Shown: piece after piece, positions 1 through 64,000 of the stretch
How the letters are laid out: every line of letters starts with the position of its first letter
How positions within the stretch are numbered: position 1 is the stretch's first letter
Source of the DNA: Herbidospora cretacea
GTDB taxonomy: Bacteria; Actinomycetota; Actinomycetes; Streptosporangiales; Streptosporangiaceae
Length of the DNA: 64,000 bases
Assembly (NCBI RefSeq): GCF_001570605.1
Contig: NZ_BBXG01000001.1
Location: forward strand, 558,001-622,000
Direction: 5' to 3'
The notes under the pieces: model-generated
The model's input: the letters and a program-made list of their open reading frames with translations, nothing else
Databases searched by the model: none
Told to the model about the DNA's origin: nothing
Translations under genes and position numbers: made by a program

Positions 1-1
1 G

Positions 2-166
2 CGCGGCCTCGTCGACGTGGAGAAGGTCCCGTCCGAGAAGGGGCCGCCGCGCAAGGTGTACTCCCTCAACGCCACGGGCCGCGCCTACCTCGACGAGTTC
101 TGGGCGAACTGGAGCTTCCTCGCCGACCGGCTCCACCACCTTCGTGAAGGAGAACACCAGTCATGA
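2..166 (+). CDS. PadR family transcriptional regulator (C-terminal part)
   Basis: The 5' part lies outside the window; 54 residues remain. They read VEKVPSEKGPPRKVYSLNA then TGRAYL, the wing and following helix typical of PadR winged-helix regulators (P-x-R-K-x-Y-x-L-T/N). PadR proteins repress nearby membrane or transport genes and respond to small ligands. The stop overlaps the next start as ATGA, so the two genes are translationally coupled. The PadR plus DUF1048 pairing is common in Gram-positive bacteria and supports the call. The DNA-recognition helix is not visible. Confidence 0.75.
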   Translation, partial: RGLVDVEKVPSEKGPPRKVYSLNATGRAYLDEFWANWSFLADRLHHLREGEHQS

Positions 167-555
167 CCGCCGAAACGGGCGAGCAGAAGGGCCGCCTCCA
201 GCGCTACCTGGAAGTGCTCGTCGGGCCGCTCGACCAGAAGAAGCGCTACCGCGAGTTCAAGGCGCGGACCGAACGGCTCCCCCCGGGCTACCGCACCGCG
301 ATCGAGGCGCTCCAGCGCTACATGCTCTACTTCGGCCCGGGGAAGGCCGACAGCCTGCTGGAGATGCTCGACGACCTGGCCGACCTGTTCGAGCAGAGCG
401 TGGCGAGCGGGACCCCCGTCCGGGCCGTCGTCGGCGACGACCCCGTCGCGTTCGCCGAGGAGTTCCTCCGGAACTACCCGGAGGGCCAGTGGATCAGCCG
501 GGAGCGCGCCCGCCTGACCGACGCCATCAACCAGGCCGCGGGCGACCGGCCCTGA
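163..555 (+). CDS. DUF1048 family protein, PadR partner
   Basis: A 130-residue soluble protein, mostly helical. The pattern 'ERLPPGYRTAIEALQRYM', then 'LLEMLDDLADLFEQSVASG' and 'VVGDDPVAFAEEFLRN', matches the DUF1048 layout (helix pair, then a 'G-D-D-x-x-x-F' segment). The function of this family is not established. It is regularly coupled to PadR regulators and is thought to act in the same circuit. The start overlaps the upstream stop (ATGA), and GAAGGAG lies a few bases upstream of the ATG. No membrane segment or signal peptide is present. Confidence 0.7.
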   Translation: MTAETGEQKGRLQRYLEVLVGPLDQKKRYREFKARTERLPPGYRTAIEALQRYMLYFGPGKADSLLEMLDDLADLFEQSVASGTPVRAVVGDDPVAFAEEFLRNYPEGQWISRERARLTDAINQAAGDRP

Positions 556-614
556 GCGCGGCGACCAAGCCAGTCGCAATCGTGTTCCAAGTCGCGATCC
601 CTACGGTCGTGGCC

Positions 615-1025
615 ATGAGGAAGACACTGACCGCCTTCGGCCTGGCCGCTCTCGTGATCACCGCCCCGAGCCCGGCCGGGGCCGCCGCAGGCATCCACTG
701 GGGCCCCGTCGAGTCGACGAACGGCCGCGCGTCGGCCGACGTGTGGATCACCCCGTTCACAGCCGAGACCTTCGTCGTGTACGGCAAGCTGCGCGACCGG
801 GCCCCGTCGCACTGCGCCTACATCCGGGCCCGGTTCCACTACGCGGGCGGCGGCACCGGCTGGAGCCGGGTTAGGGCGACGTGCTCGACGGCGGCCTTCC
901 GGCTGAGCTCCGACGGGCGGATCAGGCGGGCCGACGTGAAGGTCTGCCTCTACAAGGCCAAGACCACCTCGCGCTGCTACACCGAGAAGATCACGCCGGA
1001 GATCATCGCGGGCTGGCCTCAGTAG
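615..1025 (+). CDS. Small secreted protein, function unknown
   Basis: A 136-residue protein with a clear Sec signal peptide: Lys/Arg at 2-3, a hydrophobic core around residues 5-19, and AGAAA near the cleavage site around residue 25. The mature part has four cysteines (in SHCAYIR, ATCSTAA, VKVCLY and SRCYTE), consistent with two disulfides in a small beta-rich domain. I do not recognise a family. Its last 7 bases overlap the 3' end of the convergent kinase gene. The ATG at 615 is chosen because it places the signal peptide at the N terminus. Confidence 0.7.
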   Translation: MRKTLTAFGLAALVITAPSPAGAAAGIHWGPVESTNGRASADVWITPFTAETFVVYGKLRDRAPSHCAYIRARFHYAGGGTGWSRVRATCSTAAFRLSSDGRIRRADVKVCLYKAKTTSRCYTEKITPEIIAGWPQ

Positions 1026-2632
1026 CCGGGGGCGGCGAACCAGGACCCGTTCCCCGACTTGCCGGTCACCGCGCCGACGCAGCGGTAGGAGTGGTCACCG
1101 GCGGCGAACGCCTCTTTGGTCGGCGGCAGGACCTCGGCCGACCACTGTCCGGCCGCCACCTTCGCCGCCGCCCCCTGCCGGGAGGCGAGCAGCGTCGTCT
1201 TCGAGCAGAGCTTGGCGACCGTGGGGTGCTTGGCCAGATCGTTGGCGTTCCAGGTGATGGCGTCCGACGGCATCGGCGCGATCGCGAACGTCTCGTAGGC
1301 GTGGTTGGCCGCACACCCCACCCGGGGCGAGGTGACGGACCCCTGGAGGCTGAGGATGCTCTCCCAGCACTCGGGCTCCTTCACGCAGGCGGCGCCCTCG
1401 GCGACCTCGGCCGCCGCGCACTTCTCCGTGTACGTCGCCACCTTCGCGGCGGCCCCGGCTCCGGCCCCTGCTTCGGCCCCGGTCTCGGTGACGGTCTCGG
1501 CGGGCGCGCCCTGGCCCTCGATGACGTAGTAGGCGACGCCGCCGCCCAGTAAAAGGGCGAAGAACACCGCCGCGATGATGAACCCGGCCGCCGACGACCG
1601 CCGCGCGGGCGGATGGTAGCCGGGCCGCTGCCCCGGGTGGGTCGGCGCGTAGTGCTGCGCCGGGCCGTGCTTGGGGCTGAAGGTGGCGGGCCCGCCGACC
1701 CGCACGTCCCGGAGCGGGGGCCGCAGCGGCGGCGGCTGGTAGGGCGGGGGAGCGGGCACCGGCGCCACCGGCCGCGCGGCGGTCGCGTTGCCGTCGGCGT
1801 CGAGCGCCGCGAGGGCGTCGCGCAGCTCGGCGGCGGTCTGCGTCCGCTGCGTGGGGTCGGTGACCAGGGCGTGCCGCAGGACGTTGAGCAGCCCCTGCGG
1901 CACGCCGGGCACGTCCGGCACCGGCTGGCGGTGCAGCGCCATGATGACCGCGATGTTGGCCACGCCGTTGGCGGGGAAGCGGGGCGGCCGCCCGTTGAGC
2001 AGCGCGTAGAAGGTGGCCGCGAGCGAGTAGACGTCGCCCTGGGCGGTCGGCTCGACCAGCTCGAACGCCTCCGGCGGCGCGTAGGCCGGGGTGAGCGACT
2101 CGCGGGTCACCGACAGCTCGGCCCCCTCGCCCTTGGACGGCATCGTCGCCAGCCCGAAGTCCGAGAGGGCGACGTGGCCGTAGGCGTTGAGCAGGATGTT
2201 GGCCGGTTTGATGTCCCGGTGGAGCACCCCGTTGGCGTGGGCGGCGGCCACGGCGTCGGAGATCTTGATCCCGATGTCGCGCACTTCACGTACGGAGAAG
2301 GGCCCGTGGTTCTTGAGCCGGTCGGCGAGCGACCCGCCCGGGCACAGCTCCAGCACCATGAACGGACGCCCGTCGCCCAGGACGCCGGCGTCGTAGACGT
2401 CGGCGACGTTGGGGTGACCCGACAGGGCCCCGGCCGAGGTGACCTCGCGCATGAAGCGCCGCCGGTCACGATCGTTGACCAGGACCCGGTTGTCGATCTT
2501 CAGCGCGACCTCGCGGCCGACGGCGAGCTGCCGGGCCCGGTACACGATGCCGAACCCGCCCTGGCCGAGGATGTCGAGCACCTCGTAGCCCTGGACGAGC
2601 GGGGCGCTCGCCTCACTCATGAGTCGGGACAT
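1019..2632 (-). CDS. Membrane-anchored serine/threonine protein kinase
   Basis: A 537-residue PknB-type kinase. The glycine loop is GQGGFGIV (about 23-30), the ATP lysine K45, the catalytic loop HRDIKPANIL (138-147) and DFG 158-160, so the kinase core looks intact. A proline-rich linker (about 285-345) leads to one membrane helix (about 348-370) and an extracellular domain of roughly 165 residues with several cysteines and no PASTA repeats. The second Met (residue 5, MSEASAPL) is an alternative start. The substrate and the sensed signal are unknown. It lies next to a minus-strand ABC exporter, which may or may not be related. Confidence 0.9.
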   Translation of the reverse strand: MSRLMSEASAPLVQGYEVLDILGQGGFGIVYRARQLAVGREVALKIDNRVLVNDRDRRRFMREVTSAGALSGHPNVADVYDAGVLGDGRPFMVLELCPGGSLADRLKNHGPFSVREVRDIGIKISDAVAAAHANGVLHRDIKPANILLNAYGHVALSDFGLATMPSKGEGAELSVTRESLTPAYAPPEAFELVEPTAQGDVYSLAATFYALLNGRPPRFPANGVANIAVIMALHRQPVPDVPGVPQGLLNVLRHALVTDPTQRTQTAAELRDALAALDADGNATAARPVAPVPAPPPYQPPPLRPPLRDVRVGGPATFSPKHGPAQHYAPTHPGQRPGYHPPARRSSAAGFIIAAVFFALLLGGGVAYYVIEGQGAPAETVTETGAEAGAGAGAAAKVATYTEKCAAAEVAEGAACVKEPECWESILSLQGSVTSPRVGCAANHAYETFAIAPMPSDAITWNANDLAKHPTVAKLCSKTTLLASRQGAAAKVAAGQWSAEVLPPTKEAFAAGDHSYRCVGAVTGKSGNGSWFAAPGY

Positions 2633-2644
2633 TACCGTAGAAGT

Positions 2645-3466
2645 TCACTCTCCGAAGCGGGACAACCGCCCCTTGGCCCGCGCGTGCCGCAGCGTCGCGG
2701 AGTAGAGCCAGAGCGCCACCGCGACATACCCGGCGTCGAGCGCGATCGCGAGCCCGAGCGTGTCCCACGGGACGGGCGCGCCGCCGAGCACCGCCCGCAT
2801 CCCCTCGAAGACGTGCGAGGCCGGGACGGCGGCGGCGATCCACTGGAGCACCTCGGGCAGCACGCTCACCGGGTAGAAGACCCCGGCGATCGGCTGGAAC
2901 ACGAACACCAGGCTCCACGCGATGACCTGCGCGCCCTCGCCGAACCGCAGCACCGCCGAGATCGCCACGAGCGCCAGCGCCCACCCGAGCACGAGCAGCA
3001 CCGCCACGAACGGGACGAGCCCGATCCCGACGCTGAACAGGCCGAACCCGTAGAGGACGTAGGCGAGCGTCGTCATCACCGCCAGCCCACCGGCGATCTT
3101 GATCAGCGAGAACAGGACCAGCCCGGTGACGTACTCGCCCGGCGTGACCGGGGTGACGTGGAGGTTGATGAGGTTGCGGCTCCAGACGTCCTCCAGGAAC
3201 CCGATCGACACCTCGTTCGACGCCCGGTGGAGCACCTGCCAGAGCAGCACCGCCCCGAGCAGCATCGACACCACGAAGGGCACCTTGTTGGCCTGGAGGA
3301 ACAGGGTGACGTACCCCCACACCACCAGCTCGATGACCGGCCAGAACAGGATCTCGAACACCCGGATCGGGCTCCGCCGCATCGCGGCCAGGTCCCGGTA
3401 GACCACACCGGCGACACGCCGCCGCCGGGCGCTGATTCCGTGCGGCTCGAAGGCGATGGCCGTCAC
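2645..3466 (-). CDS. ABC-2 type transporter permease
   Basis: A 273-residue membrane protein with about six hydrophobic segments (for example 'LFWPVIELVVWGYVTLFL', 'LVPFVAVLLVLGWALALVAI' and 'LGLAIALDAGYVAVALWLY'), typical of ABC-2 permeases. GTG at 3466 is chosen because it overlaps the stop of the upstream ATPase as GTGA. The frame stays open upstream, but that stretch is low-complexity shadow of the ATPase gene. It forms an exporter with the ATPase; the substrate cannot be inferred. Confidence 0.85.
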   Translation of the reverse strand: MTAIAFEPHGISARRRRVAGVVYRDLAAMRRSPIRVFEILFWPVIELVVWGYVTLFLQANKVPFVVSMLLGAVLLWQVLHRASNEVSIGFLEDVWSRNLINLHVTPVTPGEYVTGLVLFSLIKIAGGLAVMTTLAYVLYGFGLFSVGIGLVPFVAVLLVLGWALALVAISAVLRFGEGAQVIAWSLVFVFQPIAGVFYPVSVLPEVLQWIAAAVPASHVFEGMRAVLGGAPVPWDTLGLAIALDAGYVAVALWLYSATLRHARAKGRLSRFGE

Positions 3467-4194
3467 GCCGGCACCCCCTCTCTCGCGACCTTGAGGAACA
3501 CCTCTTCGAGGTCGACGACCCCGAAGTGCTCGGCCAGCCCCGCGGCCGACCCGCTGGCGACGACGCGCCCGGCCGAGAGGAAGTGGATGGTGTCGCACAT
3601 GCGCTCGACCTCCCGCATGTTGTGCGACGTGATGAGCAGCGCCTTGCCGGTCTCCCGGGCGACCGTGACGAGCAGCGCCCGGATGCGCTCGCCCGCGTCG
3701 GGGTCGAGCGCGGCCGTCGGCTCGTCGAGGATCAGCAGCTCGGGATCGTTGAGCAGCGCCTTGGCCAGCTGGACCCGGGTGTGCTGACCGGAGGACAGGT
3801 CCCCCGTCCGCCGCTTGAGCAGCGGCCCGATCTCCAGCAGCTCGGTCACGTCGTCGACCCGCTTGCGGACGTCCCGCAGCGCGTAGAGCCGCGCGAACGA
3901 GTTGAGCACCTCCCGGACGTGCAGCACCCCCGGCAGCCCGAGGTAACTGGCCGAGAAGTTCACCCGGCTCAGCACCTCCGTCCGGTGGCGCTGGAGGTCG
4001 AGCCCGAACATCGTGACGCTGCCGGAGTCAGGGGTGACGAGCCCGAGCAGCATGTGAAGAGTGGTGGACTTCCCGGCGCCGTTCGGCCCGAGAAGTCCGG
4101 TGATCTCGCCCTGCCCGACGGTGAGACTGACCCCGTTCACGGCATGGACCGGCCCGAACCGTTTGGTCAGGGATTGGGCTTCAAGGATGGCCAC
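3463..4194 (-). CDS. ABC transporter ATP-binding protein
   Basis: A 243-residue ATPase. Walker A is GPNGAGKS (36-43), the signature motif is LSSGQHTRVQLAKAL, Walker B is LLILDEPTAALDP, and the H-loop is ITSHN. The GTG at 4194 (protein MAILEAQSLTK) is preferred over the ATG at 4230, which would add 12 non-conserved residues. The gene is coupled by GTGA to the ABC-2 permease downstream. The single-ATPase, single-permease arrangement resembles drug or lipid exporters of the DrrA/NatA class. Specificity is unknown. Confidence 0.88.
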   Translation of the reverse strand: MAILEAQSLTKRFGPVHAVNGVSLTVGQGEITGLLGPNGAGKSTTLHMLLGLVTPDSGSVTMFGLDLQRHRTEVLSRVNFSASYLGLPGVLHVREVLNSFARLYALRDVRKRVDDVTELLEIGPLLKRRTGDLSSGQHTRVQLAKALLNDPELLILDEPTAALDPDAGERIRALLVTVARETGKALLITSHNMREVERMCDTIHFLSAGRVVASGSAAGLAEHFGVVDLEEVFLKVAREGVPA

Positions 4195-4261
4195 CGGGCA
4201 ACGATCCGTCGCCGCCGATCCCCGCCGCAACGCATTTTCGCCGCCGCCCGCCCAGAGCTCT

Positions 4262-4277
4262 TCTCCGTTACGGCTCC
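4262..4277 (+). repeat. Dispersed 16-nt intergenic repeat, copy 1
   Basis: The core TCTCCGTTACGGCTCC is identical at 8851-8866 and 61867-61882, always intergenic and in the same orientation. The centre CCGTtACGG is a small inverted repeat. In this copy GGCTCCCG can also pair with CGGGAGCC about 28 bases downstream. The function is unknown. Confidence 0.6.
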
Positions 4278-4352
4278 CGCCTGCCGCGCCACCGACCGAC
4301 CACGGGAGCCGATACTGGCAGGATCCAGAACCTGCGTGGGAGGGCCGGCCCG

Positions 4353-5342
4353 ATGCTCCGCGAATACCTACGAGCGACCAGCCCCGACGGCGATCCGCAG
4401 GAGGTCACGGCGGTAACGGGGATCACCCCCGACCGGACGTTCCGGGCGGGCGAGATCGGGCCGTCCGGCGAGCCGCGCACGTCCACCGTGTGGTCGGCCG
4501 CCATGACGCGCGGGCCGGAGGACCTGCGTCAGGAGATCCTGGACTTGGCCCCCGACATCTTGACGCGGTTGCGTGCGCTCGTGGATCGGGGCTGGCGGCT
4601 CTCCCTGATGCTGGGCCCGGCGTCCGCCGAGGACGACCCCGACATGACCAGAGGCTTCGATCTCCCCCTGGAGGAGATGTGGTCGGTGCTCCGCGCCGGG
4701 AAGCCGGAGTGGCCCCCCGTCCCGGCGATGAGGGAGGACTTCATCGCCCGCGACCTGGCGGCCTGCGGTGTACGGCTGATCGAGATCGCGACGGGGACCG
4801 GCGTGCCGCCGCAGATGGCCGCCCGGATCGCCACGGCCGGTCCCGAGGACGGCAGGCGGGATCAGATCTTCGAGGTGGACGACCCCGATCTGGCCGCCGC
4901 GTTCAACCGCGCCTGGCACGCGACGGCGGTCGAACACGGCCTGTTCTCCGACGGGGAGCGCTTCCTGATCGCGCTGGAGCCGGGTGTGGACCCCGACTAC
5001 TTCCAGGCCCGTGAGGAGTCTGAGGGGTCGCACCGTAATCCGCGATGGTGGGAGATGGTGTGGGTGCTGGTCGAACTGGAACCCGGCTGGGACCTGGGAG
5101 GAGCGGGCTCGCGCTCCCACGTCCTGGGATCCCATGGCCATCCGGCCTTCGACCTGTCCTCGGTCGACGGCTCGGTCTTCGTCGGCGCCACCTGCTGGGA
5201 GGACGACACGCTGAGCCTGATGGTGCTCCCGCACCCCCACCGCGCGCAGACTCTTCGCGGGCAGGCACTCAGGCTCCTGGAAGGGCTGAACCTGGACTCG
5301 GAGGAGGAGGACCTCAGGAGGTGGCTGGCGCGGGAGCGGTGA
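4353..5342 (+). CDS. DUF4279 domain-containing protein
   Basis: A 329-residue soluble protein. The first 100 residues fit DUF4279: a short strand, 'QEVTAVTGITPDRTFRAGE', then a 'TVWSAAM' segment and a helical stretch ending 'LTRLRALVDRGWRLSLMLG'. DUF4279 proteins are often found as immunity-like or orphan accessory genes and their function is unknown. The remaining 220 residues are acidic and rich in Trp ('RWWEMVWVLVELEPGWDL'), and I do not recognise them. No signal peptide or membrane segment is present. The gene is divergent from the ABC operon, and its 3' end overlaps the convergent MFS gene by 29 bp. No toxin gene is visible nearby. Confidence 0.65.
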   Translation: MLREYLRATSPDGDPQEVTAVTGITPDRTFRAGEIGPSGEPRTSTVWSAAMTRGPEDLRQEILDLAPDILTRLRALVDRGWRLSLMLGPASAEDDPDMTRGFDLPLEEMWSVLRAGKPEWPPVPAMREDFIARDLAACGVRLIEIATGTGVPPQMAARIATAGPEDGRRDQIFEVDDPDLAAAFNRAWHATAVEHGLFSDGERFLIALEPGVDPDYFQAREESEGSHRNPRWWEMVWVLVELEPGWDLGGAGSRSHVLGSHGHPAFDLSSVDGSVFVGATCWEDDTLSLMVLPHPHRAQTLRGQALRLLEGLNLDSEEEDLRRWLARER

Positions 5343-6477
5343 GCCCCGTGCGCCCCAGCAGGTGGACGGCCGCCGCGCACGCCATCCCCACCCCCGCCAG
5401 CGCCACCCACAGAACGGGGGTGAGGTCCAGCAGCGCCCCGACCGCCAGATTCCCCACCGTGATCCCCACCCCCGCGATCGACTGGTAGAGCCCGTAATGG
5501 GTCGCCACCAGCCGCCCCCCTGACAGCGCCACCACCGTGTCCATCTCGAACGGGTAGGCCAGCGCCGTCCCCACCCCCAGCAGCGCCGCGCACACCAGCA
5601 CCGCCCCGATCCACGTCGTCACCGTCAGCGGCAGGAACGCCGCCCCCATCAGCGCCAGCCCCGTCGCCATGGCCTGCCCCGGCGTCCACCGCGCGCGGGC
5701 CCACGCCGTGATCCGCACCTGCCCGAGGACGGCGACCCCGCCCGACACCACGAACAGCAGCGCCACCCCGCCCGTGTCGCCCAGGGCCAGCGGCAGCGCC
5801 AGGTACACCTGGAACGACATCACGTAGGACCCGGCCATCGCGCAGGAGAACAGCACGAACGGCCGGTTGGCCAGCACGGTCCGCCAGTCGCCCAGCACCC
5901 CGGTCTCCGACCGGGAACCCGCGCGGGGCGGCAGGGCGAGCACCTGGACGACCGTCAGCAGCGCGAACAGCCCGGCCGCCACCGCGCAGACCAGCCGGAA
6001 GTCGGCCGCCATCAGCGCCAGCCCGATCAGCGGCCCGAGCAGGATCCCGGCCTGGTAGAAGACGTTGAACAGCGCGAAGGCCTCCACCCGCCGATCGGCC
6101 GCGCCGAGGGCGAGATAGGCGCGTACGGCCGGATTGAACAGCGCGCCCGCGAACCCGGTCAGCACCGAGGCGGTGAGCAGGACGGGCAGCGACGACGCGA
6201 ACCCGAGCAGCCCGAACCCGGCGGTCCGCAGCAGGCACCCGGCGATGATGACGGGCCGGTAGCCCAGCCGGTCGGCGAGCGTGCCGCCCAGCAGGAACAG
6301 GCCCTGCTGGCTGAGGTTGCGCACGCCGAGCACCAGCCCGACGGTCCACCCGGCCATCCCGAGGCCGCCGGACAGGTGCCCGGCCAGATAGGGCATGAGC
6401 ATGTAGAACGCCACGTTGATGGTGAACTGGTTGACCATCAGGAGGCGCACCGGCCGGTCGTAGGAGCTCCAGTTCAC
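5314..6477 (-). CDS. MFS transporter
   Basis: A 387-residue major facilitator with about 12 hydrophobic segments. The A-like motif between the second and third helices reads [16 protein letters not shown] at 6477 is chosen because it overlaps the stop of the upstream PLP-lyase gene as GTGA; an ATG at 6498 would run 25 bases into that gene. Tight coupling suggests the pair works together, for example in making and exporting a sulfur-containing amino acid or related metabolite. That is inference. The 3' end overlaps the convergent DUF4279 gene by 29 bp. Confidence 0.85.
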
Positions 6478-7472
6478 CGTGTCACCATCCGCGTCCACCG
6501 GACCACCTCGGCCTCGTCGGCCGACTTGATCTCATCGGGCTCGTCGGCGGGTGGCCGGTCGAGCAGGCCGTGCTCGGCACAGAAGCCGTCATCGTAGATC
6601 GTCGCGTGGTAGCGGGCCGGTCCGTCCGGGAAGACCGCGACGACCCGGGTGCCGGCGGGCGTCGTCCGGGCCAGCCACGACGCCACGACGGTGACCGCGC
6701 CGACGCTCCAGCCGCCGGTGGTGAAGTGGGTGGCCGCCAGGGTGCGGCAGGCCCAGACCGCCTCGTGCGGGGCGACCCAGTGGACCTCGTCGAACGCCTC
6801 GTGGGCGACGTTGTGCGGGTGGATGCTGCTCCCCAGCCCGCGCATCAGCCGGGGCCGCGACGGCTGCCCGAAGATCGTCGAGCCGACGGAGTCGACCCCG
6901 ACCAGGCTCACCGGGCGGGGCAGCGCCTTCGTGATTCCGGCCGAGTGGCCGCCGGTCCCCACGCTGCACACCAGCACGTCGACCCGCCCCACCTGCCCGA
7001 CCAGTTCGGCGGCCAGCCCGGCGTAGGCGTCGACGTTGTCGGGGTTGTCGTACTGGCGCGGGCAGTAGGCCCCGGGATGCTCGGCCAGCAGCGCGGCGAC
7101 CCTGTCGAGCCGGGCCCGCTGCCACCCGCCGGCCGGATGCGGCGCCGTCACCGTCTCGACCCGCACCCCGTAGGCGGCCAGCAGCCGGTGGACCAGCGCC
7201 TCCATCCCGGGATCGGTCACGACGGTGACCGGATGGCCGTGGACGATCCCGGCCAGCGCCAGCCCCAGCCCGAACGTCCCCGACGTCGACTCGACGATCA
7301 TCGCGCCCGGCGCGAGCTCGCCGCGGGCGCGGGCCCGTTCGACGATGTGCAGCGCGGCCCGGTCCTTGAGCCCGCCGGGGTTGGCCCCTTCGAGCTTGGC
7401 CCAGAACGGGGCGAACGGCTCGCCGACCAGGCACACCGGGGTGCCGCCCACCAGGTGAGAAGCCATAGTCAC
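6474..7472 (-). CDS. PLP-dependent cysteine synthase family protein
   Basis: A 332-residue fold-type II PLP enzyme. The Schiff-base lysine is K36 in PGGLKDRAA, the substrate loop is STSGTFG (62-68) and the phosphate-binding glycine loop is [10 protein letters not shown]. The family uses O-acetylserine-like or cystathionine-like substrates. The Asn of the usual T-S-G-N-T loop is replaced (TSGTF), which points away from canonical CysK and towards the broader family used in specialised amino acid metabolism. A second Met (residue 3) is a possible start. It is translationally coupled to an MFS transporter. Confidence 0.82.
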
Positions 7473-7573
7473 TCAACGTAACAGTCCGGCGACACGCCGC
7501 CCCGGATGGCGGCGGCGGGTGTCGCGCCCGGCGGATAATCGATCGCCCCCCTCGCACCGAAGGAGGAGGGGCC

Positions 7574-8842
7574 GTGACCCTGTCACGCCGCGCGATGCTC
7601 ACCGGCCTGCCGCTGTCGCTCATGGCCGCCCCGGCGGCGCTCGCCGCCGTGCGGCCCCCGGCGGGGACGCCGCAGCAGATCGCGCGGAACGAGCCCTTCT
7701 GGCGCACGGTCGCCGGTCAGTTCCGGGTCAGCCCCGACTTCGTGAACCTGGAGAACGGCTACTTCGGCAGCATGCCCGAGCCGGTCAGGCTCGCCTACCA
7801 CGCCCACGCCGACCGGCTCAACGCCGAGAACAGCCGCCTGCTCCGCACCCAGTACCGGCAGAGCGCGGACGAGATCGCCGCCCGCGTCGCCGCCCTCCTC
7901 GGCGTCACGAAGGAGGAGATCGCCTTCACCAGGGGCGGCACCGAGGCCCTCCAGAACCTCATCACCGGCTACCGGAGACTGACCCCCGGCGACGCCGTCA
8001 TGTACGCCGACCTCGACTTCCACACCGGCCAGTCGGCCCTGAACTGGCTCGCGGCCCGGCACGGCGCCCGCGTCGAACGCCTGACCGTCCCCGAACCGGC
8101 CACCCGCCAGGCGGTTCTGGACGCCTACGAGGCGGCCCTCACGAGGACCCCCAGGCTCAGGCTGCTGCTGCTGAGCCACCTGAACAACATCACCGGCCTG
8201 GTCGCCCCGGTCAGGGAGATCGTCGCGATGGCCCGCGCGAAGGGCGTCGACGTCATCGTCGACGCCGCCCACTCCTGGGGCCATCTCGACTTCACCCTCC
8301 CGGCCCTCGACGCCGACTTCGCCGTGTTCTCCCTGCACAAGTGGATGGGCGCACCGCTGGGCAGCGGCTTCCTCTACATCCGCAAGGACCGCCTCCCCGA
8401 CATCGACCCCGTCTTCGGCGACGACACCCAGCGCGCCGACATCCGGTCGAGGGTCCACTCGGGCACCATGGACGTCGCCCCCATCCTCAGCGTCGGGGCC
8501 GCCCTCGACTTCCACGAGACCCTCGGCGCGCCGGTCAAGGAGGCCCGCCTGCGCCACCTGCGCGACCGCTGGGTCCACCAGGTCAGCGACCTGCCCGTCG
8601 AGATCCTCACGCCGGAGGACCCGTCGATGTACGCCGGGATGACCGCCTTCCGCCTCCCCGGCCGCACCACCGAGGCCGGCAGCACCGCCGTCGTCGACCA
8701 CCTCTACGACCGCCACCGCATCTTCACCGTCCGCCGCGGCGGCCTCGCCAAGGGCGACTGCGTCCGCGTCACCCCGGCCCTGTTCACCGCCGCCGCCGAC
8801 GTCGACCGCCTCGCCGCCGCCCTGCGGGAGCTCAAGATCTGA
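7574..8842 (+). CDS. Aminotransferase class V-fold PLP enzyme (isopenicillin N epimerase-like)
   Basis: A 422-residue fold-type I PLP enzyme. The PLP-binding lysine is K256 (FSLHKWMGAP), the PLP-ring aspartate D230 (DVIVDAAHSWGH), and TRGGTEALQNLI (119-130) is the phosphate-binding start of the domain. The N terminus has twin arginines at 5-6 followed by a hydrophobic stretch (LTGLPLSLMAAPAALAA), so the protein may be exported by the Tat system. Length and motifs fit the isopenicillin N epimerase-like group, whose members are usually not true epimerases; the substrate is unknown. GTG start, with AGGAGGAGG just upstream. Confidence 0.85.
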   Translation: MTLSRRAMLTGLPLSLMAAPAALAAVRPPAGTPQQIARNEPFWRTVAGQFRVSPDFVNLENGYFGSMPEPVRLAYHAHADRLNAENSRLLRTQYRQSADEIAARVAALLGVTKEEIAFTRGGTEALQNLITGYRRLTPGDAVMYADLDFHTGQSALNWLAARHGARVERLTVPEPATRQAVLDAYEAALTRTPRLRLLLLSHLNNITGLVAPVREIVAMARAKGVDVIVDAAHSWGHLDFTLPALDADFAVFSLHKWMGAPLGSGFLYIRKDRLPDIDPVFGDDTQRADIRSRVHSGTMDVAPILSVGAALDFHETLGAPVKEARLRHLRDRWVHQVSDLPVEILTPEDPSMYAGMTAFRLPGRTTEAGSTAVVDHLYDRHRIFTVRRGGLAKGDCVRVTPALFTAAADVDRLAAALRELKI

Positions 8843-8850
8843 AAAGCTTC

Positions 8851-8866
8851 TCTCCGTTACGGCTCC
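8851..8866 (+). repeat. Dispersed 16-nt intergenic repeat, copy 2
   Basis: Identical core TCTCCGTTACGGCTCC, starting 9 bases after the aminotransferase stop in a 55-base gap between convergent genes. See copies at 4262 and 61867. Confidence 0.6.
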
Positions 8867-8897
8867 GCCCGGCCGGCCACCCGACCACCCTGGGGCG

Positions 8898-10274
8898 TCA
8901 CAGAGTGGGCAGGTCGTCCAGAGCCGTCCGGGCCTCGGCCGCCACGGCGTGGCCCGAGTCGGCGGCGACCTGGTAGGCCGCCCTCGCCGCCTCGATGTCG
9001 TCGCGGTTCTCGTAGCAGACGCCGAGGAAGTAGGCCGCTTTCGGGGCGAAGTGGGGATGCCCGGAGCCGACCGCGTAGAGGAAGGCCGCCTCCTCCCCGG
9101 CGCTGTCGCCCCGGTCGCCGAGCATCACGCCCAGGTTGTAGGCGGCCCACGGCGCCTGCGCGGGATGACCCGAGTCGATGGCGGTCTGGTAGGCGGCCCG
9201 CGCGCCCTCGTGGTCGCCCTGCTCGTCGAGGACGAAGCCGAGGTTGTAGGCCGCCTGCGGGCTGTGTTCGGGGTGGCCCGCCTCGACCGCGCGGCGGTAG
9301 GCGGCGATCTCGCCGGGGACGTCGCCCAGGTCGCCCAGCAGGACGCCGAGGTTGTAGGCCGCCATCACCGACCGGTCGGGGTCGCCCAGGTCGACGGCGA
9401 TCTGGAACGCCGCCCGCGCGCCCTCGTGGTCGCCGTGCTCCACCAGCAGCGACCCCAGGTTGTTGGCCGCCGCCGAGGCGTGCCGCCGGTGGCCCGAGTC
9501 GACGGCCACCCGGAAGGCCGCCCGCGCGGCCGGGAGGTCGCCCCGGTCGCCGTGGACGATGCCGAGGTTGTAGGCCGCCATCGGCGCGTAGTCGCGGTGG
9601 CCGGTCGCCATCGCCCGCCGGTAGGCGGCGATCTCGCCGTCGACGTCGCCCAGGTCGCCGAGCAGCACGCCCAGGTTGACCAGGGCGCTGGGCGTCTCGT
9701 CGGGGTGGCCCGAGTCGACGGCCGTCTGGTAGGCGGCGCGGGCGCCCTCGAAGTCGAGCGCCTCGTAGAGCAGGTCGGCCAGCCGCATGGCCGCGTCGGG
9801 GGCGTGGTCGGGGTGGCCCGAGCCGATCGCCACCCGGTAGGCCTCCCGCAGCCCGTCGGCGCAGCCCCGGTCGCCCGGGTCGTCGAGCCCGGCCGACGCG
9901 GTGGCGGCCACGATCGCCTGGTCGAGCAGCTCGTCGAGCACGTCGGGGGTCAGCGCCGCCAGGTCGGCCTCGGTGAGGTCGTCGAGGTAGACCAGGCCGG
10001 GCGTGCCCCCGGCGAACGGCAGCCCGTCGTCGACCAGCCCGGCCAGCTGCGTCCCGGAGGAGGGGAGCAGGACGGGGGTGTCGGCGGGCAGGGCCGAGCG
10101 GATCGCCTCGAACAGGCGCCCGGCCGCGGCCGGACCCCGGACCAGCACGAAAGGGTGGGGCGGCCCGCCGGCGGTCAGCGCGGCGCGGATGTCGGCGTCG
10201 CCGGAGGCGGGGGACGGGGGCGTGCTCGCGGCGCCGAAATGGGCGTGGCCGAGCTGTTCCAGACGCGGAAGCAT
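8898..10274 (-). CDS. Tetratricopeptide repeat protein with degenerate P-loop region
   Basis: A 458-residue cytoplasmic protein. Residues about 160-455 hold eight near-identical 36-residue TPR units built on AAYNLGVLLGDLGD, then GARAAYQTAVDSGH, a protein-binding solenoid. Residues about 40-130 resemble the NTPase region of actinobacterial TPR/STAND proteins: a hydrophobic strand, then RGPAAAGRLFEA where Walker A should be, a second strand (TPVLLPSSGTQL), and LVYLDDL as a Walker B-like strand. The Walker Lys-Ser/Thr is replaced by Arg-Leu, so ATP binding is unlikely. Partner unknown. Confidence 0.8.
   Translation of the reverse strand: MLPRLEQLGHAHFGAASTPPSPASGDADIRAALTAGGPPHPFVLVRGPAAAGRLFEAIRSALPADTPVLLPSSGTQLAGLVDDGLPFAGGTPGLVYLDDLTEADLAALTPDVLDELLDQAIVAATASAGLDDPGDRGCADGLREAYRVAIGSGHPDHAPDAAMRLADLLYEALDFEGARAAYQTAVDSGHPDETPSALVNLGVLLGDLGDVDGEIAAYRRAMATGHRDYAPMAAYNLGIVHGDRGDLPAARAAFRVAVDSGHRRHASAAANNLGSLLVEHGDHEGARAAFQIAVDLGDPDRSVMAAYNLGVLLGDLGDVPGEIAAYRRAVEAGHPEHSPQAAYNLGFVLDEQGDHEGARAAYQTAIDSGHPAQAPWAAYNLGVMLGDRGDSAGEEAAFLYAVGSGHPHFAPKAAYFLGVCYENRDDIEAARAAYQVAADSGHAVAAEARTALDDLPTL
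8908..9797 (-). repeat. Tandem 108-nt repeats encoding TPR units
   Basis: About eight tandem copies of a 108-base unit, each encoding one 36-residue TPR. Copies share long DNA segments (for example GTTGTAGGCCGCC and similar), so recombination could change the copy number. The repeat is coding and not a satellite. Confidence 0.8.
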
Positions 10275-10349
10275 GGGACCCTCCAGGACGGCGGTGCTGC
10301 GTGGACGTGGTCGCCGGACCGCGCGGGTCAGCCGGATCGTGCGCTCATG

Positions 10350-11516
10350 TCATGCCTCCACCTCAGAGACTATCCGCGCCGCACCCCTGGCACGCCGGTG
10401 CTCCACCACGAGCATGCCGACCAAAATCAGCACCAGGACCGCCAGCTGTGCCATCGCCGACCACAGTCCGGTCGCGGTCGCCACCAGCGCGGCGATCGCG
10501 GCCAGCCCCCTGATCCGGGCCTGGCGCAGCGCGAGCACCCGGCGGAACCAGAAGTCCCCGGCCAGATACAGCGCCACCCCCGCCGACAGCATGATCGCCG
10601 CCGACGGCTTCAGCGGGTCGAGCGGATGCCCGATGACCTTCTTGATCCCGCCCGACACCGCGACGACCCCCAGCAGGATCGGGATGTGCCCGTAGAAGTA
10701 GGCGCCGAGGATCATCCGCGTCCGGCGGACCGGCTCCGCCGACGCCAGCGCGTGCTCGGCCGCCACCTCGTCGTCGCCGCCGAAATACGCCCACCACAGG
10801 CACGCCGCCAGGCACAGCCCGAGCGCCCCCGCCACCCCGAGCCCCAGGTCGACGTCGAGGTCGGCCGCGCCGATGCCGATCGCCAGCATCGACTCGCCCA
10901 GCACGACGATCACCAGCAGCCCGTGCCGCTCGACCACGTGGGGGGCGCGGAGCGTGAAACCCTTCTGCCCGATGAAATAGGGGCTGCCCCAGAGGAGGAC
11001 CATCGCCGCCGCCCACAGCAGATAGGTGTACGGCGCGGACGTGAACGCCGCCGCCCCGATGAGCGCCGTGGCCGCCAGGTTGAACGGGATCACCCGCACG
11101 ATCGCCCGGGTCGCCTGGAGGTAGAGCGCCCCGTGAACCACGATGAGCAGCAGATATCCGACCGCGAACGCCACGCCGCCGCCGTCGAACGTGCCGGGGA
11201 TCGCGAGCGCCATCAGCAGGAACCCGGTCATGCCCAGCAGCACCAAAACGCGGCGCGCCGGTCGTACCGGCGGGACGGAGTTGAGCAGCCAGACGTAACC
11301 GGAGTACATCCACCACATCACCCCGAACACCAGCAGGACCCGCAGCGCGCCCTCCAGGGGGACGCCGGCCTCCAGCCCGTCGACCAGGACGTGGGTCAGC
11401 TGGGTGATCGTGAAGACGAAGACCAGGTCGAAGAAGAGCTCAAGGGTGGAGACCCGTAACTCGGGCTCGGGGGTCTGCTGTTCGGCCGGTTCGGCGAACC
11501 AGGCGGGAAGCCGCAT
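10350..11516 (-). CDS. Low temperature requirement protein A (LtrA) family membrane protein
   Basis: A 388-residue polytopic membrane protein with roughly 10-11 hydrophobic segments. The conserved N terminus 'RVSTLELFFDLVFVFTITQL' is the LtrA hallmark (ELFFDLVFV), and 'GESMLAIGIGAADLD' is the second conserved block. LtrA was named from cold-sensitive Listeria mutants; its biochemical role is unknown. The ATG at 11516 is chosen because AGAAAGG lies 8 bases upstream. A more distal ATG at 11546 lacks a good ribosome binding site. Divergent from a winged-helix gene across a motif-containing intergenic region. Confidence 0.85.
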   Translation of the reverse strand: MRLPAWFAEPAEQQTPEPELRVSTLELFFDLVFVFTITQLTHVLVDGLEAGVPLEGALRVLLVFGVMWWMYSGYVWLLNSVPPVRPARRVLVLLGMTGFLLMALAIPGTFDGGGVAFAVGYLLLIVVHGALYLQATRAIVRVIPFNLAATALIGAAAFTSAPYTYLLWAAAMVLLWGSPYFIGQKGFTLRAPHVVERHGLLVIVVLGESMLAIGIGAADLDVDLGLGVAGALGLCLAACLWWAYFGGDDEVAAEHALASAEPVRRTRMILGAYFYGHIPILLGVVAVSGGIKKVIGHPLDPLKPSAAIMLSAGVALYLAGDFWFRRVLALRQARIRGLAAIAALVATATGLWSAMAQLAVLVLILVGMLVVEHRRARGAARIVSEVEA

Positions 11517-11550
11517 TTCAGCGCCTTTCTGTAATTGTGTAATCATCCCA

Positions 11551-11605
11551 CCAGATAGGTGTGCATCCTGGCGACCAGATTTGTCCGGATGTTCAGGCCA
11601 TCTGG
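11551..11605. promoter_or_regulatory. Candidate operator: three CCAGAT half-sites
   Basis: CCAGAT occurs at 11551-11556 and 11575-11580, and its complement ATCTGG at 11600-11605. They lie between the divergent LtrA gene and the winged-helix gene. The 24-25 base spacing is close to two helical turns, which suits a dimeric regulator, perhaps the adjacent winged-helix protein. Confidence 0.35.
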
Positions 11606-11627
11606 ATGGTCGGAGTACGATCGCCGC

Positions 11628-12206
11628 ATGAACGTGCTGCACACCCTGCGCTGCATGGGCGTCACGACCCTGGCGCGGGTGGCCGAGGCCGCCGGGCTCG
11701 GCGAGTCCGACGTCCAGTCGGAGCTGATCGACCTGGCGGTGGCCGGGCTGGTGACCTACGAGCCGGGAGACTTCGGCGGCTGGGGCGTCACCCCGGCAGG
11801 CAAGACCGCCGACGCGGCCGGGGTCGCCGCCGAACTCGACGCGGCCGGCACGAAGGCCGGCGTGGCCGGCGCCCTCGGCCGCTTCCTGCCGCTCAACACC
11901 GAGCTGCTCGACCTCTGCGAGGCGTGGCACCTGCGCTCGGGGACCATGAACGACCACGGCGACCCCGGCTACGACGCCCGCGTCATCGCCCTGCTCGCCG
12001 ACCTCGACCGCAGGGCGGGCGTGGTCCTCGCCGCGCTGACGGACGCCCTGCCCCGGTTCGGCAGGTACCGCGTGCGGCTGACCGAGGCGCTGAGGCGGGT
12101 CGAGGCGGGCGAGACGCGGTTCTTCACCGACGACATGGCCTCCTACCACGTCATCTGGTTCCAGCTCCACGAAGATCTGCTGGTCACCCTGGGCATCCCG
12201 CGATGA
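11628..12206 (+). CDS. Winged-helix protein coupled to a PPDK-like gene
   Basis: A 192-residue protein. Residues 1-60 (LHTLRCMGVTTLARVAEAAG, then ESDVQSELIDLAVAGLVTYE, then VTPAGK) look like a winged helix of MarR/GntR type. The remaining 130 residues are helical, with many Arg/Asp and no recognised domain. The stop overlaps the next start as ATGA, so it is made together with the PPDK-like protein. It could regulate that gene or be a structural or substrate partner. TACGAT at 11616-11621 is a possible -10 box that would place the transcript start at or near the ATG. Confidence 0.65.
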   Translation: MNVLHTLRCMGVTTLARVAEAAGLGESDVQSELIDLAVAGLVTYEPGDFGGWGVTPAGKTADAAGVAAELDAAGTKAGVAGALGRFLPLNTELLDLCEAWHLRSGTMNDHGDPGYDARVIALLADLDRRAGVVLAALTDALPRFGRYRVRLTEALRRVEAGETRFFTDDMASYHVIWFQLHEDLLVTLGIPR

Positions 12207-13525
12207 GGTGGATCCATCCCCTCACGTCGGGGGAGCCGGCCGACGTGGTCGGCGGCAAGGCCCACGGCCTGGGCGTCCTGATGCGCCTGGGCCTGCCCGT
12301 CCCCGCCGGATTCGTCGTCGGCACGGCCGCCTGCCGCGCCTACCTCCGCGACGGCCGCCTCCCCGGCGGTCTCGCGGCGGAGCTCGCCACCGCCGTGGCG
12401 GGCCTCCCCGCAGGCCGGGTCTCGGTACGGTCCGGCGCGGGCGTCTCGATGCCCGGCATGATGACCACCCTGCTCGACCTGCCCGCCGACGACCTGACGG
12501 ACGCGGTCACCGAGGTCTTCGCGTCGTGGCACACCCCCCGCGCCCGCACTTACCGCGACCTCCACGGCATCCCCCACGACCTCGGCACCGCCGTGACCGT
12601 CCAGACCATGGTGTACGGAGACCGCGACCCCCGCAGCGGAACCGGCGTCGCCTTCACCCGCGACCCCACCACAGGAGACCCGGTCCCCTACGGCGACGTC
12701 CTGTTCGGGCGGCGCGGCGACGCGGTGGTCTCCGGCCGCGAACACCCTCGCCCCCTGAGCGACCTGGCCGGCCGCGAGCCCGAGGTGCAGGCCGGTCTGG
12801 CCCACGCGATGGCCGCCGTCGAAGCGCACTACCGCGACGCCTGCTACCTGGAGTTCACCTGGGAGAGCGGCCGGTTGTGGCTGCTCCAGGCGCGGCCGGG
12901 CCGCTTCACCGGCACCGCCGCCGTCGTGGTCGCCACCGCTCTCGCCGACGCCGGCGTCATCGGCAGGGAGGAGGCGCTGCGCCGCGTCTCCCCGCACGAC
13001 CTGAGAAGGACGGCCCGCATCGTCCCGCCCGCCGACGTCCTGGCCCGGGGCCTGGGCGCCTGCCCCGGCGTGGCCGTCGGCCGCATCGCGACCAGCGCCG
13101 ACGCGGCGGTCCGGATGGCCGCCGAGGGGCCGGTCGTCCTGGTGCGTCCCGAGACGTCCCCCCACGACCTGCGCGGCATGGCGGCCGCCGCCGGGATCGT
13201 CACGGCCCGGGGCGGCCGGGCCAGCCACGCGGCGGTGGTCGCCCGCGCGATGGGCAGACCGGCGGTGGTCGGCACGGCGGGCCTGCTCGTCGGGCCCGAC
13301 TCGATCAGCGTCGCCGGCCGCGCCCTGGCGGCGGGGACCGTGGTCACCATCGACGGCACCAGCGGGGAGGTGGCCGTGGGCGAGCCCGCCGTGACGACCT
13401 CACTGGCCGAGGCCGAGGTGGAGCGCCTGCTCGGCTGGGCCGACGCCGTCTCCGGCGACACGTCCGGCCGCCCCGGCCCCGACCGTCTCAGAGCGGCTCA
13501 CGACGCCCTGACCGCACAGGCGTGA
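12203..13525 (+). CDS. Half-size pyruvate phosphate dikinase-like protein (ATP-grasp plus phosphohistidine domain)
   Basis: A 440-residue protein. Residues 1-235 are the PPDK/PEP synthase nucleotide-binding region (VVGGKAHGLGVL, LGLPVPAGFVV, SVRSGAGVSMPGMM, GVAFTRDPTTG, LEFTWESGRLWLLQAR). Residues about 285-400 are the swivelling domain with the phospho-accepting histidine in TARGGRASHAAVVARAMGRP. The C-terminal PEP/pyruvate-binding barrel of normal PPDK (about 870-900 residues in total) is absent, and there is no rifampin-phosphotransferase-type middle domain. It therefore has an ATP site and a phosphohistidine but no visible acceptor domain. The upstream coupled winged-helix protein is the obvious partner candidate. 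Confidence 0.8.
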   Translation: MRWIHPLTSGEPADVVGGKAHGLGVLMRLGLPVPAGFVVGTAACRAYLRDGRLPGGLAAELATAVAGLPAGRVSVRSGAGVSMPGMMTTLLDLPADDLTDAVTEVFASWHTPRARTYRDLHGIPHDLGTAVTVQTMVYGDRDPRSGTGVAFTRDPTTGDPVPYGDVLFGRRGDAVVSGREHPRPLSDLAGREPEVQAGLAHAMAAVEAHYRDACYLEFTWESGRLWLLQARPGRFTGTAAVVVATALADAGVIGREEALRRVSPHDLRRTARIVPPADVLARGLGACPGVAVGRIATSADAAVRMAAEGPVVLVRPETSPHDLRGMAAAAGIVTARGGRASHAAVVARAMGRPAVVGTAGLLVGPDSISVAGRALAAGTVVTIDGTSGEVAVGEPAVTTSLAEAEVERLLGWADAVSGDTSGRPGPDRLRAAHDALTAQA

Positions 13526-14656
13526 TCAGGCCGACCGGGGCCACCGCAGGTGGCGCGGGCGGCGGAGCGGCGCGGGCGGCGGCGGTTCCGGCGGAGCCGT
13601 GGGCGGCCCCGAGTCGGGGGAGCGGCCCTGGGAGTTGCGGATGAGGGCCACGATCACCGACGCCACCGGGGCCGCCAGGAACGCGCCGATGATGCCCGCG
13701 ACGACGCTGCCCACCGTCAGCGCCACCAGGATCACCGCGCCCGGCAGGTCGAGCGCCTTGCCGTAGATCATCGGCGCCAGCACGTGCCCTTCGAGCTGTT
13801 GCACCAGGATCGTCACCGCGATCACGATCACGGCCACGATCCACCCCTTGGCCACGAACGCCACCACGGCCGCCAGCAGGCCTGCGAACAGCGCCCCGAT
13901 GACCGGCAGGAACGCCCCGACGAACGTCAGCACCGCCAGCGGCAGCGCGATCGGCACCCCGAGGATCCACAGCGTGATGCCGATGAAGAACGCGTCGACG
14001 AACCCGACCGCCGCCACCCCCCTTACGTAGCGGCCGACCACGTCGAACACGACCCGGCAGGTGGTGAGGATGTGGGGGCGGCTGCCGCGCGGCGCGAGGT
14101 CGGCCACCCAGTGGACCAGGTGGTCGCCGCCGTGGACCAGGTAGACCGCCAGGATCAGGGCCAGCACCGCGCCGACCAGGATCTCGCCGACGGTGCGGAC
14201 CCCCGTCCACGCTCCCGAGGCGATCTCCGTGCCGCGCTGCGACAGGTAGTTCTGGACGCTGGTGATGGCCTCCTGGATCCTCGTGTGGTCCAGCCCGAAC
14301 CCGGCGGCGGTCTTCTGCAGGTCGGTGACGACCTGGCCGATGCTGGCGTTCAGCTCGGCGAACCCGTCGATGGTCGGCGGGACCAGCACCGCGATGAACG
14401 CGGCCAGCAGCACGATCACACCGATGAAGGCGCCCATGGTGGACAGCGTTCGGTTCAGGCCGATCCGCCGCAGCGAGCGGGCCGGAGGCATCATCAGCAC
14501 CGTGATGAAGATCGCCAGAACGAGGCTGATCGCGACCGTCCTGACCTGGTAGATCACCCAAAGGATCACGGCCGTCAGGGCGAGGAGGACCAGGATCTGC
14601 CCCGCCTTCCTCGCGGCCCTGGCCAGGCCGTCTCCCGTTCCCACCGGATGCGCCAT
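13526..14656 (-). CDS. AI-2E family transporter
   Basis: A 376-residue membrane protein with about eight hydrophobic segments. The family pattern is clear: 'LVLAIFITVLMMPPARSLRR', a soluble helical middle region, 'FIGITLWILGVPIALPLAVL', then 'LVQQLEGHVLAPMIYGKAL' and 'VLVALTVGSVVAGIIGAFLA'. Members include putative AI-2 exporters and Na+/H+ antiporters, so the substrate is open. The ATG at 14656 is favoured because GGGAGG sits about 8 bases upstream; the ATG at 14662 is too close to it. A proline-rich tail (PPTAPPEPPPPAP) is at the C terminus. Confidence 0.85.
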   Translation of the reverse strand: MAHPVGTGDGLARAARKAGQILVLLALTAVILWVIYQVRTVAISLVLAIFITVLMMPPARSLRRIGLNRTLSTMGAFIGVIVLLAAFIAVLVPPTIDGFAELNASIGQVVTDLQKTAAGFGLDHTRIQEAITSVQNYLSQRGTEIASGAWTGVRTVGEILVGAVLALILAVYLVHGGDHLVHWVADLAPRGSRPHILTTCRVVFDVVGRYVRGVAAVGFVDAFFIGITLWILGVPIALPLAVLTFVGAFLPVIGALFAGLLAAVVAFVAKGWIVAVIVIAVTILVQQLEGHVLAPMIYGKALDLPGAVILVALTVGSVVAGIIGAFLAAPVASVIVALIRNSQGRSPDSGPPTAPPEPPPPAPLRRPRHLRWPRSA

Positions 14657-14793
14657 CGGCATTCCCTCCCCGTTACGTTCGGTGCTCGCCGATGATCGCA
14701 GAGATGCGGGGAGGCGGCTAGCTTCCGTCACCGGGGCGGGGCCGATCGAGCCCACCCCGGTGACCAACGTGCGTCGGCTGAGCCGTCTTTTGA

Positions 14794-14811
14794 ATCTACG
14801 TTGTAAAGGCG
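14794..14811 (-). promoter_or_regulatory. 18-nt motif shared with 60409-60426, copy A
   Basis: ATCTACGTTGTAAAGGCG on the plus strand differs by one base from the copy at 60409-60426. Both copies sit between the stop of one minus-strand gene and the next minus-strand gene: here 138 bp upstream of the AI-2E start, there 81 bp upstream of an ABC ATPase. CTAC-N3-GTAA gives it weak dyad character, as in BlaI/CopY-type operators. Confidence 0.4.
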
Positions 14812-14821
14812 ACGTGAGGGA

Positions 14822-16420
14822 TCACGTCGACCCGGCGAGCTCCACGTCCTCCTTGACCTCCGGGTCGCCCGCGTCGGCGGTGTAGTCGCGCGGCGCGGTG
14901 CCGTCCACGCCCTCCGACGCCCCCATGCGCCGGGCCAGCAGCGTCACCAGGGCGGCGACCACCAGGTTGACCAGCAGCGCCAGGAACCCGGCGTAGATCG
15001 TCATCGAGGTGTCGAGGCCGAGCTTGTTCAGCGGGAACGCCGACCCGCCGAAGTGGGCGTGGTTGTTGGCCGGGTTGGAGATGTTGTAGAGCAGCACCAT
15101 CCCGGCCGTCATCCCGGCCGCCCAGCCGGAGATCAGCCCCACCCGGTGGAACCACCGCGTGTACAGGCCCAGCGCGACGGCCGGCAGCGTCTGCAGGATG
15201 ATGACGCCGCCGATGAGCTGGAGGTCGATCGAGAACTGCGGGTCGATCAGCAGGATGCACAGCACCGCCCCGACCTTCACGACCAGCGAGGTCAGCTTGC
15301 TGACCCGGGCCTCCTGCGCGTCGGTGGCGTCGCGGCGGATGTATTCCTTGTAGATGTTGCGGGTGAACAGGTTCGCCGCCGCGATCGACATGATCGCGGC
15401 CGGCACGAGCGCGCCGATGCCGATGGCCGCGAACGCGACGCCGGTGAACCAGTCGGGGAACATCTGGTCGAACAGCTGCGGCACGACCGTGTTGACGTCC
15501 TTGCCGATCGGGGTGATCCCGGCCGCGATGGCCATGTAGCCGAGCAGCGCGATCAGCCCCAGCAGCAGGCTGTAGGCGGGCAGCGCCGACATGTTCCGCT
15601 TGATGACGTCCCGCGACCGCGACGCCAGCACCCCGGTCACGCTGTGCGGATAGAGGAACAGCGCCAGCGCCGAGCCGAGCGCCAGGGTGATGTACTGGAG
15701 CTGGTTGTTGGCGTTGAGCAGGATCCCGTCCCCGGGCGCCGGCGTCCCGGCGAACTTGTCCGCCGCCGCGTCGAAGATCGCCCCGAACCCGCCGAGCCGC
15801 GCCGGGATGTAGATGATCGCCACCAGGATCACGATGTAGATCAGCGTGTCCTTGACGAAGGCGATGAGCGCCGGTGCGCGCAGCCCGCTCTGGTAGGTGT
15901 AGGCCGCCAGGATGGCGAACGCGATGATCAACGGAAGGTCACCGGTCACCCCCATCGTCTTCAGCACGGCCTCGATGCCGATGAGCTGCAGCGCGATGTA
16001 CGGCATCGTCGCCACGATCCCCGTGACGGCGACCAGCAGCGCGAGGGTGGGCGAGCCGAAACGTACCCGCACGAAATCGGCCGGGGTGACCAGACCGTGC
16101 ACGTGGGACACCGACCACAGCCGGATCAGCACCAGCATGACCAGCGGATAGACCACCACCGTGTAGGGAACGGCGAAGAAGCCCATGGCCCCGGCCCCGA
16201 AGAGCAGCGCGGGCACCGCCACGAACGTGTACGCCGTGTAGAGGTCGCCGCCCACCAGGAACCAGGTGATCCACGACCCGAAGTTGCGCCCGCCCAGCCC
16301 CCACTCGTTCAGGGACGCCAGGTCGTCGGCCCGCCGCCACCGGGCGGCCACGAAGCCCATGCCGCTGACCAGTAGGAACAGCGCCGTGAAGATGACGATC
16401 TCGGTGATGTGCTCGTTCAT
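14822..16420 (-). CDS. Sodium:solute symporter, monocarboxylate/acetate permease type
   Basis: A 532-residue SSS-family transporter with about 13 membrane helices. The N-terminal segment 'ADDLASLNEWGLGGRNFGSW' then ITWFLVGGDLYTAYTFVAVP is strongly like the rhizobial MctP and actinobacterial MctC monocarboxylate permeases (DEWGLGGRxFGTWITWFLVGGD). Likely substrates are acetate, lactate or pyruvate. It overlaps the upstream DUF3311 gene as ATGA, the usual two-gene arrangement for this group. A CRP-type site upstream of DUF3311 suggests catabolite control. Confidence 0.85.
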   Translation of the reverse strand: MNEHITEIVIFTALFLLVSGMGFVAARWRRADDLASLNEWGLGGRNFGSWITWFLVGGDLYTAYTFVAVPALLFGAGAMGFFAVPYTVVVYPLVMLVLIRLWSVSHVHGLVTPADFVRVRFGSPTLALLVAVTGIVATMPYIALQLIGIEAVLKTMGVTGDLPLIIAFAILAAYTYQSGLRAPALIAFVKDTLIYIVILVAIIYIPARLGGFGAIFDAAADKFAGTPAPGDGILLNANNQLQYITLALGSALALFLYPHSVTGVLASRSRDVIKRNMSALPAYSLLLGLIALLGYMAIAAGITPIGKDVNTVVPQLFDQMFPDWFTGVAFAAIGIGALVPAAIMSIAAANLFTRNIYKEYIRRDATDAQEARVSKLTSLVVKVGAVLCILLIDPQFSIDLQLIGGVIILQTLPAVALGLYTRWFHRVGLISGWAAGMTAGMVLLYNISNPANNHAHFGGSAFPLNKLGLDTSMTIYAGFLALLVNLVVAALVTLLARRMGASEGVDGTAPRDYTADAGDPEVKEDVELAGST

Positions 16421-16623
16421 CGGCGGGTCGCCCGGTAGACGAGGAGGGTGGCCGCCACGCTGACCAGGATGAACGCGAGCTGCAGCCAGTAGAACAGCGG
16501 GATGCCGAGGAGCCGGGGTTCAGCGTGGTTGAACAGCACCGGGATGAGCGGGATGACCACAGCAGGCAACAACACCCAGTTCCAGGGACTGCGGTCTGAT
16601 CTGGGGGAGCGTGGTTCCGTCAA
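16417..16623 (-). CDS. DUF3311 family small membrane protein
   Basis: A 68-residue protein with two hydrophobic helices (WVLLPAVVIPLIPVLFN and 'LFYWLQLAFILVSVAATLLV'). DUF3311 proteins are found just upstream of SSS permeases and are thought to be small accessory subunits. The start is TTG at 16623, supported by GGAAGGAGAG 6 bases upstream; no in-frame ATG or GTG fits. The stop overlaps the permease start as ATGA. Confidence 0.85.
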   Translation of the reverse strand: MTEPRSPRSDRSPWNWVLLPAVVIPLIPVLFNHAEPRLLGIPLFYWLQLAFILVSVAATLLVYRATRR

Positions 16624-16660
16624 CGGACTCTCCTTCCGACAAGTTGTCGATTGGAGCGTA

Positions 16661-16676
16661 AGTGACTCGCGTCACA
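16661..16676 (-). promoter_or_regulatory. CRP/GlxR-type binding site upstream of the symporter operon
   Basis: On the minus strand it reads TGTGACGCGAGTCACT, matching the cAMP-receptor-protein consensus TGTGA-N6-TCACA with one mismatch. The site lies 38-53 bases upstream of the TTG start of the DUF3311 gene. Acetate and monocarboxylate permease operons are known CRP/GlxR targets in other actinobacteria. Confidence 0.5.
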
Positions 16677-16729
16677 CTGGGAGCTCCCATCGACGAGCGG
16701 CAGGCTGGGCGCGCCGAGCGGTCATCTGC

Positions 16730-16758
16730 CCGACATGTAGGGTCCGGCGTGTTATTGT
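16730..16758 (+). promoter_or_regulatory. Promoter of the trp leader
   Basis: A -35-like CCGACA (16730-16735), a 17-base spacer and a -10-like TATTGT (16753-16758). The predicted transcript start is about 7 bases downstream, at or next to the ATG at 16766, so the leader peptide would be translated from a leaderless mRNA. No ribosome binding site is visible ahead of that ATG, which agrees. Confidence 0.5.
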
Positions 16759-16765
16759 GTGCCGC

Positions 16766-16801
16766 ATGCGAATTCCTCAGCAGCAGTGGTGGCGCCGCTA
16801 A
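16766..16801 (+). CDS. trpL: Tryptophan operon leader peptide
   Basis: An 11-residue peptide, MRIPQQQWWRR, with two adjacent Trp codons just before the stop. Low charged tRNA-Trp would stall the ribosome here and shift the downstream RNA into the antiterminator. The peptide is followed within 40 bases by a perfect terminator stem and then by anthranilate synthase. This is the classic attenuator arrangement. Confidence 0.85.
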   Translation: MRIPQQQWWRR

Positions 16802-16873
16802 CGGCGGCCCCTAGCTCAGGTTTCTCGCGAATCGAAACAGGCCGCCCCGGAAGCAGGGCGGCCTTCTGTGTTT
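16794..16873 (+). promoter_or_regulatory. Tryptophan attenuator (competing hairpins)
   Basis: Three alternative pairings are visible. GCCGC (16794-16798) pairs with GCGGC (16804-16808). GGCGGCC (16803-16809) pairs with GGCCGCC (16840-16846) as antiterminator. GGCCGCCC (16840-16847) pairs with GGGCGGCC (16856-16863) as the terminator stem, 8 perfect bp with an 8-base loop, followed by TTCTGTGTTT. Segment 16840-16846 is shared between terminator and antiterminator, as required for ribosome-mediated attenuation. Confidence 0.8.
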
Positions 16874-16912
16874 CCGCCCCCGGGGCCTCAACATCGGATC
16901 AAGGGGCGACAC

Positions 16913-19036
16913 GTGGAGACCAGCGGTTACACCACGGCGGGCGGCATCGGGGTCGAGCGCGTGGTGCGCGCCGTCCCTGAGGCGGCTCTGGAGGAGATCG
17001 TCGACTCGCTCGGCACCCGCCGGGGCGGGGCGTTCTCCTCAGGCATGGACTATCCGGGCAGGTACAGCCGATGGGCGTTCGGCTACGTCGACCCCTGCCT
17101 CGAACTCGTCGCGAAGGGCCGCCGCATCTCGGCCCGCGCGCTCAACGACCGGGGCGCCGTCGTGCTCCCCGCCGTCGCGGCCTGTCTCCGCGCCGCCGGA
17201 GAGGTCGTCGGGACGCCGTCGGCCACCTTCGTCGAGGTCGAGGTCCACCCGTCCGACGAGTGGCTGCCCGAGGAGATGCGCTCCCGGCGGCCCACCGTCT
17301 TCACCGCGATCCGCGAGGTCATCGCCGCGTTCAAGGGCGACGACCAGCACCTCGGGCTCTACGGCGCCTTCGGCTACGACCTGGCCTTCCAGTTCGAGCC
17401 GATCCGCTACGCGCTCACCCGCCCCGACGACCAGCGCGACCTGGTCCTCCACCTGCCCGACCGCCTCGTGGTGATCGACCGGGTGAAGGAGACCGTGCTG
17501 GAGTACGGCTACGAGTTCGAGTACGCCGGGAAGTCGACCAGGGGCCTGCCGCGCGACGGCGACTCCCGCGAGCTGACCAGGGCGACCGACATCCCGGCCG
17601 ACCCCGTCAGGGGCGCCTACGCCGACGTCGTGGCCAAGGCCAAGGAGAAGTTCAAGCGCGGCGACCTGTTCGAGGTCGTGCCCGGCCAGGTCTTCCACGC
17701 CCCCTGCGACGACCCGCCCGCCTTCTACCGGGGGCTGCGCACCAGCAACCCGGCCCCCTACGAGTTCATCATCAGCCTGGGCGAGGGCGAGCACCTGGTG
17801 GGCGCGTCCCCGGAGATGTACGTCCGGGTCACCGGCGAGCGGGTCGAGACCTGCCCGATCTCCGGCACGATCGCCCGGGGCGCCAACCCGGTCGAGGACG
17901 CCGAGGCGATCCGCACCCTCCTGTCCAGCGTGAAGGAGGAGTCGGAGCTGACCATGTGCACCGACGTCGACCGCAACGACAAGTCGCGCATCTGCGTGCC
18001 CGGCTCGGTCACGGTCATCGGCCGCCGCCAGATCGAGATGTACTCCCGCCTGATCCACACCGTCGACCACATCGAGGGCTACCTGCGCCCCGAGTTCGAC
18101 GCCCTCGACGCCTTCCTCACCCACATGTGGGCGGTGACCGTCACGGGCGCGCCGAAGACGTGGGCGATGCAGTTCATCGAGGACCACGAGGCCACCACCC
18201 GCCGCTGGTACGGCGGCGCGGTCGGCTTCATCGGCTTCGACGGCTCCATGAACACCGGCCTGACCCTGCGCACCGCCCAGATCAAGAACGGCGTGGCGAC
18301 GGTCCGGGCCGGCGCGACCCTGCTGTTCGACTCCGACCCCGACGCCGAGGAGCGCGAGACCGAGCTCAAGGCCAGCGCCCTGCTGGGCGCGCTGGCGGCG
18401 GTCGGCCGGGGCGAGGTCGCCCAGGAGGCCGTCGCCGCCGAGCAGCCGGGCGAGGGCCACACCGTGCTCCTCGTCGACTACGAGGACTCGTTCGTCAACA
18501 CCCTGGCCGACTACTTCCGCCAGCAGGGCGCGAAGGTCGTCACGCTGCGCCACGGGTTCCCGCTCACCATGATCGAGGAGGTCGCGCCGACCCTGGTCGT
18601 GCTGTCGCCCGGCCCCGGCTGGCCGACCGACTTCGGCACCGAGCGGCTGATCGCCGCCCTCTACGAGCGGAAGCTGCCGGTCTTCGGGGTCTGCCTCGGC
18701 CTGCAGGCCATGGTCGAGCAGGCGGGCGGCCAGCTCGACCTGCTGCCCTACCCGGAGCACGGCAAGCGCGGGCAGATCAAGCGCGAGGGCGACAGCGCGC
18801 TGCTCGACGGGCTGCCCGAGACGTTCACCGCGGCCCGCTACCACTCGGTGCACGCCAAGCACCCGGCCGTGCAGGGCTTCACGGTCACGGCGGCGACCTC
18901 CGACGGCGCGGTGATGGCGATCGAGGACGTCGTCAACCGCCGGTTCGGCGTGCAGTTCCACCCGGAGTCGATCCTCACCACCGAGGGCGGCGCGGGGGCC
19001 AAGATCATCGCCAACGTGCTGAAGCTGGCGCGGTAA
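16913..19036 (+). CDS. trpE: Anthranilate synthase, TrpE-TrpG fusion
   Basis: A 707-residue fusion protein. It makes anthranilate from chorismate and glutamine, the first committed step of tryptophan synthesis. Residues about 1-500 are the chorismate-binding TrpE part (CPISGTIARGANP, CTDVDRNDKSRIC, VTVTGAPKTWAMQFIE). Residues about 520-707 are the glutamine amidotransferase with GPG loop (LSPGPGW), nucleophile Cys in FGVCLGLQAM and His in VQFHPES, so the triad looks complete. GTG at 16913 has AAGGGG 6 bases upstream. Fused TrpEG enzymes are known from rhizobia and some actinomycetes. No other trp genes adjoin it. Confidence 0.92.
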   Translation: METSGYTTAGGIGVERVVRAVPEAALEEIVDSLGTRRGGAFSSGMDYPGRYSRWAFGYVDPCLELVAKGRRISARALNDRGAVVLPAVAACLRAAGEVVGTPSATFVEVEVHPSDEWLPEEMRSRRPTVFTAIREVIAAFKGDDQHLGLYGAFGYDLAFQFEPIRYALTRPDDQRDLVLHLPDRLVVIDRVKETVLEYGYEFEYAGKSTRGLPRDGDSRELTRATDIPADPVRGAYADVVAKAKEKFKRGDLFEVVPGQVFHAPCDDPPAFYRGLRTSNPAPYEFIISLGEGEHLVGASPEMYVRVTGERVETCPISGTIARGANPVEDAEAIRTLLSSVKEESELTMCTDVDRNDKSRICVPGSVTVIGRRQIEMYSRLIHTVDHIEGYLRPEFDALDAFLTHMWAVTVTGAPKTWAMQFIEDHEATTRRWYGGAVGFIGFDGSMNTGLTLRTAQIKNGVATVRAGATLLFDSDPDAEERETELKASALLGALAAVGRGEVAQEAVAAEQPGEGHTVLLVDYEDSFVNTLADYFRQQGAKVVTLRHGFPLTMIEEVAPTLVVLSPGPGWPTDFGTERLIAALYERKLPVFGVCLGLQAMVEQAGGQLDLLPYPEHGKRGQIKREGDSALLDGLPETFTAARYHSVHAKHPAVQGFTVTAATSDGAVMAIEDVVNRRFGVQFHPESILTTEGGAGAKIIANVLKLAR

Positions 19037-19122
19037 AGATCGCGCCGAACGCCTGACCGCCCGGCGCCACCGGCCCTAAAGTCCTGACCCTGTCGTAGCG
19101 GTCGTAAGAGGGGGACGAAGGA

Positions 19123-20238
19123 ATGACGCCGGTGTTGCCGGGTCCGGTCCGGGCGGCGCTGGCGGCGCCTCTCGTCGACCACCACTGCCAGGGAGTCCGC
19201 CGCGACTCCCTGGTCAGGGCGCAGTTCGAGACGCTGATCACCCGGGCGGGCCATCCCGCCCCGCCCGGGACGACCCATTTCGACACCCCCGAGGGCATCG
19301 CGATCCGGCGCTGGTGCGCGCCCGTCCTCGGGCTCGACCCGCACGCCCCGGCCGCCGTCTACCTGGCCAGACGCACCGAACTGGGCGCGGCGGAGGTCAA
19401 CCGGACGCTGCTGCGGGCCGCCGGGGTGGTCGCGTTCCTCGTCGACACCGGCACCCAGCCGGCGCCCGACCTGCTGTCGGTGGCCGAGACGGGGCGGCTC
19501 GGGGGAGCGGCCTCCGACGAGATCGTCCGGCTGGAGCGGGTCGAGCAGGACGTCGCCGAAGAAGGGCTCAGCGCGCCCGGCTACCTCGACCGGCTGCGGA
19601 GCGAGGTCGCGGCGCGGGCCTCCCGGGCGGTCGGGCTGTCGACCGTGATCGGCTACCGCTGCGGCCTGGACGTCGACCCGGTCAGGCCCTCGCGCGGAGC
19701 CGTGCTGGCGGCGGCGGGGCGGCGGGTGGCCGAGCCGAAGGCCACTCTCACCGACCCCGTGCTGCTGCGCCACCTGCTCTGGACCGGCGTGGACGTCGCG
19801 CGTGAACGGGCGATGCCGCTGCAGATCCCGTGCGGGACCTCCGGGGTCGAACCGGGCGTGCTGCACAAGTCCGACCCGACCGCGCTCGCGCCGTTCGTCA
19901 GGGTTCTGGGCCCGCTCGGGGTGCCGGTGATCCTGCTGCACTGCTCGCCCTACCACCGCGAGGCCGCGTTCCTGGCCGCCGCCTTCCCTCACGTGCACAT
20001 CGACGTCCGCGACGGGCTCGCCGACGTGCTCGACCTGGCGCCGTTCCACAAGATCATGTTCGGCTCGGGCGGCTGGGGCGTCGCCGAGACCGTCTACCTG
20101 GGCGCCCTGCGCCACCGGACCGTGCTGGCCCGTGAGCTGGCCGCCCGGATCGAGTCGGGCGACTGGTCGGGCGGGGACGCGGAACGGGTCGCGGGGATGA
20201 TCGGATCCGGGAACGCTCGTCGGATCTACCGACTCTAG
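19123..20238 (+). CDS. Amidohydrolase family protein (FluG-like) with altered metal ligands
   Basis: A 371-residue TIM-barrel protein resembling the N-terminal amidohydrolase domain of FluG and amidohydrolase_2 proteins: 'LVDHHCQGVRRDSL' near the start, 'LGVPVILLHCSPYHREAAFL', 'FPHVHIDVRDGLADVL' and KIMFGSGGWGVAE near the end. In active relatives the N-terminal motif is H-x-H (for example HHCHG) and the last strand ends in Ser-Asp. Here these are HCQ and Ser-Gly, so two metal ligands appear to be lost. It may be non-catalytic or use a different site. Cytoplasmic; substrate unknown. Confidence 0.7.
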   Translation: MTPVLPGPVRAALAAPLVDHHCQGVRRDSLVRAQFETLITRAGHPAPPGTTHFDTPEGIAIRRWCAPVLGLDPHAPAAVYLARRTELGAAEVNRTLLRAAGVVAFLVDTGTQPAPDLLSVAETGRLGGAASDEIVRLERVEQDVAEEGLSAPGYLDRLRSEVAARASRAVGLSTVIGYRCGLDVDPVRPSRGAVLAAAGRRVAEPKATLTDPVLLRHLLWTGVDVARERAMPLQIPCGTSGVEPGVLHKSDPTALAPFVRVLGPLGVPVILLHCSPYHREAAFLAAAFPHVHIDVRDGLADVLDLAPFHKIMFGSGGWGVAETVYLGALRHRTVLARELAARIESGDWSGGDAERVAGMIGSGNARRIYRL

Positions 20239-20292
20239 ATCCTCTTCAGGTAGGAGGAATGGCCGGATCAAGGACGAAAGACTTGAAAGGCC

Positions 20293-21186
20293 ATGACTGC
20301 CATAGAGATCCGGAACCTCAGCAAGTCGTTCGGCGCCGTCCGCGCCGTCGACGACGTCTCCTTCACGGTGGAGGCCGGAACCGTCACGGGATACCTCGGT
20401 CCCAACGGTGCCGGCAAGACCACCACTCTGCGCTCCCTGCTCGGCCTGGTCACCCCCGACACGGGGGAGGCCCTGGTCAACGGGCAGAGGTACGCGTCAC
20501 TCTCCCATCCGCTGGGCGAGGTCGGCGCGGTGCTGGAGGCCACCAGCTTCCACCCGGGCCGCACCGCCCGCGACCACCTGCGCATCCTGACGACCGCGGC
20601 GGGCCTCCCCGCCACCCGGCCCGACGAGGCGCTCGAACAGGTCGGCCTCGCCGACGCCGCCAGGAAGCGGGTCGGCGGGTTCTCCCTCGGCATGCGCCAG
20701 CGCCTCGCCCTCGCGGGCGCGCTGCTCGGCCAGCCGAAGATCTTCATCCTGGACGAGCCCGCCAACGGCCTCGACCCGGCGGGCATCCAGTGGCTGCGGG
20801 GCTTCCTGCGCCACCTGGCCCGCGACACCGGCGCGGCCGTGCTGGTCTCCAGCCACGTGCTGGCCGAGGTCGAGCAGACCGTCGACAACGTGGTCATCAT
20901 CGCCAAGGGCCGCATGATCCGCCAGGGCACCCTGGCCGAGCTCACCGGCAACGGCGGCGGCGCGGTCCGGGTCAGGACCAAGGACGACTTCGCCCCCGCC
21001 CTGCGCGCCGCCGGCGCCCAGGTCGAGGAGGTCGAACCGGGCCTGCTGCGGGTCAAGGGGATGGACGCCGAGGAGATCGGCCGGCTGGCCCTCGACCAGC
21101 GCGTGCTGCTCACCGAGGTCATCCACGAGCGCTCCGACCTGCAGAGCGTGTTCCTCGAACTGACCGGCGAGGGGGCCGCGCCGTGA
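20293..21186 (+). CDS. ABC transporter ATP-binding protein
   Basis: A 297-residue ATPase. Walker A is GPNGAGKT (36-43), the signature motif FSLGMRQRLALAGALLG, Walker B IFILDEPANGLDP, with VSSHVLAEVEQ as H-loop. About 80 C-terminal residues extend past the core fold, as in the bacitracin/lantibiotic exporter-like group. GAAAGG lies just upstream of the ATG. The stop overlaps the permease start as GTGA. Confidence 0.9.
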   Translation: MTAIEIRNLSKSFGAVRAVDDVSFTVEAGTVTGYLGPNGAGKTTTLRSLLGLVTPDTGEALVNGQRYASLSHPLGEVGAVLEATSFHPGRTARDHLRILTTAAGLPATRPDEALEQVGLADAARKRVGGFSLGMRQRLALAGALLGQPKIFILDEPANGLDPAGIQWLRGFLRHLARDTGAAVLVSSHVLAEVEQTVDNVVIIAKGRMIRQGTLAELTGNGGGAVRVRTKDDFAPALRAAGAQVEEVEPGLLRVKGMDAEEIGRLALDQRVLLTEVIHERSDLQSVFLELTGEGAAP

Positions 21187-21968
21187 CGAACCTGATCCGC
21201 GCCGAACTCCAGAAGCTGTTCACCACCCGGCTGTGGTGGGCGATGGCCCTGGTCATGTTCGCCTTCACCGCGTTCGGCCTGGCGTTCCTGATCGCCCAAG
21301 CCGGGGCCGCGCCGGCCAACGGCCAGCCCGGCCTGCCCGCGCTCGACGACCCGGCGTGGCTGCCGCTGGCCCTCAGCTTTGCGTCCGGGGCCAACATCTT
21401 CACGATGATCCTCGGCATCGTGCTGATGACCAGCGAATACCGCTACCAGACGATCACCGGCACGTTCCTCACCACGCCCCGGCGGGGCCGCGTCATCGCG
21501 GCCAAGCTCGGCGCCGGTGTGATCATCGGGGTGTTCTTCGCGGTCATCTCGCTGCTGTTCACCGGTGTCATCGCCATCACCGCCGTGCTCATCGGCGGCG
21601 GGTCGGTCGACCTGACCGGGGGCCGCATCCCGCAGCTCACCCTCGGGGTCTTCGCCACCCTGGTCCTGTACGCCCTGTTCGGCATCGGCCTCGGTGCGCT
21701 CGTGCGCAACCAGGTCGCGGCGCTGATCGGCGGCATCGTCTGGGCCTACGTGATCGAGTCGATCCTGGGCGCCTTCCCGGCCCTCCAGACGGTCGGCAAG
21801 TGGCTGCCCGGCGGCGCCGCGCAGGCGCTCATGAACATCGACTTCGACACCGGCCTCGGGCAGTCCAACCTCCTGCCCGCCTGGGGCGGCGCCCTCGTCC
21901 TGGTCGCCTACGCCCTGCTCTTCGCGGTCGTCGCCAACCTCACGACCACCCGGAGAGACATCACCTGA
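21183..21968 (+). CDS. ABC-2 type transporter permease
   Basis: A 261-residue membrane protein with about six hydrophobic segments ('LWWAMALVMFAFTAFGLAFL', 'AGVIIGVFFAVISLLFTGVI', 'GGALVLVAYALLFAVVANL'). It has the MTSEYRYQTITGTFLTTPRR segment typical of ABC-2 permeases paired with BcrA/NatA-like ATPases. The GTG start overlaps the ATPase stop (GTGA). Substrate not inferable. Confidence 0.88.
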   Translation: MTNLIRAELQKLFTTRLWWAMALVMFAFTAFGLAFLIAQAGAAPANGQPGLPALDDPAWLPLALSFASGANIFTMILGIVLMTSEYRYQTITGTFLTTPRRGRVIAAKLGAGVIIGVFFAVISLLFTGVIAITAVLIGGGSVDLTGGRIPQLTLGVFATLVLYALFGIGLGALVRNQVAALIGGIVWAYVIESILGAFPALQTVGKWLPGGAAQALMNIDFDTGLGQSNLLPAWGGALVLVAYALLFAVVANLTTTRRDIT

Positions 21969-21991
21969 GACCAGGGCTAGGCTCGTGGCCC

Positions 21992-22702
21992 ATGGTGAAG
22001 TTGCAAAGTGACGTATCCGTTGAACTGGTCAAACACAGCGCGTCCGACTCGGACGTGCTGTGGGCGGCCCGGGTCTCGACGGCGGGGGAGCAGTCGCTGG
22101 AGGAGGTCCACAAGGACCCCGAGAAGTCCAAGGGACTCATCAACTTTCTGATGCGCGACCGGCACGGCTCCCCCTTCGAGCACAACTCGATGACCTTTTT
22201 CATCAGCGCGCCCATCTTCGTGTTCCGCGAGTTCCACCGTCACCGCGTGTGGTCGTACAACGAGGAGAGCGGCCGCTACCGGGAGCTGCAGCCGGTCTTC
22301 TACGTGCCCGGCCCCGACCGGCAGCTCGTCCAGCAGGGCCGCCCCGGGAAGTACGAGTTCGTCGACGGCACCCCCGAGCAGCACGCCCTCGTCTCCGAGA
22401 CGATGGAGGAGTCCTACCGGGCGTCCTACGCGGCGTACCAGAAGATGCTGGATGCGGGCATCGCCCGGGAGGTGGCCCGCGCGGTGCTCCCCGTCGGGCT
22501 GTTCTCCTCCATGTACGCCACCTGCAACGCCCGCGCGCTGATGCACTTCCTGTCGCTGCGCACCAAGGACGAGCGGGCCACCGTGCCCTCGTTCCCGCAG
22601 CGCGAGATCGAGATGGTCGGCGAGAAGATGGAGGCCCTGTGGGCCGGGCTGATGCCGCTCACCCACGCCGCCTTCAACGCCAACGGGCGCGTGGCCCCGT
22701 GA
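21992..22702 (+). CDS. thyX: FAD-dependent thymidylate synthase
   Basis: A 236-residue ThyX. The signature RHRxxSxNEESGRY is present as RHRVWSYNEESGRY, and the C-terminal NARALMHFLSLR and PSFPQREIEMVG segments match the family. It makes dTMP from dUMP with methylene-tetrahydrofolate and FAD, cytoplasmic, as a homotetramer. It replaces or accompanies ThyA in many actinomycetes. Usual length. It stands 24 bases after the ABC permease and is probably unrelated to it. Confidence 0.95.
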   Translation: MVKLQSDVSVELVKHSASDSDVLWAARVSTAGEQSLEEVHKDPEKSKGLINFLMRDRHGSPFEHNSMTFFISAPIFVFREFHRHRVWSYNEESGRYRELQPVFYVPGPDRQLVQQGRPGKYEFVDGTPEQHALVSETMEESYRASYAAYQKMLDAGIAREVARAVLPVGLFSSMYATCNARALMHFLSLRTKDERATVPSFPQREIEMVGEKMEALWAGLMPLTHAAFNANGRVAP

Positions 22703-22787
22703 ATTGAGTAGGCGGGTGCTCACGCGCCCGCACCAGGGCTGACCCGATTCTGCGACAACGAGCATCGCGGAAAAGGAGCACCCTGAC

Positions 22788-25646
22788 ATGAGGACAGTGC
22801 GGGCCGCCCTGACCGGGCTACTGGTCATGGCGGCCTTTCTCGTCGCACCACCCGCCCACGCCGCGACCGTCAGGGTCACGGTCCACCTCTACCGGGTCGT
22901 CGAGATCTCCTGCGACGAGGGCGCGACGGTGCCCTGCCCCAACGACTACTACCCGAAGTTCAAGATCGGCTCCGAGGACCTCTACGACGGCAAGGACGAC
23001 TACTGCTGCGCCCACGGCACCGACTTCCGGACCAACTGGGTCCACTCGGCCGACGTCGACACCGGCCAGAACCCGATCGACATCCACATGGAGCTGTGGG
23101 ACCAGGACGACTCCAGCGACGACGACCCCATCGACTGGGGCGCGCCGGGTGACCACGTCGACCTGAAGTTCGACCTGAACACGTGCGTCTTCACCGGCGG
23201 CGGGCTGACGGCGCAGCAGGGCGCGGGCGTCACCTCGCTCGCCGGTGAGAGCGAGCAGAGCGCCGTCGACTCGGCCCGCGGCTACTTCACCATCACCACC
23301 CCCGACTGCCTCCAGAAGGCCAAGACCACCGACGGCGACGGCGACGGTCTCATGGACGTCTGGGAGACCCCCGGCCAGGGCCTCGACGCCGACGGGAACG
23401 GCACGGTCGACCTGGACCTGGCCGCCATGGGCGCGCTGCCCTACCGCAAGGACCTGTTCGTCGAGGCCGACCACATGGAGGGCGCGGCCCCGCAGGCCGG
23501 CGGGCTCACCGATGTGGTCGACGCGTTCGCCGCCGCCCCGGTCGACATGTACGAACCGGGCAAATACCGGGGGGTCAACCTCCACGTGCTGAGCGGCGAG
23601 CAGGTGCCCCGCATCGACGTCGTGAAGTTCAACGACACCGGCCCCGGCCCGCTCGACGACTTCAACGACCTCAAGAGCGGCAGACCGGACGTCGACTGCG
23701 ACGGCTTCCTCGGCACCGCCGCCGACCGGAGCAGCCCGAACTGCGAGAACATCCTGGACGCCCGCCGCAAGGTCTACCGCTACATGATCTTCGGCCACAA
23801 GTACGAGCAGTTCCCCGACTCCTCGGGCCAGGCCGAGATCGACGACGCCACCCTTCAGGGCGGCAACGACTTCATCGTCACCGCCGCCACCTGGGACTTC
23901 GACGACGACGCCGAACGGCGCGTGATCGAGTCGTCCACCTTCATGCACGAGTTCGGCCACACCCTCGGCCTGGGCCACGGCGGCGGCGACCACGTCAACT
24001 GCAAGCCCAACTACCTCAGCGTGATGAGCTACGCCTTCCAGTTCCCGCGCCGCGACCCCAACCGCCCGCTCGACTACAGCAGCGCCGCCAAGGGCACCGC
24101 CTTCACCACCCCGCTGGACGAGAGCGGCCTCGACGAGAGGAAGCGCCTCCACGCGACGCCGGACCCGGCCCGCAAGACGGTCTACGGCGTGAACGGCAAG
24201 CTCAGGGTCGCCGACGCCAACGACCAGCCGATCGACTGGAACGACACGAACGGCAACCAGGAGAGCGCCGCCAAGGCCGACATCAACTGGATCGACTCCA
24301 TCGGCGACCCGGGCGAGGGCTGCAACATCAGGGCGACCCAGACCCTCGACGGTCACGACGACTGGGCCGGCATCCAGTACGACCCCCGGCTGAACGCGGG
24401 CTTCCTCGCCGACGGCGCACGCAACGACCTGCCCAGGGAACTGACCCAGACCGACTACAGGGCGATGGCGCAGCAGGCCGACGTCAGGCTCACCAAGACC
24501 GCCGACCGCGCCGAGGCGACCGGCGGGCAGACCATCTCCTACACCGTCGGCGTCACCGACCTCGGCCCCGGCCCGGCGAAGTCGATCGAGGTCACCGACA
24601 CCCTCCCCGACGGGACGGTCCAGCGCCGCACGCTGCCCGACCTGGCCGCCGGCGCGACCACGACCACCCCGTTCACCTACCAGGTGCCGTGCGCGGTCAC
24701 CGACGGGACAGTGATCACCAACACCGCCACGGTCACCGGCGCCGACGCCGAGGGCGTGCCCGACCCGTCGCGGACCGACAACACCGCCACCGCCTCCACG
24801 ACCGCGCGGGCGCCCAAGCTGACCGTGACCCAGACGGCCACCCCGTCGGCCGGCGCGGGCGAGGCGATCACGTACACGATCACCTACGCGAACGCGGGCG
24901 GCGACGCCGCCTCGAACGTGGCCGTCACGGCGACCCTGCCGAAGGACGTCTACTACAGCACCGCCCTCGACCTGGGCGCCGGGCCGAGACCGGCCACCGC
25001 GACGCTCAACCCCGACGGCACCCGGACGCTCACCTGGAACCCGGGTACGGTGCCCGCCCACTCGGGCGACCAGAAGATCGTCTTCACCGCGCGGCCGACC
25101 CTGCTGGCCCTGCCGGGCGCGACCTTCACCGGGGGCGTGTCGATCGCGTACAGGAACGGGAGCGGGGCCTGCGTGTTCGCCCCGGTCACCGCCTCGTCGA
25201 CGACCACGGTCACCGCGGTCGCACCGAGCCGCGACCCGATGCTCCCGCCCCTGTGGGCGCTGCGGACCGACCTGCGCACGGCCGAGACGCTCGCCCGGGT
25301 GCAGGCGACCGACACCCGCTGGGACGGCGCCGACGGGTCGGCGCCCGACGGCAGGCTGTCGCAGCAGGAGGCCGCGGCGGTGTTCTTCCCGCCGGTCACC
25401 CAGCCGCGCACGCTCCGCGCCGACCTGCTGGCCGCCACGCTCAACCTGGCGACCCGCAGGATCAACGCGGGCACCGTCGTCAGCACGCCCGTGACCAGGG
25501 CCCTCGGCCTCGGCACGGTCGGCGACGCCGTCCGCTACGCCCAGGCGACGCTGGCCCAGCCGCCGTCGCCGCCGAACCTCGTGCGGTACGCCAAGACCGG
25601 CGTGGTCCTCAACGAGGTCAACGCGGGGGTCGCGGAGCGCTACTAG
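22788..25646 (+). CDS. Secreted metzincin-type zinc metalloprotease with DUF11 repeats
   Basis: A 952-residue exported protein. Signal peptide at 1-25 (cut after AHA). About 30-180 is a beta-rich N-terminal domain with acidic stretches. About 182-205 is an Asp-rich segment (TDGDGDGLMDVWE, LDADGNGTVDLDL) likely to bind calcium. The catalytic motif HEFGHTLGLGH is at 387-397 and the Met-turn SVMSY has its Met at 413, the metzincin pattern HExxHxxGxxH. Two DUF11-like beta-sandwich repeats follow (about 563-670 and 676-790), then a 150-residue C-terminal region with an EF-hand-like 'DTRWDGADGSAPDGRLSQQE'. No sortase motif. Its stop is shared with the convergent MoaD-like gene as CTAG. Confidence 0.85.
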   Translation: MRTVRAALTGLLVMAAFLVAPPAHAATVRVTVHLYRVVEISCDEGATVPCPNDYYPKFKIGSEDLYDGKDDYCCAHGTDFRTNWVHSADVDTGQNPIDIHMELWDQDDSSDDDPIDWGAPGDHVDLKFDLNTCVFTGGGLTAQQGAGVTSLAGESEQSAVDSARGYFTITTPDCLQKAKTTDGDGDGLMDVWETPGQGLDADGNGTVDLDLAAMGALPYRKDLFVEADHMEGAAPQAGGLTDVVDAFAAAPVDMYEPGKYRGVNLHVLSGEQVPRIDVVKFNDTGPGPLDDFNDLKSGRPDVDCDGFLGTAADRSSPNCENILDARRKVYRYMIFGHKYEQFPDSSGQAEIDDATLQGGNDFIVTAATWDFDDDAERRVIESSTFMHEFGHTLGLGHGGGDHVNCKPNYLSVMSYAFQFPRRDPNRPLDYSSAAKGTAFTTPLDESGLDERKRLHATPDPARKTVYGVNGKLRVADANDQPIDWNDTNGNQESAAKADINWIDSIGDPGEGCNIRATQTLDGHDDWAGIQYDPRLNAGFLADGARNDLPRELTQTDYRAMAQQADVRLTKTADRAEATGGQTISYTVGVTDLGPGPAKSIEVTDTLPDGTVQRRTLPDLAAGATTTTPFTYQVPCAVTDGTVITNTATVTGADAEGVPDPSRTDNTATASTTARAPKLTVTQTATPSAGAGEAITYTITYANAGGDAASNVAVTATLPKDVYYSTALDLGAGPRPATATLNPDGTRTLTWNPGTVPAHSGDQKIVFTARPTLLALPGATFTGGVSIAYRNGSGACVFAPVTASSTTTVTAVAPSRDPMLPPLWALRTDLRTAETLARVQATDTRWDGADGSAPDGRLSQQEAAAVFFPPVTQPRTLRADLLAATLNLATRRINAGTVVSTPVTRALGLGTVGDAVRYAQATLAQPPSPPNLVRYAKTGVVLNEVNAGVAERY

Positions 25647-25954
25647 TTCAGCGCCGGGAGCACGTAGACCTCGGCGCCCGGGGGGAGCTCGCAGTCGAGC
25701 CCTCCCAGGCGCCGGGCGTTCTCCCCGCACACGAAGATGCCGATGTGCCGCCGCAGCACGCCGTATTCGTCGCGCAGCCGCCCCTCCAGGTCGGGGTGGG
25801 TGCGGCGCAGCGTGTCGAGCGCACCGCCGAGCGTCGGGGTCTCCGACTCCTCGGGAGCCACGGCGAACACCCTCACCTGGGTGTCGTCGCCGATCCAGTG
25901 GCGCAGCGTACTGGGCAGCACGAAGGTCACCAGGGTGACCGGCCGGGCGTTCAT
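25643..25954 (-). CDS. MoaD/ThiS-like ubiquitin-fold protein lacking the C-terminal Gly-Gly
   Basis: A 103-residue protein with the beta-grasp pattern of actinobacterial MoaD/ThiS proteins: PTLGGALDTLRRTHPDLEGR, then LRRHIGIFVCGENARRL and LPPGAEVYVLPALN. These proteins normally end in Gly-Gly, which is adenylated and thiocarboxylated to carry sulfur. Here the end is PALN, so sulfur transfer by the usual route is not possible unless the C terminus is processed, and no Gly-Gly lies nearby. No activating E1-like enzyme adjoins it. It may be a divergent relative with another role. Confidence 0.65.
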   Translation of the reverse strand: MNARPVTLVTFVLPSTLRHWIGDDTQVRVFAVAPEESETPTLGGALDTLRRTHPDLEGRLRDEYGVLRRHIGIFVCGENARRLGGLDCELPPGAEVYVLPALN

Positions 25955-25995
25955 CGCCCTATCGTGCCAGGGCGCGACGCGATCGCGGGCAGGGT

Positions 25996-27111
25996 TCAGG
26001 GTTCGCCCTGGATCGCGTCCCGGTGGATGCTCGACAGCGGCACCCCGCTATCGAGCAGCCGCCGCACGGTCGTGTTCACCATGGTCGCCGGCCCGCACAC
26101 GTACACCTCGTGGCCGGTCCACGAATGGATGCGCGGCACCACCTCGTCGAGATCCCCTCTCATCCCGGTGTACGAGTCGTCCTGCGACACCACCGGCAGC
26201 ACGCTGAGCCACGGGAAGCCCGACTCCATGCGGCGCAGGTCGGGCAGGTCGTAGAGCTCGGCGGCCCGGCGGGCGCCCACGATCATGGAGATGTTGGGCC
26301 GCCGCCCCGAGGCGATGACGTGCTCGACGACGGCCTTCAGCGGGGCGAGGCCGGTGCCGCCCGCCACGCAGAGGATGTCGCGGTCGCCGTCCGGCGGCGC
26401 CATGGTGCCGACCGGCGGCCCGAGGAGGACCTGGTCGCCGGGCTTGGTGTGCTGGGCCAGCGCGGTGCTCACCCAGCCGCCGGGCAGGGTGCGCACGTGC
26501 AGGGTGATCGTGTTGTCGGCCCGGGGCGCGTTGGCGATGGAGTAGGTCCGCCAGACGCGGGGCCAGCGGGCGACCTGCACGTTGACGTACTGACCCGGGG
26601 TGAAGTCCATGCGCTGGCCGGGCCGCAGCGTGACGACGGTGATGTCCGGCGCCCGGCGGTCGTGGTCGACCACCTCGGCCAGCCACCAGGCGGGGTTCAC
26701 GCCCGCGTCGGCGTCGGCGGCCCCGATCATGAGATCGGCCGCCGCGGTGTAGGCGGCCACCCAGGCCGCCTCGATCTCCGCGTTCCAGATCTCGGCCGCG
26801 AAGCGTTTGATCGTCGCCAGCAACGCGTTGCCGACGGCGGTGTAGTGCTCGGCCATGACCCCGTATTTACGGTGGTCCCGACCGAGTTGTCCCAGATAAC
26901 CCCCCAGGCTGTCCGGGCTGTCCAGCATCCAGACGATCCGGGTCAGCGAGCCGAACAAACGGTCTCGCGTGATGTCCATCGCCGGGGGGAACATGCCCCG
27001 GAGATGCGGACTCTGCGCGAACAGGCGGCCGTAGAAGTACGCGGCTGCTCGCTCCGCGACAGGCTCGACGACGGAGAAACTCTCTTTGACGAGGCGCGGA
27101 TTCAACGACAT
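25996..27111 (-). CDS. Flavohemoprotein (nitric oxide dioxygenase-like)
   Basis: A 371-residue fusion. Residues about 1-135 are a globin with proximal His in LGRDHRKYGV and a Tyr in the distal B helix (AAAYFYGRLF). About 145-371 is an FAD/NAD(P)H reductase (RTYSIANAP for FAD, CVAGGTGLAPLKAV for NAD(P)H, YVCGPATMVN near the end). Flavohemoproteins convert NO to nitrate using O2 and protect against nitrosative stress. Globin and reductase parts are complete. A 7-bp-arm inverted repeat lies about 20-40 bases upstream of the start and could be an operator. Confidence 0.88.
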   Translation of the reverse strand: MSLNPRLVKESFSVVEPVAERAAAYFYGRLFAQSPHLRGMFPPAMDITRDRLFGSLTRIVWMLDSPDSLGGYLGQLGRDHRKYGVMAEHYTAVGNALLATIKRFAAEIWNAEIEAAWVAAYTAAADLMIGAADADAGVNPAWWLAEVVDHDRRAPDITVVTLRPGQRMDFTPGQYVNVQVARWPRVWRTYSIANAPRADNTITLHVRTLPGGWVSTALAQHTKPGDQVLLGPPVGTMAPPDGDRDILCVAGGTGLAPLKAVVEHVIASGRRPNISMIVGARRAAELYDLPDLRRMESGFPWLSVLPVVSQDDSYTGMRGDLDEVVPRIHSWTGHEVYVCGPATMVNTTVRRLLDSGVPLSSIHRDAIQGEP

Positions 27112-27131
27112 GTATTGGTCCCACCCTTGTG

Positions 27132-27152
27132 ACCGGAACAGGTTCTTCCGGT
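27132..27152. promoter_or_regulatory. Inverted repeat upstream of the flavohemoprotein gene
   Basis: ACCGGAA (27132-27138), a 7-base spacer and TTCCGGT (27146-27152), perfect arms, 20-41 bases upstream of the ATG at 27111. Suitable as a dimer-binding operator or a 5' UTR hairpin. It does not match the NsrR consensus known to me. Confidence 0.35.
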
Positions 27153-27336
27153 CTGCCGATCCACCTCCCTGACGGTTCCGGGTGAACGAGCGCGGCGGCC
27201 CCCCGGCTCATACCATCGCTCATTTGGGAGTCTTCCACTCGGAGATGGACGTCACAACTGATTCACCTCAAAGGAGACTGCCTGTAACGGGTGTGTCATC
27301 CTCCGTGACTACTGGTCGCGACATTTTCGGACAAGA

Positions 27337-27357
27337 AACGCGAATCCCATTCGCGTT
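27337..27357. promoter_or_regulatory. Perfect 9-bp inverted repeat in a 375-base gap
   Basis: AACGCGAAT and ATTCGCGTT separated by CCC, at 27337-27345 and 27349-27357, 130 bases upstream of the amidotransferase-like gene. There is no T-tract after it, so it is not a standard terminator. The rest of the gap 27112-27486 shows no convincing gene; two small open frames there lack ribosome binding sites and family features. Confidence 0.35.
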
Positions 27358-27486
27358 GTCATGGGACGTCCTGACCCCTTGTGGAACGCGCTGTGAATCT
27401 GCCGCAAGAGGCCGGGATACGTGACAAAACCGAAATCATGTGCGCCATGATGGGCATGCCGTCGCGCGCAACTCACTGGAGACCCC

Positions 27487-28173
27487 ATGGCCCGTCCGAT
27501 CATTGGCATCACCAGCTACCTTGAGGCCGCCCGCTGGGGTGCGTGGGTGCGGGAGGCCGTGGTCTCCCCGCAGGGATACTCGCGGGCCGTGGAGAAGGCC
27601 GGCGGAGTGCCGGTCCTGCTGCCCCCGCTGCTGCCCGCCAACGCCGACGACCACCTGCGCGGCCTCGACGGTGTGCTGCTGGCCGGCGGCATCGAGCTCG
27701 ACCCCGCGCTCTACGGCGAGCCCCGCGAGCCGCGGGTCGACGAGCCCCAGGCCCACCGCGACCGTTTTGAGATCGCCCTGGCCAAGGCCGCCGTCGCGGC
27801 GGGCAAGCCGGTGCTGGCGGTCTCGCGCGGCATGCACGTGCTGAACGTGGCGCTGGGCGGTTCGCTGATCCCGTGGCTGCCCGACGTGGTCGCGCACGAC
27901 CGCCACGCGGGGGCGAGGCACACCGTGATCGTCAGCGTGTCCAGCAAGATCGGCAAGGCCGTCGGCGACCGCATCGAGGTGAACGCGCCCCACCACCAGG
28001 CGGTGAAGAAGCTCGGCCAGGGCCTGCTCGCGGTGGCGTGGGGCGACGACCAGATCGTGGAGGGCGTCGAGCTCCAGGGCCACCGTTTCTGCGTGGGCGT
28101 CCAGTGGCACCCGGAGCGCGGCGCCGACAACCGCCTGATGGAGTCCCTGATCGAGGCCGCCCAGCCCTTCTAA
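27487..28173 (+). CDS. Class I glutamine amidotransferase-like protein (PuuD/gamma-Glu-GABA hydrolase family), catalytic Cys replaced by Ser
   Basis: A 228-residue protein. The family blocks are present: PIIGITSYLE at the N terminus, LAGGIELDPALYG (65-77), KPVLAVSRGMHVLNV (107-121) and GVQWHPE near the C terminus. In active PuuD-type hydrolases the third block is G-[IV]-C-R-G-x-Q, with Cys as nucleophile. Here residue 113 is Ser (codon TCG at 27823-27825) and the usual Gln two positions after RG is His. The His-x-Glu of the triad is kept. It is either a pseudo-enzyme or uses Ser. Cytoplasmic, with no operon partner. Confidence 0.8.
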   Translation: MARPIIGITSYLEAARWGAWVREAVVSPQGYSRAVEKAGGVPVLLPPLLPANADDHLRGLDGVLLAGGIELDPALYGEPREPRVDEPQAHRDRFEIALAKAAVAAGKPVLAVSRGMHVLNVALGGSLIPWLPDVVAHDRHAGARHTVIVSVSSKIGKAVGDRIEVNAPHHQAVKKLGQGLLAVAWGDDQIVEGVELQGHRFCVGVQWHPERGADNRLMESLIEAAQPF

Positions 28174-28264
28174 GGAAGGGGATGGCCGGATGTGCGCGGA
28201 TCCGAACGGAATCACCCGGTAGTCAGACCGGGGCGCGTGCCGCCCCTGTTCTAGGGTGCGACCC

Positions 28265-29131
28265 ATGACATTGCACGACCGCGCCCGCGCGTACCTGGAC
28301 CGATTCCCCCCGGCCGTCGACTACGTCCCGCCGACCCTCGCCGAGATCCAGGAGAGCCGTCCCGTCGACGGCGACGCCGAGGGCCGGAGCCCGCGGATCC
28401 CGCTCCACGAGATCACCGGCACCGAGATCGCCGGGGTGCCGGTGCGGGTCTTCCGGCCCGCGCCCGGGGACCTGCCGGTCGTCGTCTACATCCACGGCGG
28501 CGGTTTCGTCTTCGGCAGCGCCGACGTCGACGACCCGATGTGCCGCGACCTGGCCGTCCGGACGGGCGCGCTGGTGATCTCGGTCGACTACCGGCTCGCG
28601 CCCGAGCACCCGTTCCCGGCCGCCGTCGACGACTGCTGGGCCGTGGTGGAGCGGGTCGTCCGCGACCACGAGAGGGTCGCGGTCATGGGCGAGAGCGCGG
28701 GGGCCAACCTCGCCACCGTCTGCGCCGCCCTCGCGCGCGACGCGGGCCTGTCCCTCACGCACCAGATGCTGATCTATCCGTGCACGGAGATGCGTACCGA
28801 CACCCAGGGCTTCGAGGACCAGGGCCACCACAACTTGGAGACCGACCGGGTGGCCTGGCTGTTCGACCAGTACGCCGGGACGGCCGACCGCACCGACCCC
28901 CGCTTCGCCCCCGCGCTGCTGAAGGACAAGGAGGGCCTGGCCCCGGCCACGGTCATCACCGCCGAGCACGACCCGCTGACCGCCGAGTGCGAGCGGTACG
29001 CCGCCGAGCTCCACGCGGAGTACCGCTGCTTCGACGGCTCGCTCCACGGCTTCTTCGGCCTGCCCGGCTTCTTCCCCGAGGCGGCCGAGGCCAGGCAATT
29101 GGCCGCCGACCGGCTCAGGGCGTCGTTCTAG
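28265..29131 (+). CDS. Alpha/beta hydrolase, hormone-sensitive-lipase-like esterase
   Basis: A 288-residue enzyme. The oxyanion motif HGGGFVFGS, nucleophile elbow GESAG, Asp in ITAEHDPLTAE and His in DGSLHGFFG give a complete Ser-Asp-His triad of the HSL (family IV) esterases. It acts on short-chain carboxylic esters; the natural substrate is unknown. No signal peptide. The ATG at 28265 is chosen; a GTG at 28256 in the same frame is an alternative. The 3' end is shared with the convergent acyl-CoA dehydrogenase through a 16-bp palindrome holding both stop codons. Confidence 0.85.
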   Translation: MTLHDRARAYLDRFPPAVDYVPPTLAEIQESRPVDGDAEGRSPRIPLHEITGTEIAGVPVRVFRPAPGDLPVVVYIHGGGFVFGSADVDDPMCRDLAVRTGALVISVDYRLAPEHPFPAAVDDCWAVVERVVRDHERVAVMGESAGANLATVCAALARDAGLSLTHQMLIYPCTEMRTDTQGFEDQGHHNLETDRVAWLFDQYAGTADRTDPRFAPALLKDKEGLAPATVITAEHDPLTAECERYAAELHAEYRCFDGSLHGFFGLPGFFPEAAEARQLAADRLRASF

Positions 29132-29137
29132 AACGAC
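29122..29137. promoter_or_regulatory. Palindrome containing both convergent stop codons
   Basis: GTCGTTCTAGAACGAC is a perfect 16-bp palindrome. TAG at 29129-29131 ends the esterase and the complementary TAG at 29130-29128 ends the acyl-CoA dehydrogenase, so both proteins end in Ser-Phe from the same bases. Confidence 0.6.
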
Positions 29138-30309
29138 CGGGGCAGCCCGAGCACCTGCGTCGCCAGGTAGTTGAGCAGGAGTTCCTCGGTGACCGGCGCG
29201 ACCAGCCCGATCCGGGCGTCGGCGAGCAGCCGGGCCACCGGGTACTCCAGCGAGTAGGCCATCCCGCCGTGGGTCTGGAACGCCGCGTCGGCCGCCTCCC
29301 AGAACGCCTGGGAGGCGGTCAGCTTGGCGATGTTGGCCTCGGTCCCGCACGGCTCGCCGCGGTCGAACAGCCACGCCGCTTTGTAGAGCATCAGCCGGGC
29401 CAGCTCGATCTTGGCCTTCACCCGCGCGAGCGGGAACGCGATGCCCTGGTTCGACCCGATGGCCCGCCCGAACACCTCGCGCTCCTTGGCGTAGTCGACG
29501 CCCACCCGCAGCGCCACCTCGGCCCCGCCGAGCGCGGCGGCCCCGAGCAGGATGCGCTCGGGGTTGAGGATGTCCCACAGCACGACGGCCCCGCCGTGCA
29601 CCTCGCCCACCACGTTGGCGGCCGGGACCCGCAGGTCGTCGAGGAACACCATGTTGGAGGGCGTCGTGTTCGCCCCCATCTTGGGGATCGGCCGGTAGGA
29701 CAGCGTCCCCGCCGCCACCGCCTCGGGCACGTTCACCAGCAGCACGGTCAGCCCGCTGGTGCGCGGCCTGGCCTCGGCGGCCGGGATGGTCCGGGTGACG
29801 AGCAGCATCCACGTGGCCCGCTGCACCCCGGTGATCCAGATCTTCTGCCCGTTGACCACGAACTCCGACCCGTCGAGCCGCGCCGACGTGGTGATCGCCA
29901 GCGAGTTCGACCCGGCGTCGGGCTCGGTCAGCGCGAAACAGGTCTCGATCTCCCCGGCCGCCAGCCGGGGCAGCAGGTCGGCCTTCTGCGCCGGGGAGCC
30001 GTGCCGGGCGATGGTCATGGCCCCGAAACCGGGCGTCAGCACGTAGGTGAACGCCGACCCGCCGGCCGACCCGGACGCCGACAGCGTCTCGGTCGCCACC
30101 GTGAGCTCCAGCAGCCCCTGCCCGCCCCCGCCGAACTCCTCGGGGACGGCGAGGCCGAGCCAGCCACCCTTGGCGAGCTCGGCCCACACCTCCTCAGGCC
30201 ACTTCTTCTCCGCCTCGCACCGCTGCCAGTAGGCCATGTCGTAGTGGGAGCAGATCTCCCCGATGCCGTCCTGTACGGCCCGCGCGCTCTCCGGCAGCCT
30301 GAAATCCAT
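29128..30309 (-). CDS. Acyl-CoA dehydrogenase
   Basis: A 393-residue flavoprotein of the ACAD family: LAVPEEFGGGGQG, CFALTEPDAGSNSLAITTSA (FAD and substrate loop), VNGQKIWITG, REVFGRAIGSNQGIAFPLA and 'QTHGGMAYSLEYPVARLLAD'. It catalyses FAD-dependent alpha,beta-dehydrogenation of acyl-CoA thioesters; chain specificity cannot be read from the sequence, and I could not assign the catalytic glutamate with certainty. The ATG at 30309 gives the usual family length. The minus-strand methyltransferase ends 9 bases upstream, so the two may be cotranscribed. Confidence 0.88.
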   Translation of the reverse strand: MDFRLPESARAVQDGIGEICSHYDMAYWQRCEAEKKWPEEVWAELAKGGWLGLAVPEEFGGGGQGLLELTVATETLSASGSAGGSAFTYVLTPGFGAMTIARHGSPAQKADLLPRLAAGEIETCFALTEPDAGSNSLAITTSARLDGSEFVVNGQKIWITGVQRATWMLLVTRTIPAAEARPRTSGLTVLLVNVPEAVAAGTLSYRPIPKMGANTTPSNMVFLDDLRVPAANVVGEVHGGAVVLWDILNPERILLGAAALGGAEVALRVGVDYAKEREVFGRAIGSNQGIAFPLARVKAKIELARLMLYKAAWLFDRGEPCGTEANIAKLTASQAFWEAADAAFQTHGGMAYSLEYPVARLLADARIGLVAPVTEELLLNYLATQVLGLPRSF

Positions 30310-30317
30310 GCCGCATT

Positions 30318-30917
30318 CTAGAACGTGTTCTCCCGAGGCCGGCGCGCGTGGTAGACGAACGCCGGAGGCAGGTTCGGCCACACCGTCCGCCCCATCACGA
30401 CCTCCTCGAACGACCCGAACAGCGACCGCCGGATCCGCAGCGCGGGCGGCAGCAGCATCGCGTGGACGTAGGCGAACATCGTGAACGCCCCGCCGGGAGC
30501 CATCGACCCGAGGATCGCCTTCAGCAGGCTGTCCTGCAGCTTCGGGGAGAACGCGGCCCACGGCAGGCCGCTGATGATCACGTCGGCCTTGGCCACGCCC
30601 CGGTCGGCCAGGAGCGCCGGCAGCCCGCACGCGTCGTCGACGACGACCTCGACCCCGGGGTGCCGGTCGGACAGGTGCGCCGCCAGTTTCGGGTTGATCT
30701 CCACCGCGAGGTGCCGCCCCCGCCCGCCCAGCCGGCGCTGGATCTCGGCGGTGAAGGAACCCGTTCCAGGTCCCAGCTCGACCACCACGGGGTCGCCCTG
30801 CTCGGGGATCGGCACGCACACCGCCTCGGCGAGCCGCCGGGAACTGGGGGCGATCGCGCCGACGGACGCGGGGGAGCGCATGAACTGCCCGAAGAAGAGG
30901 GCTGATTCGTTGGCCAT
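30318..30917 (-). CDS. SAM-dependent methyltransferase, phospholipid N-methyltransferase-like
   Basis: A 199-residue class I methyltransferase. The N terminus ALFFGQFMRSPASVGAIAPS is typical of the phospholipid N-methyltransferase/rRNA-dimethylase-like group, followed by the SAM motif VVELGPGTGSFT and the acidic VEINPK. ISGLPWAAF fills the place of the NxPY-like motif. It probably methylates a lipid amine or a related small molecule. The frame is open further upstream to 31070, but the family alignment starts at the ATG at 30917. Confidence 0.75.
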   Translation of the reverse strand: MANESALFFGQFMRSPASVGAIAPSSRRLAEAVCVPIPEQGDPVVVELGPGTGSFTAEIQRRLGGRGRHLAVEINPKLAAHLSDRHPGVEVVVDDACGLPALLADRGVAKADVIISGLPWAAFSPKLQDSLLKAILGSMAPGGAFTMFAYVHAMLLPPALRIRRSLFGSFEEVVMGRTVWPNLPPAFVYHARRPRENTF

Positions 30918-31091
30918 ACCTGCAAGGTAGGCGTCCGGGCGAGGTATGTGAGCCGTCCGACCGGCCAACTGAGCGGCCACTTGGCGGAGGCGAGACGCAG
31001 CCGGCCGCAGGACGGTTGTGGCTCGCCCACTGAATCCGCCCAATAGACAGGGAGGGATACGGGCTACCATTTGGGCCGCTACCGTGCATTC

Positions 31092-32702
31092 ATGTCATAC
31101 CTCCGGTGGCGCGTCACCTGGTGGCCGGACCTGGTCCTGGCCGCCTCCGGTGTCGCGCTCTCGGCGCTCGCGAGCGAGTCGTGGGCCGGGGACCCGGCCC
31201 CGCGCGGCTACCAGGTGGCGCTGATCGCGGTCTGCACCGGCCTGCCGCTGGCGTTCCTGCGGCACCGGCCGGTCGCGGTCGCGTTCGCGCTGGCCGCGCT
31301 CCTGCTCGCGTTCGACGACGCGGGGTCGGGGCTGGCCGACGGCATCCAGATCCTGCTGCCGATAGTGGTCGGCGTGGTGGCCCGCGAGCGCACCCTGTTC
31401 TGGACGGCCCTGGCCGCCACCGCGGCATGCCTGGCCACGGCCGTCAACCTGGCCGACCCGGGCGTCGCGTTCACCACCAACTACTGGTACTACGTCGTCG
31501 GCATCGTGCTGCTGCCGGTCCTCATCGGCCGCTACCTGCAGGGGGCGGCCGACCGGCGCGACCGGGGCGAGGAGCCCGCGCCGCTGCTCGACGTGCTGTT
31601 CGCCGCCGGGGGAGTGGCCTACGCCGTGCTCGGCACCTGGTCCTACTGGGACGGCCACGACATGCGCGTCGGCGGGGTCGGCCTGCTGGCGGTGCTGTCG
31701 GGGCTGGCGCTCGGCGCGATCCGCTGGCTGCCCGGGGCGGTGCTGCTGTTCGAGAGCGCGCTCGTGCTGCTGGCCGACAACCTGGTGCCTCCCGTCGCCG
31801 ACACCCTCAGGGTGGTGCTGTTCGTCGCCCTGGCGGTGTTCGCCGGCCAGGCCACCTGGCGCTGGCTGGGCGCGGGCTACCTGCTGACCTGCGGGGTCAC
31901 CCTGGCCACGGTGATCGACTCGCGCGGCGACGTCACCGGCCTGACCTACGGGGTCGTCGCCACCATGGTGCTGGCCCCGGCGGCCATCGGGGCCTATGTG
32001 GGGGTCCGGCGTACCGCCGCCAGAAGAGAGGAGGAGCTGCGGGCCGAACGGGCCCGCAGCGACCGCCTGGCCGAACGCGAGCGGATCGCCCGCGAGGTCC
32101 ACGACATCGTGGCCCACCACGTCGGCGCGATCGTGCTCCGGGCGGGCGCCGCCCAGTACGCCGGCGCGGGCGGCCCGGCCGCCGAGGCGCTGGCCGACAT
32201 CCGCGACACCGGCCACCAGGTCCTCGACGACCTGCGCGGCCTGCTCACGGTCCTGCGCGACCCCGGCCCGGGTGGGCTGCCGGGCACGGCCCTGCCGGTG
32301 GCCGACCCCGACGAGGTCATGCGCGACGCCGCCGCCCGGGTGACCGCCGCCGGCATAGAGGTGGTGCTGGAGATCGCCCCCGAGACGGCCAGGGCCGCGC
32401 TGGTGGCGCGCGCGTCGGCGGCCCGGATCGTCCAGGAGGGTCTGACCAACGTGCTCAAGCACGCAGGAGAGGGAAGCCGGGCGACCGTGCGCGTCTCGGC
32501 CGATGACAAGGAGCTCGAAGTAGAAATCCGCAACACCCCCGGCAGGGCCCCGACGAACCTCCCGTCGTCCGGGCACGGCGTGGCCGGCATGCGGGAACGC
32601 ACCCGCGCGCTCGGCGGACGGCTGACCGCGGGCCCGCTGCCCGACGGCGGCTGGCGCCTGGTGGCCACCTTCGTCCTGCCGGTGGAGGTGGGGAACCGAT
32701 GA
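31092..32702 (+). CDS. Two-component sensor histidine kinase (NarL-type)
   Basis: A 536-residue membrane kinase with about ten hydrophobic segments in residues 10-310, a short coiled linker, a HisKA_3 box with phospho-accepting H337 (REVHDIVAHHVGAIVLRAG) and an HATPase_c domain (IVQEGLTNVLKHAG, GHGVAGMRERTRALGGRL). The ligand is unknown; the many membrane helices suggest a membrane-derived signal. The stop overlaps the response regulator start (ATGA). Confidence 0.9.
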   Translation: MSYLRWRVTWWPDLVLAASGVALSALASESWAGDPAPRGYQVALIAVCTGLPLAFLRHRPVAVAFALAALLLAFDDAGSGLADGIQILLPIVVGVVARERTLFWTALAATAACLATAVNLADPGVAFTTNYWYYVVGIVLLPVLIGRYLQGAADRRDRGEEPAPLLDVLFAAGGVAYAVLGTWSYWDGHDMRVGGVGLLAVLSGLALGAIRWLPGAVLLFESALVLLADNLVPPVADTLRVVLFVALAVFAGQATWRWLGAGYLLTCGVTLATVIDSRGDVTGLTYGVVATMVLAPAAIGAYVGVRRTAARREEELRAERARSDRLAERERIAREVHDIVAHHVGAIVLRAGAAQYAGAGGPAAEALADIRDTGHQVLDDLRGLLTVLRDPGPGGLPGTALPVADPDEVMRDAAARVTAAGIEVVLEIAPETARAALVARASAARIVQEGLTNVLKHAGEGSRATVRVSADDKELEVEIRNTPGRAPTNLPSSGHGVAGMRERTRALGGRLTAGPLPDGGWRLVATFVLPVEVGNR

Positions 32703-33364
32703 TCCGGGTCGTGGTCGCCGACGACCAGGCGCTGGTCCGCGCCGGGGTCCGCATGATGCTGGAGGCCGCCGGGGACGTGTCGGTCTGCGGCGAGGCCGCC
32801 GACGGCAACGACGCCGTCCGCGTGGTCGAGCGCGAACGCCCCGACGTCGTGCTGATGGACCTGCGGATGCCGCGCGTCGACGGCCTGGAGGCCACCCGCC
32901 GGATCCTGGCCGCCCATCCCTCGGCCCGCGTGGTCGTCCTGACGACCTTCGCCGAGGACGAGAACGTGTACGCCGCGCTGCGCGCCGGCGCGACGGGCTT
33001 CCTGGTCAAGGACGACCCGCCCGACCGCATGGTCGACGCCGTCCGCCGGGCCGCCCACGGCGAGCAGCTGCTGGCCCCCTCGGTCCTGCGCCGCGTGGTC
33101 GCCCGCGCGCTCGCCGCCGAGGACCGGCGCGCCCCCGAGCGCCCGTCGTTCCTGACCGACCGCGAGATCCAGGTCCTCACCCTGGTCGGCGCCGGACTGT
33201 CCAACCAGGAGATCGCCGCCCGGCTCCACGTCGGGGTGACCACGGTGAAGACGCACGTCGCGGCGCTCATGGAGAAACTGCGGCTGCGCAACCGCACGCA
33301 GGTCGCGGTGGTCGCCCACCGGCTGGGTCTGGTCGGCCCCGACTTCAGTCCGGCCGACATGTAG
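32699..33364 (+). CDS. LuxR/NarL family response regulator
   Basis: A 221-residue regulator. The receiver domain has phospho-acceptor D54 (VLMDLRMP), acidic residues at 8-9, Thr in VLTTF and Lys in FLVKDDPP. The C-terminal LuxR helix-turn-helix is 'LTDREIQVLTLVGAGLSNQE' followed by VTTVKTHVAALMEKL. It is the coupled partner of the kinase upstream; its targets are not visible. Confidence 0.92.
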   Translation: MIRVVVADDQALVRAGVRMMLEAAGDVSVCGEAADGNDAVRVVERERPDVVLMDLRMPRVDGLEATRRILAAHPSARVVVLTTFAEDENVYAALRAGATGFLVKDDPPDRMVDAVRRAAHGEQLLAPSVLRRVVARALAAEDRRAPERPSFLTDREIQVLTLVGAGLSNQEIAARLHVGVTTVKTHVAALMEKLRLRNRTQVAVVAHRLGLVGPDFSPADM

Positions 33365-33374
33365 GGTCGGGGTC

Positions 33375-33944
33375 GTGACTACCGGCGAGGACCGGATCTG
33401 GACGATCCCCAACCTGCTGAGCTTCCTGCGGCTGCTCGGCGTCCCGGTCTTCCTCTGGCTCGTCCTCGGCCCCAAGGCCGACGGGTGGGCGATCGCGCTG
33501 CTGATGGTGGCGGGCTTCTCCGACTGGCTCGACGGCAAGCTCGCCCGCGCGTGGAACCAGACGAGCAAACTGGGCCGCTTCATCGACCCGGCCGCCGACC
33601 GCCTCTACATCCTGGCCACCCTGGCGGGCCTGGTGCTGCGCGACATCATCCCGTGGTGGCTGGCCGCCCTCGTGATCGGCCGCGACGTCCTGCTGCTGTT
33701 CACGGTGCCGTTCCTGCGCCGCATGGGCTACGGCTACACGCTGCCCGTCCACTTCCTCGGCAAGGCCGCGACCGCCAACCTGATGTACGCCTTCCCGCTG
33801 CTGTTCCTCGCCTCCCACCCCGGCTGGTATGCGGAGATCTGCGGGATTTTCGGGTGGGCGTTCGTCATCTGGGGTACGGGTCTGTACTGGTGGGCAGGGG
33901 TGCTTTACGTGGTGCAGGTGCGGCAGCTCGCACGCGTTTCCTGA
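33375..33944 (+). CDS. CDP-alcohol phosphatidyltransferase family protein
   Basis: A 189-residue membrane enzyme with about five helices. The family motif D-x2-D-G-x2-A-R-x8-G-x3-D-x3-D is complete: DWLDGKLAR, then GRFIDPAAD. It transfers a phosphatidyl group from CDP-diacylglycerol to an alcohol such as glycerol-3-phosphate or inositol phosphate; the acceptor cannot be told. GTG start, 10 bases after the response regulator stop, so it may be part of that operon. The nucleotidyltransferase gene follows after 16 bases. Confidence 0.88.
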   Translation: MTTGEDRIWTIPNLLSFLRLLGVPVFLWLVLGPKADGWAIALLMVAGFSDWLDGKLARAWNQTSKLGRFIDPAADRLYILATLAGLVLRDIIPWWLAALVIGRDVLLLFTVPFLRRMGYGYTLPVHFLGKAATANLMYAFPLLFLASHPGWYAEICGIFGWAFVIWGTGLYWWAGVLYVVQVRQLARVS

Positions 33945-33960
33945 AGAGGGTGATCATCCC

Positions 33961-36465
33961 GTGAAGGCCGTGGTGATGGCGGGCGGGGAAGGAACCAGGT
34001 TGCGGCCGATGACCGCCAACCAGCCCAAGCCTCTTCTCCCCGTGATCAACCGGCCCATCATGGAACACGTGCTGCGGCTGCTGAAGCGCCACGGCTACAC
34101 CGAGACCGTCGTGACCGTCCAGTTCCTCGCGGCGCTGATCCGCAACTACTTCGGCGACGGCGACGAACTCGGCATGACCCTCCACTACGCCACCGAGGAG
34201 AGCCCCCTCGGCACCGCCGGGAGCGTCAAGAACGCCGCCGACCGGCTGCGCGAAGACCGCTTCCTGGTCATCTCGGGCGACGCGCTCACCGACATCGACC
34301 TGACCGACATGCTCCGCTTCCACCGCGAGAACCGGGCGCTGGTCACCATCGGCCTCAAGCGGGTGCCCAACCCGCTGGAGTTCGGCATCATCATCGTCGA
34401 CGACCACGGACGCATCCAGCGCTTCCTGGAGAAGCCCACGTGGGGCCAGGTCTTCTCCGACACCGTCAACACCGGCATCTACATCATGGAGCCGGCCGTC
34501 CTCGACGAGGTGCCTGCGGGGCGGTCGGTCGACTGGTCCTCCGACGTGTTCCCCAAGCTGCTGGAGCGCGGCGAGCGGCTGTTCGGCTACGTAGCCGAGG
34601 GCTACTGGGAGGACGTCGGCACTCATGAGAGCTACCTGAAGGCCCAGGCCGACGTGCTGGAGGGCCGCGTCAAGATCGACTTCGACGCGTTCGAGCTCTC
34701 GCCCGGCGTGTGGGCCGCCGAGGGCGCCTCGGTCGACCCCGAGGCGGTGCTCAAGGGCCCGTTGTTCATCGGCGACTACGCCAAGGTCGAGGCCGGGGCC
34801 GAGCTGCGCGAATACACCGTGCTCGGCAGCAACGCGGTGGTGAAGGAGGGCGCGTTCCTGCACCGCGCGGTCGTCCACGACAACGTCTACGTCGGCCCGG
34901 CCGCCAACCTGCGCGGCTGCGTGATCGGCAAGAACACCGACGTCATGGCCGCCGCCCGCATCGAGGAGAACGCGGTCGTCGGCGACGAGTGCGTCATCGA
35001 GGCCGAGGCCTACGTCTCCAGCGGCGTCAAGATCTACCCCTTCAAGACCGTCGAGGCCGGGGCCGTCGTCAACACCAGCGTCATCTGGGAGTCGCGCGGC
35101 CAGCGCAGCCTCTTCGGCCCGAGGGGCGTCAGCGGCCTGGTCAACGTGGAGATCACCCCCGAGCTGTGCGTACGCCTGGCCAGCTCCTACGCCACCACCC
35201 TCAGCAAGGGCGACACCGTCGTCACCAGCCGCGACGGCTCCCGGGCGGCCCGCGCCCTCAAGCGCGCCGTCATCAGCGCCCTCAACGCCAGCGCGATCAA
35301 CGTGGTCGACCTGGAGGCCGCCGCCATGCCGGTGGCCCGCTTCCACACCTCCCGCGAGACCGTGAAGGGCGGCATCGCCCTGCGCACGACCGCGGGCGAC
35401 CCCCAGAGCGTCGACATCGTCTTCATGGACGAGACGGGCGCCGACCTCTCCCAGGCCGCGCAGCGCAAGCTGGAGCGCGTCTTCTCCCGGCAGGAGTACC
35501 GCCGTGCCTTCCCCGGCGAGATCGCCGAGCTGTCCTTCCCCGCCCGCGCCCTCGACACCTACTCCCGCGACCTGGTCCGCTGCGTCGACATGACCGGCGT
35601 GAAGGACGCCGAGATGAAGGTCGTCGTCGACTGCGCCGGGGGCACCTCCTCCCTCGTGCTGCCCAGCCTGCTCGGCCGGGTCGGGGTCGGCGTCCTGACC
35701 GTCAACAACCGGCTCGACGACGCCTCGCCCACCGAGACCTTCGCCGAACGCCGCCGCGACCTCCAGCGCCTGGCCGAACTGGTGGCCTCCTCGCGGGCCG
35801 CGTTCGGGGTCCGTTTCGATCCGGTGGGGGAGCGGGTCTCCCTCGTCGACGAGAAGGGCCAGCTCATCAGCGAGGAGCGGGCCCTTCTCGTGGTGCTCGA
35901 CCTGGTGGCCGCCGAACGCCGGGGCGGGCGGGTGGCCCTGCCGGTGACCACGACGCGGGTCGCCGAGATGGTCTGCCGCTTCCACGGCGTCCACGTCGAC
36001 TGGACCGCCACCAGCACCGACGCGCTGACCACGGCGGCCCGCCACCCCGAGATGGTCTTCGCCTGCGACGGGCGCGGCGGCTTCATCGTGCCGGAGTTCG
36101 GCCCCACCATCGACGGCCTGGCCGTCTTCCTGCGGCTGCTCGGCCTGGTCGCCCGCACCCGCCTGTCGCTCAGCCAGATCGACGCCCGCATCCCCGAGAC
36201 CAAGCTGCTGCGCCGGACCGTGCCGACCCCGTGGGCCCACAAGGGCGCGGTCATGCGCTCGGTGGTCGAGGCCGCCGAGGGCGACCGCATCGACACCACC
36301 GACGGCGTCAGGGTCGTGGGGGAGGACGGGAGCTGGGCGCTCGTGCTGCCCGACCCCTCAGAGGCGGTCACGCACCTGTGGGCGGAAGGTCATGACATGG
36401 ACACCGCTCAGTCGCTTCTCGAACGCTGGGCCGACGTGGTCGAGCGTGCCGCCGGTTCGGCATGA
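33961..36465 (+). CDS. Mannose-1-phosphate guanylyltransferase-like protein fused to a degenerate phosphomannomutase domain
   Basis: An 834-residue protein. About 1-235 is a nucleotidyltransferase (MAGGEGTRLRPMT, LVISGDALTDID, EKPTW, EGYWEDVGT), which would make an NDP-sugar, probably GDP-mannose. About 250-370 are left-handed beta-helix hexapeptide repeats. About 380-834 follow the phosphohexomutase fold, but the phosphoserine loop TASHNP is RTTAGDP, the metal loop DGDGDR is DPVGER (VRFDPVGERVSLVDEKG), and the sugar-binding GESSGH site reads CDGRGGF. The mutase half therefore looks inactive. GTG start. Actinobacterial homologues of this length exist. Confidence 0.85.
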   Translation: MKAVVMAGGEGTRLRPMTANQPKPLLPVINRPIMEHVLRLLKRHGYTETVVTVQFLAALIRNYFGDGDELGMTLHYATEESPLGTAGSVKNAADRLREDRFLVISGDALTDIDLTDMLRFHRENRALVTIGLKRVPNPLEFGIIIVDDHGRIQRFLEKPTWGQVFSDTVNTGIYIMEPAVLDEVPAGRSVDWSSDVFPKLLERGERLFGYVAEGYWEDVGTHESYLKAQADVLEGRVKIDFDAFELSPGVWAAEGASVDPEAVLKGPLFIGDYAKVEAGAELREYTVLGSNAVVKEGAFLHRAVVHDNVYVGPAANLRGCVIGKNTDVMAAARIEENAVVGDECVIEAEAYVSSGVKIYPFKTVEAGAVVNTSVIWESRGQRSLFGPRGVSGLVNVEITPELCVRLASSYATTLSKGDTVVTSRDGSRAARALKRAVISALNASAINVVDLEAAAMPVARFHTSRETVKGGIALRTTAGDPQSVDIVFMDETGADLSQAAQRKLERVFSRQEYRRAFPGEIAELSFPARALDTYSRDLVRCVDMTGVKDAEMKVVVDCAGGTSSLVLPSLLGRVGVGVLTVNNRLDDASPTETFAERRRDLQRLAELVASSRAAFGVRFDPVGERVSLVDEKGQLISEERALLVVLDLVAAERRGGRVALPVTTTRVAEMVCRFHGVHVDWTATSTDALTTAARHPEMVFACDGRGGFIVPEFGPTIDGLAVFLRLLGLVARTRLSLSQIDARIPETKLLRRTVPTPWAHKGAVMRSVVEAAEGDRIDTTDGVRVVGEDGSWALVLPDPSEAVTHLWAEGHDMDTAQSLLERWADVVERAAGSA

Positions 36466-36574
36466 AACGATAGCCTGACCGGGAAGCGGTGATCACATGT
36501 GGTTGGTGTGGCGCCATGGACCGTGGCCGGTGCCTGACGATAGCGTTGGGTGGCCATTGTCCGGCGCGTCTGCC

Positions 36575-36603
36575 TTGACCTTTGTGCCTGATCAGCGTAA
36601 GTT
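36575..36603 (+). promoter_or_regulatory. Promoter of the garA-ftsR cluster
   Basis: TTGACC (36575-36580), 17 bases, TAAGTT (36598-36603), 49 bases before the FHA gene start. Near-consensus for a primary-sigma promoter. The 186-base gap after the nucleotidyltransferase holds no gene. Confidence 0.5.
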
Positions 36604-36651
36604 TCGGCATTCGCAAGTTTGAGCTAGTCGTGAGAGAGGCCGAGCCGTTCG

Positions 36652-37185
36652 ATGCCCAGCGTCTACTGCACGCAGTGCGGTCACCCCAACCCCGAGGATG
36701 CCCGTTTCTGTTCGCGATGCGGTTCGCCGCTGAGCTCCCCGGCCCCTGCTCCGGCACCTCCGCAGAACCCCTACGCGACCGGTCAGGGCTTCGTGCCCGA
36801 CAACACCTCCACGATCTCCCTTGAGGCGATCGAGGAGGCGACCGGCCAGGGCCTGCTCCCGGACCGTTCCGCGATCGAGCAGCTGCCGCCCGGAACCGCT
36901 CTCCTCGTCGTGATGCGCGGCCCCAACGCGGGCAGCAGGTTCCTGCTCGACAGCGACCTGACGACGGCCGGCCGCCACCCCGAGAGCGACATCTTCCTCG
37001 ACGACGTCACCGTGTCCCGGCGTCACGCCGAGTTCTACCGGCGCGGCGGCCAGTTCACCGCCCGTGACGTGGGCAGCCTCAACGGCACCTACGTGAACCG
37101 GGAGCGCATCGAGGAGTTCCCCCTCGCGGGCGGCGACGAGGTGCAGATCGGGAAGTTCCGGCTGGTGTTCCTGACCCGGGGCTGA
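36652..37185 (+). CDS. garA: FHA domain protein, GarA homologue with N-terminal zinc ribbon
   Basis: A 177-residue regulator. Residues 5-26 hold a zinc ribbon (YCTQCGHPNPEDARFCSRCG). A linker with NTSTISL takes the place of the phospho-threonine motif. An FHA domain (about 85-177) is almost GarA-identical: ALLVVMRGPNAGSRFLLDSD, GRHPESDIFLDDVTVSRRHA, DVGSLNGTYVNR and GDEVQIGKFRLVFLT. In mycobacteria GarA, phosphorylated by Ser/Thr kinases, switches between inhibiting 2-oxoglutarate and glutamate metabolism enzymes and self-binding. The downstream gene order matches the mycobacterial garA region. Confidence 0.88.
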   Translation: MPSVYCTQCGHPNPEDARFCSRCGSPLSSPAPAPAPPQNPYATGQGFVPDNTSTISLEAIEEATGQGLLPDRSAIEQLPPGTALLVVMRGPNAGSRFLLDSDLTTAGRHPESDIFLDDVTVSRRHAEFYRRGGQFTARDVGSLNGTYVNRERIEEFPLAGGDEVQIGKFRLVFLTRG

Positions 37186-37187
37186 TC

Positions 37188-37841
37188 ATGGGCGCCGAGG
37201 CGGCCAGGGCCTACATGAGCATCGGAGAGGTGCTCGCCCAGCTTCAGGGCGAGTTCCCCGACGTCACGATCTCCAAGATCCGGTTCCTGGAGGGCGAAGG
37301 GCTCATCGAGCCCGAGCGCAGCCCCTCCGGCTACCGGAAGTTCACCCCCGGCGACGTGGAGCGCCTGCGGTTCATCCTGACCGCCCAGCGCGACCGCTAT
37401 CTGCCGCTGCGGGTGATCAAGACGCAGCTCGACGAGTCGGCCCGCCCCCGGGGGGTCGACAGCGAGCCGGTCACCGTGCGGCTCAGCCGTGAGGAGCTGC
37501 TGGCCGCCGCCGAGATCGACGAGGAGACGCTGGCCGAGCTGGAGGACTACGGCCTGATCACCCCGTCGGCCCGGTTCTACGACGAGGCCGCCCTCGAGAT
37601 CGCCCGCAGCGTGGGCGTGCTGGCCGGTTTCGGCCTCCACGCCCGTCACCTGCGCGCCGTCAAAGCCGCCGCCGAGCGCGAGGCGGGCCTGGTCGAACAG
37701 GCCGTCGCGCCGCTGCTGCGCCGCCGGGCCCCGGGCGCGATCGACCACGCCGGGGAATCCGCGCGGGAGATCACCGGGTTGTTATTACGTATCCACGCCG
37801 CGCTGCTGGAAGGGGCCGTCCGCGGCTCACTCGGCCGTTGA
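37188..37841 (+). CDS. ftsR: MerR-family regulator, FtsR-like
   Basis: A 217-residue protein with an N-terminal MerR helix-turn-helix and wing (MSIGEVLAQLQGEFPDVTIS, KIRFLEGEGLIEPERSPSGYR) and a helical C-terminal region. Sequence, length and place (directly after garA, before the BFN gene) match FtsR of Corynebacterium and Rv1828 of Mycobacterium, which act on cell-division gene expression. It starts 3 bases after the garA stop, so they share an operon. Confidence 0.85.
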   Translation: MGAEAARAYMSIGEVLAQLQGEFPDVTISKIRFLEGEGLIEPERSPSGYRKFTPGDVERLRFILTAQRDRYLPLRVIKTQLDESARPRGVDSEPVTVRLSREELLAAAEIDEETLAELEDYGLITPSARFYDEAALEIARSVGVLAGFGLHARHLRAVKAAAEREAGLVEQAVAPLLRRRAPGAIDHAGESAREITGLLLRIHAALLEGAVRGSLGR

Positions 37842-37926
37842 CGCGGGTCCGGCGCGTGGGTGTTACGTTGAATGCCTGGTGAGTTGAATACCTGGTGAAA
37901 TGCCGCATCCCGGAGAGTGAGCGCCT

Positions 37927-38397
37927 GTGTTGCAGATGGAGTTCGTGGGGGTCCGGGTGGAGATGCCCTCGAACCAGCCGATCGTCCTTCTCAAGGAGGC
38001 GAACGGCGACCGCTACCTGCCGATCTGGATTGGCATGACCGAGGCGACCGCCATAGCGCTCGCCCAGGCAGACGAACCGCCGCCCCGGCCGCTGACCCAC
38101 GACCTGTTCCGCAACGTGCTGGGCGCGCTCAAGGTGTCACTCGAACGCGTCAACATCGTCGCGCTGCGTGACGGGATCTTCTACGCCGACCTCGTGTTCT
38201 CCAACGGCGTAGAGGTAAGCGCGCGTCCTTCCGACTCCATCGCGCTGGCCCTGCGGACCGACGCGCTGATCTTCGCCAGCGAGGACGTCATGCGCGAGAA
38301 CGGCGTCAGCATGGCCGATGACCAGGAGGACGAGGTCGAGAAGTTCCGGGAGTTCCTGGACAACATCAACCCTGAGGATTTCGGCCGTGCCGGTTGA
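37927..38397 (+). CDS. Bifunctional nuclease (BFN/DUF151) family protein
   Basis: A 156-residue protein with the DUF151 pattern: 'NQPIVLLKEANGDRYLPIWI' then GMTEATAIALA, and ARPSDSIALALRTDALIFAS. The plant prototype has combined RNase and DNase activity; the actinobacterial proteins (Rv1829-like) have no proven role. GTG start. Part of the conserved garA-ftsR-BFN-merR cluster. An acidic tail (DDQEDEVEKFREF) ends the protein. Confidence 0.85.
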   Translation: MLQMEFVGVRVEMPSNQPIVLLKEANGDRYLPIWIGMTEATAIALAQADEPPPRPLTHDLFRNVLGALKVSLERVNIVALRDGIFYADLVFSNGVEVSARPSDSIALALRTDALIFASEDVMRENGVSMADDQEDEVEKFREFLDNINPEDFGRAG

Positions 38398-38440
38398 GTT
38401 GAGGGGTTATCTCACCTTCACGACGCGCCGGGGGCGGTCG

Positions 38441-38469
38441 TTGACTGTGCCTTTCCCCAGTCCTACGGT
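38441..38469 (+). promoter_or_regulatory. Promoter of the second MerR gene
   Basis: TTGACT (38441-38446), 17 bases, TACGGT (38464-38469). Close to the primary-sigma consensus and 75 bases upstream of the chosen GTG start. Confidence 0.5.
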
Positions 38470-38543
38470 GCAAGGGAATCCACGGTTGTAGTTCGCGTAC
38501 CCCCAGATCAGACCGTGGGATGAGAGAAAGCCGGAGGTCCGCA

Positions 38544-39164
38544 GTGGCGGTCAGCAGCGGCGAGGGTAACAAGGCCGACCAGCACGACGCGGTTCAGCGT
38601 GAGTCGGCGCGGGAGCGCGCCGGCGAGCAGGGTCTGCTGTTCGACGAGCGGCCCGCGGCGGTGCGTGACGACATCGGCTACCGCGGCCCCACGGCCTGCT
38701 CCGCCGCCGGGATCACCTACCGCCAGCTCGACTACTGGGCCCGCACCGACCTGGTGCAGCCGACCATCCGGGCGGCCCAGGGCTCCGGCTCCCAGCGGCT
38801 CTACAGCTTCCGCGACATCCTGGTGCTCAAGGTCGTCAAGCGGCTCCTCGACACCGGCGTCTCCCTCCAGCAGATCCGCACCGCCGTCCAGCACCTGCGC
38901 GACCGCGGGGTCAACGACCTCGCCCAGATCACCCTGATGAGCGACGGCGTCAGCGTCTACGAGTGCACCTCCGCCGACGAGGTCATCGACCTCCTCCAAG
39001 GAGGGCAGGGGGTCTTCGGCATCGCCCTCGGCCGGGTCTGGCGAGAGGTCGAGGGGTCACTCGCGGAGCTGCCGGGGGAACTCGCGGTCGGCCCCGACAG
39101 TGACGCGGCCGACCACCCCTCAGACGAACTGGCCCAGCGCCGGAGGGCTCGCAAGACCGGTTGA
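38544..39164 (+). CDS. MerR-family transcriptional regulator (Rv1830-like)
   Basis: A 206-residue regulator. The MerR domain is at about 45-115 (YRGPTACSAAGITYRQLDYW, ARTDLVQPTIRAAQGSGSQR, YSFRDILVLKVVKRLLDTGV), and the rest is helical with an Arg-rich end. The GTG at 38544 is chosen because GGAGG lies 6 bases upstream; the ATG at 38520 lacks a ribosome binding site. Position between the BFN gene and gcvP matches Rv1830 in mycobacteria. No metal-binding cysteine pattern is seen, so a metal-sensing role is unlikely. Confidence 0.82.
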   Translation: MAVSSGEGNKADQHDAVQRESARERAGEQGLLFDERPAAVRDDIGYRGPTACSAAGITYRQLDYWARTDLVQPTIRAAQGSGSQRLYSFRDILVLKVVKRLLDTGVSLQQIRTAVQHLRDRGVNDLAQITLMSDGVSVYECTSADEVIDLLQGGQGVFGIALGRVWREVEGSLAELPGELAVGPDSDAADHPSDELAQRRRARKTG

Positions 39165-39211
39165 GACTCCAGCTCCCGGGTACCGGTAAGGTTGAGGTAG
39201 CCATCGACCCT

Positions 39212-39412
39212 GCGCGGGAGAGTCCTCACCAGCCGTTATGCGGCGAGGTGAGGCGCCGAAGGAGCAAACCTCCCCGGAATCTCTCAGGCACCCGGTACCG
39301 CCAGGCGAGGCAGCTCTGAAAAGCAGGCCCGCCGTCCAGGCGGCGCCTCACCGAAGGGGAAAGCCGGCCTCATCTGGCCGGTGAAGCTCTCAGGTCCCAT
39401 GACAGAGGGGGA
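39212..39412 (+). ncRNA. Tandem glycine riboswitch
   Basis: Two consecutive glycine aptamers. The first starts at GCGGGAGAG (39214-39222) and contains CGCCGAAGGAGCAA and GGAATCTCTCAGGCACC (to about 39297). The second contains GCCTCACCGAAGGGGAAAGC and GAAGCTCTCAGGTCCCATGA, then ACAGAGGGGGA (to 39412). These are the conserved cores of gcvT-type riboswitches. Glycine binding normally turns on glycine cleavage genes. The RNA ends 37 bases before gcvP. Confidence 0.92.
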
Positions 39413-39448
39413 GACCGCCCTGGTCTCGCCTGCCCTGGAGTTCCTGTC

Positions 39449-42289
<2,841 letters not shown>

Positions 42290-42418
42290 ACCCCTGGCCC
42301 TTCCCTGGAGGGGGAGACAGAAACCCATCACCTTCAGCATGTCTGCCGCCTAATGGGGGACCCGGTCGTTAGGATCTTCGCAATCCCTTTCGGCCCGGTT
42401 CCCTGGAGGCCCCCCGAG

Positions 42419-42907
42419 ATGACGGCCATCGACTCCGGACGGCAGATCGACGAGGCCCGGCGCCTCTACGACGCCGGGGATCTCGACGCCGCGGCCGCGA
42501 TATTCGCGACGCTGGCGTCCGACGCGGCGGGCCCCGACCAGGCGAGCGCCGCGGTCGGCCTGTCGGTCACGGCCGAACGCATGGCCCAGATCCTCCTGGA
42601 GGAGAACGCCCCGGCCGAGGCGGCCGACCTGCTCCTGCAGGCGCTGGCCGTCCCGGGGGTCGCCGACGCGGCGCGGCTGCGGGTCCTGCTGGGCATCGCC
42701 CACCTGGAGATGGCCTGCGCCGAGTTCGAGGTGGCGGTCGAGGCCGGGCCCGACGCCGACACGGCGGCGCTGGCGATCGAGCTGCTGGCCCGGACGCTGC
42801 CGCTGCGCGGGCGCGACGCCGACGCCGAGACGGTCTGGAGCTACGGCCTCGACCACGAGGACGCCGACCTGGCGGCCCAGGTGGAGATGCGCCGGGGCCG
42901 GGCGTAG
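42419..42907 (+). CDS. Tetratricopeptide-repeat-like protein
   Basis: A 162-residue, Ala-rich, all-helical protein with TPR-like spacing (EARRLYDAGDLDAAAAIFATL, APAEAADLLLQALAV). No enzyme motif, signal peptide or membrane segment. The ATG at 42419 is chosen because GGAGG lies 9 bases upstream; the frame continues upstream to 42353. The role is unknown; TPR folds bind proteins. Confidence 0.7.
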   Translation: MTAIDSGRQIDEARRLYDAGDLDAAAAIFATLASDAAGPDQASAAVGLSVTAERMAQILLEENAPAEAADLLLQALAVPGVADAARLRVLLGIAHLEMACAEFEVAVEAGPDADTAALAIELLARTLPLRGRDADAETVWSYGLDHEDADLAAQVEMRRGRA

Positions 42908-42918
42908 AAACCCGAAAA

Positions 42919-42952
42919 GGCGCCGGGGCGGCGGGATGCCGCCGTCGGCGCC
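42919..42952. terminator. Bidirectional hairpin between convergent genes
   Basis: Outer stem GGCGCC/GGCGCC (42919-42924 with 42947-42952) and inner stem GGCGGC/GCCGCC (42927-42932 with 42938-42943), loop GGGAT. No T-tract, as usual for high-GC actinomycete terminators. It lies between the convergent TPR-like gene and the small membrane protein gene. Confidence 0.55.
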
Positions 42953-42987
42953 GGGTGTGACCGGTGTGACCGGTTGACGTTGCTGGG

Positions 42988-43326
42988 CTAGGGGCGCTTG
43001 CGGCGGATGGCCGCGGCCATGTTGACCAGGACGATGCCGCCCCAGGCCAGCAGCAGGCCGAAGCTGCCCGCCTGGCTCGCCGCGATGGCGGTCAGCGGGA
43101 TGCCGATGCCCAGCGACCCCAGGGCGATGGGGATCTGGCTGTTGTCGGGCTTGGCGGGCTTGACCTCCTGGCGTCGGGCCACCTCGGCTTGGACACGCGC
43201 GGTGATCTCGTTGTCGAGTTTCTCGATGAACGAGTCGACCAGGGCGTCTTCGTAGGCCGGCCCGAGGTCGCGCCGGGCCGCCAGGGTGGCGCGCAGGTCC
43301 TCATGCGGGAGAGATGTGTCAGGCAC
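42988..43326 (-). CDS. Small integral membrane protein, conserved in actinomycetes
   Basis: A 112-residue protein. Residues 1-60 are a soluble helical part (EDLRATLAARRDLGPAYEDA, FIEKLDNEITARVQAEVARR), then two membrane helices (IPIALGSLGIGIPLTAIAAS and SFGLLLAWGGIVLVNMAAAI) and a basic tail RRKRP. Typical of a small family of unknown function in Streptomyces and relatives. Confidence 0.75.
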   Translation of the reverse strand: MPDTSLPHEDLRATLAARRDLGPAYEDALVDSFIEKLDNEITARVQAEVARRQEVKPAKPDNSQIPIALGSLGIGIPLTAIAASQAGSFGLLLAWGGIVLVNMAAAIRRKRP

Positions 43327-43421
43327 GTCCCCAAATCTGACACAACCCCTCCGGGGGCGTCATCATCCATTCGGATGACACGACCGTCATGCGGCCGGTG
43401 GACCCGCGATAACGTGCGGTT

Positions 43422-44012
43422 ATGGAGATCGACACACCTCACGGGCCGGGCCGGGCCGAGATCGACGAGCCGGGGTCGGCGGGCATGGTCCTGCTGCTGA
43501 CCCACGGGTCGGCCGGGGGAGTGGACGCGCCCGACCTGCTCGCGGTGCGCGACGCGTGCCTGAGGGAGGACATCGCCGTCGCCCGGATCACCCAGCCGTT
43601 CCGTCTGAGGGGGGCGCGGGCGCCGGGGTCGGCGGTCAGGCAGGACGAGAGCTGGCTCGCCATCGCCTCGGTGATCAAGGAGCGCTTCCCCGGATTGCCG
43701 GTCGCCCAAGGGGGGCGGAGCAACGGGGCCCGGGTCGCCTGCCGTACCGCCGGGGACGTGGGGGCCGTCGGGGTGGTGGCGCTGGCGTTCCCGCTGCATC
43801 CGCCCGGTCACCCGGAGAAGTCACGGGTCGCCGAACTGCGGGGTGCGGGGGCCGGGGTGCTGGTGATCAATGGTGACCGGGACCCGTTCGGGGTGCCTGA
43901 TGAGGCGGACGCGGAACGGCTGGTCGTCGTGCCCGGAGACAATCACGATCTCCGGAAGAACCCCGCCCTGATCGGGGCGGAGGTGGCGCGCTGGCTGGTG
44001 GCGCGCCGGTGA
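43422..44012 (+). CDS. Alpha/beta hydrolase family protein (TEX30/KANL3-like)
   Basis: A 196-residue protein with an N-terminal LLLTHGSAGGVDAPDL, the nucleophile region GGRSNGARVACRTA (Ser within GRSNG), 'VLVINGDRDPFG' containing the acid, and PGDNHDLRKNP carrying the His. A complete triad is plausible. Family members are dienelactone-hydrolase-like and their substrates are not known. Cytoplasmic. Confidence 0.8.
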   Translation: MEIDTPHGPGRAEIDEPGSAGMVLLLTHGSAGGVDAPDLLAVRDACLREDIAVARITQPFRLRGARAPGSAVRQDESWLAIASVIKERFPGLPVAQGGRSNGARVACRTAGDVGAVGVVALAFPLHPPGHPEKSRVAELRGAGAGVLVINGDRDPFGVPDEADAERLVVVPGDNHDLRKNPALIGAEVARWLVARR

Positions 44013-44033
44013 TCCCCCGTGGAAGGCGCGCGG

Positions 44034-44234
44034 TCAGGCGGCGGTGACGGCCATGTCGGTCGGCCGGTGCGGGGCGATGATCGCGCCGCTGGGGAGCAGT
44101 TCGCCGGTGTCCTCGAAGAGGACGACGCCGTTGCAGAGGAGGCTCCACCCTTGTTCGGGGTGGGCCGCCACAGTGCGGGCGGCTTCGCGGTCCTGCGCTT
44201 CCGCGTGAGGACAGCAGGGCTCATGAGGGCACAT
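44034..44234 (-). CDS. DUF5999 family small protein
   Basis: A 66-residue protein, MCPHEPCCPH at the start, then DREAARTVAAHPEQGWSLLC and NGVVLFEDTGELLPSG, the conserved DUF5999 sequence of actinomycetes. Three Cys and two His near the N terminus could bind a metal. Function unknown. The ATG at 44234 has GGAG 9 bases upstream; the frame's longer upstream extension is not conserved. Confidence 0.8.
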   Translation of the reverse strand: MCPHEPCCPHAEAQDREAARTVAAHPEQGWSLLCNGVVLFEDTGELLPSGAIIAPHRPTDMAVTAA

Positions 44235-44326
44235 CGCCGGGGCTCCGTGTCTTTCTCTTGTCGCTCGTGATGTGGGTCCGCCCAGCGATGTGGGGGACGA
44301 GCGGTATGGGGTTGAGTTGACGCAAA

Positions 44327-44356
44327 TTGGCCTACACCACTTCTTGGCCTCCACCA
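44327..44356. repeat. Direct repeat upstream of the DUF5999 gene
   Basis: TTGGCCTACACCA (44327-44339) and TTGGCCTCCACCA (44344-44356), 12 of 13 bases identical, 17-base period, 93-122 bases upstream of the DUF5999 start. The 281-base gap 44235-44515 otherwise shows no gene. A candidate regulator-binding site. Confidence 0.35.
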
Positions 44357-44515
44357 GTGTGCGCCAGGTCACTCCACAAGGACATAGCCCGTTCGGACGA
44401 TTTCGCCCACACCCTGGTAGGGGGGTGTGATCATGTGTGTGACCTAAGACACAAGGGTGCCCGATGCACGATAACACCCCAAGCGCGACACGCCGTCAGT
44501 CTGGTAAATGACCCG

Positions 44516-45082
44516 TTACGAACTCTCCAGCCCGCTGAGCACGGCGGTCAGCCCGCGCTCGAAGTCGGCGTCGCCCGTGGCCACCCGCGCCTTCTCCACC
44601 TCGGCGTCGGGGTCGGCCCAGCCGGAGGCCTGCATCTCGACCGCGACGGCCCCGTAGACGTAGGCGCGCAGGGTGTGCACGGCCTCCTGGGGGCGGCCGA
44701 GACCGGCGTCCCTGAGCTGCTCGACCTGGCTCGACATGGCCAGCAGGGCCATCCCCTTGGGCGGTTTGGTCAGCGCCAGGGACAGCACCCCGGGATGCTC
44801 CAGCAGGGCGGCCCGCGCCGCGCGGGCCCAGTCGCGGGCGATCTCCTGCCAGGGGGCCTCCCTCGGTTCCACCTGCACGGCGGTCACGTGTTCGGCCAGG
44901 GCGTCCATCAGCGCCTCCTTGCCCCGGGGGAGGTGGTGGTAGATCGCCATCGCCTCCACCTGGAGCGCGTCGCCCAGCCGTCGCATGGTCAACCGGCGCA
45001 GCCCCTGCCCGTCGGCGATGTGGAGGGCGGCGTCGATGATGCGTTCGCGGGAGAGGGGCGTCGGAGGTCGCTTGGCCGGCAT
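44516..45082 (-). CDS. TetR family transcriptional regulator
   Basis: A 188-residue regulator. The helix-turn-helix is at about 10-55 (SRERIIDAALHIADGQGLRR, LTMRRLGDALQVEAMAIYHH), with the LPRGKEALMDALAEHV segment that follows it in the TetR class with TetR_C ligand domains. The ligand is unknown. The ATG at 45082 is chosen (MPAKRPPTPLSRERI). Divergent from a small helical gene at 45166, a possible target. Confidence 0.85.
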   Translation of the reverse strand: MPAKRPPTPLSRERIIDAALHIADGQGLRRLTMRRLGDALQVEAMAIYHHLPRGKEALMDALAEHVTAVQVEPREAPWQEIARDWARAARAALLEHPGVLSLALTKPPKGMALLAMSSQVEQLRDAGLGRPQEAVHTLRAYVYGAVAVEMQASGWADPDAEVEKARVATGDADFERGLTAVLSGLESS

Positions 45083-45165
45083 GCGATCATCCTGCCATCC
45101 CGGCCGGACAGGGGAGGGTCTACGCTGTCGACCAGTGCGTTTCAATCAGGACTGAGAGGTTGACG

Positions 45166-45567
45166 ATGGCGTTTTTCCGTCCGCGGGTGAGCCGGGAGGC
45201 GGAGGTCAGGTACCACGCCGACCAGGAGATCACCAAGAGCTACGGTGACCTGCTCGACAAGGCCCGCCAGGCCGAGGCCCACCTGCGCGCCCGCCGCGCC
45301 GCCGGCGCCCCCGGAACCGAACTGCGCGCCGCCGGGATCGCCTACGACGAGGCGCTCACCGCCGCGCTGCGCGCCGCCGAGGCGGCCCAGCGGGCGACCT
45401 TCGGCGTGAAGGCCTACGACGACCGCATCCGCCGTCGCAAGGGCCGGGCGACCCCCGAGGGCGCGAAGTGGACGACCGAGGTGAGCAAGCTGCGCACCCT
45501 CCGCGAGGAGAACCGGCTGACCGGTATCGTGCGGCTGCCGCGTCCGGCGACGGCCTCGGCCCGCTGA
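45166..45567 (+). CDS. Helical protein of unknown function
   Basis: A 133-residue basic, largely coiled-coil protein (ADQEITKSYGDLLDKARQAE, ALRAAEAAQRATFGVKAYDD). No recognised domain, signal peptide or membrane segment. The ATG at 45166 follows GAGAGG; a TTG 6 bases upstream is an alternative. Divergent from the TetR gene, so possibly regulated by it. Confidence 0.6.
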   Translation: MAFFRPRVSREAEVRYHADQEITKSYGDLLDKARQAEAHLRARRAAGAPGTELRAAGIAYDEALTAALRAAEAAQRATFGVKAYDDRIRRRKGRATPEGAKWTTEVSKLRTLREENRLTGIVRLPRPATASAR

Positions 45568-45655
45568 CAGATACCCACCCGGAATATCCGGGGCGTCAAC
45601 GGACCGGCACGCTGCGCCGTCTAAGGATTACCTTGGGGTCAGGGAGGCCGGAGAG

Positions 45656-46432
45656 ATGCCCGGACGGGTGAGATACGCGGCGGGCCGGCCGTGCTGGGTC
45701 GAGGTCGGCACGACCGATCTCGCGCTCAGCGAGCAGTTCTACCACGGCGTGTTCGGCTGGGACTTCGAGCCGCGCGGGCGCACCGCCTCGACGGCGCTGC
45801 TGCGCGGCGAACCGGTCGCCGGGCTGGGCCCGGCCCGTCCCGGCGGGCCGGCCTGGCTGGTCCACATCGCGGCCGACGACATCGACGAGTCGACCCGCCG
45901 CGCCGACGACGCCGGGGCCCAGGTCCTCGACGGGCCCGAACGCGTCTACGACGAGGGGCGCGAGCAGGGCTGGCGGACCGTGCTGGCCGATCCGTCGGGG
46001 GCCGAGTTCGCCTTGTGGGAGGCGGTCGCGCTGGAGGGCGCGGGCGTGCGCGGCACGCCGGGGGCCTTCTGCTGGACGGAACTCGCCGCCCGCGACGCCG
46101 ACGAGGCGGCGGCCTTCTACGGGAGGGTCTTCGGCTGGACCGGCCGCCGGGCGCCCTTCCTGAGCGGCAGCGGCAGCTACACCGAGTTCGACCTCAGGCG
46201 GTCGAAGACGACGGTGGCCGGAATGGTCGAGATGACCGACTCCTGGCCCGCGGAGATCCCGCCCCACTGGATGGTCTACTTCGCGGTCGCCGACTGCGAG
46301 GAGTCGTGCCGGGTCGTGACCGGCCTCGGCGGGACCGTCACGGTCCCGCCGTTCGACCTGCCCTCCGGCTGGGCGGCGGTCGTGGCCGACCCCGCCGGGG
46401 CCGTCCTGTCGCTGATCGAGCTGACGTCGTGA
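45656..46432 (+). CDS. VOC family protein (two glyoxalase-like domains)
   Basis: A 258-residue protein with two beta-alpha-beta-beta-beta modules: 'CWVEVGTTDLALSEQFYHGV' then FGWDFE, and 'CWTELAARDADEAAAFYGRV' then FGWT, each ending in a DPSGAEFALWE or DPAGAVLSLIE strand. The layout matches the actinomycete group similar to 27 kDa antigen Cfp30B. Reaction unknown; VOC enzymes use a bound metal. Confidence 0.85.
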   Translation: MPGRVRYAAGRPCWVEVGTTDLALSEQFYHGVFGWDFEPRGRTASTALLRGEPVAGLGPARPGGPAWLVHIAADDIDESTRRADDAGAQVLDGPERVYDEGREQGWRTVLADPSGAEFALWEAVALEGAGVRGTPGAFCWTELAARDADEAAAFYGRVFGWTGRRAPFLSGSGSYTEFDLRRSKTTVAGMVEMTDSWPAEIPPHWMVYFAVADCEESCRVVTGLGGTVTVPPFDLPSGWAAVVADPAGAVLSLIELTS

Positions 46433-46520
46433 GAGAGCCGGCCCGGTCGAGCGAGGTGATGGCCGGGCCGGCCGAGGGGCGGTGCGGGTCGGGGAGCGGG
46501 ACCCCGTACCGGGAGGTTCT

Positions 46521-47777
46521 CTAGCTCGCCCAGTCGAGCAGCGGCCGGGCGTTGCTGGGGTGGCGGAGCTTGGAGAGGGACTCCTTCTCCAGCTGGCGGA
46601 TGCGCTCGCGGGTCAGGCCGAGGTGCTTGCCGATCTCGTCGAGCGTGTGGGGCTTGCCGTCGGCCAGGCCGAAGCGCAGGGCCATGATCTTGGCCTCGCG
46701 CGGCGACAGGTTGTTCAGCACGCCCTTGAGCTGCTCGGCCAGCAGCTGCCGGTCGACGACCTCGGAGGCCTCCAGCGAGTCGACGTCCTCGATGAGGTCG
46801 CCAATGCGGGTCTCGCCGTCCTCGCCGATGGTGCTGTCGAGGCTGATCGGCTGGCGGCTGGTGCGCAGCAGCTCCTCGATCTGGTCGGGGGTCTTGTCGA
46901 GCTCGACCGCCAGTTCCTCGGGGGTGGGTTCCCGGCCGAGGCGCTGGTGCATGTCACGCTCCACCCGGGAGAGCTTGGAGAGCATCTCCAGGACGTGGAC
47001 GGGGAGCCGGATCGTCCGGGCCGAGTCGGCGAAGCCGCGCTGGATGGCCTGGCGGATCCACCACATCGCGTAGGTGGAGAACTTGAAGCCCTTGGTGTAG
47101 TCGAACTTCTCCACGGCCCTGATGAGGCCGAGGTTGCCCTCCTGCACCACGTCGAGCAGGGCCATGCCCCGGTCGGTGTACTTCTTGGCCACGGACACGA
47201 CCAGGCGGAGGTTGGCCTCCAGCATGTGGTCCTTGGCGCGGCGGCCGTCCTCGATGACCCATTCCAGGTCCTCGCGGGCCGCGGCCGACAGGTGCTCACC
47301 GCTCTCCTCGGCCGCGTCGAGCTTGTACTCGGCGTACAGACCGGCCTCGATGCGGCGGGCCAGCTCGACCTCCTGGGCGGCGGTGAGCAGGGTCCGGCGG
47401 CCGATCGACTTCAGGTAGGTGTGGACGGAGTCGCCCATCGCCGAGGAGGTGTCGTCGAGGTCGCCGACCGCGTCGGCCACGTCGGCCTCGGTGACCTCGT
47501 CGTCGTCCTTGACGGAATCCTTGCCGGGGGCTTCCTTGACAGGGGACGTAGTCTTCAGAGTGTCGTCGGTGGTCTCGGCCAGGCTCACTCCGGCCTCGGT
47601 CAGGCCGCGCAGGATGCCACGGGCCTTGGTCGCACTCACGTTGGCGTTCACGAACGCCTCGCGCAGTTCGGTCAGGGAAAGGCGACCCTGCTTCCGCCCC
47701 CGCTCCAGGAGCTGGTCGAGAGTCGTCGGAACTGCCTCGCGCACGGGCGGGCTAGACGCCACGGCGGTTCGGGGCAT
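46521..47777 (-). CDS. RNA polymerase sigma factor, primary (SigA/HrdB) type
   Basis: A 418-residue sigma-70 protein with a region 1.1-like N terminus (LDQLLERGRKQGRLSLTELR), region 1.2 (VHTYLKSIGRRTLLTAAQEV), region 2 (RLVVSVAKKYTDRGMALLDV, VQEGNLGLIRAVEKFDYTKG, FKFSTYAMWWIRQAIQR), region 3 and region 4 (LRFGLADGKPHTLDEIGKHL, GLTRERIRQLEKESLSKLRH). It recognises -10/-35 promoters. It is shorter than HrdB of Streptomyces (about 510), so it may be a group 2 paralogue or the primary factor. GGAGGAGG precedes the ATG. Confidence 0.92.
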   Translation of the reverse strand: MPRTAVASSPPVREAVPTTLDQLLERGRKQGRLSLTELREAFVNANVSATKARGILRGLTEAGVSLAETTDDTLKTTSPVKEAPGKDSVKDDDEVTEADVADAVGDLDDTSSAMGDSVHTYLKSIGRRTLLTAAQEVELARRIEAGLYAEYKLDAAEESGEHLSAAAREDLEWVIEDGRRAKDHMLEANLRLVVSVAKKYTDRGMALLDVVQEGNLGLIRAVEKFDYTKGFKFSTYAMWWIRQAIQRGFADSARTIRLPVHVLEMLSKLSRVERDMHQRLGREPTPEELAVELDKTPDQIEELLRTSRQPISLDSTIGEDGETRIGDLIEDVDSLEASEVVDRQLLAEQLKGVLNNLSPREAKIMALRFGLADGKPHTLDEIGKHLGLTRERIRQLEKESLSKLRHPSNARPLLDWAS

Positions 47778-47874
47778 GAGGACACCTCCTCCTTCGCGGA
47801 GATCAAAAATTCGTCGTCAGTGAGTTCTCGGCAACGCCTGGGCGCCCATACGCCACCACGGCTGCCTTAGTAAG

Positions 47875-47899
47875 AACGCCAACGCCGGATATTTGTTCC
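47875..47899 (-). promoter_or_regulatory. Candidate ECF-type promoter of the sigma factor gene
   Basis: On the minus strand GGAAC (47899-47895), a 16-base spacer and CGTT (47878-47875), about 98 bases upstream of the sigma gene start. This spacing and sequence fit ECF sigma promoters, including those by which stress sigma factors feed into primary sigma genes in actinomycetes. Confidence 0.4.
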
Positions 47900-47935
47900 C
47901 GTGTTACCTAAACCGCACGGAAACCGGGGTGCCGG

Positions 47936-48238
47936 TCAGTTGAGGGTGACCTCGACCCGGGGGATCTCCATGGGCTCGGCCCGCTCGAGGTTCTCGGGGG
48001 TCCAGTAGCCGCCGACCTCCTCGGGGTCGGACTCCAGCTCCCTGACCACCACGTTGGAGGGGACCGGCTCGGGCTCAGGCGCCGGGGTCGCGGTCTTCTC
48101 ACCCTCGACGGTCTTCAGCAGGCGCTGCTGCTCGAACTCCAGCCGCCCGTCGGCCGCGGCCGCGGCCACGCTCAGGCCACCGACGACGATGACACCGACG
48201 ATCCCGGCGGAGATCAGCATCTTCGGAGTCGGGATCAT
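47936..48238 (-). CDS. Small membrane-anchored or secreted protein
   Basis: A 100-residue protein. An N-terminal hydrophobic stretch 'MLISAGIVGVIVVGGLSVAA' is a signal or anchor; the rest is acidic and proline-rich (TPAPEPEPVPSNVVVRELES) and probably unfolded. No recognised family. The sigma factor gene lies downstream on the same strand, 158 bases away. Confidence 0.6.
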   Translation of the reverse strand: MIPTPKMLISAGIVGVIVVGGLSVAAAAADGRLEFEQQRLLKTVEGEKTATPAPEPEPVPSNVVVRELESDPEEVGGYWTPENLERAEPMEIPRVEVTLN

Positions 48239-48286
48239 GGATCTGCGTCCTTTCGTCGGGCCACCTGATCGTATGACGGATGATTG

Positions 48287-49393
48287 TCACACTTGGTTCC
48301 GTATGGCGACCATATCGGGTTTGCCGTTGGGGAGCAGGGGAAGCGCCGTGACCTGGACCAACACCTTCGGGGCGGCGTAGGCGGGCAGTTCCGATTTGGC
48401 ATGGCTGCGGAGCTCGGCCAGGGTCGCCTCGCCCGCCACGACGGCCACCACCACCTGCCCCCACTCGGGGTCGGGACGCCCGATCACGACCACCTCCCGG
48501 ACCTTGGGGTGGCTGGCCAGGACGTCCTGGACGACCCCCGCGACCACCTTCTGGCCGCCCGTGTTGATCACGTCGTCGGCCCGGCCGAGGACCTTCAGGC
48601 GGCCGTCGTCCAGCTCGCCGAGGTCGTTGGTGGTGAACCACGGGCCCGTGTGCCGGGGGCCCAGGCGCAGGCCGTTGAGGAGCATCGGGCCGGCGATCAT
48701 GATGCGGCCGTCGGGGCCCAGTTTGAGATCTACATTGTCAAGGGGGCGGCCGTCGTACACGCAGCCGCCGCAGGTCTCGGTCATGCCGTAGGTGGTGAAG
48801 ATCCGCGGATGGCGGCCGAGCAGGTCGGGGCCGGCCGCCGCGCCGCCCAGCAGGATCGTGGTGAACGCCGACACGTCGGGCAGGCGGCGCAGCTGCGTGG
48901 GGACCAGCGAGACGTGGTCGGCGCCGGAGGCCATGACGGCCGACGGATCGAAGGTCTCGTGGACGATCGGGTCGGTGCCGCACAGCAGCGCCCGGGTGAT
49001 CACTTGGAGGCCCGACACGTGGGAGGGCGGCAGGCAGCACAGCCAGCGGTCGCCGGGCTCGGCGCCGATCCGGTCGAGCGAGGCCCGCGCCGAGGCCAGC
49101 AGCGCCTCCGCCGAGAGCTCGACGCCCTTCGGGACGCCGGTGGACCCCGAGGTGGCGATGACGACGGCGGTGTCCTCCTGGGCGGGGACGCCCTCCGGGA
49201 GCGCGGTCGTGCCGCCGGGTGTGGTGACATGGGTGGGCCGTAGCGTGTCGAACAGCGCCGTGACCGCCCGTGGGGGCAACGATGGCGCGACCGGCAGGAC
49301 GGCCGGGCCGCTGCCGTCGAGCGCGGCGGCCACCGCCTCGGCGAGGGCGGGGCCAGGGGGCAGGACAAGTGCGTGCACCGGACGATCGACCAC
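48287..49393 (-). CDS. menE: o-Succinylbenzoate-CoA ligase
   Basis: A 368-residue AMP-forming ligase. The P-loop IATSGSTGVPKG, TTYGMTETCGG, GRADDVINTGGQKV and the catalytic lysine in LLPNGKPD are all present. It activates o-succinylbenzoate to its CoA ester in the classical menaquinone pathway. The GTG at 49393 is chosen; the ATG at 49525 would lie inside the divergent menC gene. Neighbours menC and menD support the call over a general acyl-CoA ligase. Confidence 0.85.
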   Translation of the reverse strand: MVDRPVHALVLPPGPALAEAVAAALDGSGPAVLPVAPSLPPRAVTALFDTLRPTHVTTPGGTTALPEGVPAQEDTAVVIATSGSTGVPKGVELSAEALLASARASLDRIGAEPGDRWLCCLPPSHVSGLQVITRALLCGTDPIVHETFDPSAVMASGADHVSLVPTQLRRLPDVSAFTTILLGGAAAGPDLLGRHPRIFTTYGMTETCGGCVYDGRPLDNVDLKLGPDGRIMIAGPMLLNGLRLGPRHTGPWFTTNDLGELDDGRLKVLGRADDVINTGGQKVVAGVVQDVLASHPKVREVVVIGRPDPEWGQVVVAVVAGEATLAELRSHAKSELPAYAAPKVLVQVTALPLLPNGKPDMVAIRNQV

Positions 49394-49438
49394 CTGGTCA
49401 GGGTAGCCGGGCCGGTGCGGGAGAGCGGGGAGGGTGGC

Positions 49439-50359
49439 GTGGAGCTGCGGGTGTTCCGGATTCCGATGACGGTCCGGTTCCGGGGGCAGACCCGGCGGGA
49501 GGGCGTCCTGATCAGGGGCCCGCACGGATGGGGCGAGTTCTCCCCGTTCCCGGAGTACGGCCCGGCCGAGTGCGCGCGCTGGCTCGCCTGCGCCCGGGAG
49601 GCCGCCTTCGAGGGCTGGCCCGCACCGCTGCGCGAGGCGATCCCGGTCAACACGACCGTGCCGGCCGTCGGGCCGGAGAAGGCCGCCGCGATGGTGCGCG
49701 CGTCGGGCTGCGCGACGGCCAAGGTCAAGGTCGCCGAGGCCGGCCAGACGCTCGCCGACGACCTGGCCCGGGTGGAGGCGGTCCGCGACGCGCTGGGGCC
49801 GGGCGGGCGGATCCGGGTCGACGCCAACGGCGGCTGGGACGTCGACGAGGCGGTCCGCGCGATCAAGGAGCTCGACCGGTTCACGCTGGAGTACGCCGAG
49901 CAGCCCAGCGCCACCCTCGACGAGCTGGCCCGGGTCCGGCGGCGGGTCGACGTGCCCGTCGCGGCCGACGAGTCGATCCGCAAGGCGGAGGACCCGCTCA
50001 AGGTCAGGGCCGCCGAGGCGGCCGACATCGCGGTGGTGAAGGTGCAGCCCCTCGGCGGGGTGCGCCAGGCGTTGCGGGTGGTCGAGGCGTGCGGTCTGCC
50101 GGCGGTCGTGTCGTCGGCGGTGGAGACCTCCGTGGGCCTGGCGGCGGGGCTGGCGCTGGCCGCCGCGCTGCCGGAATTGCCGTACGCTTGCGGACTCGGG
50201 ACCATGTCGCTCTTGGCCGGGGACGTCGTCGCCGATCCGCTCGTCGAGGAGCGAGGGGTCATCCGCGTGCGCCGTCCCGAGGTGGACGACGACGCCCTGG
50301 CGCAGTTCGTGATCGAGTCGCCGGAGTGGATCCGGCGGATGGAGGGGGCCGCCGTGTGA
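49439..50359 (+). CDS. menC: o-Succinylbenzoate synthase
   Basis: A 306-residue enolase-superfamily protein. It dehydrates SHCHC to o-succinylbenzoate. The catalytic lysines lie in ATAKVKVAE and VVKVQPLGG, and the metal ligands in RVDANGGWD, YAEQPS and ADESI. The GTG at 49439 has GGGGAGGG about 6 bases upstream. The stop overlaps menD (GTGTGA). Confidence 0.9.
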   Translation: MELRVFRIPMTVRFRGQTRREGVLIRGPHGWGEFSPFPEYGPAECARWLACAREAAFEGWPAPLREAIPVNTTVPAVGPEKAAAMVRASGCATAKVKVAEAGQTLADDLARVEAVRDALGPGGRIRVDANGGWDVDEAVRAIKELDRFTLEYAEQPSATLDELARVRRRVDVPVAADESIRKAEDPLKVRAAEAADIAVVKVQPLGGVRQALRVVEACGLPAVVSSAVETSVGLAAGLALAAALPELPYACGLGTMSLLAGDVVADPLVEERGVIRVRRPEVDDDALAQFVIESPEWIRRMEGAAV

Positions 50360-51996
50360 ACCCGGCTACCGCGCTGGCGACCGTACTCGTCGATGAACTG
50401 GCGCGGTGCGGAGTCACCGAAGCGGTGGTCGCACCCGGTTCCCGGTCCGCGCCCTTGGCGCTGGCGATCCACGACGACCCGCGGGTCCGGCTCCACGTGC
50501 GGACCGACGAGCGTTCGGCCGGTTTCCTCGCGCTGGGCCTGGCCAAACGGCTGGAGAAGCCGGTCGCCGTGATCACGACGTCGGGCACGGCCGCCGCCAA
50601 CCTCCACCCCGCCGTGATCGAGGCGAGCGAGGCGGGGGTGCCGCTGCTGCTGCTCACCGCCGACCGGCCGCCCGAGCTGCGTGGCACGGGCGCCAACCAG
50701 ACGATCGACCAGGTGAAACTGTTCGGCTCGGCCGTGCGGTGGTTCGCCGAGATCGGCGTGCCCGAGGAGCGTCCGGGGCAGGTGGCCTACTGGCGGTCGC
50801 TGGCCTGCCGCGCCTACCAGCGCGCCGAGGGGCCGGGCGACCCCGGTCCGGTGCACCTCAACGTGGCGTTCCGGGAGCCGCTCGTCCCCGACGGCGACGA
50901 CGACTGGCCCGAGACGCTGGAGGCGAACGGGCCGTGGGTGCGGGCCAGGGTGGCGCCGCCGTCCTCGGCGCTGCACATCCCGGCGACCCGGCGGGGCGTG
51001 CTGGTCGTGGGCGACGGCGCGGCCAACGTGCGGCGCTACGTCGCGGCGGCCGGGATGGCCGGGTGGCCGGTGCTGTCGGAGCCCAACGGCGGCGGCCGCT
51101 ACGGCGACACGGCGATCTCGACCTACCACTTCCTGCTCGGCACCCCCGGCTTCGCCGAGGCCCACCAGCCCGACGTGGTCGTCACCCTCGGGCGTCCCGG
51201 GCTGTCCCGGCCGCTGATGGCCTGGCTGAAGCGGGCGCAGGAGCACGTCGTGGTCGCCCGCGACCTGACCCGCTGGCCCGACCCGACCCGGTCGGCCACC
51301 CAGGTGGCGCAGGCCGTGGAGATCCCGGTCGCGGCCGGCGGCGACCAGTGGCTCAACACGTGGCGGCGGGCCGAGATGGCCGCCCGCCACGCCGTCGACG
51401 ACGTGCTCGACGCCGGTGGGCTGAGCGAGCCCCGGCTGGCCCGCGACCTGGCGGCGCTGATCCCGAACGGGTCGCTGCTGTTCTGCGGCTCCTCGATGCC
51501 GATCCGCGACCTCGACCAGGCCATGCGGCCCCGGCGCGGGGTGCGGCTGATGGCCAACCGGGGGGCGTCCGGGATCGACGGCCTGGTCTCGACGGCGGCC
51601 GGGGCGGCGCTGGCCCACCACGGGCGCGCCTACGCGCTGCTGGGCGACCTGTCCTTCCTCCACGACCACAACGGCCTGGTCATCGGGCCCCGGGAACCCC
51701 GGCCCGACCTGTGCGTCGTGGTGGTCAACAACGACGGCGGCGGGATCTTCTCGCTGCTGCCGCAGTCGTCGCTCGGCGGCTCGTTCGAGCGGATCTTCGG
51801 CACCCCCCACGGCGTCGACCTCGGATATCTCGCGGCGGCGACGGGCACCTCGTACACCGTGGTGACCGACCCCGACGACCTGGAGAAGGCGATCCGCGGC
51901 GAGGGGCCCCGCCTGGTGGAGGCCCGCACCGACCGGAACTCCAACGCGGCCGTGCACGTCGCCATGCGCGACGCGGTGCGGGCCGCGATCAGCTAA
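50356..51996 (+). CDS. menD: SEPHCHC synthase
   Basis: A 546-residue thiamine-diphosphate enzyme that joins isochorismate and 2-oxoglutarate. N-terminal PGSRSAPLALAI and TSGTAAANLHPAVIEAS, ThDP motif LLGDLSFLHDHNGL to VVVNNDGGGIFSLLPQ, and RIFGTPHGVD are family hallmarks. The GTG start overlaps the menC stop, so they are coupled. The usual length for MenD is about 550. Confidence 0.94.
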   Translation: MNPATALATVLVDELARCGVTEAVVAPGSRSAPLALAIHDDPRVRLHVRTDERSAGFLALGLAKRLEKPVAVITTSGTAAANLHPAVIEASEAGVPLLLLTADRPPELRGTGANQTIDQVKLFGSAVRWFAEIGVPEERPGQVAYWRSLACRAYQRAEGPGDPGPVHLNVAFREPLVPDGDDDWPETLEANGPWVRARVAPPSSALHIPATRRGVLVVGDGAANVRRYVAAAGMAGWPVLSEPNGGGRYGDTAISTYHFLLGTPGFAEAHQPDVVVTLGRPGLSRPLMAWLKRAQEHVVVARDLTRWPDPTRSATQVAQAVEIPVAAGGDQWLNTWRRAEMAARHAVDDVLDAGGLSEPRLARDLAALIPNGSLLFCGSSMPIRDLDQAMRPRRGVRLMANRGASGIDGLVSTAAGAALAHHGRAYALLGDLSFLHDHNGLVIGPREPRPDLCVVVVNNDGGGIFSLLPQSSLGGSFERIFGTPHGVDLGYLAAATGTSYTVVTDPDDLEKAIRGEGPRLVEARTDRNSNAAVHVAMRDAVRAAIS

Positions 51997-52005
51997 GGAA
52001 CTCTG

Positions 52006-52602
52006 ATGCACCTCGAACAGTGGCTGGAGCGGATCCCGGACCTCTGGGTCTATGTCGTGGTCGGTCTCGTCATCGGGATCGAGAGCCTCGGGATCCCGCT
52101 GCCGGGGGAGATCGTGCTGGTCAGCGCGGCTCTCATGGCGGCGAAGGGGTTCGTCGACCCGGTGCTGGTCGGGGGGTGCGCGATCGGCGGGGCGATCGTC
52201 GGCGACTCGATCGGCTTCTACATCGGGCACCGGGGCGGACAGGGGCTGTTCGACCGGCTGGGGCGGCGCTTCCCCCGGCACTTCGGGCCCGGCCATGTCG
52301 ACCGGGCCAAGACGCTGTTCCGGCGCTGGGGCGTGTGGGCGGTGTTCTTCGGGCGGTTCGTCGCGCTGCTCCGCATACTCGCCGGGCCGCTGGCGGGGGC
52401 GTTGCACCTGCCCTACTGGCGCTTCCTGTGCGCCAACGTGCTCGGGGCGATCGCGTGGGCCGGGGGGACCACGGCGGTGGTCTTCTATCTGGGCATCGTG
52501 GCCGAGAAGTGGATGAGCCAGGCGTCGTGGGTGGCGCTGGTCGTCGTGGTGGTGTTCGGCGTGGTCAGCGTGGTGTGGGTGCGGCGGCGGACCCAGTCGT
52601 AA
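52006..52602 (+). CDS. DedA family membrane protein
   Basis: A 198-residue protein with about five hydrophobic segments and the DedA hallmark residues: ESLGIPLPGEIVLVSAALMA, FGRFVALLRILAGPLAG and MPYWRF-like LHLPYWRFLCAN. Members include undecaprenyl phosphate and phosphatidylethanolamine flippases of the DedA/VTT class. It starts 10 bases after menD, so it is probably cotranscribed. Confidence 0.9.
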   Translation: MHLEQWLERIPDLWVYVVVGLVIGIESLGIPLPGEIVLVSAALMAAKGFVDPVLVGGCAIGGAIVGDSIGFYIGHRGGQGLFDRLGRRFPRHFGPGHVDRAKTLFRRWGVWAVFFGRFVALLRILAGPLAGALHLPYWRFLCANVLGAIAWAGGTTAVVFYLGIVAEKWMSQASWVALVVVVVFGVVSVVWVRRRTQS

Positions 52603-52632
52603 TCGGGCGTTCACCATCGAAAAGGACGGGCC

Positions 52633-52677
52633 GGTATTCCCTACTATATTGACAGGTTTTGGGGGTATTTCTACGAT
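52633..52677 (+). promoter_or_regulatory. Strong promoter with flanking direct repeats, flavin reductase gene
   Basis: TTGACA (52649-52654), 17 bases, TACGAT (52672-52677): a consensus -35 and a good -10. GGTATTCCCTAC (52633-52644) and GGTATTTCTAC (52664-52674) form a direct repeat 31 bases apart, one ahead of the -35 and one overlapping the -10, so a repressor bound to both could block the promoter. The stretch is AT-rich compared with its surroundings. Confidence 0.55.
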
Positions 52678-52703
52678 GAGAGGAACTGATCGAGAGGAAC
52701 CCC

Positions 52704-53237
52704 ATGTCAGCGAAGCGGTTTGCCGTCCTGCGCGGCGACGTCCCGCGACCGTCGGTCTCTCCTGAAACCGGAACGGACACCCGCGACCTCTTCCGGAGCG
52801 CCTTCCGCCGGCACGCCGCCGGGGTGGCCGTCGTCACCACGGCGGGCCCGGTCGGTTTCACCGCCACCTCGCTGGCCTCGGTCTCGGCCGAGCCCCCGCT
52901 GGTCACGTTCGGCATCGGGCTCGGCTCGTCGAGCTGGCCCGCGATCCGCGACCAGGACAGTTTCGTCGTCCACATCCTCGGCGAGTCCCAGCGCGACCTG
53001 GCCGCCCTGTTCGCCCGCAGCGGGGCCGACCGGTTCGGCCCGGAGACGGCCTACACCGCCCTGCCCACCGGCGAGCCCGTCCTCCACGGCGTGGCGGCGT
53101 GGCTGCGGTGCGAGATCAGGGAGCGGTTCGTGGCGGGGGACCACCGGCTGGTGGTCGGCCTGATCACCGAGGGGGAGACGGTCCCCGGCCGCCGGCCGCT
53201 GCTCTACCACGACGGGACGTTCGGGTCCTTCGCCTAG
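52704..53237 (+). CDS. Flavin reductase family protein
   Basis: A 177-residue protein with the flavin-reductase split-barrel pattern: FRSAFRRHAAGVAVVTT, GFTATSLASVSAEPPLVTFG, WPAIRDQDSFVVHILGESQ and DHRLVVGLI. Usually the NAD(P)H:FMN/FAD reductase partner of a two-component monooxygenase. No oxygenase is adjacent. Confidence 0.88.
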   Translation: MSAKRFAVLRGDVPRPSVSPETGTDTRDLFRSAFRRHAAGVAVVTTAGPVGFTATSLASVSAEPPLVTFGIGLGSSSWPAIRDQDSFVVHILGESQRDLAALFARSGADRFGPETAYTALPTGEPVLHGVAAWLRCEIRERFVAGDHRLVVGLITEGETVPGRRPLLYHDGTFGSFA

Positions 53238-53255
53238 GCGGGATAGCCTGGCGCG

Positions 53256-53870
53256 GTGCCGTACAAGACCCTCGACGACGTGGTCGAACACGAGACGGAG
53301 GTGCGGCGGTCGCGGTTCGTCTGCGCCGTCGCGCCCGCGCCCTCGGAACAGGCCGCCCGCGAGTTCATCACGGCCCACCGGGCGCTCTACGCCGACGCCA
53401 CCCACAACTGCACCGCCTACGTGATCGGCGCCGGCGCGCGCCGCTCCGACGACGACGGCGAACCCGGCGGCACGGCCGGCACCCCGATGCTCGACGTGCT
53501 GCTGAAACGCGGCTACGCCGACGTGGTCGCCGTGGTGACCCGCTACTTCGGCGGCGTCCTGCTCGGCGCGGGCGGGCTCGTGCGCGCCTACGGCGGCGCG
53601 GTCGGGGAGACCCTCGACCGGGTCACCCCGGTGACGATGGTCGAGGCCCGGCTGGTCACGGTGTCGATCGACCACGCCCACGCGGGCCGGCTGGAGAACG
53701 ACCTGAGGGGCCGCCACGACGTGCGCGCCGTCACCTACGGAGCCGAGGCGGCCTTCGACGTCGCGGTGACCGACCTCGGGGGGTTCGAGGAGTGGCTGGC
53801 CACCGCGACGGCCGGACGGGCGAGGGCGTCAGCCGGCGGCACGCTGTTCGTGCGGGCGGAAGACGCCTGA
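53256..53870 (+). CDS. YigZ/IMPACT family protein
   Basis: A 204-residue protein of the YigZ family: RRSRFVCAVAPAPSEQ, HNCTAYVIGAGARRSDDDGE, PGGTAGTPMLDVLLKRGYAD and RYFGGVLLGAGGLVRAYGG. The bacterial role is unproven; the fold resembles a ribosome- or RNA-associated module plus an EF-G-like domain. GTG start. Its last 42 bases overlap the convergent MFS gene. Confidence 0.9.
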   Translation: MPYKTLDDVVEHETEVRRSRFVCAVAPAPSEQAAREFITAHRALYADATHNCTAYVIGAGARRSDDDGEPGGTAGTPMLDVLLKRGYADVVAVVTRYFGGVLLGAGGLVRAYGGAVGETLDRVTPVTMVEARLVTVSIDHAHAGRLENDLRGRHDVRAVTYGAEAAFDVAVTDLGGFEEWLATATAGRARASAGGTLFVRAEDA

Positions 53871-55013
53871 ACACAGGACCACGACGATCCCGGCGACCGG
53901 CACCAGCAGCAGCCCGAGCCGGAGCGAGCTGGCGTCGGCGACGAGCCCGACCAGCGGCGGGGTGAGCAGGAACCCGGCCCGCAGCAGCCACGACAGCAGG
54001 GTCAGCCCGGTGCCCGGCCGGAAACCGGGAAGCTGGTCGGCGGTGTGCATGGCGCCGGGGATGAGCGTGGCGCTGCCGAACCCGGCCAGCCCGAACCCGG
54101 CGATGGTGCCGGGCACGCTCGGGAAGGCCAGCGCGAGCCCGATGCCGAGCGCGATGAGCAGCCCGCCGGCCTGGGCGACCGTGCGCTGCCCCCACCGGTC
54201 GACGAACCGGTCGCCCAGCGCCCGCCCGACGAACTGCGCGCCCACGACCGCGACCAGGCCGAACGCCGCGATGCCCGGCGCCGCGCCGAGCGACCCCGAC
54301 AGGTAGACGGCGGCCCAGGTGCCCCCGGCGTCCTCGACGGTGGCGCCGCAGATCGCGATGACCGCCAGCAGCGCGAGCGCGCCGTAGGCGACCGTCCTGA
54401 CCGGGACGGCGGGACCGTCGGTGACGGCCGCCTCGATCGGGTCCTGGGGTTCGGGGCCGGGCAGCAGGAAGCGGTAGGCGACCAGGTTGACGATGACGAA
54501 CGTCACCGCCGAGATGGTCAGGTGCAGCCCGAGCGACAGGCCGAGCGCGGCGGCCGCGCCGCCCATGAGCCCGCCGGTGACGGCTCCCAGGCTCCAGATG
54601 GCGTGGAAGGAGTTGATGATCGAGCGTCCGTAGAGCCGCTGCACCCGCAGGCCGTGGGTGTTCTGGGCGACGTCCACGACCGAGTCGAGCGCGCCGACCG
54701 CGAACAGGGCCCCGGCGAACAGCGCCCAGCTGGGCGCGAGACCGGCGAGCAGCACGAACCCGCTGGTCAGGATCATGCCGCCGACCGCGACCCGGGACGA
54801 CCGCAACCGCCGGATGAGGATCCCGGCGAGCAGCCCCGAGGCCAGCGACCCGGCGGGCACGGCGGCGACGGCGAGCCCGAACTGGGCGTTGGACAGCTCC
54901 AGCGACTCGATGATGGCGGGGTAGCGCGGCATCAGGTTGGCGAAGATGGCGCCGTTGGTGAGGAACAGCAGGGCGACCGCGACCCGGGCACGGCGTTCGG
55001 CGGGGGAGATCAG
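53829..55013 (-). CDS. MFS transporter with a probable CTG start
   Basis: A 394-residue transporter of the YbjJ-like MFS group, about 12 helices. The first in-frame ATG (54932) falls after the first helix (VAVALLFLTNGAIFANL), so it would lose 27 conserved-type residues. No in-frame ATG, GTG or TTG lies further up. CTG at 55013 is preceded by GGAGG at a 6-base spacing, so I take it as the start. Substrate unknown. It follows menF by 28 bases and may be cotranscribed. Confidence 0.75.
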   Translation of the reverse strand: MISPAERRARVAVALLFLTNGAIFANLMPRYPAIIESLELSNAQFGLAVAAVPAGSLASGLLAGILIRRLRSSRVAVGGMILTSGFVLLAGLAPSWALFAGALFAVGALDSVVDVAQNTHGLRVQRLYGRSIINSFHAIWSLGAVTGGLMGGAAAALGLSLGLHLTISAVTFVIVNLVAYRFLLPGPEPQDPIEAAVTDGPAVPVRTVAYGALALLAVIAICGATVEDAGGTWAAVYLSGSLGAAPGIAAFGLVAVVGAQFVGRALGDRFVDRWGQRTVAQAGGLLIALGIGLALAFPSVPGTIAGFGLAGFGSATLIPGAMHTADQLPGFRPGTGLTLLSWLLRAGFLLTPPLVGLVADASSLRLGLLLVPVAGIVVVLCSGVFRPHEQRAAG

Positions 55014-55041
55014 GGGAGCCCTCCAATTAAGGGGAGTCGCG

Positions 55042-56250
55042 TCAGCCTTCGAGGGCGTACTGCATGGCGCGGAACTTCGACTGGGCCTCGGCGAGCTCGG
55101 CCGCCAGGTCGGATCCGCCCATGATGCCGCATCCTGCGAAAAGGCGGGCGCGCGGCCCGTCGAGCTGGGCGCAGCGCAGCGCGATGCCCCACTCGCCGTC
55201 GCCCCGGGCGTCGATCCAGCCGACCGGCCCGGCGTAGCCGCCCCGGTCCATGTTCTCCAGCTGGGGGATCAGCGCGAGCGCGTCTTCGGTCGGGGTGCCG
55301 CCGACGGCGGCCGTCGGGTGGAGGGCGGCCACGACGTCGAGGACCGACGCGCCGTCGCTCAGCCTGCCGGTGACCCGGCTGGCCAGGTGCTGGACGTTGG
55401 GCAGCGACAGCAGCTCGGGCGAGGCCGGCACGTCGAGCTCGGCGCACAGCGGCTTCAGCGCGGCCTCCACCGAGGCGACGGCGCACGTGTGCTCGTAGCG
55501 GTCCTTGGGGGAGTCGAACAGCGTCGCCGGGTCGGCGCCGCTGGGGATCGTGCCGGCCAGCACGAGCGACTCGATGGCCTGGCCGGTGTGCCGCACGAGC
55601 AGCTCGGGCGTCGCGCCGATGAGGCCGCCGACCGAGAAGGTGTAGCACTCGGGGTAGCGCGCCGCGAGCCGGGCCAGCGGGACGCGCGGGTCGATGTCGG
55701 CCTCGGCGGTCGCGATGAGGTCGCGGGCCAGCACGACCTTCTCCAGCCCGCCCGATGTGATGTTCTTCACCGCGGTCGCGACGGCGTGTTCCCAGCCGGG
55801 CGCGGTCAGGGCGCCGTCGGAGTAGCGGATGCGGCCGGGCGGGGTGGCCGGGGTCACCAGCCCGAGGTTCTCCTCGCCGACGGTGGTCAGCCACGCCCGG
55901 CCGTCGCGGCGGGCGACCACGACACGCGGCACGACCAGCACCGACCCCGCCGAGGCGGGGTCGAAGGTGAAGCTGCCGAACGCGACGGGACCGGAGCCGG
56001 GACGGCCCACCTGGTCGTCGATGTCGGTGTGGCCGAACGCGGTGGCCAGCCAGTCGCGGGCCCAGGCGAACCGGCCGGGGCCCGGCGGTATCGTCACCCG
56101 CAGCGCCTCGCCCCACGCCACCAGGCCGTCGCCGTGGTGCACCCACGAGTAGGACGCGGGGCCGGGGAGCAGGGAGATGAGGTCACCGGGGTCGCGAACC
56201 GGGACCGTGCGGACCGGGAGCGGGGGATGGAGTCCGAGGGCGACGCTCAC
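55042..56250 (-). CDS. menF: Isochorismate synthase
   Basis: A 402-residue chorismate-binding enzyme that converts chorismate to isochorismate, the entry to menaquinone synthesis. Typical C-terminal blocks: GLEKVVLARDL, LVLAGTIPSGAD, SLPNVQHLASRVTGRL, LHPTAAVGGTP and FAGCGIMGGSDL. The GTG at 56250 is chosen; a GTG at 56259 and an upstream ATG are alternatives. The nearby menC and menD favour MenF over a siderophore-type EntC. Confidence 0.85.
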   Translation of the reverse strand: MSVALGLHPPLPVRTVPVRDPGDLISLLPGPASYSWVHHGDGLVAWGEALRVTIPPGPGRFAWARDWLATAFGHTDIDDQVGRPGSGPVAFGSFTFDPASAGSVLVVPRVVVARRDGRAWLTTVGEENLGLVTPATPPGRIRYSDGALTAPGWEHAVATAVKNITSGGLEKVVLARDLIATAEADIDPRVPLARLAARYPECYTFSVGGLIGATPELLVRHTGQAIESLVLAGTIPSGADPATLFDSPKDRYEHTCAVASVEAALKPLCAELDVPASPELLSLPNVQHLASRVTGRLSDGASVLDVVAALHPTAAVGGTPTEDALALIPQLENMDRGGYAGPVGWIDARGDGEWGIALRCAQLDGPRARLFAGCGIMGGSDLAAELAEAQSKFRAMQYALEG

Positions 56251-56415
56251 CTCACCCACTTTACGCAGAAACTGAACGTGTTCGACATCGGGGGCCCATC
56301 GGCCGCCCGCGGGTGTCAAGACCCGATAGCAGCTTGGTCATGGAAGAGACGCCTGCCGCCTCGGTAATAGAGCCTGGCCGTTCGTGATCTCTACCTTTGG
56401 CTCCCGGAGGTGTCC

Positions 56416-57225
56416 ATGATCAAGAAGATCACGCCGGTGGTCGCTGCCGCCGTGCTGCTCGTCTGGCCGGGAACGGTCCAGGCGGCCGCCCAGCCGATCA
56501 CGCTGGCGGCGCTCGGCGACTCGATCAGCGCGGGCTTCAACGCCTGCGGGTGGTACGTGGCGTGCACGTCGCGCTCGTGGTCGGCCGGTGACCACAAGGA
56601 GATCAACAGCCACTACCTGCGGCTGCTCGGCGACGGCGCGGACGTCAGGGGCCGCAACCGCAACTTCGCCTACAACGGCGCGACGAGCGCGGACCTGATG
56701 GAGCAGATGGAGGAGGCCCTCAAGGCCAAGGCCGGCTACGTGACGATCCTCATCGGCGCCCAGGACGCGTGCGTGCGGACCGAGCAGCAGATGACCCCGG
56801 TGGCCACCTACCGGGCGCGGGTCGACGCGGCGCTGGCCAAGCTGGCTCCGACGGGCGCGCAGGTCCGCATCGTCAGCATCCCCGACCTCAAGCGCCTGTG
56901 GCGGGTCGGCAAGGACAACGCGATCGCGCGGGCCTTCTGGGGCATCGCGCGCATCTGCCAGACGATGCTGGCCAACCCGACCTCGACCGCCCAGAAGGAC
57001 GAGGACCGGCGCGACCGGGTCCGCGCCCGCGTGATCGCCTACAACGAGGAGATGGGCAAGGCCTGCGCCGCCTACGGCCCGAACTGCCGCTACGACGACG
57101 GCGAGGTGTTCAAGTTCCCGTTCACCCTGTCGATGGTGAGCAAGTGGGACTACTTCCACCCCAACGCCGAGGGCCAGCGGACGATCGCCCGGCTGTCCTT
57201 CCGGACCGTGGAGGCGCCGGTCTAG
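56416..57225 (+). CDS. Secreted SGNH/GDSL hydrolase
   Basis: A 269-residue exported protein with a signal peptide at about 1-24 (AAVLLVWPGTVQAAA). Block I is ALGDSISAGF with the catalytic Ser. The conserved Asn block (usually G-x-N-D) reads IGAQDAC, with Gln in place of Asn. The C-terminal block WDYFHPNAEGQR carries the D-x-x-H pair. It probably acts as an esterase or lipase on extracellular substrates. Cysteines at several points suggest disulfides. The ATG at 56416 follows GGAGG; a GTG two codons upstream is possible. Confidence 0.82.
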   Translation: MIKKITPVVAAAVLLVWPGTVQAAAQPITLAALGDSISAGFNACGWYVACTSRSWSAGDHKEINSHYLRLLGDGADVRGRNRNFAYNGATSADLMEQMEEALKAKAGYVTILIGAQDACVRTEQQMTPVATYRARVDAALAKLAPTGAQVRIVSIPDLKRLWRVGKDNAIARAFWGIARICQTMLANPTSTAQKDEDRRDRVRARVIAYNEEMGKACAAYGPNCRYDDGEVFKFPFTLSMVSKWDYFHPNAEGQRTIARLSFRTVEAPV

Positions 57226-57230
57226 ACGGT

Positions 57231-57836
57231 CTAGAGCCAGCCGTTCCGCCGGGCCACCCCGGCGGCCTCGACGCGGTTGCGGGTCCCGGTCTTGCCGATG
57301 GCCGACGACAGGTAGTTGCGCACCGTGCTCTCCGACAGGTGCAGCCGGGCGGCCAGGTCGGCGATGGCCGCGCCGTCCCCGGCGATGGCCAGGATCTCCC
57401 GTTCCCGTTCGGTGAGCGGGCTCGGCCCGGCCGACAGCGCGGCGGCGGCCAGGGCGGGGTCGACGACCCGCTCGCCCCGCAGCACGCGGCGGATGGCGTC
57501 GGCGAGCTCCTCGACGGGCCCGTCCTTGACGAGGAACCCGCGCGCGCCGGCGTCCATGGCGCGGCGCAGGTAGCCGGGCCGGCCGAACGTGGTGAGGATC
57601 AGGACCCGGCAGGCCGGCAGCCGGTCGCGCAGGTCGGCGGCGGCCTCCAGACCGCCCCGGCCGGGCATCTCGATGTCGAGCAGGGCGACGTCGGGGCGGG
57701 CCTCCAGCGCGGCGGGCACGACCTCGGTCCCGTCGCCGACCTGGGCGACGACCTCGATGTCGGGTTCGAGCCCGAGCAGCAGGGCCAGCGCGCCGCGCAT
57801 CATGCCCTGGTCTTCGGCGAGCAGCACGCGGATCAC
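57231..57836 (-). CDS. LuxR/NarL family response regulator
   Basis: A 201-residue regulator. Receiver domain with phospho-acceptor D54 (ALLDIEMPG), Thr in ILTTF and Lys in FLVKDGP; C-terminal LuxR helix-turn-helix (LTEREREILAIAGDGAAIAD, LHLSESTVRNYLSSAIGK). The GTG start overlaps the kinase stop (GTGA). Last gene of the ABC/two-component operon. Confidence 0.92.
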   Translation of the reverse strand: MIRVLLAEDQGMMRGALALLLGLEPDIEVVAQVGDGTEVVPAALEARPDVALLDIEMPGRGGLEAAADLRDRLPACRVLILTTFGRPGYLRRAMDAGARGFLVKDGPVEELADAIRRVLRGERVVDPALAAAALSAGPSPLTEREREILAIAGDGAAIADLAARLHLSESTVRNYLSSAIGKTGTRNRVEAAGVARRNGWL

Positions 57837-58870
57837 GGACCGGCTCCTTCGGGGATGTTCACGAGCAGGCGGAATCCACCGCCGGGGACGTTCTCGGCGG
57901 TCAGCCGCCCACCGGCGGCCTCGACGCGTTCGCGCAGGCCGCCCAGGCCGTTGCCGACGGCCTTCGCCGCGCCGACGCCGTCGTCGGTGATCTCCAGCTC
58001 GGTCGCCTCGCCCAGCCGGACGGCGATGCCGCACGTCCGGGCGGAGCTGTGCCGGATGACGTTGGTCACACCCTCCCGGACCGCCCACCCGAGCAGCGCG
58101 TCGGTCTCGGGGGTGAGCGCGGTGTCGGCGGCCCGTACGGTCAGGTCGACCCCCGCGTCGGCCAGCGCGCCCCGGGCGGAGGCGAGCTCGGCGTCCAGCC
58201 CCCGGCCCCGGTAGCCGGTGACGGCGGCCCTGACCTGGGTGAGCGCCTCGCGGCCGATCTTCTCGATGTCGGCGGCCTGCCGGGCGGCGGCCTCGCCGTC
58301 ACGCGGGGCGAGCCGGCGCACCACCTCCGCCTTGACGACCATGACCGACAGGGTGTGGCCGAGCAGGTCGTGCAGGTCGCGGGAGAACCGCAGGCGCTCC
58401 TCCGAGACGGCCACCCGGGCCAGCTCCTTCCGGGTGGTGCGCAGCTCCGCGATGGTGTCCCAGAGCTGCACGATGATCCAGGGCACCAGCCCGGCGACGA
58501 ACACGCCCCAGCCGGAGAAGACGATGGACATGCCGTCGTACCCGCTCCGGGCGGCCGACAGGACCGCGACGCCGGTGATGGGCACAAGCAAGGCCACGCC
58601 GGGCCACTTCCGGACGATGGCGCCGGTGGCGACCGCGCTCATCGTGAGGGTGAAGGACCAGGAGCCGCCGAAGGCCAGCGCCGCCGCCGAGCTGGTGGTC
58701 ACGAGCAGCGCCAGGGCGAGCCGCGACTGGCGGCGGGCGGTCCACACGTACAGTGCGGCGATCGCGGCGACGGCCGCCCAGCGGAGGATCGAGGGCCGGG
58801 CGACCGTTTCCAAGACGGGGAGGACCATGAGGAGGATCCAGAAGGTGAACCCTCCCTGACGGCTCGTCAT
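57833..58870 (-). CDS. Two-component sensor histidine kinase (DesK/NarX-like)
   Basis: A 345-residue kinase with about four or five membrane helices in the first 140 residues, a HisKA_3 box (SRDLHDLLGHTLSVMVVKAE) and an ATPase domain (WAVREGVTNVIRHSSARTC, DDGVGAAKAVGNGLGGLRER). The ATG overlaps the ABC permease stop (ATGA). It probably controls the ABC exporter encoded with it. Confidence 0.9.
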   Translation of the reverse strand: MTSRQGGFTFWILLMVLPVLETVARPSILRWAAVAAIAALYVWTARRQSRLALALLVTTSSAAALAFGGSWSFTLTMSAVATGAIVRKWPGVALLVPITGVAVLSAARSGYDGMSIVFSGWGVFVAGLVPWIIVQLWDTIAELRTTRKELARVAVSEERLRFSRDLHDLLGHTLSVMVVKAEVVRRLAPRDGEAAARQAADIEKIGREALTQVRAAVTGYRGRGLDAELASARGALADAGVDLTVRAADTALTPETDALLGWAVREGVTNVIRHSSARTCGIAVRLGEATELEITDDGVGAAKAVGNGLGGLRERVEAAGGRLTAENVPGGGFRLLVNIPEGAGP

Positions 58871-59601
58871 GCACTCCTCCCGGCACGGCGGAAACCGTAC
58901 AAAGCGTAGAGGGTGAAGGCGGCGGTCCACCCCAGCAGAGTGAGCAGCGCGCGCGGCGAGGGGGCCTCGCCGAACAGCACCGCGTAGGGCAGGTGCGTGT
59001 ACGCCGCCACCGGGCTCCACTCGCTGACGGCCTGGAGCCACCCGGGGAAGCCCTGGGCAGGGAACCACAGGCCGCCGACGATCGACAGGGTGAGATATCC
59101 GGCCAGGTTGGCGGCGGCGGAGTTCTGCGGGCTGAGCAGGTAGGCGTTGCCGAGGGCGAAGAGGCTGAACGGGATGGTCCCGACCCACAGCAGCGCCGTC
59201 ACCGCGACCCACTCGAACGGCGTGAGCGGCACCCCGTTGGCCAGCCCGCCCGCGGTGAGCACGAGCAGGATCGACGGCACCACGATGATCGCCCCGGTGG
59301 CGGCCTTCCCGGCGATCACCCGCCAGGGCCGGATCGGCAGCACCGCGAGCTGGGCGAGCCATCCGAGCGCCTTGTCCTCGCTGGTCCCGGTCCCGTTGCT
59401 GAACGCGCCGCCGAGCGCGCCGTAGGCGGCCATGGCCACCATGCTCCACGCCGCCGCGGCGGCCTGCGCCTCGGCGGTCTGCGCGCCGAGCCCGAGGTTG
59501 CTGAACAGCAGGTACATCACGACGGGCAGCGTGAGGCTCATGACGATGAAGCCGTGGTCGCGCAGCATCTTGCGGACCTCGAGCCGGATGTAGGCGGTCA
59601 T
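58867..59601 (-). CDS. ABC-2 type transporter permease
   Basis: A 244-residue membrane protein with about six helices ('FIVMSLTLPVVMYLLFSNL', 'GAIIVVPSILLVLTAGGLA', ALLTLLGWTAAFTLYALYG). Operon partner of the ATPase 32 bases upstream and of the two-component system downstream. Family members export drugs, lipids or antimicrobial peptides. Confidence 0.88.
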   Translation of the reverse strand: MTAYIRLEVRKMLRDHGFIVMSLTLPVVMYLLFSNLGLGAQTAEAQAAAAAWSMVAMAAYGALGGAFSNGTGTSEDKALGWLAQLAVLPIRPWRVIAGKAATGAIIVVPSILLVLTAGGLANGVPLTPFEWVAVTALLWVGTIPFSLFALGNAYLLSPQNSAAANLAGYLTLSIVGGLWFPAQGFPGWLQAVSEWSPVAAYTHLPYAVLFGEAPSPRALLTLLGWTAAFTLYALYGFRRAGRSA

Positions 59602-59632
59602 GTCACTTCTCCTGGGGGACGAAGGGGGGTGG

Positions 59633-60328
59633 TCAGGCCAGGCGGCCGGAGACCAGGGCGAGGAAGGCGTCCTCCAGGTCGCCGCCCTTCTTGATCTCCT
59701 CGCCGGTGCCGTCGGCCACGATCCGGCCGTGGTTCATGACGACGATGCGGTCGGCGAAGCGGTCGGCCTCGTCGAGGTGGTGGGTGGAGAAGACGACGGT
59801 GCGCCCGGCGGCGGACAGGCCGTCCCAGAACTCGCGGCGGGCCTCGACGTCGAGCCCGGCGGTGGGCTCGTCGAGCACCAGCAGCTTCGGGTCCCCGGCC
59901 AGGGCCATGGCGAACCGCGCCCGCTGGCGCTGCCCGCCCGAGAGCCGGTCGACCCGCTGCCGGTCGAGGCCGGTGAGGCCGGTCTGGGCGACGATCCGGT
60001 CGTAGGGGAGGGCGTGGGGGGAGACGGCGCGGGCGAACCGGATCAGTTCCCGGACGGTGACCCGGGGCGGCATCCCGGCCTCCTGCTGCATGACCCCGAC
60101 GAGCCCGGCGTTCAGCGCGGGCCGGGGCTCCTGCCCGAAGAGGGTGGCGCTGCCGGCGTCCGGGGGGAGGAGGCCGAGCAGCACGTTGATGGTGGTGGTC
60201 TTGCCCGCCCCGTTGGGGCCGAGCAGGGCGAGGCGCTGACCCTGGGGGACCGTCAGGGTGAGGCCGTCGACGGCGAGAACGTGCCGGTAGGCCTTGCGCA
60301 GGCCCTGGATGACGATGGCGTCGGTCAT
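59633..60328 (-). CDS. ABC transporter ATP-binding protein
   Basis: A 231-residue ATPase. Walker A GPNGAGKT (37-44), Q-loop GVMQQEAGMP, signature LSGGQRQRARFAMAL, Walker B LLVLDEPTAGLD and H-loop FSTHHLDEADR. First gene of the four-gene exporter/two-component operon. The shared 18-nt motif lies 81-98 bases upstream. Confidence 0.92.
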   Translation of the reverse strand: MTDAIVIQGLRKAYRHVLAVDGLTLTVPQGQRLALLGPNGAGKTTTINVLLGLLPPDAGSATLFGQEPRPALNAGLVGVMQQEAGMPPRVTVRELIRFARAVSPHALPYDRIVAQTGLTGLDRQRVDRLSGGQRQRARFAMALAGDPKLLVLDEPTAGLDVEARREFWDGLSAAGRTVVFSTHHLDEADRFADRIVVMNHGRIVADGTGEEIKKGGDLEDAFLALVSGRLA

Positions 60329-60408
60329 GGGAACGACGTTATTTCCGCCGCTCGCGGCCCTGTAGGGAGCCGAATCCCTGATTCGGCGGTACGAAAGTCC
60401 TGTTAGAG

Positions 60409-60426
60409 ATCTACTTTGTAAAGGCG
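60409..60426 (-). promoter_or_regulatory. 18-nt motif shared with 14794-14811, copy B
   Basis: ATCTACTTTGTAAAGGCG on the plus strand, ending directly at the stop codon of the radical SAM gene and lying upstream of the ABC/two-component operon. Differs from copy A by one base. CTTTGTAAAG in the middle has matching arms CTTT/AAAG. Confidence 0.4.
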
Positions 60427-61443
60427 TCAGCCGCCGAACAGGTCGAGCTGCTCCGGTTCCGGAGCCCGCGCCGGCGGGACGGGCTGCGGCCGCGTCGCGC
60501 GCTCCCTGATGCCGTGTCTGCGGGCGAGCTCCGCCACCTGGGCGGTGATCCTCTGCTGGTAGGCCTTCGGCGCGTAGGCCCCGCGCCCGTAGAGCTCCCG
60601 GTAGCGCGGCACCAGCCTCGGGTGTTCGCGCTCCAGCCACTGGAGCCACCACTCGCGCGCGCCGGTGCGCAGGTGCAGCACGAGCGGGCTCAGCCCGGTC
60701 GCGCCCGCCTCGGCGATCTCCTTGACGGTCGCCTCCAGCTGGGCGGGGGAGTCGGTGAGGTAGGGCAGGATCGGCGCCATCAGCACCGAACACGGGACGC
60801 CGGCCTCGTTGAGCGCCGCGACCGCGCCCAGGCGGGCGCGCGGGCCGGGAGTGCCGGGCTCGGTGGCCCGCCAGGCGGCCGGATGGGTCGTGCCGATCGA
60901 CATGGCGGTGGAGACGCGGGTGCGCGCGGCGGCCTCGGCGAGCAGGTCGAGGTCGCGGAGGATGAGCGTCCCCTTGGTCAGGATGGAGAAGGGGTTGGCG
61001 AACTCGGTGAGGACCCGGATGATGCCCGGCATCAGCCGATAGCGCCCCTCGCACCGCTGGTAGGGGTCGACGTTGGTGCCCATCGCGATGGGCTCGCCCC
61101 GCCAGCGCGGCCCGGCGAGCTCCCGGCGCAGCAGGTCGGCCGCGTTGGTCTTCACGACGATCTTCGTGTCGAAGTCGTGGCCGGCGTCGAGGTCGAGGTA
61201 GGTGTGGGTGTTGCGGGCGAAGCAGTAGACGCAGGCGTGGGTGCAGCCCCGATAGGGGTTGAGGGTCCATTCGAAGGGGACCCGGCTGGGACCGGGGACG
61301 CGGTTGACGATGCTCCGGGCCTGGATCTCGTAGAAGGTGACGCCGCGGAACTCCGGGGTGTCGATGGTCCGGACGACCGCACCCCTGGTGATCAGGGCGT
61401 TGTCGGGCCGGTCGGGGATGAGTTGCAGGTTGTCCCAGCGCAT
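60427..61443 (-). CDS. Rv2578c family radical SAM protein
   Basis: A 338-residue radical SAM enzyme with the cluster motif CTHACVYC (C67, C71, C74), NPYRGC before it and the typical tail EPEQLDLFGG. The mycobacterial homologue Rv2578c belongs to the DNA-damage (LexA) regulon; its reaction is not known to me, but it resembles SPL-like photolyase-type radical SAM proteins (TNVDPYQRCEGRYRLM). A near-perfect SOS box lies just upstream of the start, matching that regulation. Confidence 0.88.
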   Translation of the reverse strand: MRWDNLQLIPDRPDNALITRGAVVRTIDTPEFRGVTFYEIQARSIVNRVPGPSRVPFEWTLNPYRGCTHACVYCFARNTHTYLDLDAGHDFDTKIVVKTNAADLLRRELAGPRWRGEPIAMGTNVDPYQRCEGRYRLMPGIIRVLTEFANPFSILTKGTLILRDLDLLAEAAARTRVSTAMSIGTTHPAAWRATEPGTPGPRARLGAVAALNEAGVPCSVLMAPILPYLTDSPAQLEATVKEIAEAGATGLSPLVLHLRTGAREWWLQWLEREHPRLVPRYRELYGRGAYAPKAYQQRITAQVAELARRHGIRERATRPQPVPPARAPEPEQLDLFGG

Positions 61444-61451
61444 CCCATGAT

Positions 61452-61467
61452 TGGAACATCTGTTCGA
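61452..61467 (-). promoter_or_regulatory. LexA (SOS) box upstream of the radical SAM gene
   Basis: TGGAACATCTGTTCGA matches the actinobacterial SOS consensus TCGAAC-N4-GTTCGA at 11 of 12 positions. It is 8 bases upstream of the ATG at 61443, where it would block the promoter or early transcript of the radical SAM gene; the divergent DUF3040 gene could also be affected. Confidence 0.7.
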
Positions 61468-61576
61468 TCATGATCGCAACGGAAAGCGCGGGCAAATCAG
61501 GCCCCACCAAACGGCTAACGATCTTCTTTAGGGGGAACGACCTCCGCACACACCTTGCATCCCTGGGAGGTGCGCC

Positions 61577-61843
61577 ATGTCCTGGTCGCAAGACGAGGAA
61601 CGGATGCTGGCGATGATCGAGCGGCACCTCACCGACGAGGATCCGAGGCTGGCCGCCCGTTTAGAGTCGTTCAACGAGCGGGTGGTGCGGGGCGAGCGCA
61701 ATCGCCGCCGCACCGACGACAAGAGACGCCGGTGGCGGCGGTCGACGGTGGTGATCGCGGTGAGCTGGTTGCTGATCGCGACGTTGATCGCGACGCTGCT
61801 GGTGATGGCCTTCCACAACGAAGCCGCGGCGGTGCCCTTCTAG
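61577..61843 (+). CDS. DUF3040 family small membrane protein
   Basis: An 88-residue protein with the DUF3040 N terminus MSWSQDEERMLAMIERHLTD followed by DEDPRLAARLESFN, a basic stretch (RNRRRTDDKRRRWRR) and one membrane helix 'STVVIAVSWLLIATLIATLL'. The function of this common actinobacterial family is unknown. Preceded by GGGAGG. Confidence 0.85.
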   Translation: MSWSQDEERMLAMIERHLTDEDPRLAARLESFNERVVRGERNRRRTDDKRRRWRRSTVVIAVSWLLIATLIATLLVMAFHNEAAAVPF

Positions 61844-61866
61844 TTCGAGCCGTCCGTGGTCTCTTT

Positions 61867-61882
61867 TCTCCGTTACGGCTCC
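61867..61882 (+). repeat. Dispersed 16-nt intergenic repeat, copy 3
   Basis: Identical core TCTCCGTTACGGCTCC, starting 24 bases after the DUF3040 stop. The rest of the gap up to 61984 shows only low-complexity C/G-rich DNA. Confidence 0.6.
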
Positions 61883-61984
61883 CGCACGCCCGCCGCCGCC
61901 CGCCGCCCCCGGTCCCCGCCGCACCCGGCGCCGGCCGCCCGCTCCCGCCCGCGCGCCATGACGGACAGGTGAGACGCCCCGTCG

Positions 61985-62026
61985 TTCTTAAATGCTTTGT
62001 CCGGGCCGCGATCCCGTGCGTAGGGT
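61985..62026 (+). promoter_or_regulatory. WhiB7-like promoter of the erm leader
   Basis: An AT-rich block TTCTTAAAT (61985-61993) ends three bases before a -35-like TTGTCC (61997-62002), with an 18-base spacer to TAGGGT (62021-62026). An AT-rich run just upstream of the -35 is the known signature of WhiB7-dependent promoters, which drive antibiotic-resistance genes including erm in mycobacteria. The predicted transcript start is at or within a base of the leader ATG. Confidence 0.5.
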
Positions 62027-62033
62027 GCAGCGC

Positions 62034-62099
62034 ATGGCTTCCCATTTCTGCTGCCCCGTTTTCATCCGCATCCGTCACAGCCGGGCTCTGGCCCGCTAG
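62034..62099 (+). CDS. Erm leader peptide (regulatory)
   Basis: A 21-codon frame starting MASHFCCPVF, then residues 11-17 IRIRHSR, then ALAR and a TAG stop. Arg12-Ile13-Arg14 is an Arg-x-Arg motif of the type that arrests macrolide- and ketolide-bound ribosomes in known erm leaders. The transcript probably starts at the ATG, so translation would be leaderless. It is followed by stem-loops and the erm gene 103 bases downstream. Too short for standard gene finders. Confidence 0.65.
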   Translation: MASHFCCPVFIRIRHSRALAR

Positions 62100-62196
62100 C
62101 GGACGCGATCATTTGCTGAACTAAAGGGCAGTTTCGCGTCCCCGGCGCGCCCAGGGCCCTTCGAGACCCGATTCCTCTCGAAGACCCTGAAAGGGC
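62082..62196 (+). promoter_or_regulatory. Erm attenuator stem-loops
   Basis: Four pairings. CGGGC/GCCCG with loop TCTG (62082-62095) covers the last leader codons. GGACGCG/CGCGTCC (62101-62107 with 62135-62141). CTTCGAG/CTCGAAG (62159-62165 with 62177-62183), extendable by AGGG/CCCT. Alternatively GCCCTT (62156-62161) pairs with AAGGGC (62191-62196) and hides the AAGGG ribosome binding site of erm. Alternative folds around the ribosome binding site fit translational attenuation. Confidence 0.55.
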
Positions 62197-62202
62197 ATTG
62201 CT

Positions 62203-63027
62203 GTGGCGCAGAATTTCGCGCACGGAAACTATTCGCACACCCAGAAGAAGGCCAGGAACAGCGGCGGGGGTCGCACGCCCGTCGACGGCGCGCGGCGGGA
62301 CCTGTCGCAGAACTTCCTGGCCGACCGGCACGCGGTCGAGCTGATGGTGAAGGCCGCCGCCCCGGAAGGGCTCGTCCTGGAGCCCGGTGCGGGCGAGGGG
62401 GCGCTCACTTTCGCGCTGGCCGAGGTGGCCACGCGGGTGATCGCCTACGAGATCGATCCCCGGTTGGCGGGGCGGCTCGCCGCCCGTACGAAGGACAACG
62501 AGAACATCGACGTGGTCAGAGGTGATTTCACGCGTGCGCGGATACCACGGGAACCGTTCGCGGTGGTGGGGAACATTCCATACTCGGTCACTTCGAAGAT
62601 GGTCGACTGGTGTCTACGGGCGCCGTCTCTATCGTCGGCGACACTTCTGACCCAGCGGGAGTACGCCCGCAAGCGTTCCGGCGACTACGGCCGGTGGAGC
62701 CTGGTCACGGTGGAGTCGTGGCCGTGGTTCGACTGGCGGCTGGGGCAGACCGTCTTCCGGGAGTCGTTCCGGCCGGTGCCCTCGGTCGACTCGGCGATCC
62801 TGCGGATCGACCGGCGGCCGGAGCCGCTGGTGTCCGACCGCCGGTCGTACCGTGAGCTGGTCGCGCTCGGGTTCGGCGGGGCCGGGGGTTCGGTCCGGGC
62901 GTCGCTGAGGTCCCGTCACGACGGGGTGGACGCGGCCCTGCGGGCGGCGGGCGTGCCCTACGACGCGGTGGTGGGACACGTCCACCCCGACCAGTGGGTG
63001 ACCCTGTGGCGGCGCCTGATCAGGTGA
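62203..63027 (+). CDS. erm: 23S rRNA (adenine-N6)-dimethyltransferase, Erm family
   Basis: A 274-residue methyltransferase. It would N6-methylate A2058 of 23S rRNA and so block macrolide, lincosamide and streptogramin B binding. DLSQNFLADRHAV (33-45), SAM motif EPGAGEGALT (60-69), acidic YEIDP, and the catalytic NIPY motif at 124-127 (NIPYSVTSK) favour Erm over the housekeeping KsgA (usually NLPY). GTG start with GAAAGGG 7 bases upstream. It has a leader peptide and a stem-loop region upstream. Its end overlaps the convergent monooxygenase by 8 bases. Confidence 0.88.
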   Translation: MAQNFAHGNYSHTQKKARNSGGGRTPVDGARRDLSQNFLADRHAVELMVKAAAPEGLVLEPGAGEGALTFALAEVATRVIAYEIDPRLAGRLAARTKDNENIDVVRGDFTRARIPREPFAVVGNIPYSVTSKMVDWCLRAPSLSSATLLTQREYARKRSGDYGRWSLVTVESWPWFDWRLGQTVFRESFRPVPSVDSAILRIDRRPEPLVSDRRSYRELVALGFGGAGGSVRASLRSRHDGVDAALRAAGVPYDAVVGHVHPDQWVTLWRRLIR

Positions 63028-64000
63028 GCCAGATCGCGGCGAGCCGGCGGGCCGCCAAGGGCGGTGGCGTGGCGCGGAGCATCGCGTCGCGCAGCCAGGC
63101 CCCCGGCCCGGTCAGCGTGGTCAGCCGTGACTGGCGGCTGGAGGCGAGCATGATCCGGTTGGCCCGGGGACGCCGTTCGGCGTCGTAGCGGCGCAGCCGT
63201 TCGGCCGCCTCCTCCGGTCCGGCGCCCTTCAGGTGCCGGACCAGCGCGGCGGCGTCCTCGAAGGCCTGGCTGGCTCCTTGCCCCAGGTCGGGGGTCATGC
63301 CGTGGGCGGCGTCGCCGAGCAGCGCGACGGTCCCCTTCGTGTACGAGTCCAGCGGCCGCGCCAGCCGGCTGATCGGGTCGACGTGGATGTCGGGCCCTGC
63401 GGTCGCCCGCAGAAGGGCGGGCACGGCCGGGTGCCAGTCGGCCATGAGCCTGGCCATCCCTTCCCTGGCCTCCTCCGCCGCCGGGACGGTCGCGGGCATG
63501 GCCGCGTCGGTGAACCAGTAGAGGCGGTCGGCCCCGAGCGGGAACAGGCCGAACATGGCGCCGCTGTGGCGGTCGATCAGGATCGCGGTGAGCAGGTCGT
63601 CGACGCCGGGCGGACGGGGCAGGGTGCCGCGCAGGTCCAGGCGGCCGGTGCGCCGGGTTCCCGGGTGGCCGGGGAAGAGGCGGGCGCGCAGGCGGCTGTT
63701 GATCCCGTCGGCCACCACGACCGCGTCGGCGGTGACCGACGCGAGGTCGTCGACGGGCGTGCCGGTGCGGACGCGGTCGAGGGGCAGCCGGGCGCGCAGC
63801 GCGCGGTGCAGGACGGCGCGGTCGACGACGACGGTCGGGCCGTACCGTTCCTGCGCCTTGACGGCGTCGGTGACCAGGAGCGGCCGCCCCTTCCGGTCGC
63901 GGAGACCGCCCTGCGCGGTCGGCATGACGTGTTCGCGGAGAGGGCCGGCCAGCCCGAGCGTGTCGAGGGCGGCCAGGCCGTTGGGCATGACGACCACCCC
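63020..64000 (-). CDS. FAD-dependent monooxygenase (N terminus beyond the window)
   Basis: The 326 visible residues are the C-terminal part of a PHBH-fold flavin hydroxylase; the GxGxxG FAD-binding start lies outside the window. Seen are ADAVVVADGINSRLRARLF (the DG motif region), GTVALLGDAAHGMTPDLGQG (GD motif, FAD ribityl binding) and a C-terminal helical region with LRRYDAERRPRANRIM. Substrate unknown. It converges on erm with an 8-base overlap. Confidence 0.85.
   Translation of the reverse strand, partial: GVVVMPNGLAALDTLGLAGPLREHVMPTAQGGLRDRKGRPLLVTDAVKAQERYGPTVVVDRAVLHRALRARLPLDRVRTGTPVDDLASVTADAVVVADGINSRLRARLFPGHPGTRRTGRLDLRGTLPRPPGVDDLLTAILIDRHSGAMFGLFPLGADRLYWFTDAAMPATVPAAEEAREGMARLMADWHPAVPALLRATAGPDIHVDPISRLARPLDSYTKGTVALLGDAAHGMTPDLGQGASQAFEDAAALVRHLKGAGPEEAAERLRRYDAERRPRANRIMLASSRQSRLTTLTGPGAWLRDAMLRATPPPLAARRLAAIWLT

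Follow-up and report, generated by a model that had tools for sequence, protein, structure and literature searches.

An apparently leaderless Arg-Ile-Arg leader with a predicted erm start-codon lock downstream of a WhiB7-type promoter in Herbidospora cretacea

The erm locus and its promoter

The window, a stretch of 64,000 nucleotides from Herbidospora cretacea (contig NZ_BBXG01000001.1) in which all positions below are counted, carries an erm gene that starts with GTG at 62203. The encoded protein scores 323.3 bits against NF000337 (curated cut-off 320), which places it in the ErmE/ErmH/ErmO/ErmR family. A short open reading frame and a promoter precede the gene. The elements are as follows.

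61988..61993, + strand: AT-rich box TTAAAT of the WhiB7/WblC type, 3 bp 5´ of the -35 element (rule from excerpts of PMC7157823)
61997..62002, + strand: -35 element TTGTCC, separated from the -10 element by an 18-bp spacer
62021..62026, + strand: -10 element TAGGGT, 7 nt before the leader ATG
62034..62099, + strand: putative leaderless leader ORF, MASHFCCPVFIRIRHSRALAR followed by a stop codon (reading of the frame and comparison of erm loci)
62067..62075, + strand: Arg12-Ile13-Arg14 codons, the predicted arrest motif (R-x-R in type-A loci)
62189..62195, + strand: erm ribosome-binding site GAAAGGG, read from the sequence
62203..63027, + strand: erm, 23S rRNA (A2058) methyltransferase of the ErmE/H/O/R type

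The leader frame runs from the ATG at 62034-62036 to the TAG at 62097-62099, and the codons at 62067-62075 encode R12-I13-R14. Reading of the frame bears out the original prediction of 21 codons with Arg-Ile-Arg at residues 12 to 14. The same holds for the claim that the leader has no ribosome-binding site. The only Shine-Dalgarno-like letters upstream of its ATG are AGGG, which are contained in the -10 box TAGGGT. In relatives, the -10 box at this position reads TACAGT, TAGCGT or TACTGT; AGGG is therefore not a conserved ribosome-binding site and was ruled out as the Shine-Dalgarno sequence of the leader. Across the loci compared, the -10 box sits 6-8 nt before the ATG, and the 7 nt found in the window leave no space for such a site.

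The promoter reads, in order, TTAAAT, 3 bp, TTGTCC, 18 bp, TAGGGT, 7 nt and the leader ATG. This order follows the WhiB7/WblC promoter plan (AT box, 3 bp, TKG-type -35, 16-19 bp, TANNNT). The rule given for Streptomyces coelicolor is GAAAWY, 3 bp, TKGMNN, 16-19 bp and TANNNT, with most transcripts starting 7 or 8 bp past the -10 element (excerpts of PMC7157823). The likeness to this regulon lies in the AT box 3 bp 5´ of the -35 element, the 18-bp spacer, the TANNNT box and the start expected 7-8 nt past it, and is inexact in that TTAAAT agrees with GAAAWY at four of six positions and TTGTCC misses the M of TKGMNN (excerpts of PMC7157823). Given that WblC starts lie 7-8 bp after the -10 element, the erm transcript should begin at the leader ATG or about one base from it. 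From this promoter geometry we infer that the leader is translated from a leaderless mRNA whose start would lie at the ATG or about one base before it. The leader thus seems to be a short gene that begins at the first base of its mRNA.

Six WhiB matches were found in the genome, and one of them (L210) contains GVWGG followed by RGRPRK, a hook which we take to be the mark of WhiB7; an NCBIfam scan of three WhiB proteins assigned no family. The promoter of this whiB7 gene reads GAAAAT, 3 bp, TTGCCC, 18 bp and TAGGGT. The WhiB7-like promoter of the original prediction is supported, both by the fit to the plan and by a genomic whiB7 with a promoter of the same kind. As a positive control, a similar promoter rule placed one site before whiB7 in 29 of 30 whiB7 loci. 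A start codon 7 nt past the whiB7 -10 element was observed in seven genomes of the Herbidospora group and in one other locus (L240). Leaderlessness thus belongs to the erm leaders and not to the promoter type.

WblC raises the mRNA of SCO6089, an erm(O)-type gene of S. coelicolor (excerpts of PMC7157823), and the WhiB7-controlled erm(37) has been termed an exception to leader-controlled erm genes (excerpts of PMC4128351). Unlike erm(37) as portrayed there, the locus studied here appears to combine the leader layer with the WhiB7-type promoter layer.

Conservation and spread of the leader

A search of named genomes with the Erm protein gave 42 loci, 39 of which entered a set of mutually related loci termed type A. 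Together with the window and two further loci (L009 and L010), this set comprises 42 members. The three loci left outside are one whose sequence ends before the leader (L071), one without such a leader (L064) and one with a different leaderless ORF 391 nt before erm (L072). Entry required a -10 box 6-8 nt from the ATG and R-[ILMTV]-R, and no entered locus failed. The type-A hosts are Herbidospora, Nonomuraea, [Actinomadura] parvosata, Spongiactinospora, Microtetraspora, one Actinoplanes and one Streptomyces. A short ORF of the R/K-x-R/K class precedes erm in the window, and a leaderless leader with R-x-R was found in 42 of the 44 close loci with intact upstream DNA; absence of such conservation would have spoken against the original prediction. 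Of the 42 type-A loci, 39 have a TTG-type -35 element followed by an 18-bp spacer; the spacer is 17 bp in L065, and L009 and L010 gave no match. The gap from the -10 box to the ATG is 7 nt in 39 loci, 6 nt in L047 and L009, and 8 nt in L070.

The middle residue of R-x-R is Ile in 32 type-A loci, Leu in six, Met in three and Thr in one. The distance from the ATG to the motif takes six lengths, 7, 8, 9, 10, 11 or 12 codons and always whole ones, and Arg12 is encoded by CGC, CGT, CGG or AGG. Lengths that keep the frame, a varying middle residue and varied Arg12 codons argue that the peptide is kept, and not RNA alone. The strong conservation of the RNA structure described below would also be expected if the conserved region were only an RNA structure and the frame were not translated, but the whole-codon length changes and the four Arg12 codons make this reading extremely improbable.

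Leaders of this kind are not confined to type A. A strict rule, which combines the promoter with a leaderless R-x-R ORF, matched 89 of 160 non-redundant stretches upstream of erm (146,130 nt in total) and did not match 71. The same rule gave no match in 454,146 nt of control DNA, which consisted of the window outside the locus and the flanks of L031-L072 on both strands. The co-occurrence of promoter and leaderless R-x-R ORF before erm is more than chance, in agreement with the leaderless R-x-R leader that had been proposed. A looser rule, which asked for a TKG -35, a TANNNT box and [RK]-x-[RK] in a leaderless ORF, matched 140 of 206 oriented erm upstream stretches, some of them redundant; some of the 66 misses carry a leader by eye and fail the -35 or the -10 part of the rule (for example, L009, L010 and L014).

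The erm family model matched 93 of 394 sampled genomes of the class and 226 of 341 genomes of the family at E <= 1e-45, and 70 and 224 of these genomes, respectively, have matches above the curated cut-off. The leaders sort into several sequence types, including short ones that end in RIRRS, and those of family f20 contain ...SVRMRRGPGALTGPG...; leaderless R-x-R leaders of other sequence types precede erm in further families. The type labels used here (A, A2 and B to G) are a rough manual sorting.

A covariance model was built from 54 sequences (42 of type A and 12 related), which match it by construction. It gave a single match per genome: 99 of 338 genomes of the family were positive, from 16 of 68 genera, as were 13 of 388 genomes sampled from the class, of which 11 belong to the same family and two to another. 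Of the 42 match loci inspected, 38 show an Erm motif in the downstream translation and 37 a leaderless R-x-R leader, and the remaining four adjoin erm matches by coordinates.

A covarying five-helix fold

None of 200 dinucleotide shuffles folds as well as the segment 62034-62215 (z -3.3). An Rfam 15 scan of 61800-62400 returned nothing at gathering score; Deinococcus_Y_RNA, which scored 28.3 bits where 80 are required, was the only hit with E up to 1 and was put down to chance. Comparison of the 54 sequences revealed an off fold of five helices, formed by the following strands and listed with the strand of an earlier-proposed helix.

62073..62081, + strand: codons 14-16, 5´ strand of the putative lock helix (pair counts, recoding, five-helix fold and Erm tree)
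62200..62208, + strand: GCTGTGGCG around the erm GTG, 3´ strand of the putative lock helix (pair counts and five-helix fold)
62083..62091, + strand: 5´ strand of helix A, GGGCTCTGG, within the leader (97.3% of cells paired; both sides changed in one pair)
62151..62159, + strand: 3´ strand of helix A, CCAGGGCCC (helix 2 of the fold)
62100..62106, + strand: 5´ strand of helix S, CGGACGC, directly 3´ of the stop codon (five of the seven pairs with changes on both sides)
62136..62142, + strand: 3´ strand of helix S, GCGTCCC (helix 3 of the fold)
62161..62181, + strand: hairpin TCGAGA...TCTCGA (helix 4; both sides changed in one pair)
62185..62187, + strand: CCC, predicted by folding to be the partner of the erm Shine-Dalgarno sequence (off) or of AGGG in the 3´ strand of helix A (on) (helix 5)
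62156..62161, + strand: GCCCTT of the earlier-proposed helix, partner AAGGGC at 62191-62196 (96.5% of cells paired)

In this fold, 95.6% of 1788 cells are paired, and slid partners reach at most 54.6%. Seven pairs show changes on both sides, in 28 cells versus 5.3 in shuffles, and none of 500 shuffles reaches this number. Most of the covariation is held by helix S, just past the stop codon. Helix A forms in the whole leader mRNA with 6.21 expected pairs. By eye, the R-I-R codons (CGCATCCGC) can be matched to GCGGACGCG past the stop codon in type-A and some type-B leaders; this pairing was not counted in type A because the minimum free energy fold of the window's mRNA and the alignment both pair the post-stop strand with GCGTCC.

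The putative lock helix joins leader codons 14-16, that is, the second Arg of R-x-R and the two codons that follow, to nine bases around the erm GTG. With G-U counted, all nine pairs can form in 30 of the 42 type-A loci, eight in eight loci and seven in four. The mean is 8.62 pairs; sliding the strands by 1-6 nt in either direction gives no more than 5.86, and random synonymous codons yield 6.27 pairs (6.86 for the top of 500 set means). Of the 84 cells for the two leader bases that face a U, 82 hold A or G; these bases change at least 13 and 14 times on a quick Erm tree, versus 0-6 changes at the other tested sites. The leader thus tolerates His/Arg and Ser/Gly replacements that preserve the helix.

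Across the 54 sequences, 93.6% of lock-helix cells are paired, with one-sided variation only and a fourth pair that fails in 16 of 54. No pair is changed on both sides in this alignment because the erm start barely varies. In the six type-E loci, both strands differ from type A: the erm start reads GCCATGGCC or GCCATGGGC, the leader strand reads CGTCGTGGC or similar, and seven or eight of nine pairs are kept. Within the covarying five-helix fold, a lock of codons 14-16 with the erm start is the best-supported candidate on comparative grounds.

A different lock had been proposed in the original prediction, namely the helix GCCCTT/AAGGGC (62156-62161 and 62191-62196), which would cover the erm ribosome-binding site and would be opened by drug-bound ribosomes arrested on the leader. 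This helix can form in 96.5% of cells of the 54 sequences (95.7% for the earlier-proposed structure overall), and that part of the claim stands. Its covariation does not exceed that of shuffles in the same 54 sequences, and it was set aside as the main lock. In the folded whole mRNA, the 16-nt erm start segment has 3.71 expected pairs with codons 14-16, 1.97 with CCC, 1.84 with codons 1-11 and 0.35 with CCAGGGCCC. Pairing with CCAGGGCCC does rise once the first part of the leader is removed, but it increases to 1.58 with a stalled ribosome, where a lock should decrease, and to 2.49 with a ribosome at the stop codon. GCCCTT/AAGGGC is therefore an unlikely lock, and the helix between the arrest codons and the erm start appears to fit better.

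The comparative data also bear on the reading that WhiB7-driven transcription alone matters and that the structured leader is a remnant or has a role in mRNA stability. The promoter matches the WhiB7/WblC plan and WblC raises SCO6089 mRNA (excerpts of PMC7157823), as such a reading would have it. An R-x-R motif kept despite codon variation, a frame kept through length changes, covariation and the codon choice at the lock are unexpected of a remnant, and we judge this reading to be most unlikely.

Predicted effect of a ribosome on the erm start

The energy needed to open the erm start segment was computed for each codon position of a ribosome on the leader in the 42 type-A loci, with 40 nt of erm included. 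The mean cost is 13.3 kcal/mol for the whole mRNA and also 13.3 kcal/mol with the ribosome five codons before the middle of R-x-R. It falls to 9.0-9.95 kcal/mol from three codons before to one codon after the middle of the motif, is 11.6 kcal/mol two codons after it, and then stays at about 12 kcal/mol. For the window's own locus, the corresponding costs are 9.8 (whole), 12.0-12.6 (just before), 5.0 (at the motif) and 7.0 (two codons on). A ribosome at R-x-R thus lowers the mean cost by about 3.7 (3.66) kcal/mol, and the cost climbs back by 2.5 at positions +3/+5. Shuffles of the stretch from the leader to the ribosome-binding site give a gain of 0.26 and a re-closing of -0.19, that is, no dip. 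The real gain of the respective locus is matched by 57 of 336 shuffles, 16 of which also re-close equally. Synonymous recoding reduces the gain from 3.66 to about 1.57 when codons 14-16 alone are recoded and to about 0.73 when the frame is recoded from R-x-R to its end.

Moving the footprint edge between +13 and +18 has a small effect on the gain (3.45-4.14), and a 6-nt start segment gives 2.03. The gain varies with the length of erm that is folded: 4.8, 7.0, 3.6 and 3.7 at 10, 20, 30 and 40 nt, and 2.5, 1.3, 1.0 and 2.1 at 50, 60, 80 and 120 nt; its position specificity is absent at 60-80 nt. In the stalled state, opening of the erm start still costs 9.6 kcal/mol, and the start segment has 6.75 expected pairs with the erm coding sequence versus 0.95 in the whole mRNA. 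For CCAGGG:CCC, the proposed on-helix, the increase is small, from 0.52 to 0.92 expected pairs. Covariation and folding favour a structure that would hide the ribosome-binding site and be altered by a ribosome at the motif, with the folding result varying with erm length and leaving the stalled segment paired. In these models, a ribosome at R-I-R is predicted to lower the cost of opening the erm start, and reading on to raise it again.

Predicted gains at the motif differ among the other leader types, with a broad spread of single loci.

Type A2 (4 loci): 0.5 (shuffles -0.2)
Type B: 2.6 (shuffles 0.1), single loci from -1.9 to 8.7
Type C: 1.8 (shuffles 0.3)
Type D (16 loci): 0.4 (shuffles 0.1)
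Type E (6 loci): 0.1 (shuffles -0.5)
Type F: 1.5 (shuffles -0.1)
Type G (6 loci): -0.7 (shuffles -0.1)

A predicted opening of the start was not seen in types D, E and G, nor clearly in A2. By these gains, a translational switch has support in type A and, on average, in types B and C, but types D, E and G lend it none; translational opening as a rule for every leaderless erm leader was accordingly rejected.

The lack of predicted opening in types D, E and G would suit a real leader whose control is transcriptional, by premature termination or RNA polymerase pausing within the leader. Transcriptional attenuation by upstream ORFs has been described for Streptomyces and mycobacteria and is reported for several ABC-F genes and whiB7 (excerpts of PMC12421871 and PMC4128351). 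Against such control, the conserved structure reaches into the erm start codon, and no terminator-like site, as a hairpin followed by a T run, was found on the + strand of 61000-64000, and intrinsic termination was rejected on that ground. Transcriptional control is thus rather improbable at this locus.

Discussion

Proposed two-layer drug sensing

We consider it fairly probable that the locus is a two-layer macrolide sensor, in which WhiB7 would drive transcription and arrest on the leader would free the erm start. WhiB7, induced by translation stress, would activate the promoter, and transcription would start at the leader ATG or about one base before it. In the resting mRNA, codons 14-16 would pair with the nine bases over the erm GTG and enclose helices A and S, CCC (62185-62187) would pair with the erm Shine-Dalgarno sequence, and erm would be scarcely translated. 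On the model of ErmDL (excerpts of PMC8298421), a drug-bound ribosome would arrest when Ile13 occupies the P site and Arg14 the A site. Its footprint would take in codons 14-17 and reach to about 62085, which includes the entire lock strand and the beginning of helix A. Removal of the lock strand and weakening of helix A would make the erm start cheaper to open, and CCAGGG may then capture CCC, which is weakly favoured in the folds. A ribosome that reads beyond the motif would let the fold close again, and methylation of A2058 by Erm would end the signal. Because the arrest codons double as the antisense of the erm start, the stalled ribosome itself would lift the lock, and a drug-stalled ribosome probably uncovers the erm start signal in this manner. 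The WhiB7 and leader-lock steps rest on comparative sequence evidence; arrest and induction are inferred.

Leaderless mRNA is common in Actinobacteria, and soil actinomycetes are a likely reservoir of erm genes. A leader that starts at the first base of its mRNA would link drug sensing to leaderless initiation, and makes it testable whether sensing stays open when normal initiation is stressed. As a lock, a helix between arrest codons and start codon is simple and yields precise predictions. A second layer behind WhiB7 would matter for the point at which soil actinomycetes turn resistance on. The search rule finds such leaders quickly, and searches based on Shine-Dalgarno sites may miss them. 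At somewhat short of an even chance, these loci may form a distinct drug-sensing leader class of Actinomycetes, with a leaderless arrest peptide, WhiB7 control and arrest codons that are the antisense of the start codon.

Comparison with known systems

To our knowledge, all known arrest leaders have their own ribosome-binding site. The described R/K-x-R/K erm leaders carry their own Shine-Dalgarno site, and arrest itself needs none. The Streptomyces genes ermSF/tlrA, ermSV and lrm and the Corynebacterium gene ermX are likewise actinobacterial erm genes with leader peptides. The type-E loci presumably resemble the ErmSV leader, and the ermE transcript is reportedly leaderless. No leaderless arrest leader before erm was found among the open-licence literature matches listed, and the excerpts of PMC8632094, PMC12421871, PMC4128351, PMC8298421, PMC7157823, PMC10219788, PMC3350403 and PMC6685928 contain no leaderless arrest leader.

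The closest parallel in arrest motif is ErmDL/ermD of the R/K-x-R/K class. When the ribosome stalls on ErmDL, Leu7 occupies the P site and Arg8 the A site; arrest with telithromycin requires both Arg residues, and arrest with erythromycin tolerates most replacements of them (excerpts of PMC8298421). Both leaders are short, precede erm and have R-x-R close to their start, and a stall that places x in the P site and Arg in the A site, as well as RNA refolding that opens erm, is predicted here too (excerpts of PMC8298421). Unlike ErmDL/ermD as given in these excerpts, the actinobacterial leader described here has no ribosome-binding site and apparently no 5´ UTR, its first Arg lies at codon 8-13 (12 in the window) instead of 6, and its arrest codons can pair with the erm start codon.

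With the ermC attenuator, the leader would share the principle that a stall switches alternative RNA helices and frees the erm ribosome-binding site (excerpts of PMC6685928). It differs from ermC in the class of arrest motif and in that the putative lock strand is the arrest site itself. The uORFC-6-1 motif before hflX in Bacillales is a conserved R-L-R upstream ORF within a covarying RNA structure (excerpts of PMC8632094). By this description, it resembles the present leader as an R-x-R upstream ORF in a covarying structure, and differs from it in the gene, hflX, and in the phylum.

Variation among the leaders resembling that of the window

The leader of the window and its type A relatives (the 42-locus set that resembles it) have a cysteine-rich N-terminus, which spans 62034-62066 in the window. 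Cysteine accounts for 74 of the 375 residues preceding R-x-R, the putative arrest motif, in the type A leaders of the 42 loci, and at 34 of these loci a cysteine lies five residues ahead of the first arginine. The leader of one locus, L043 (2336-2410), carries a 9-nt in-frame insertion 3´ of R-I-R, which creates a second motif, R-G-R, closer to helix A, the predicted pairing of the leader with a downstream strand. Nonomuraea ceibae possesses two paralogous erm genes; one (L054) has a leaderless R-x-R leader, and the second (L064) lacks one.

A frame upstream of whiB7

In all seven Herbidospora-group genomes (L212-L218), an ATG was observed 7 nt past the -10 box of the whiB7 promoter, as at the erm leader of the window. 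The locus in the window's genome (G000, contig C22) is as follows.

G000:C22:16457-16717, minus strand: region upstream of whiB7 (L213), containing the frame whose ATG lies 7 nt past the -10 box

The frame opened by this ATG reads MRVG[QHR]YCPAPR... in the seven genomes. A stop codon ends it at 11 codons in the window's genome, and in the remaining six it exceeds 40 residues. No such frame was observed at the remaining 23 scanned whiB7 loci.

Other types of erm leader

The leaders of L155, L115, L114, L073 and L103 (type B in our rough sorting) are short, with R-x-R close to the stop codon. The bases directly 3´ of the stop codon are able to pair with the R-x-R codons or, alternatively, with a downstream strand, which may mask the erm SD. 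The computed opening at the motif ranges from 0.0 (L103) to 7.9 kcal/mol (L155). In type D (L159, L160, L162, L164-L168 and others), a leaderless R-x-R leader, frequently ending RLRERRPALD-like, is located far from erm, mostly at 302-529 nt. The folding calculation gave no translational opening for these leaders, and control is perhaps exerted at the level of transcription.

The family f21 loci (L146-L149, L151 and L152) likewise bear leaderless R-x-R leaders, for example VANGNYMLGIASMRLRRFTTA upstream of a short erm at L151. The mean computed translational opening of the f21 leaders is none, and the Erm proteins of these genomes score below the general cut-off. Among known systems, erm(37) is described as an exception to leader control in PMC4128351.
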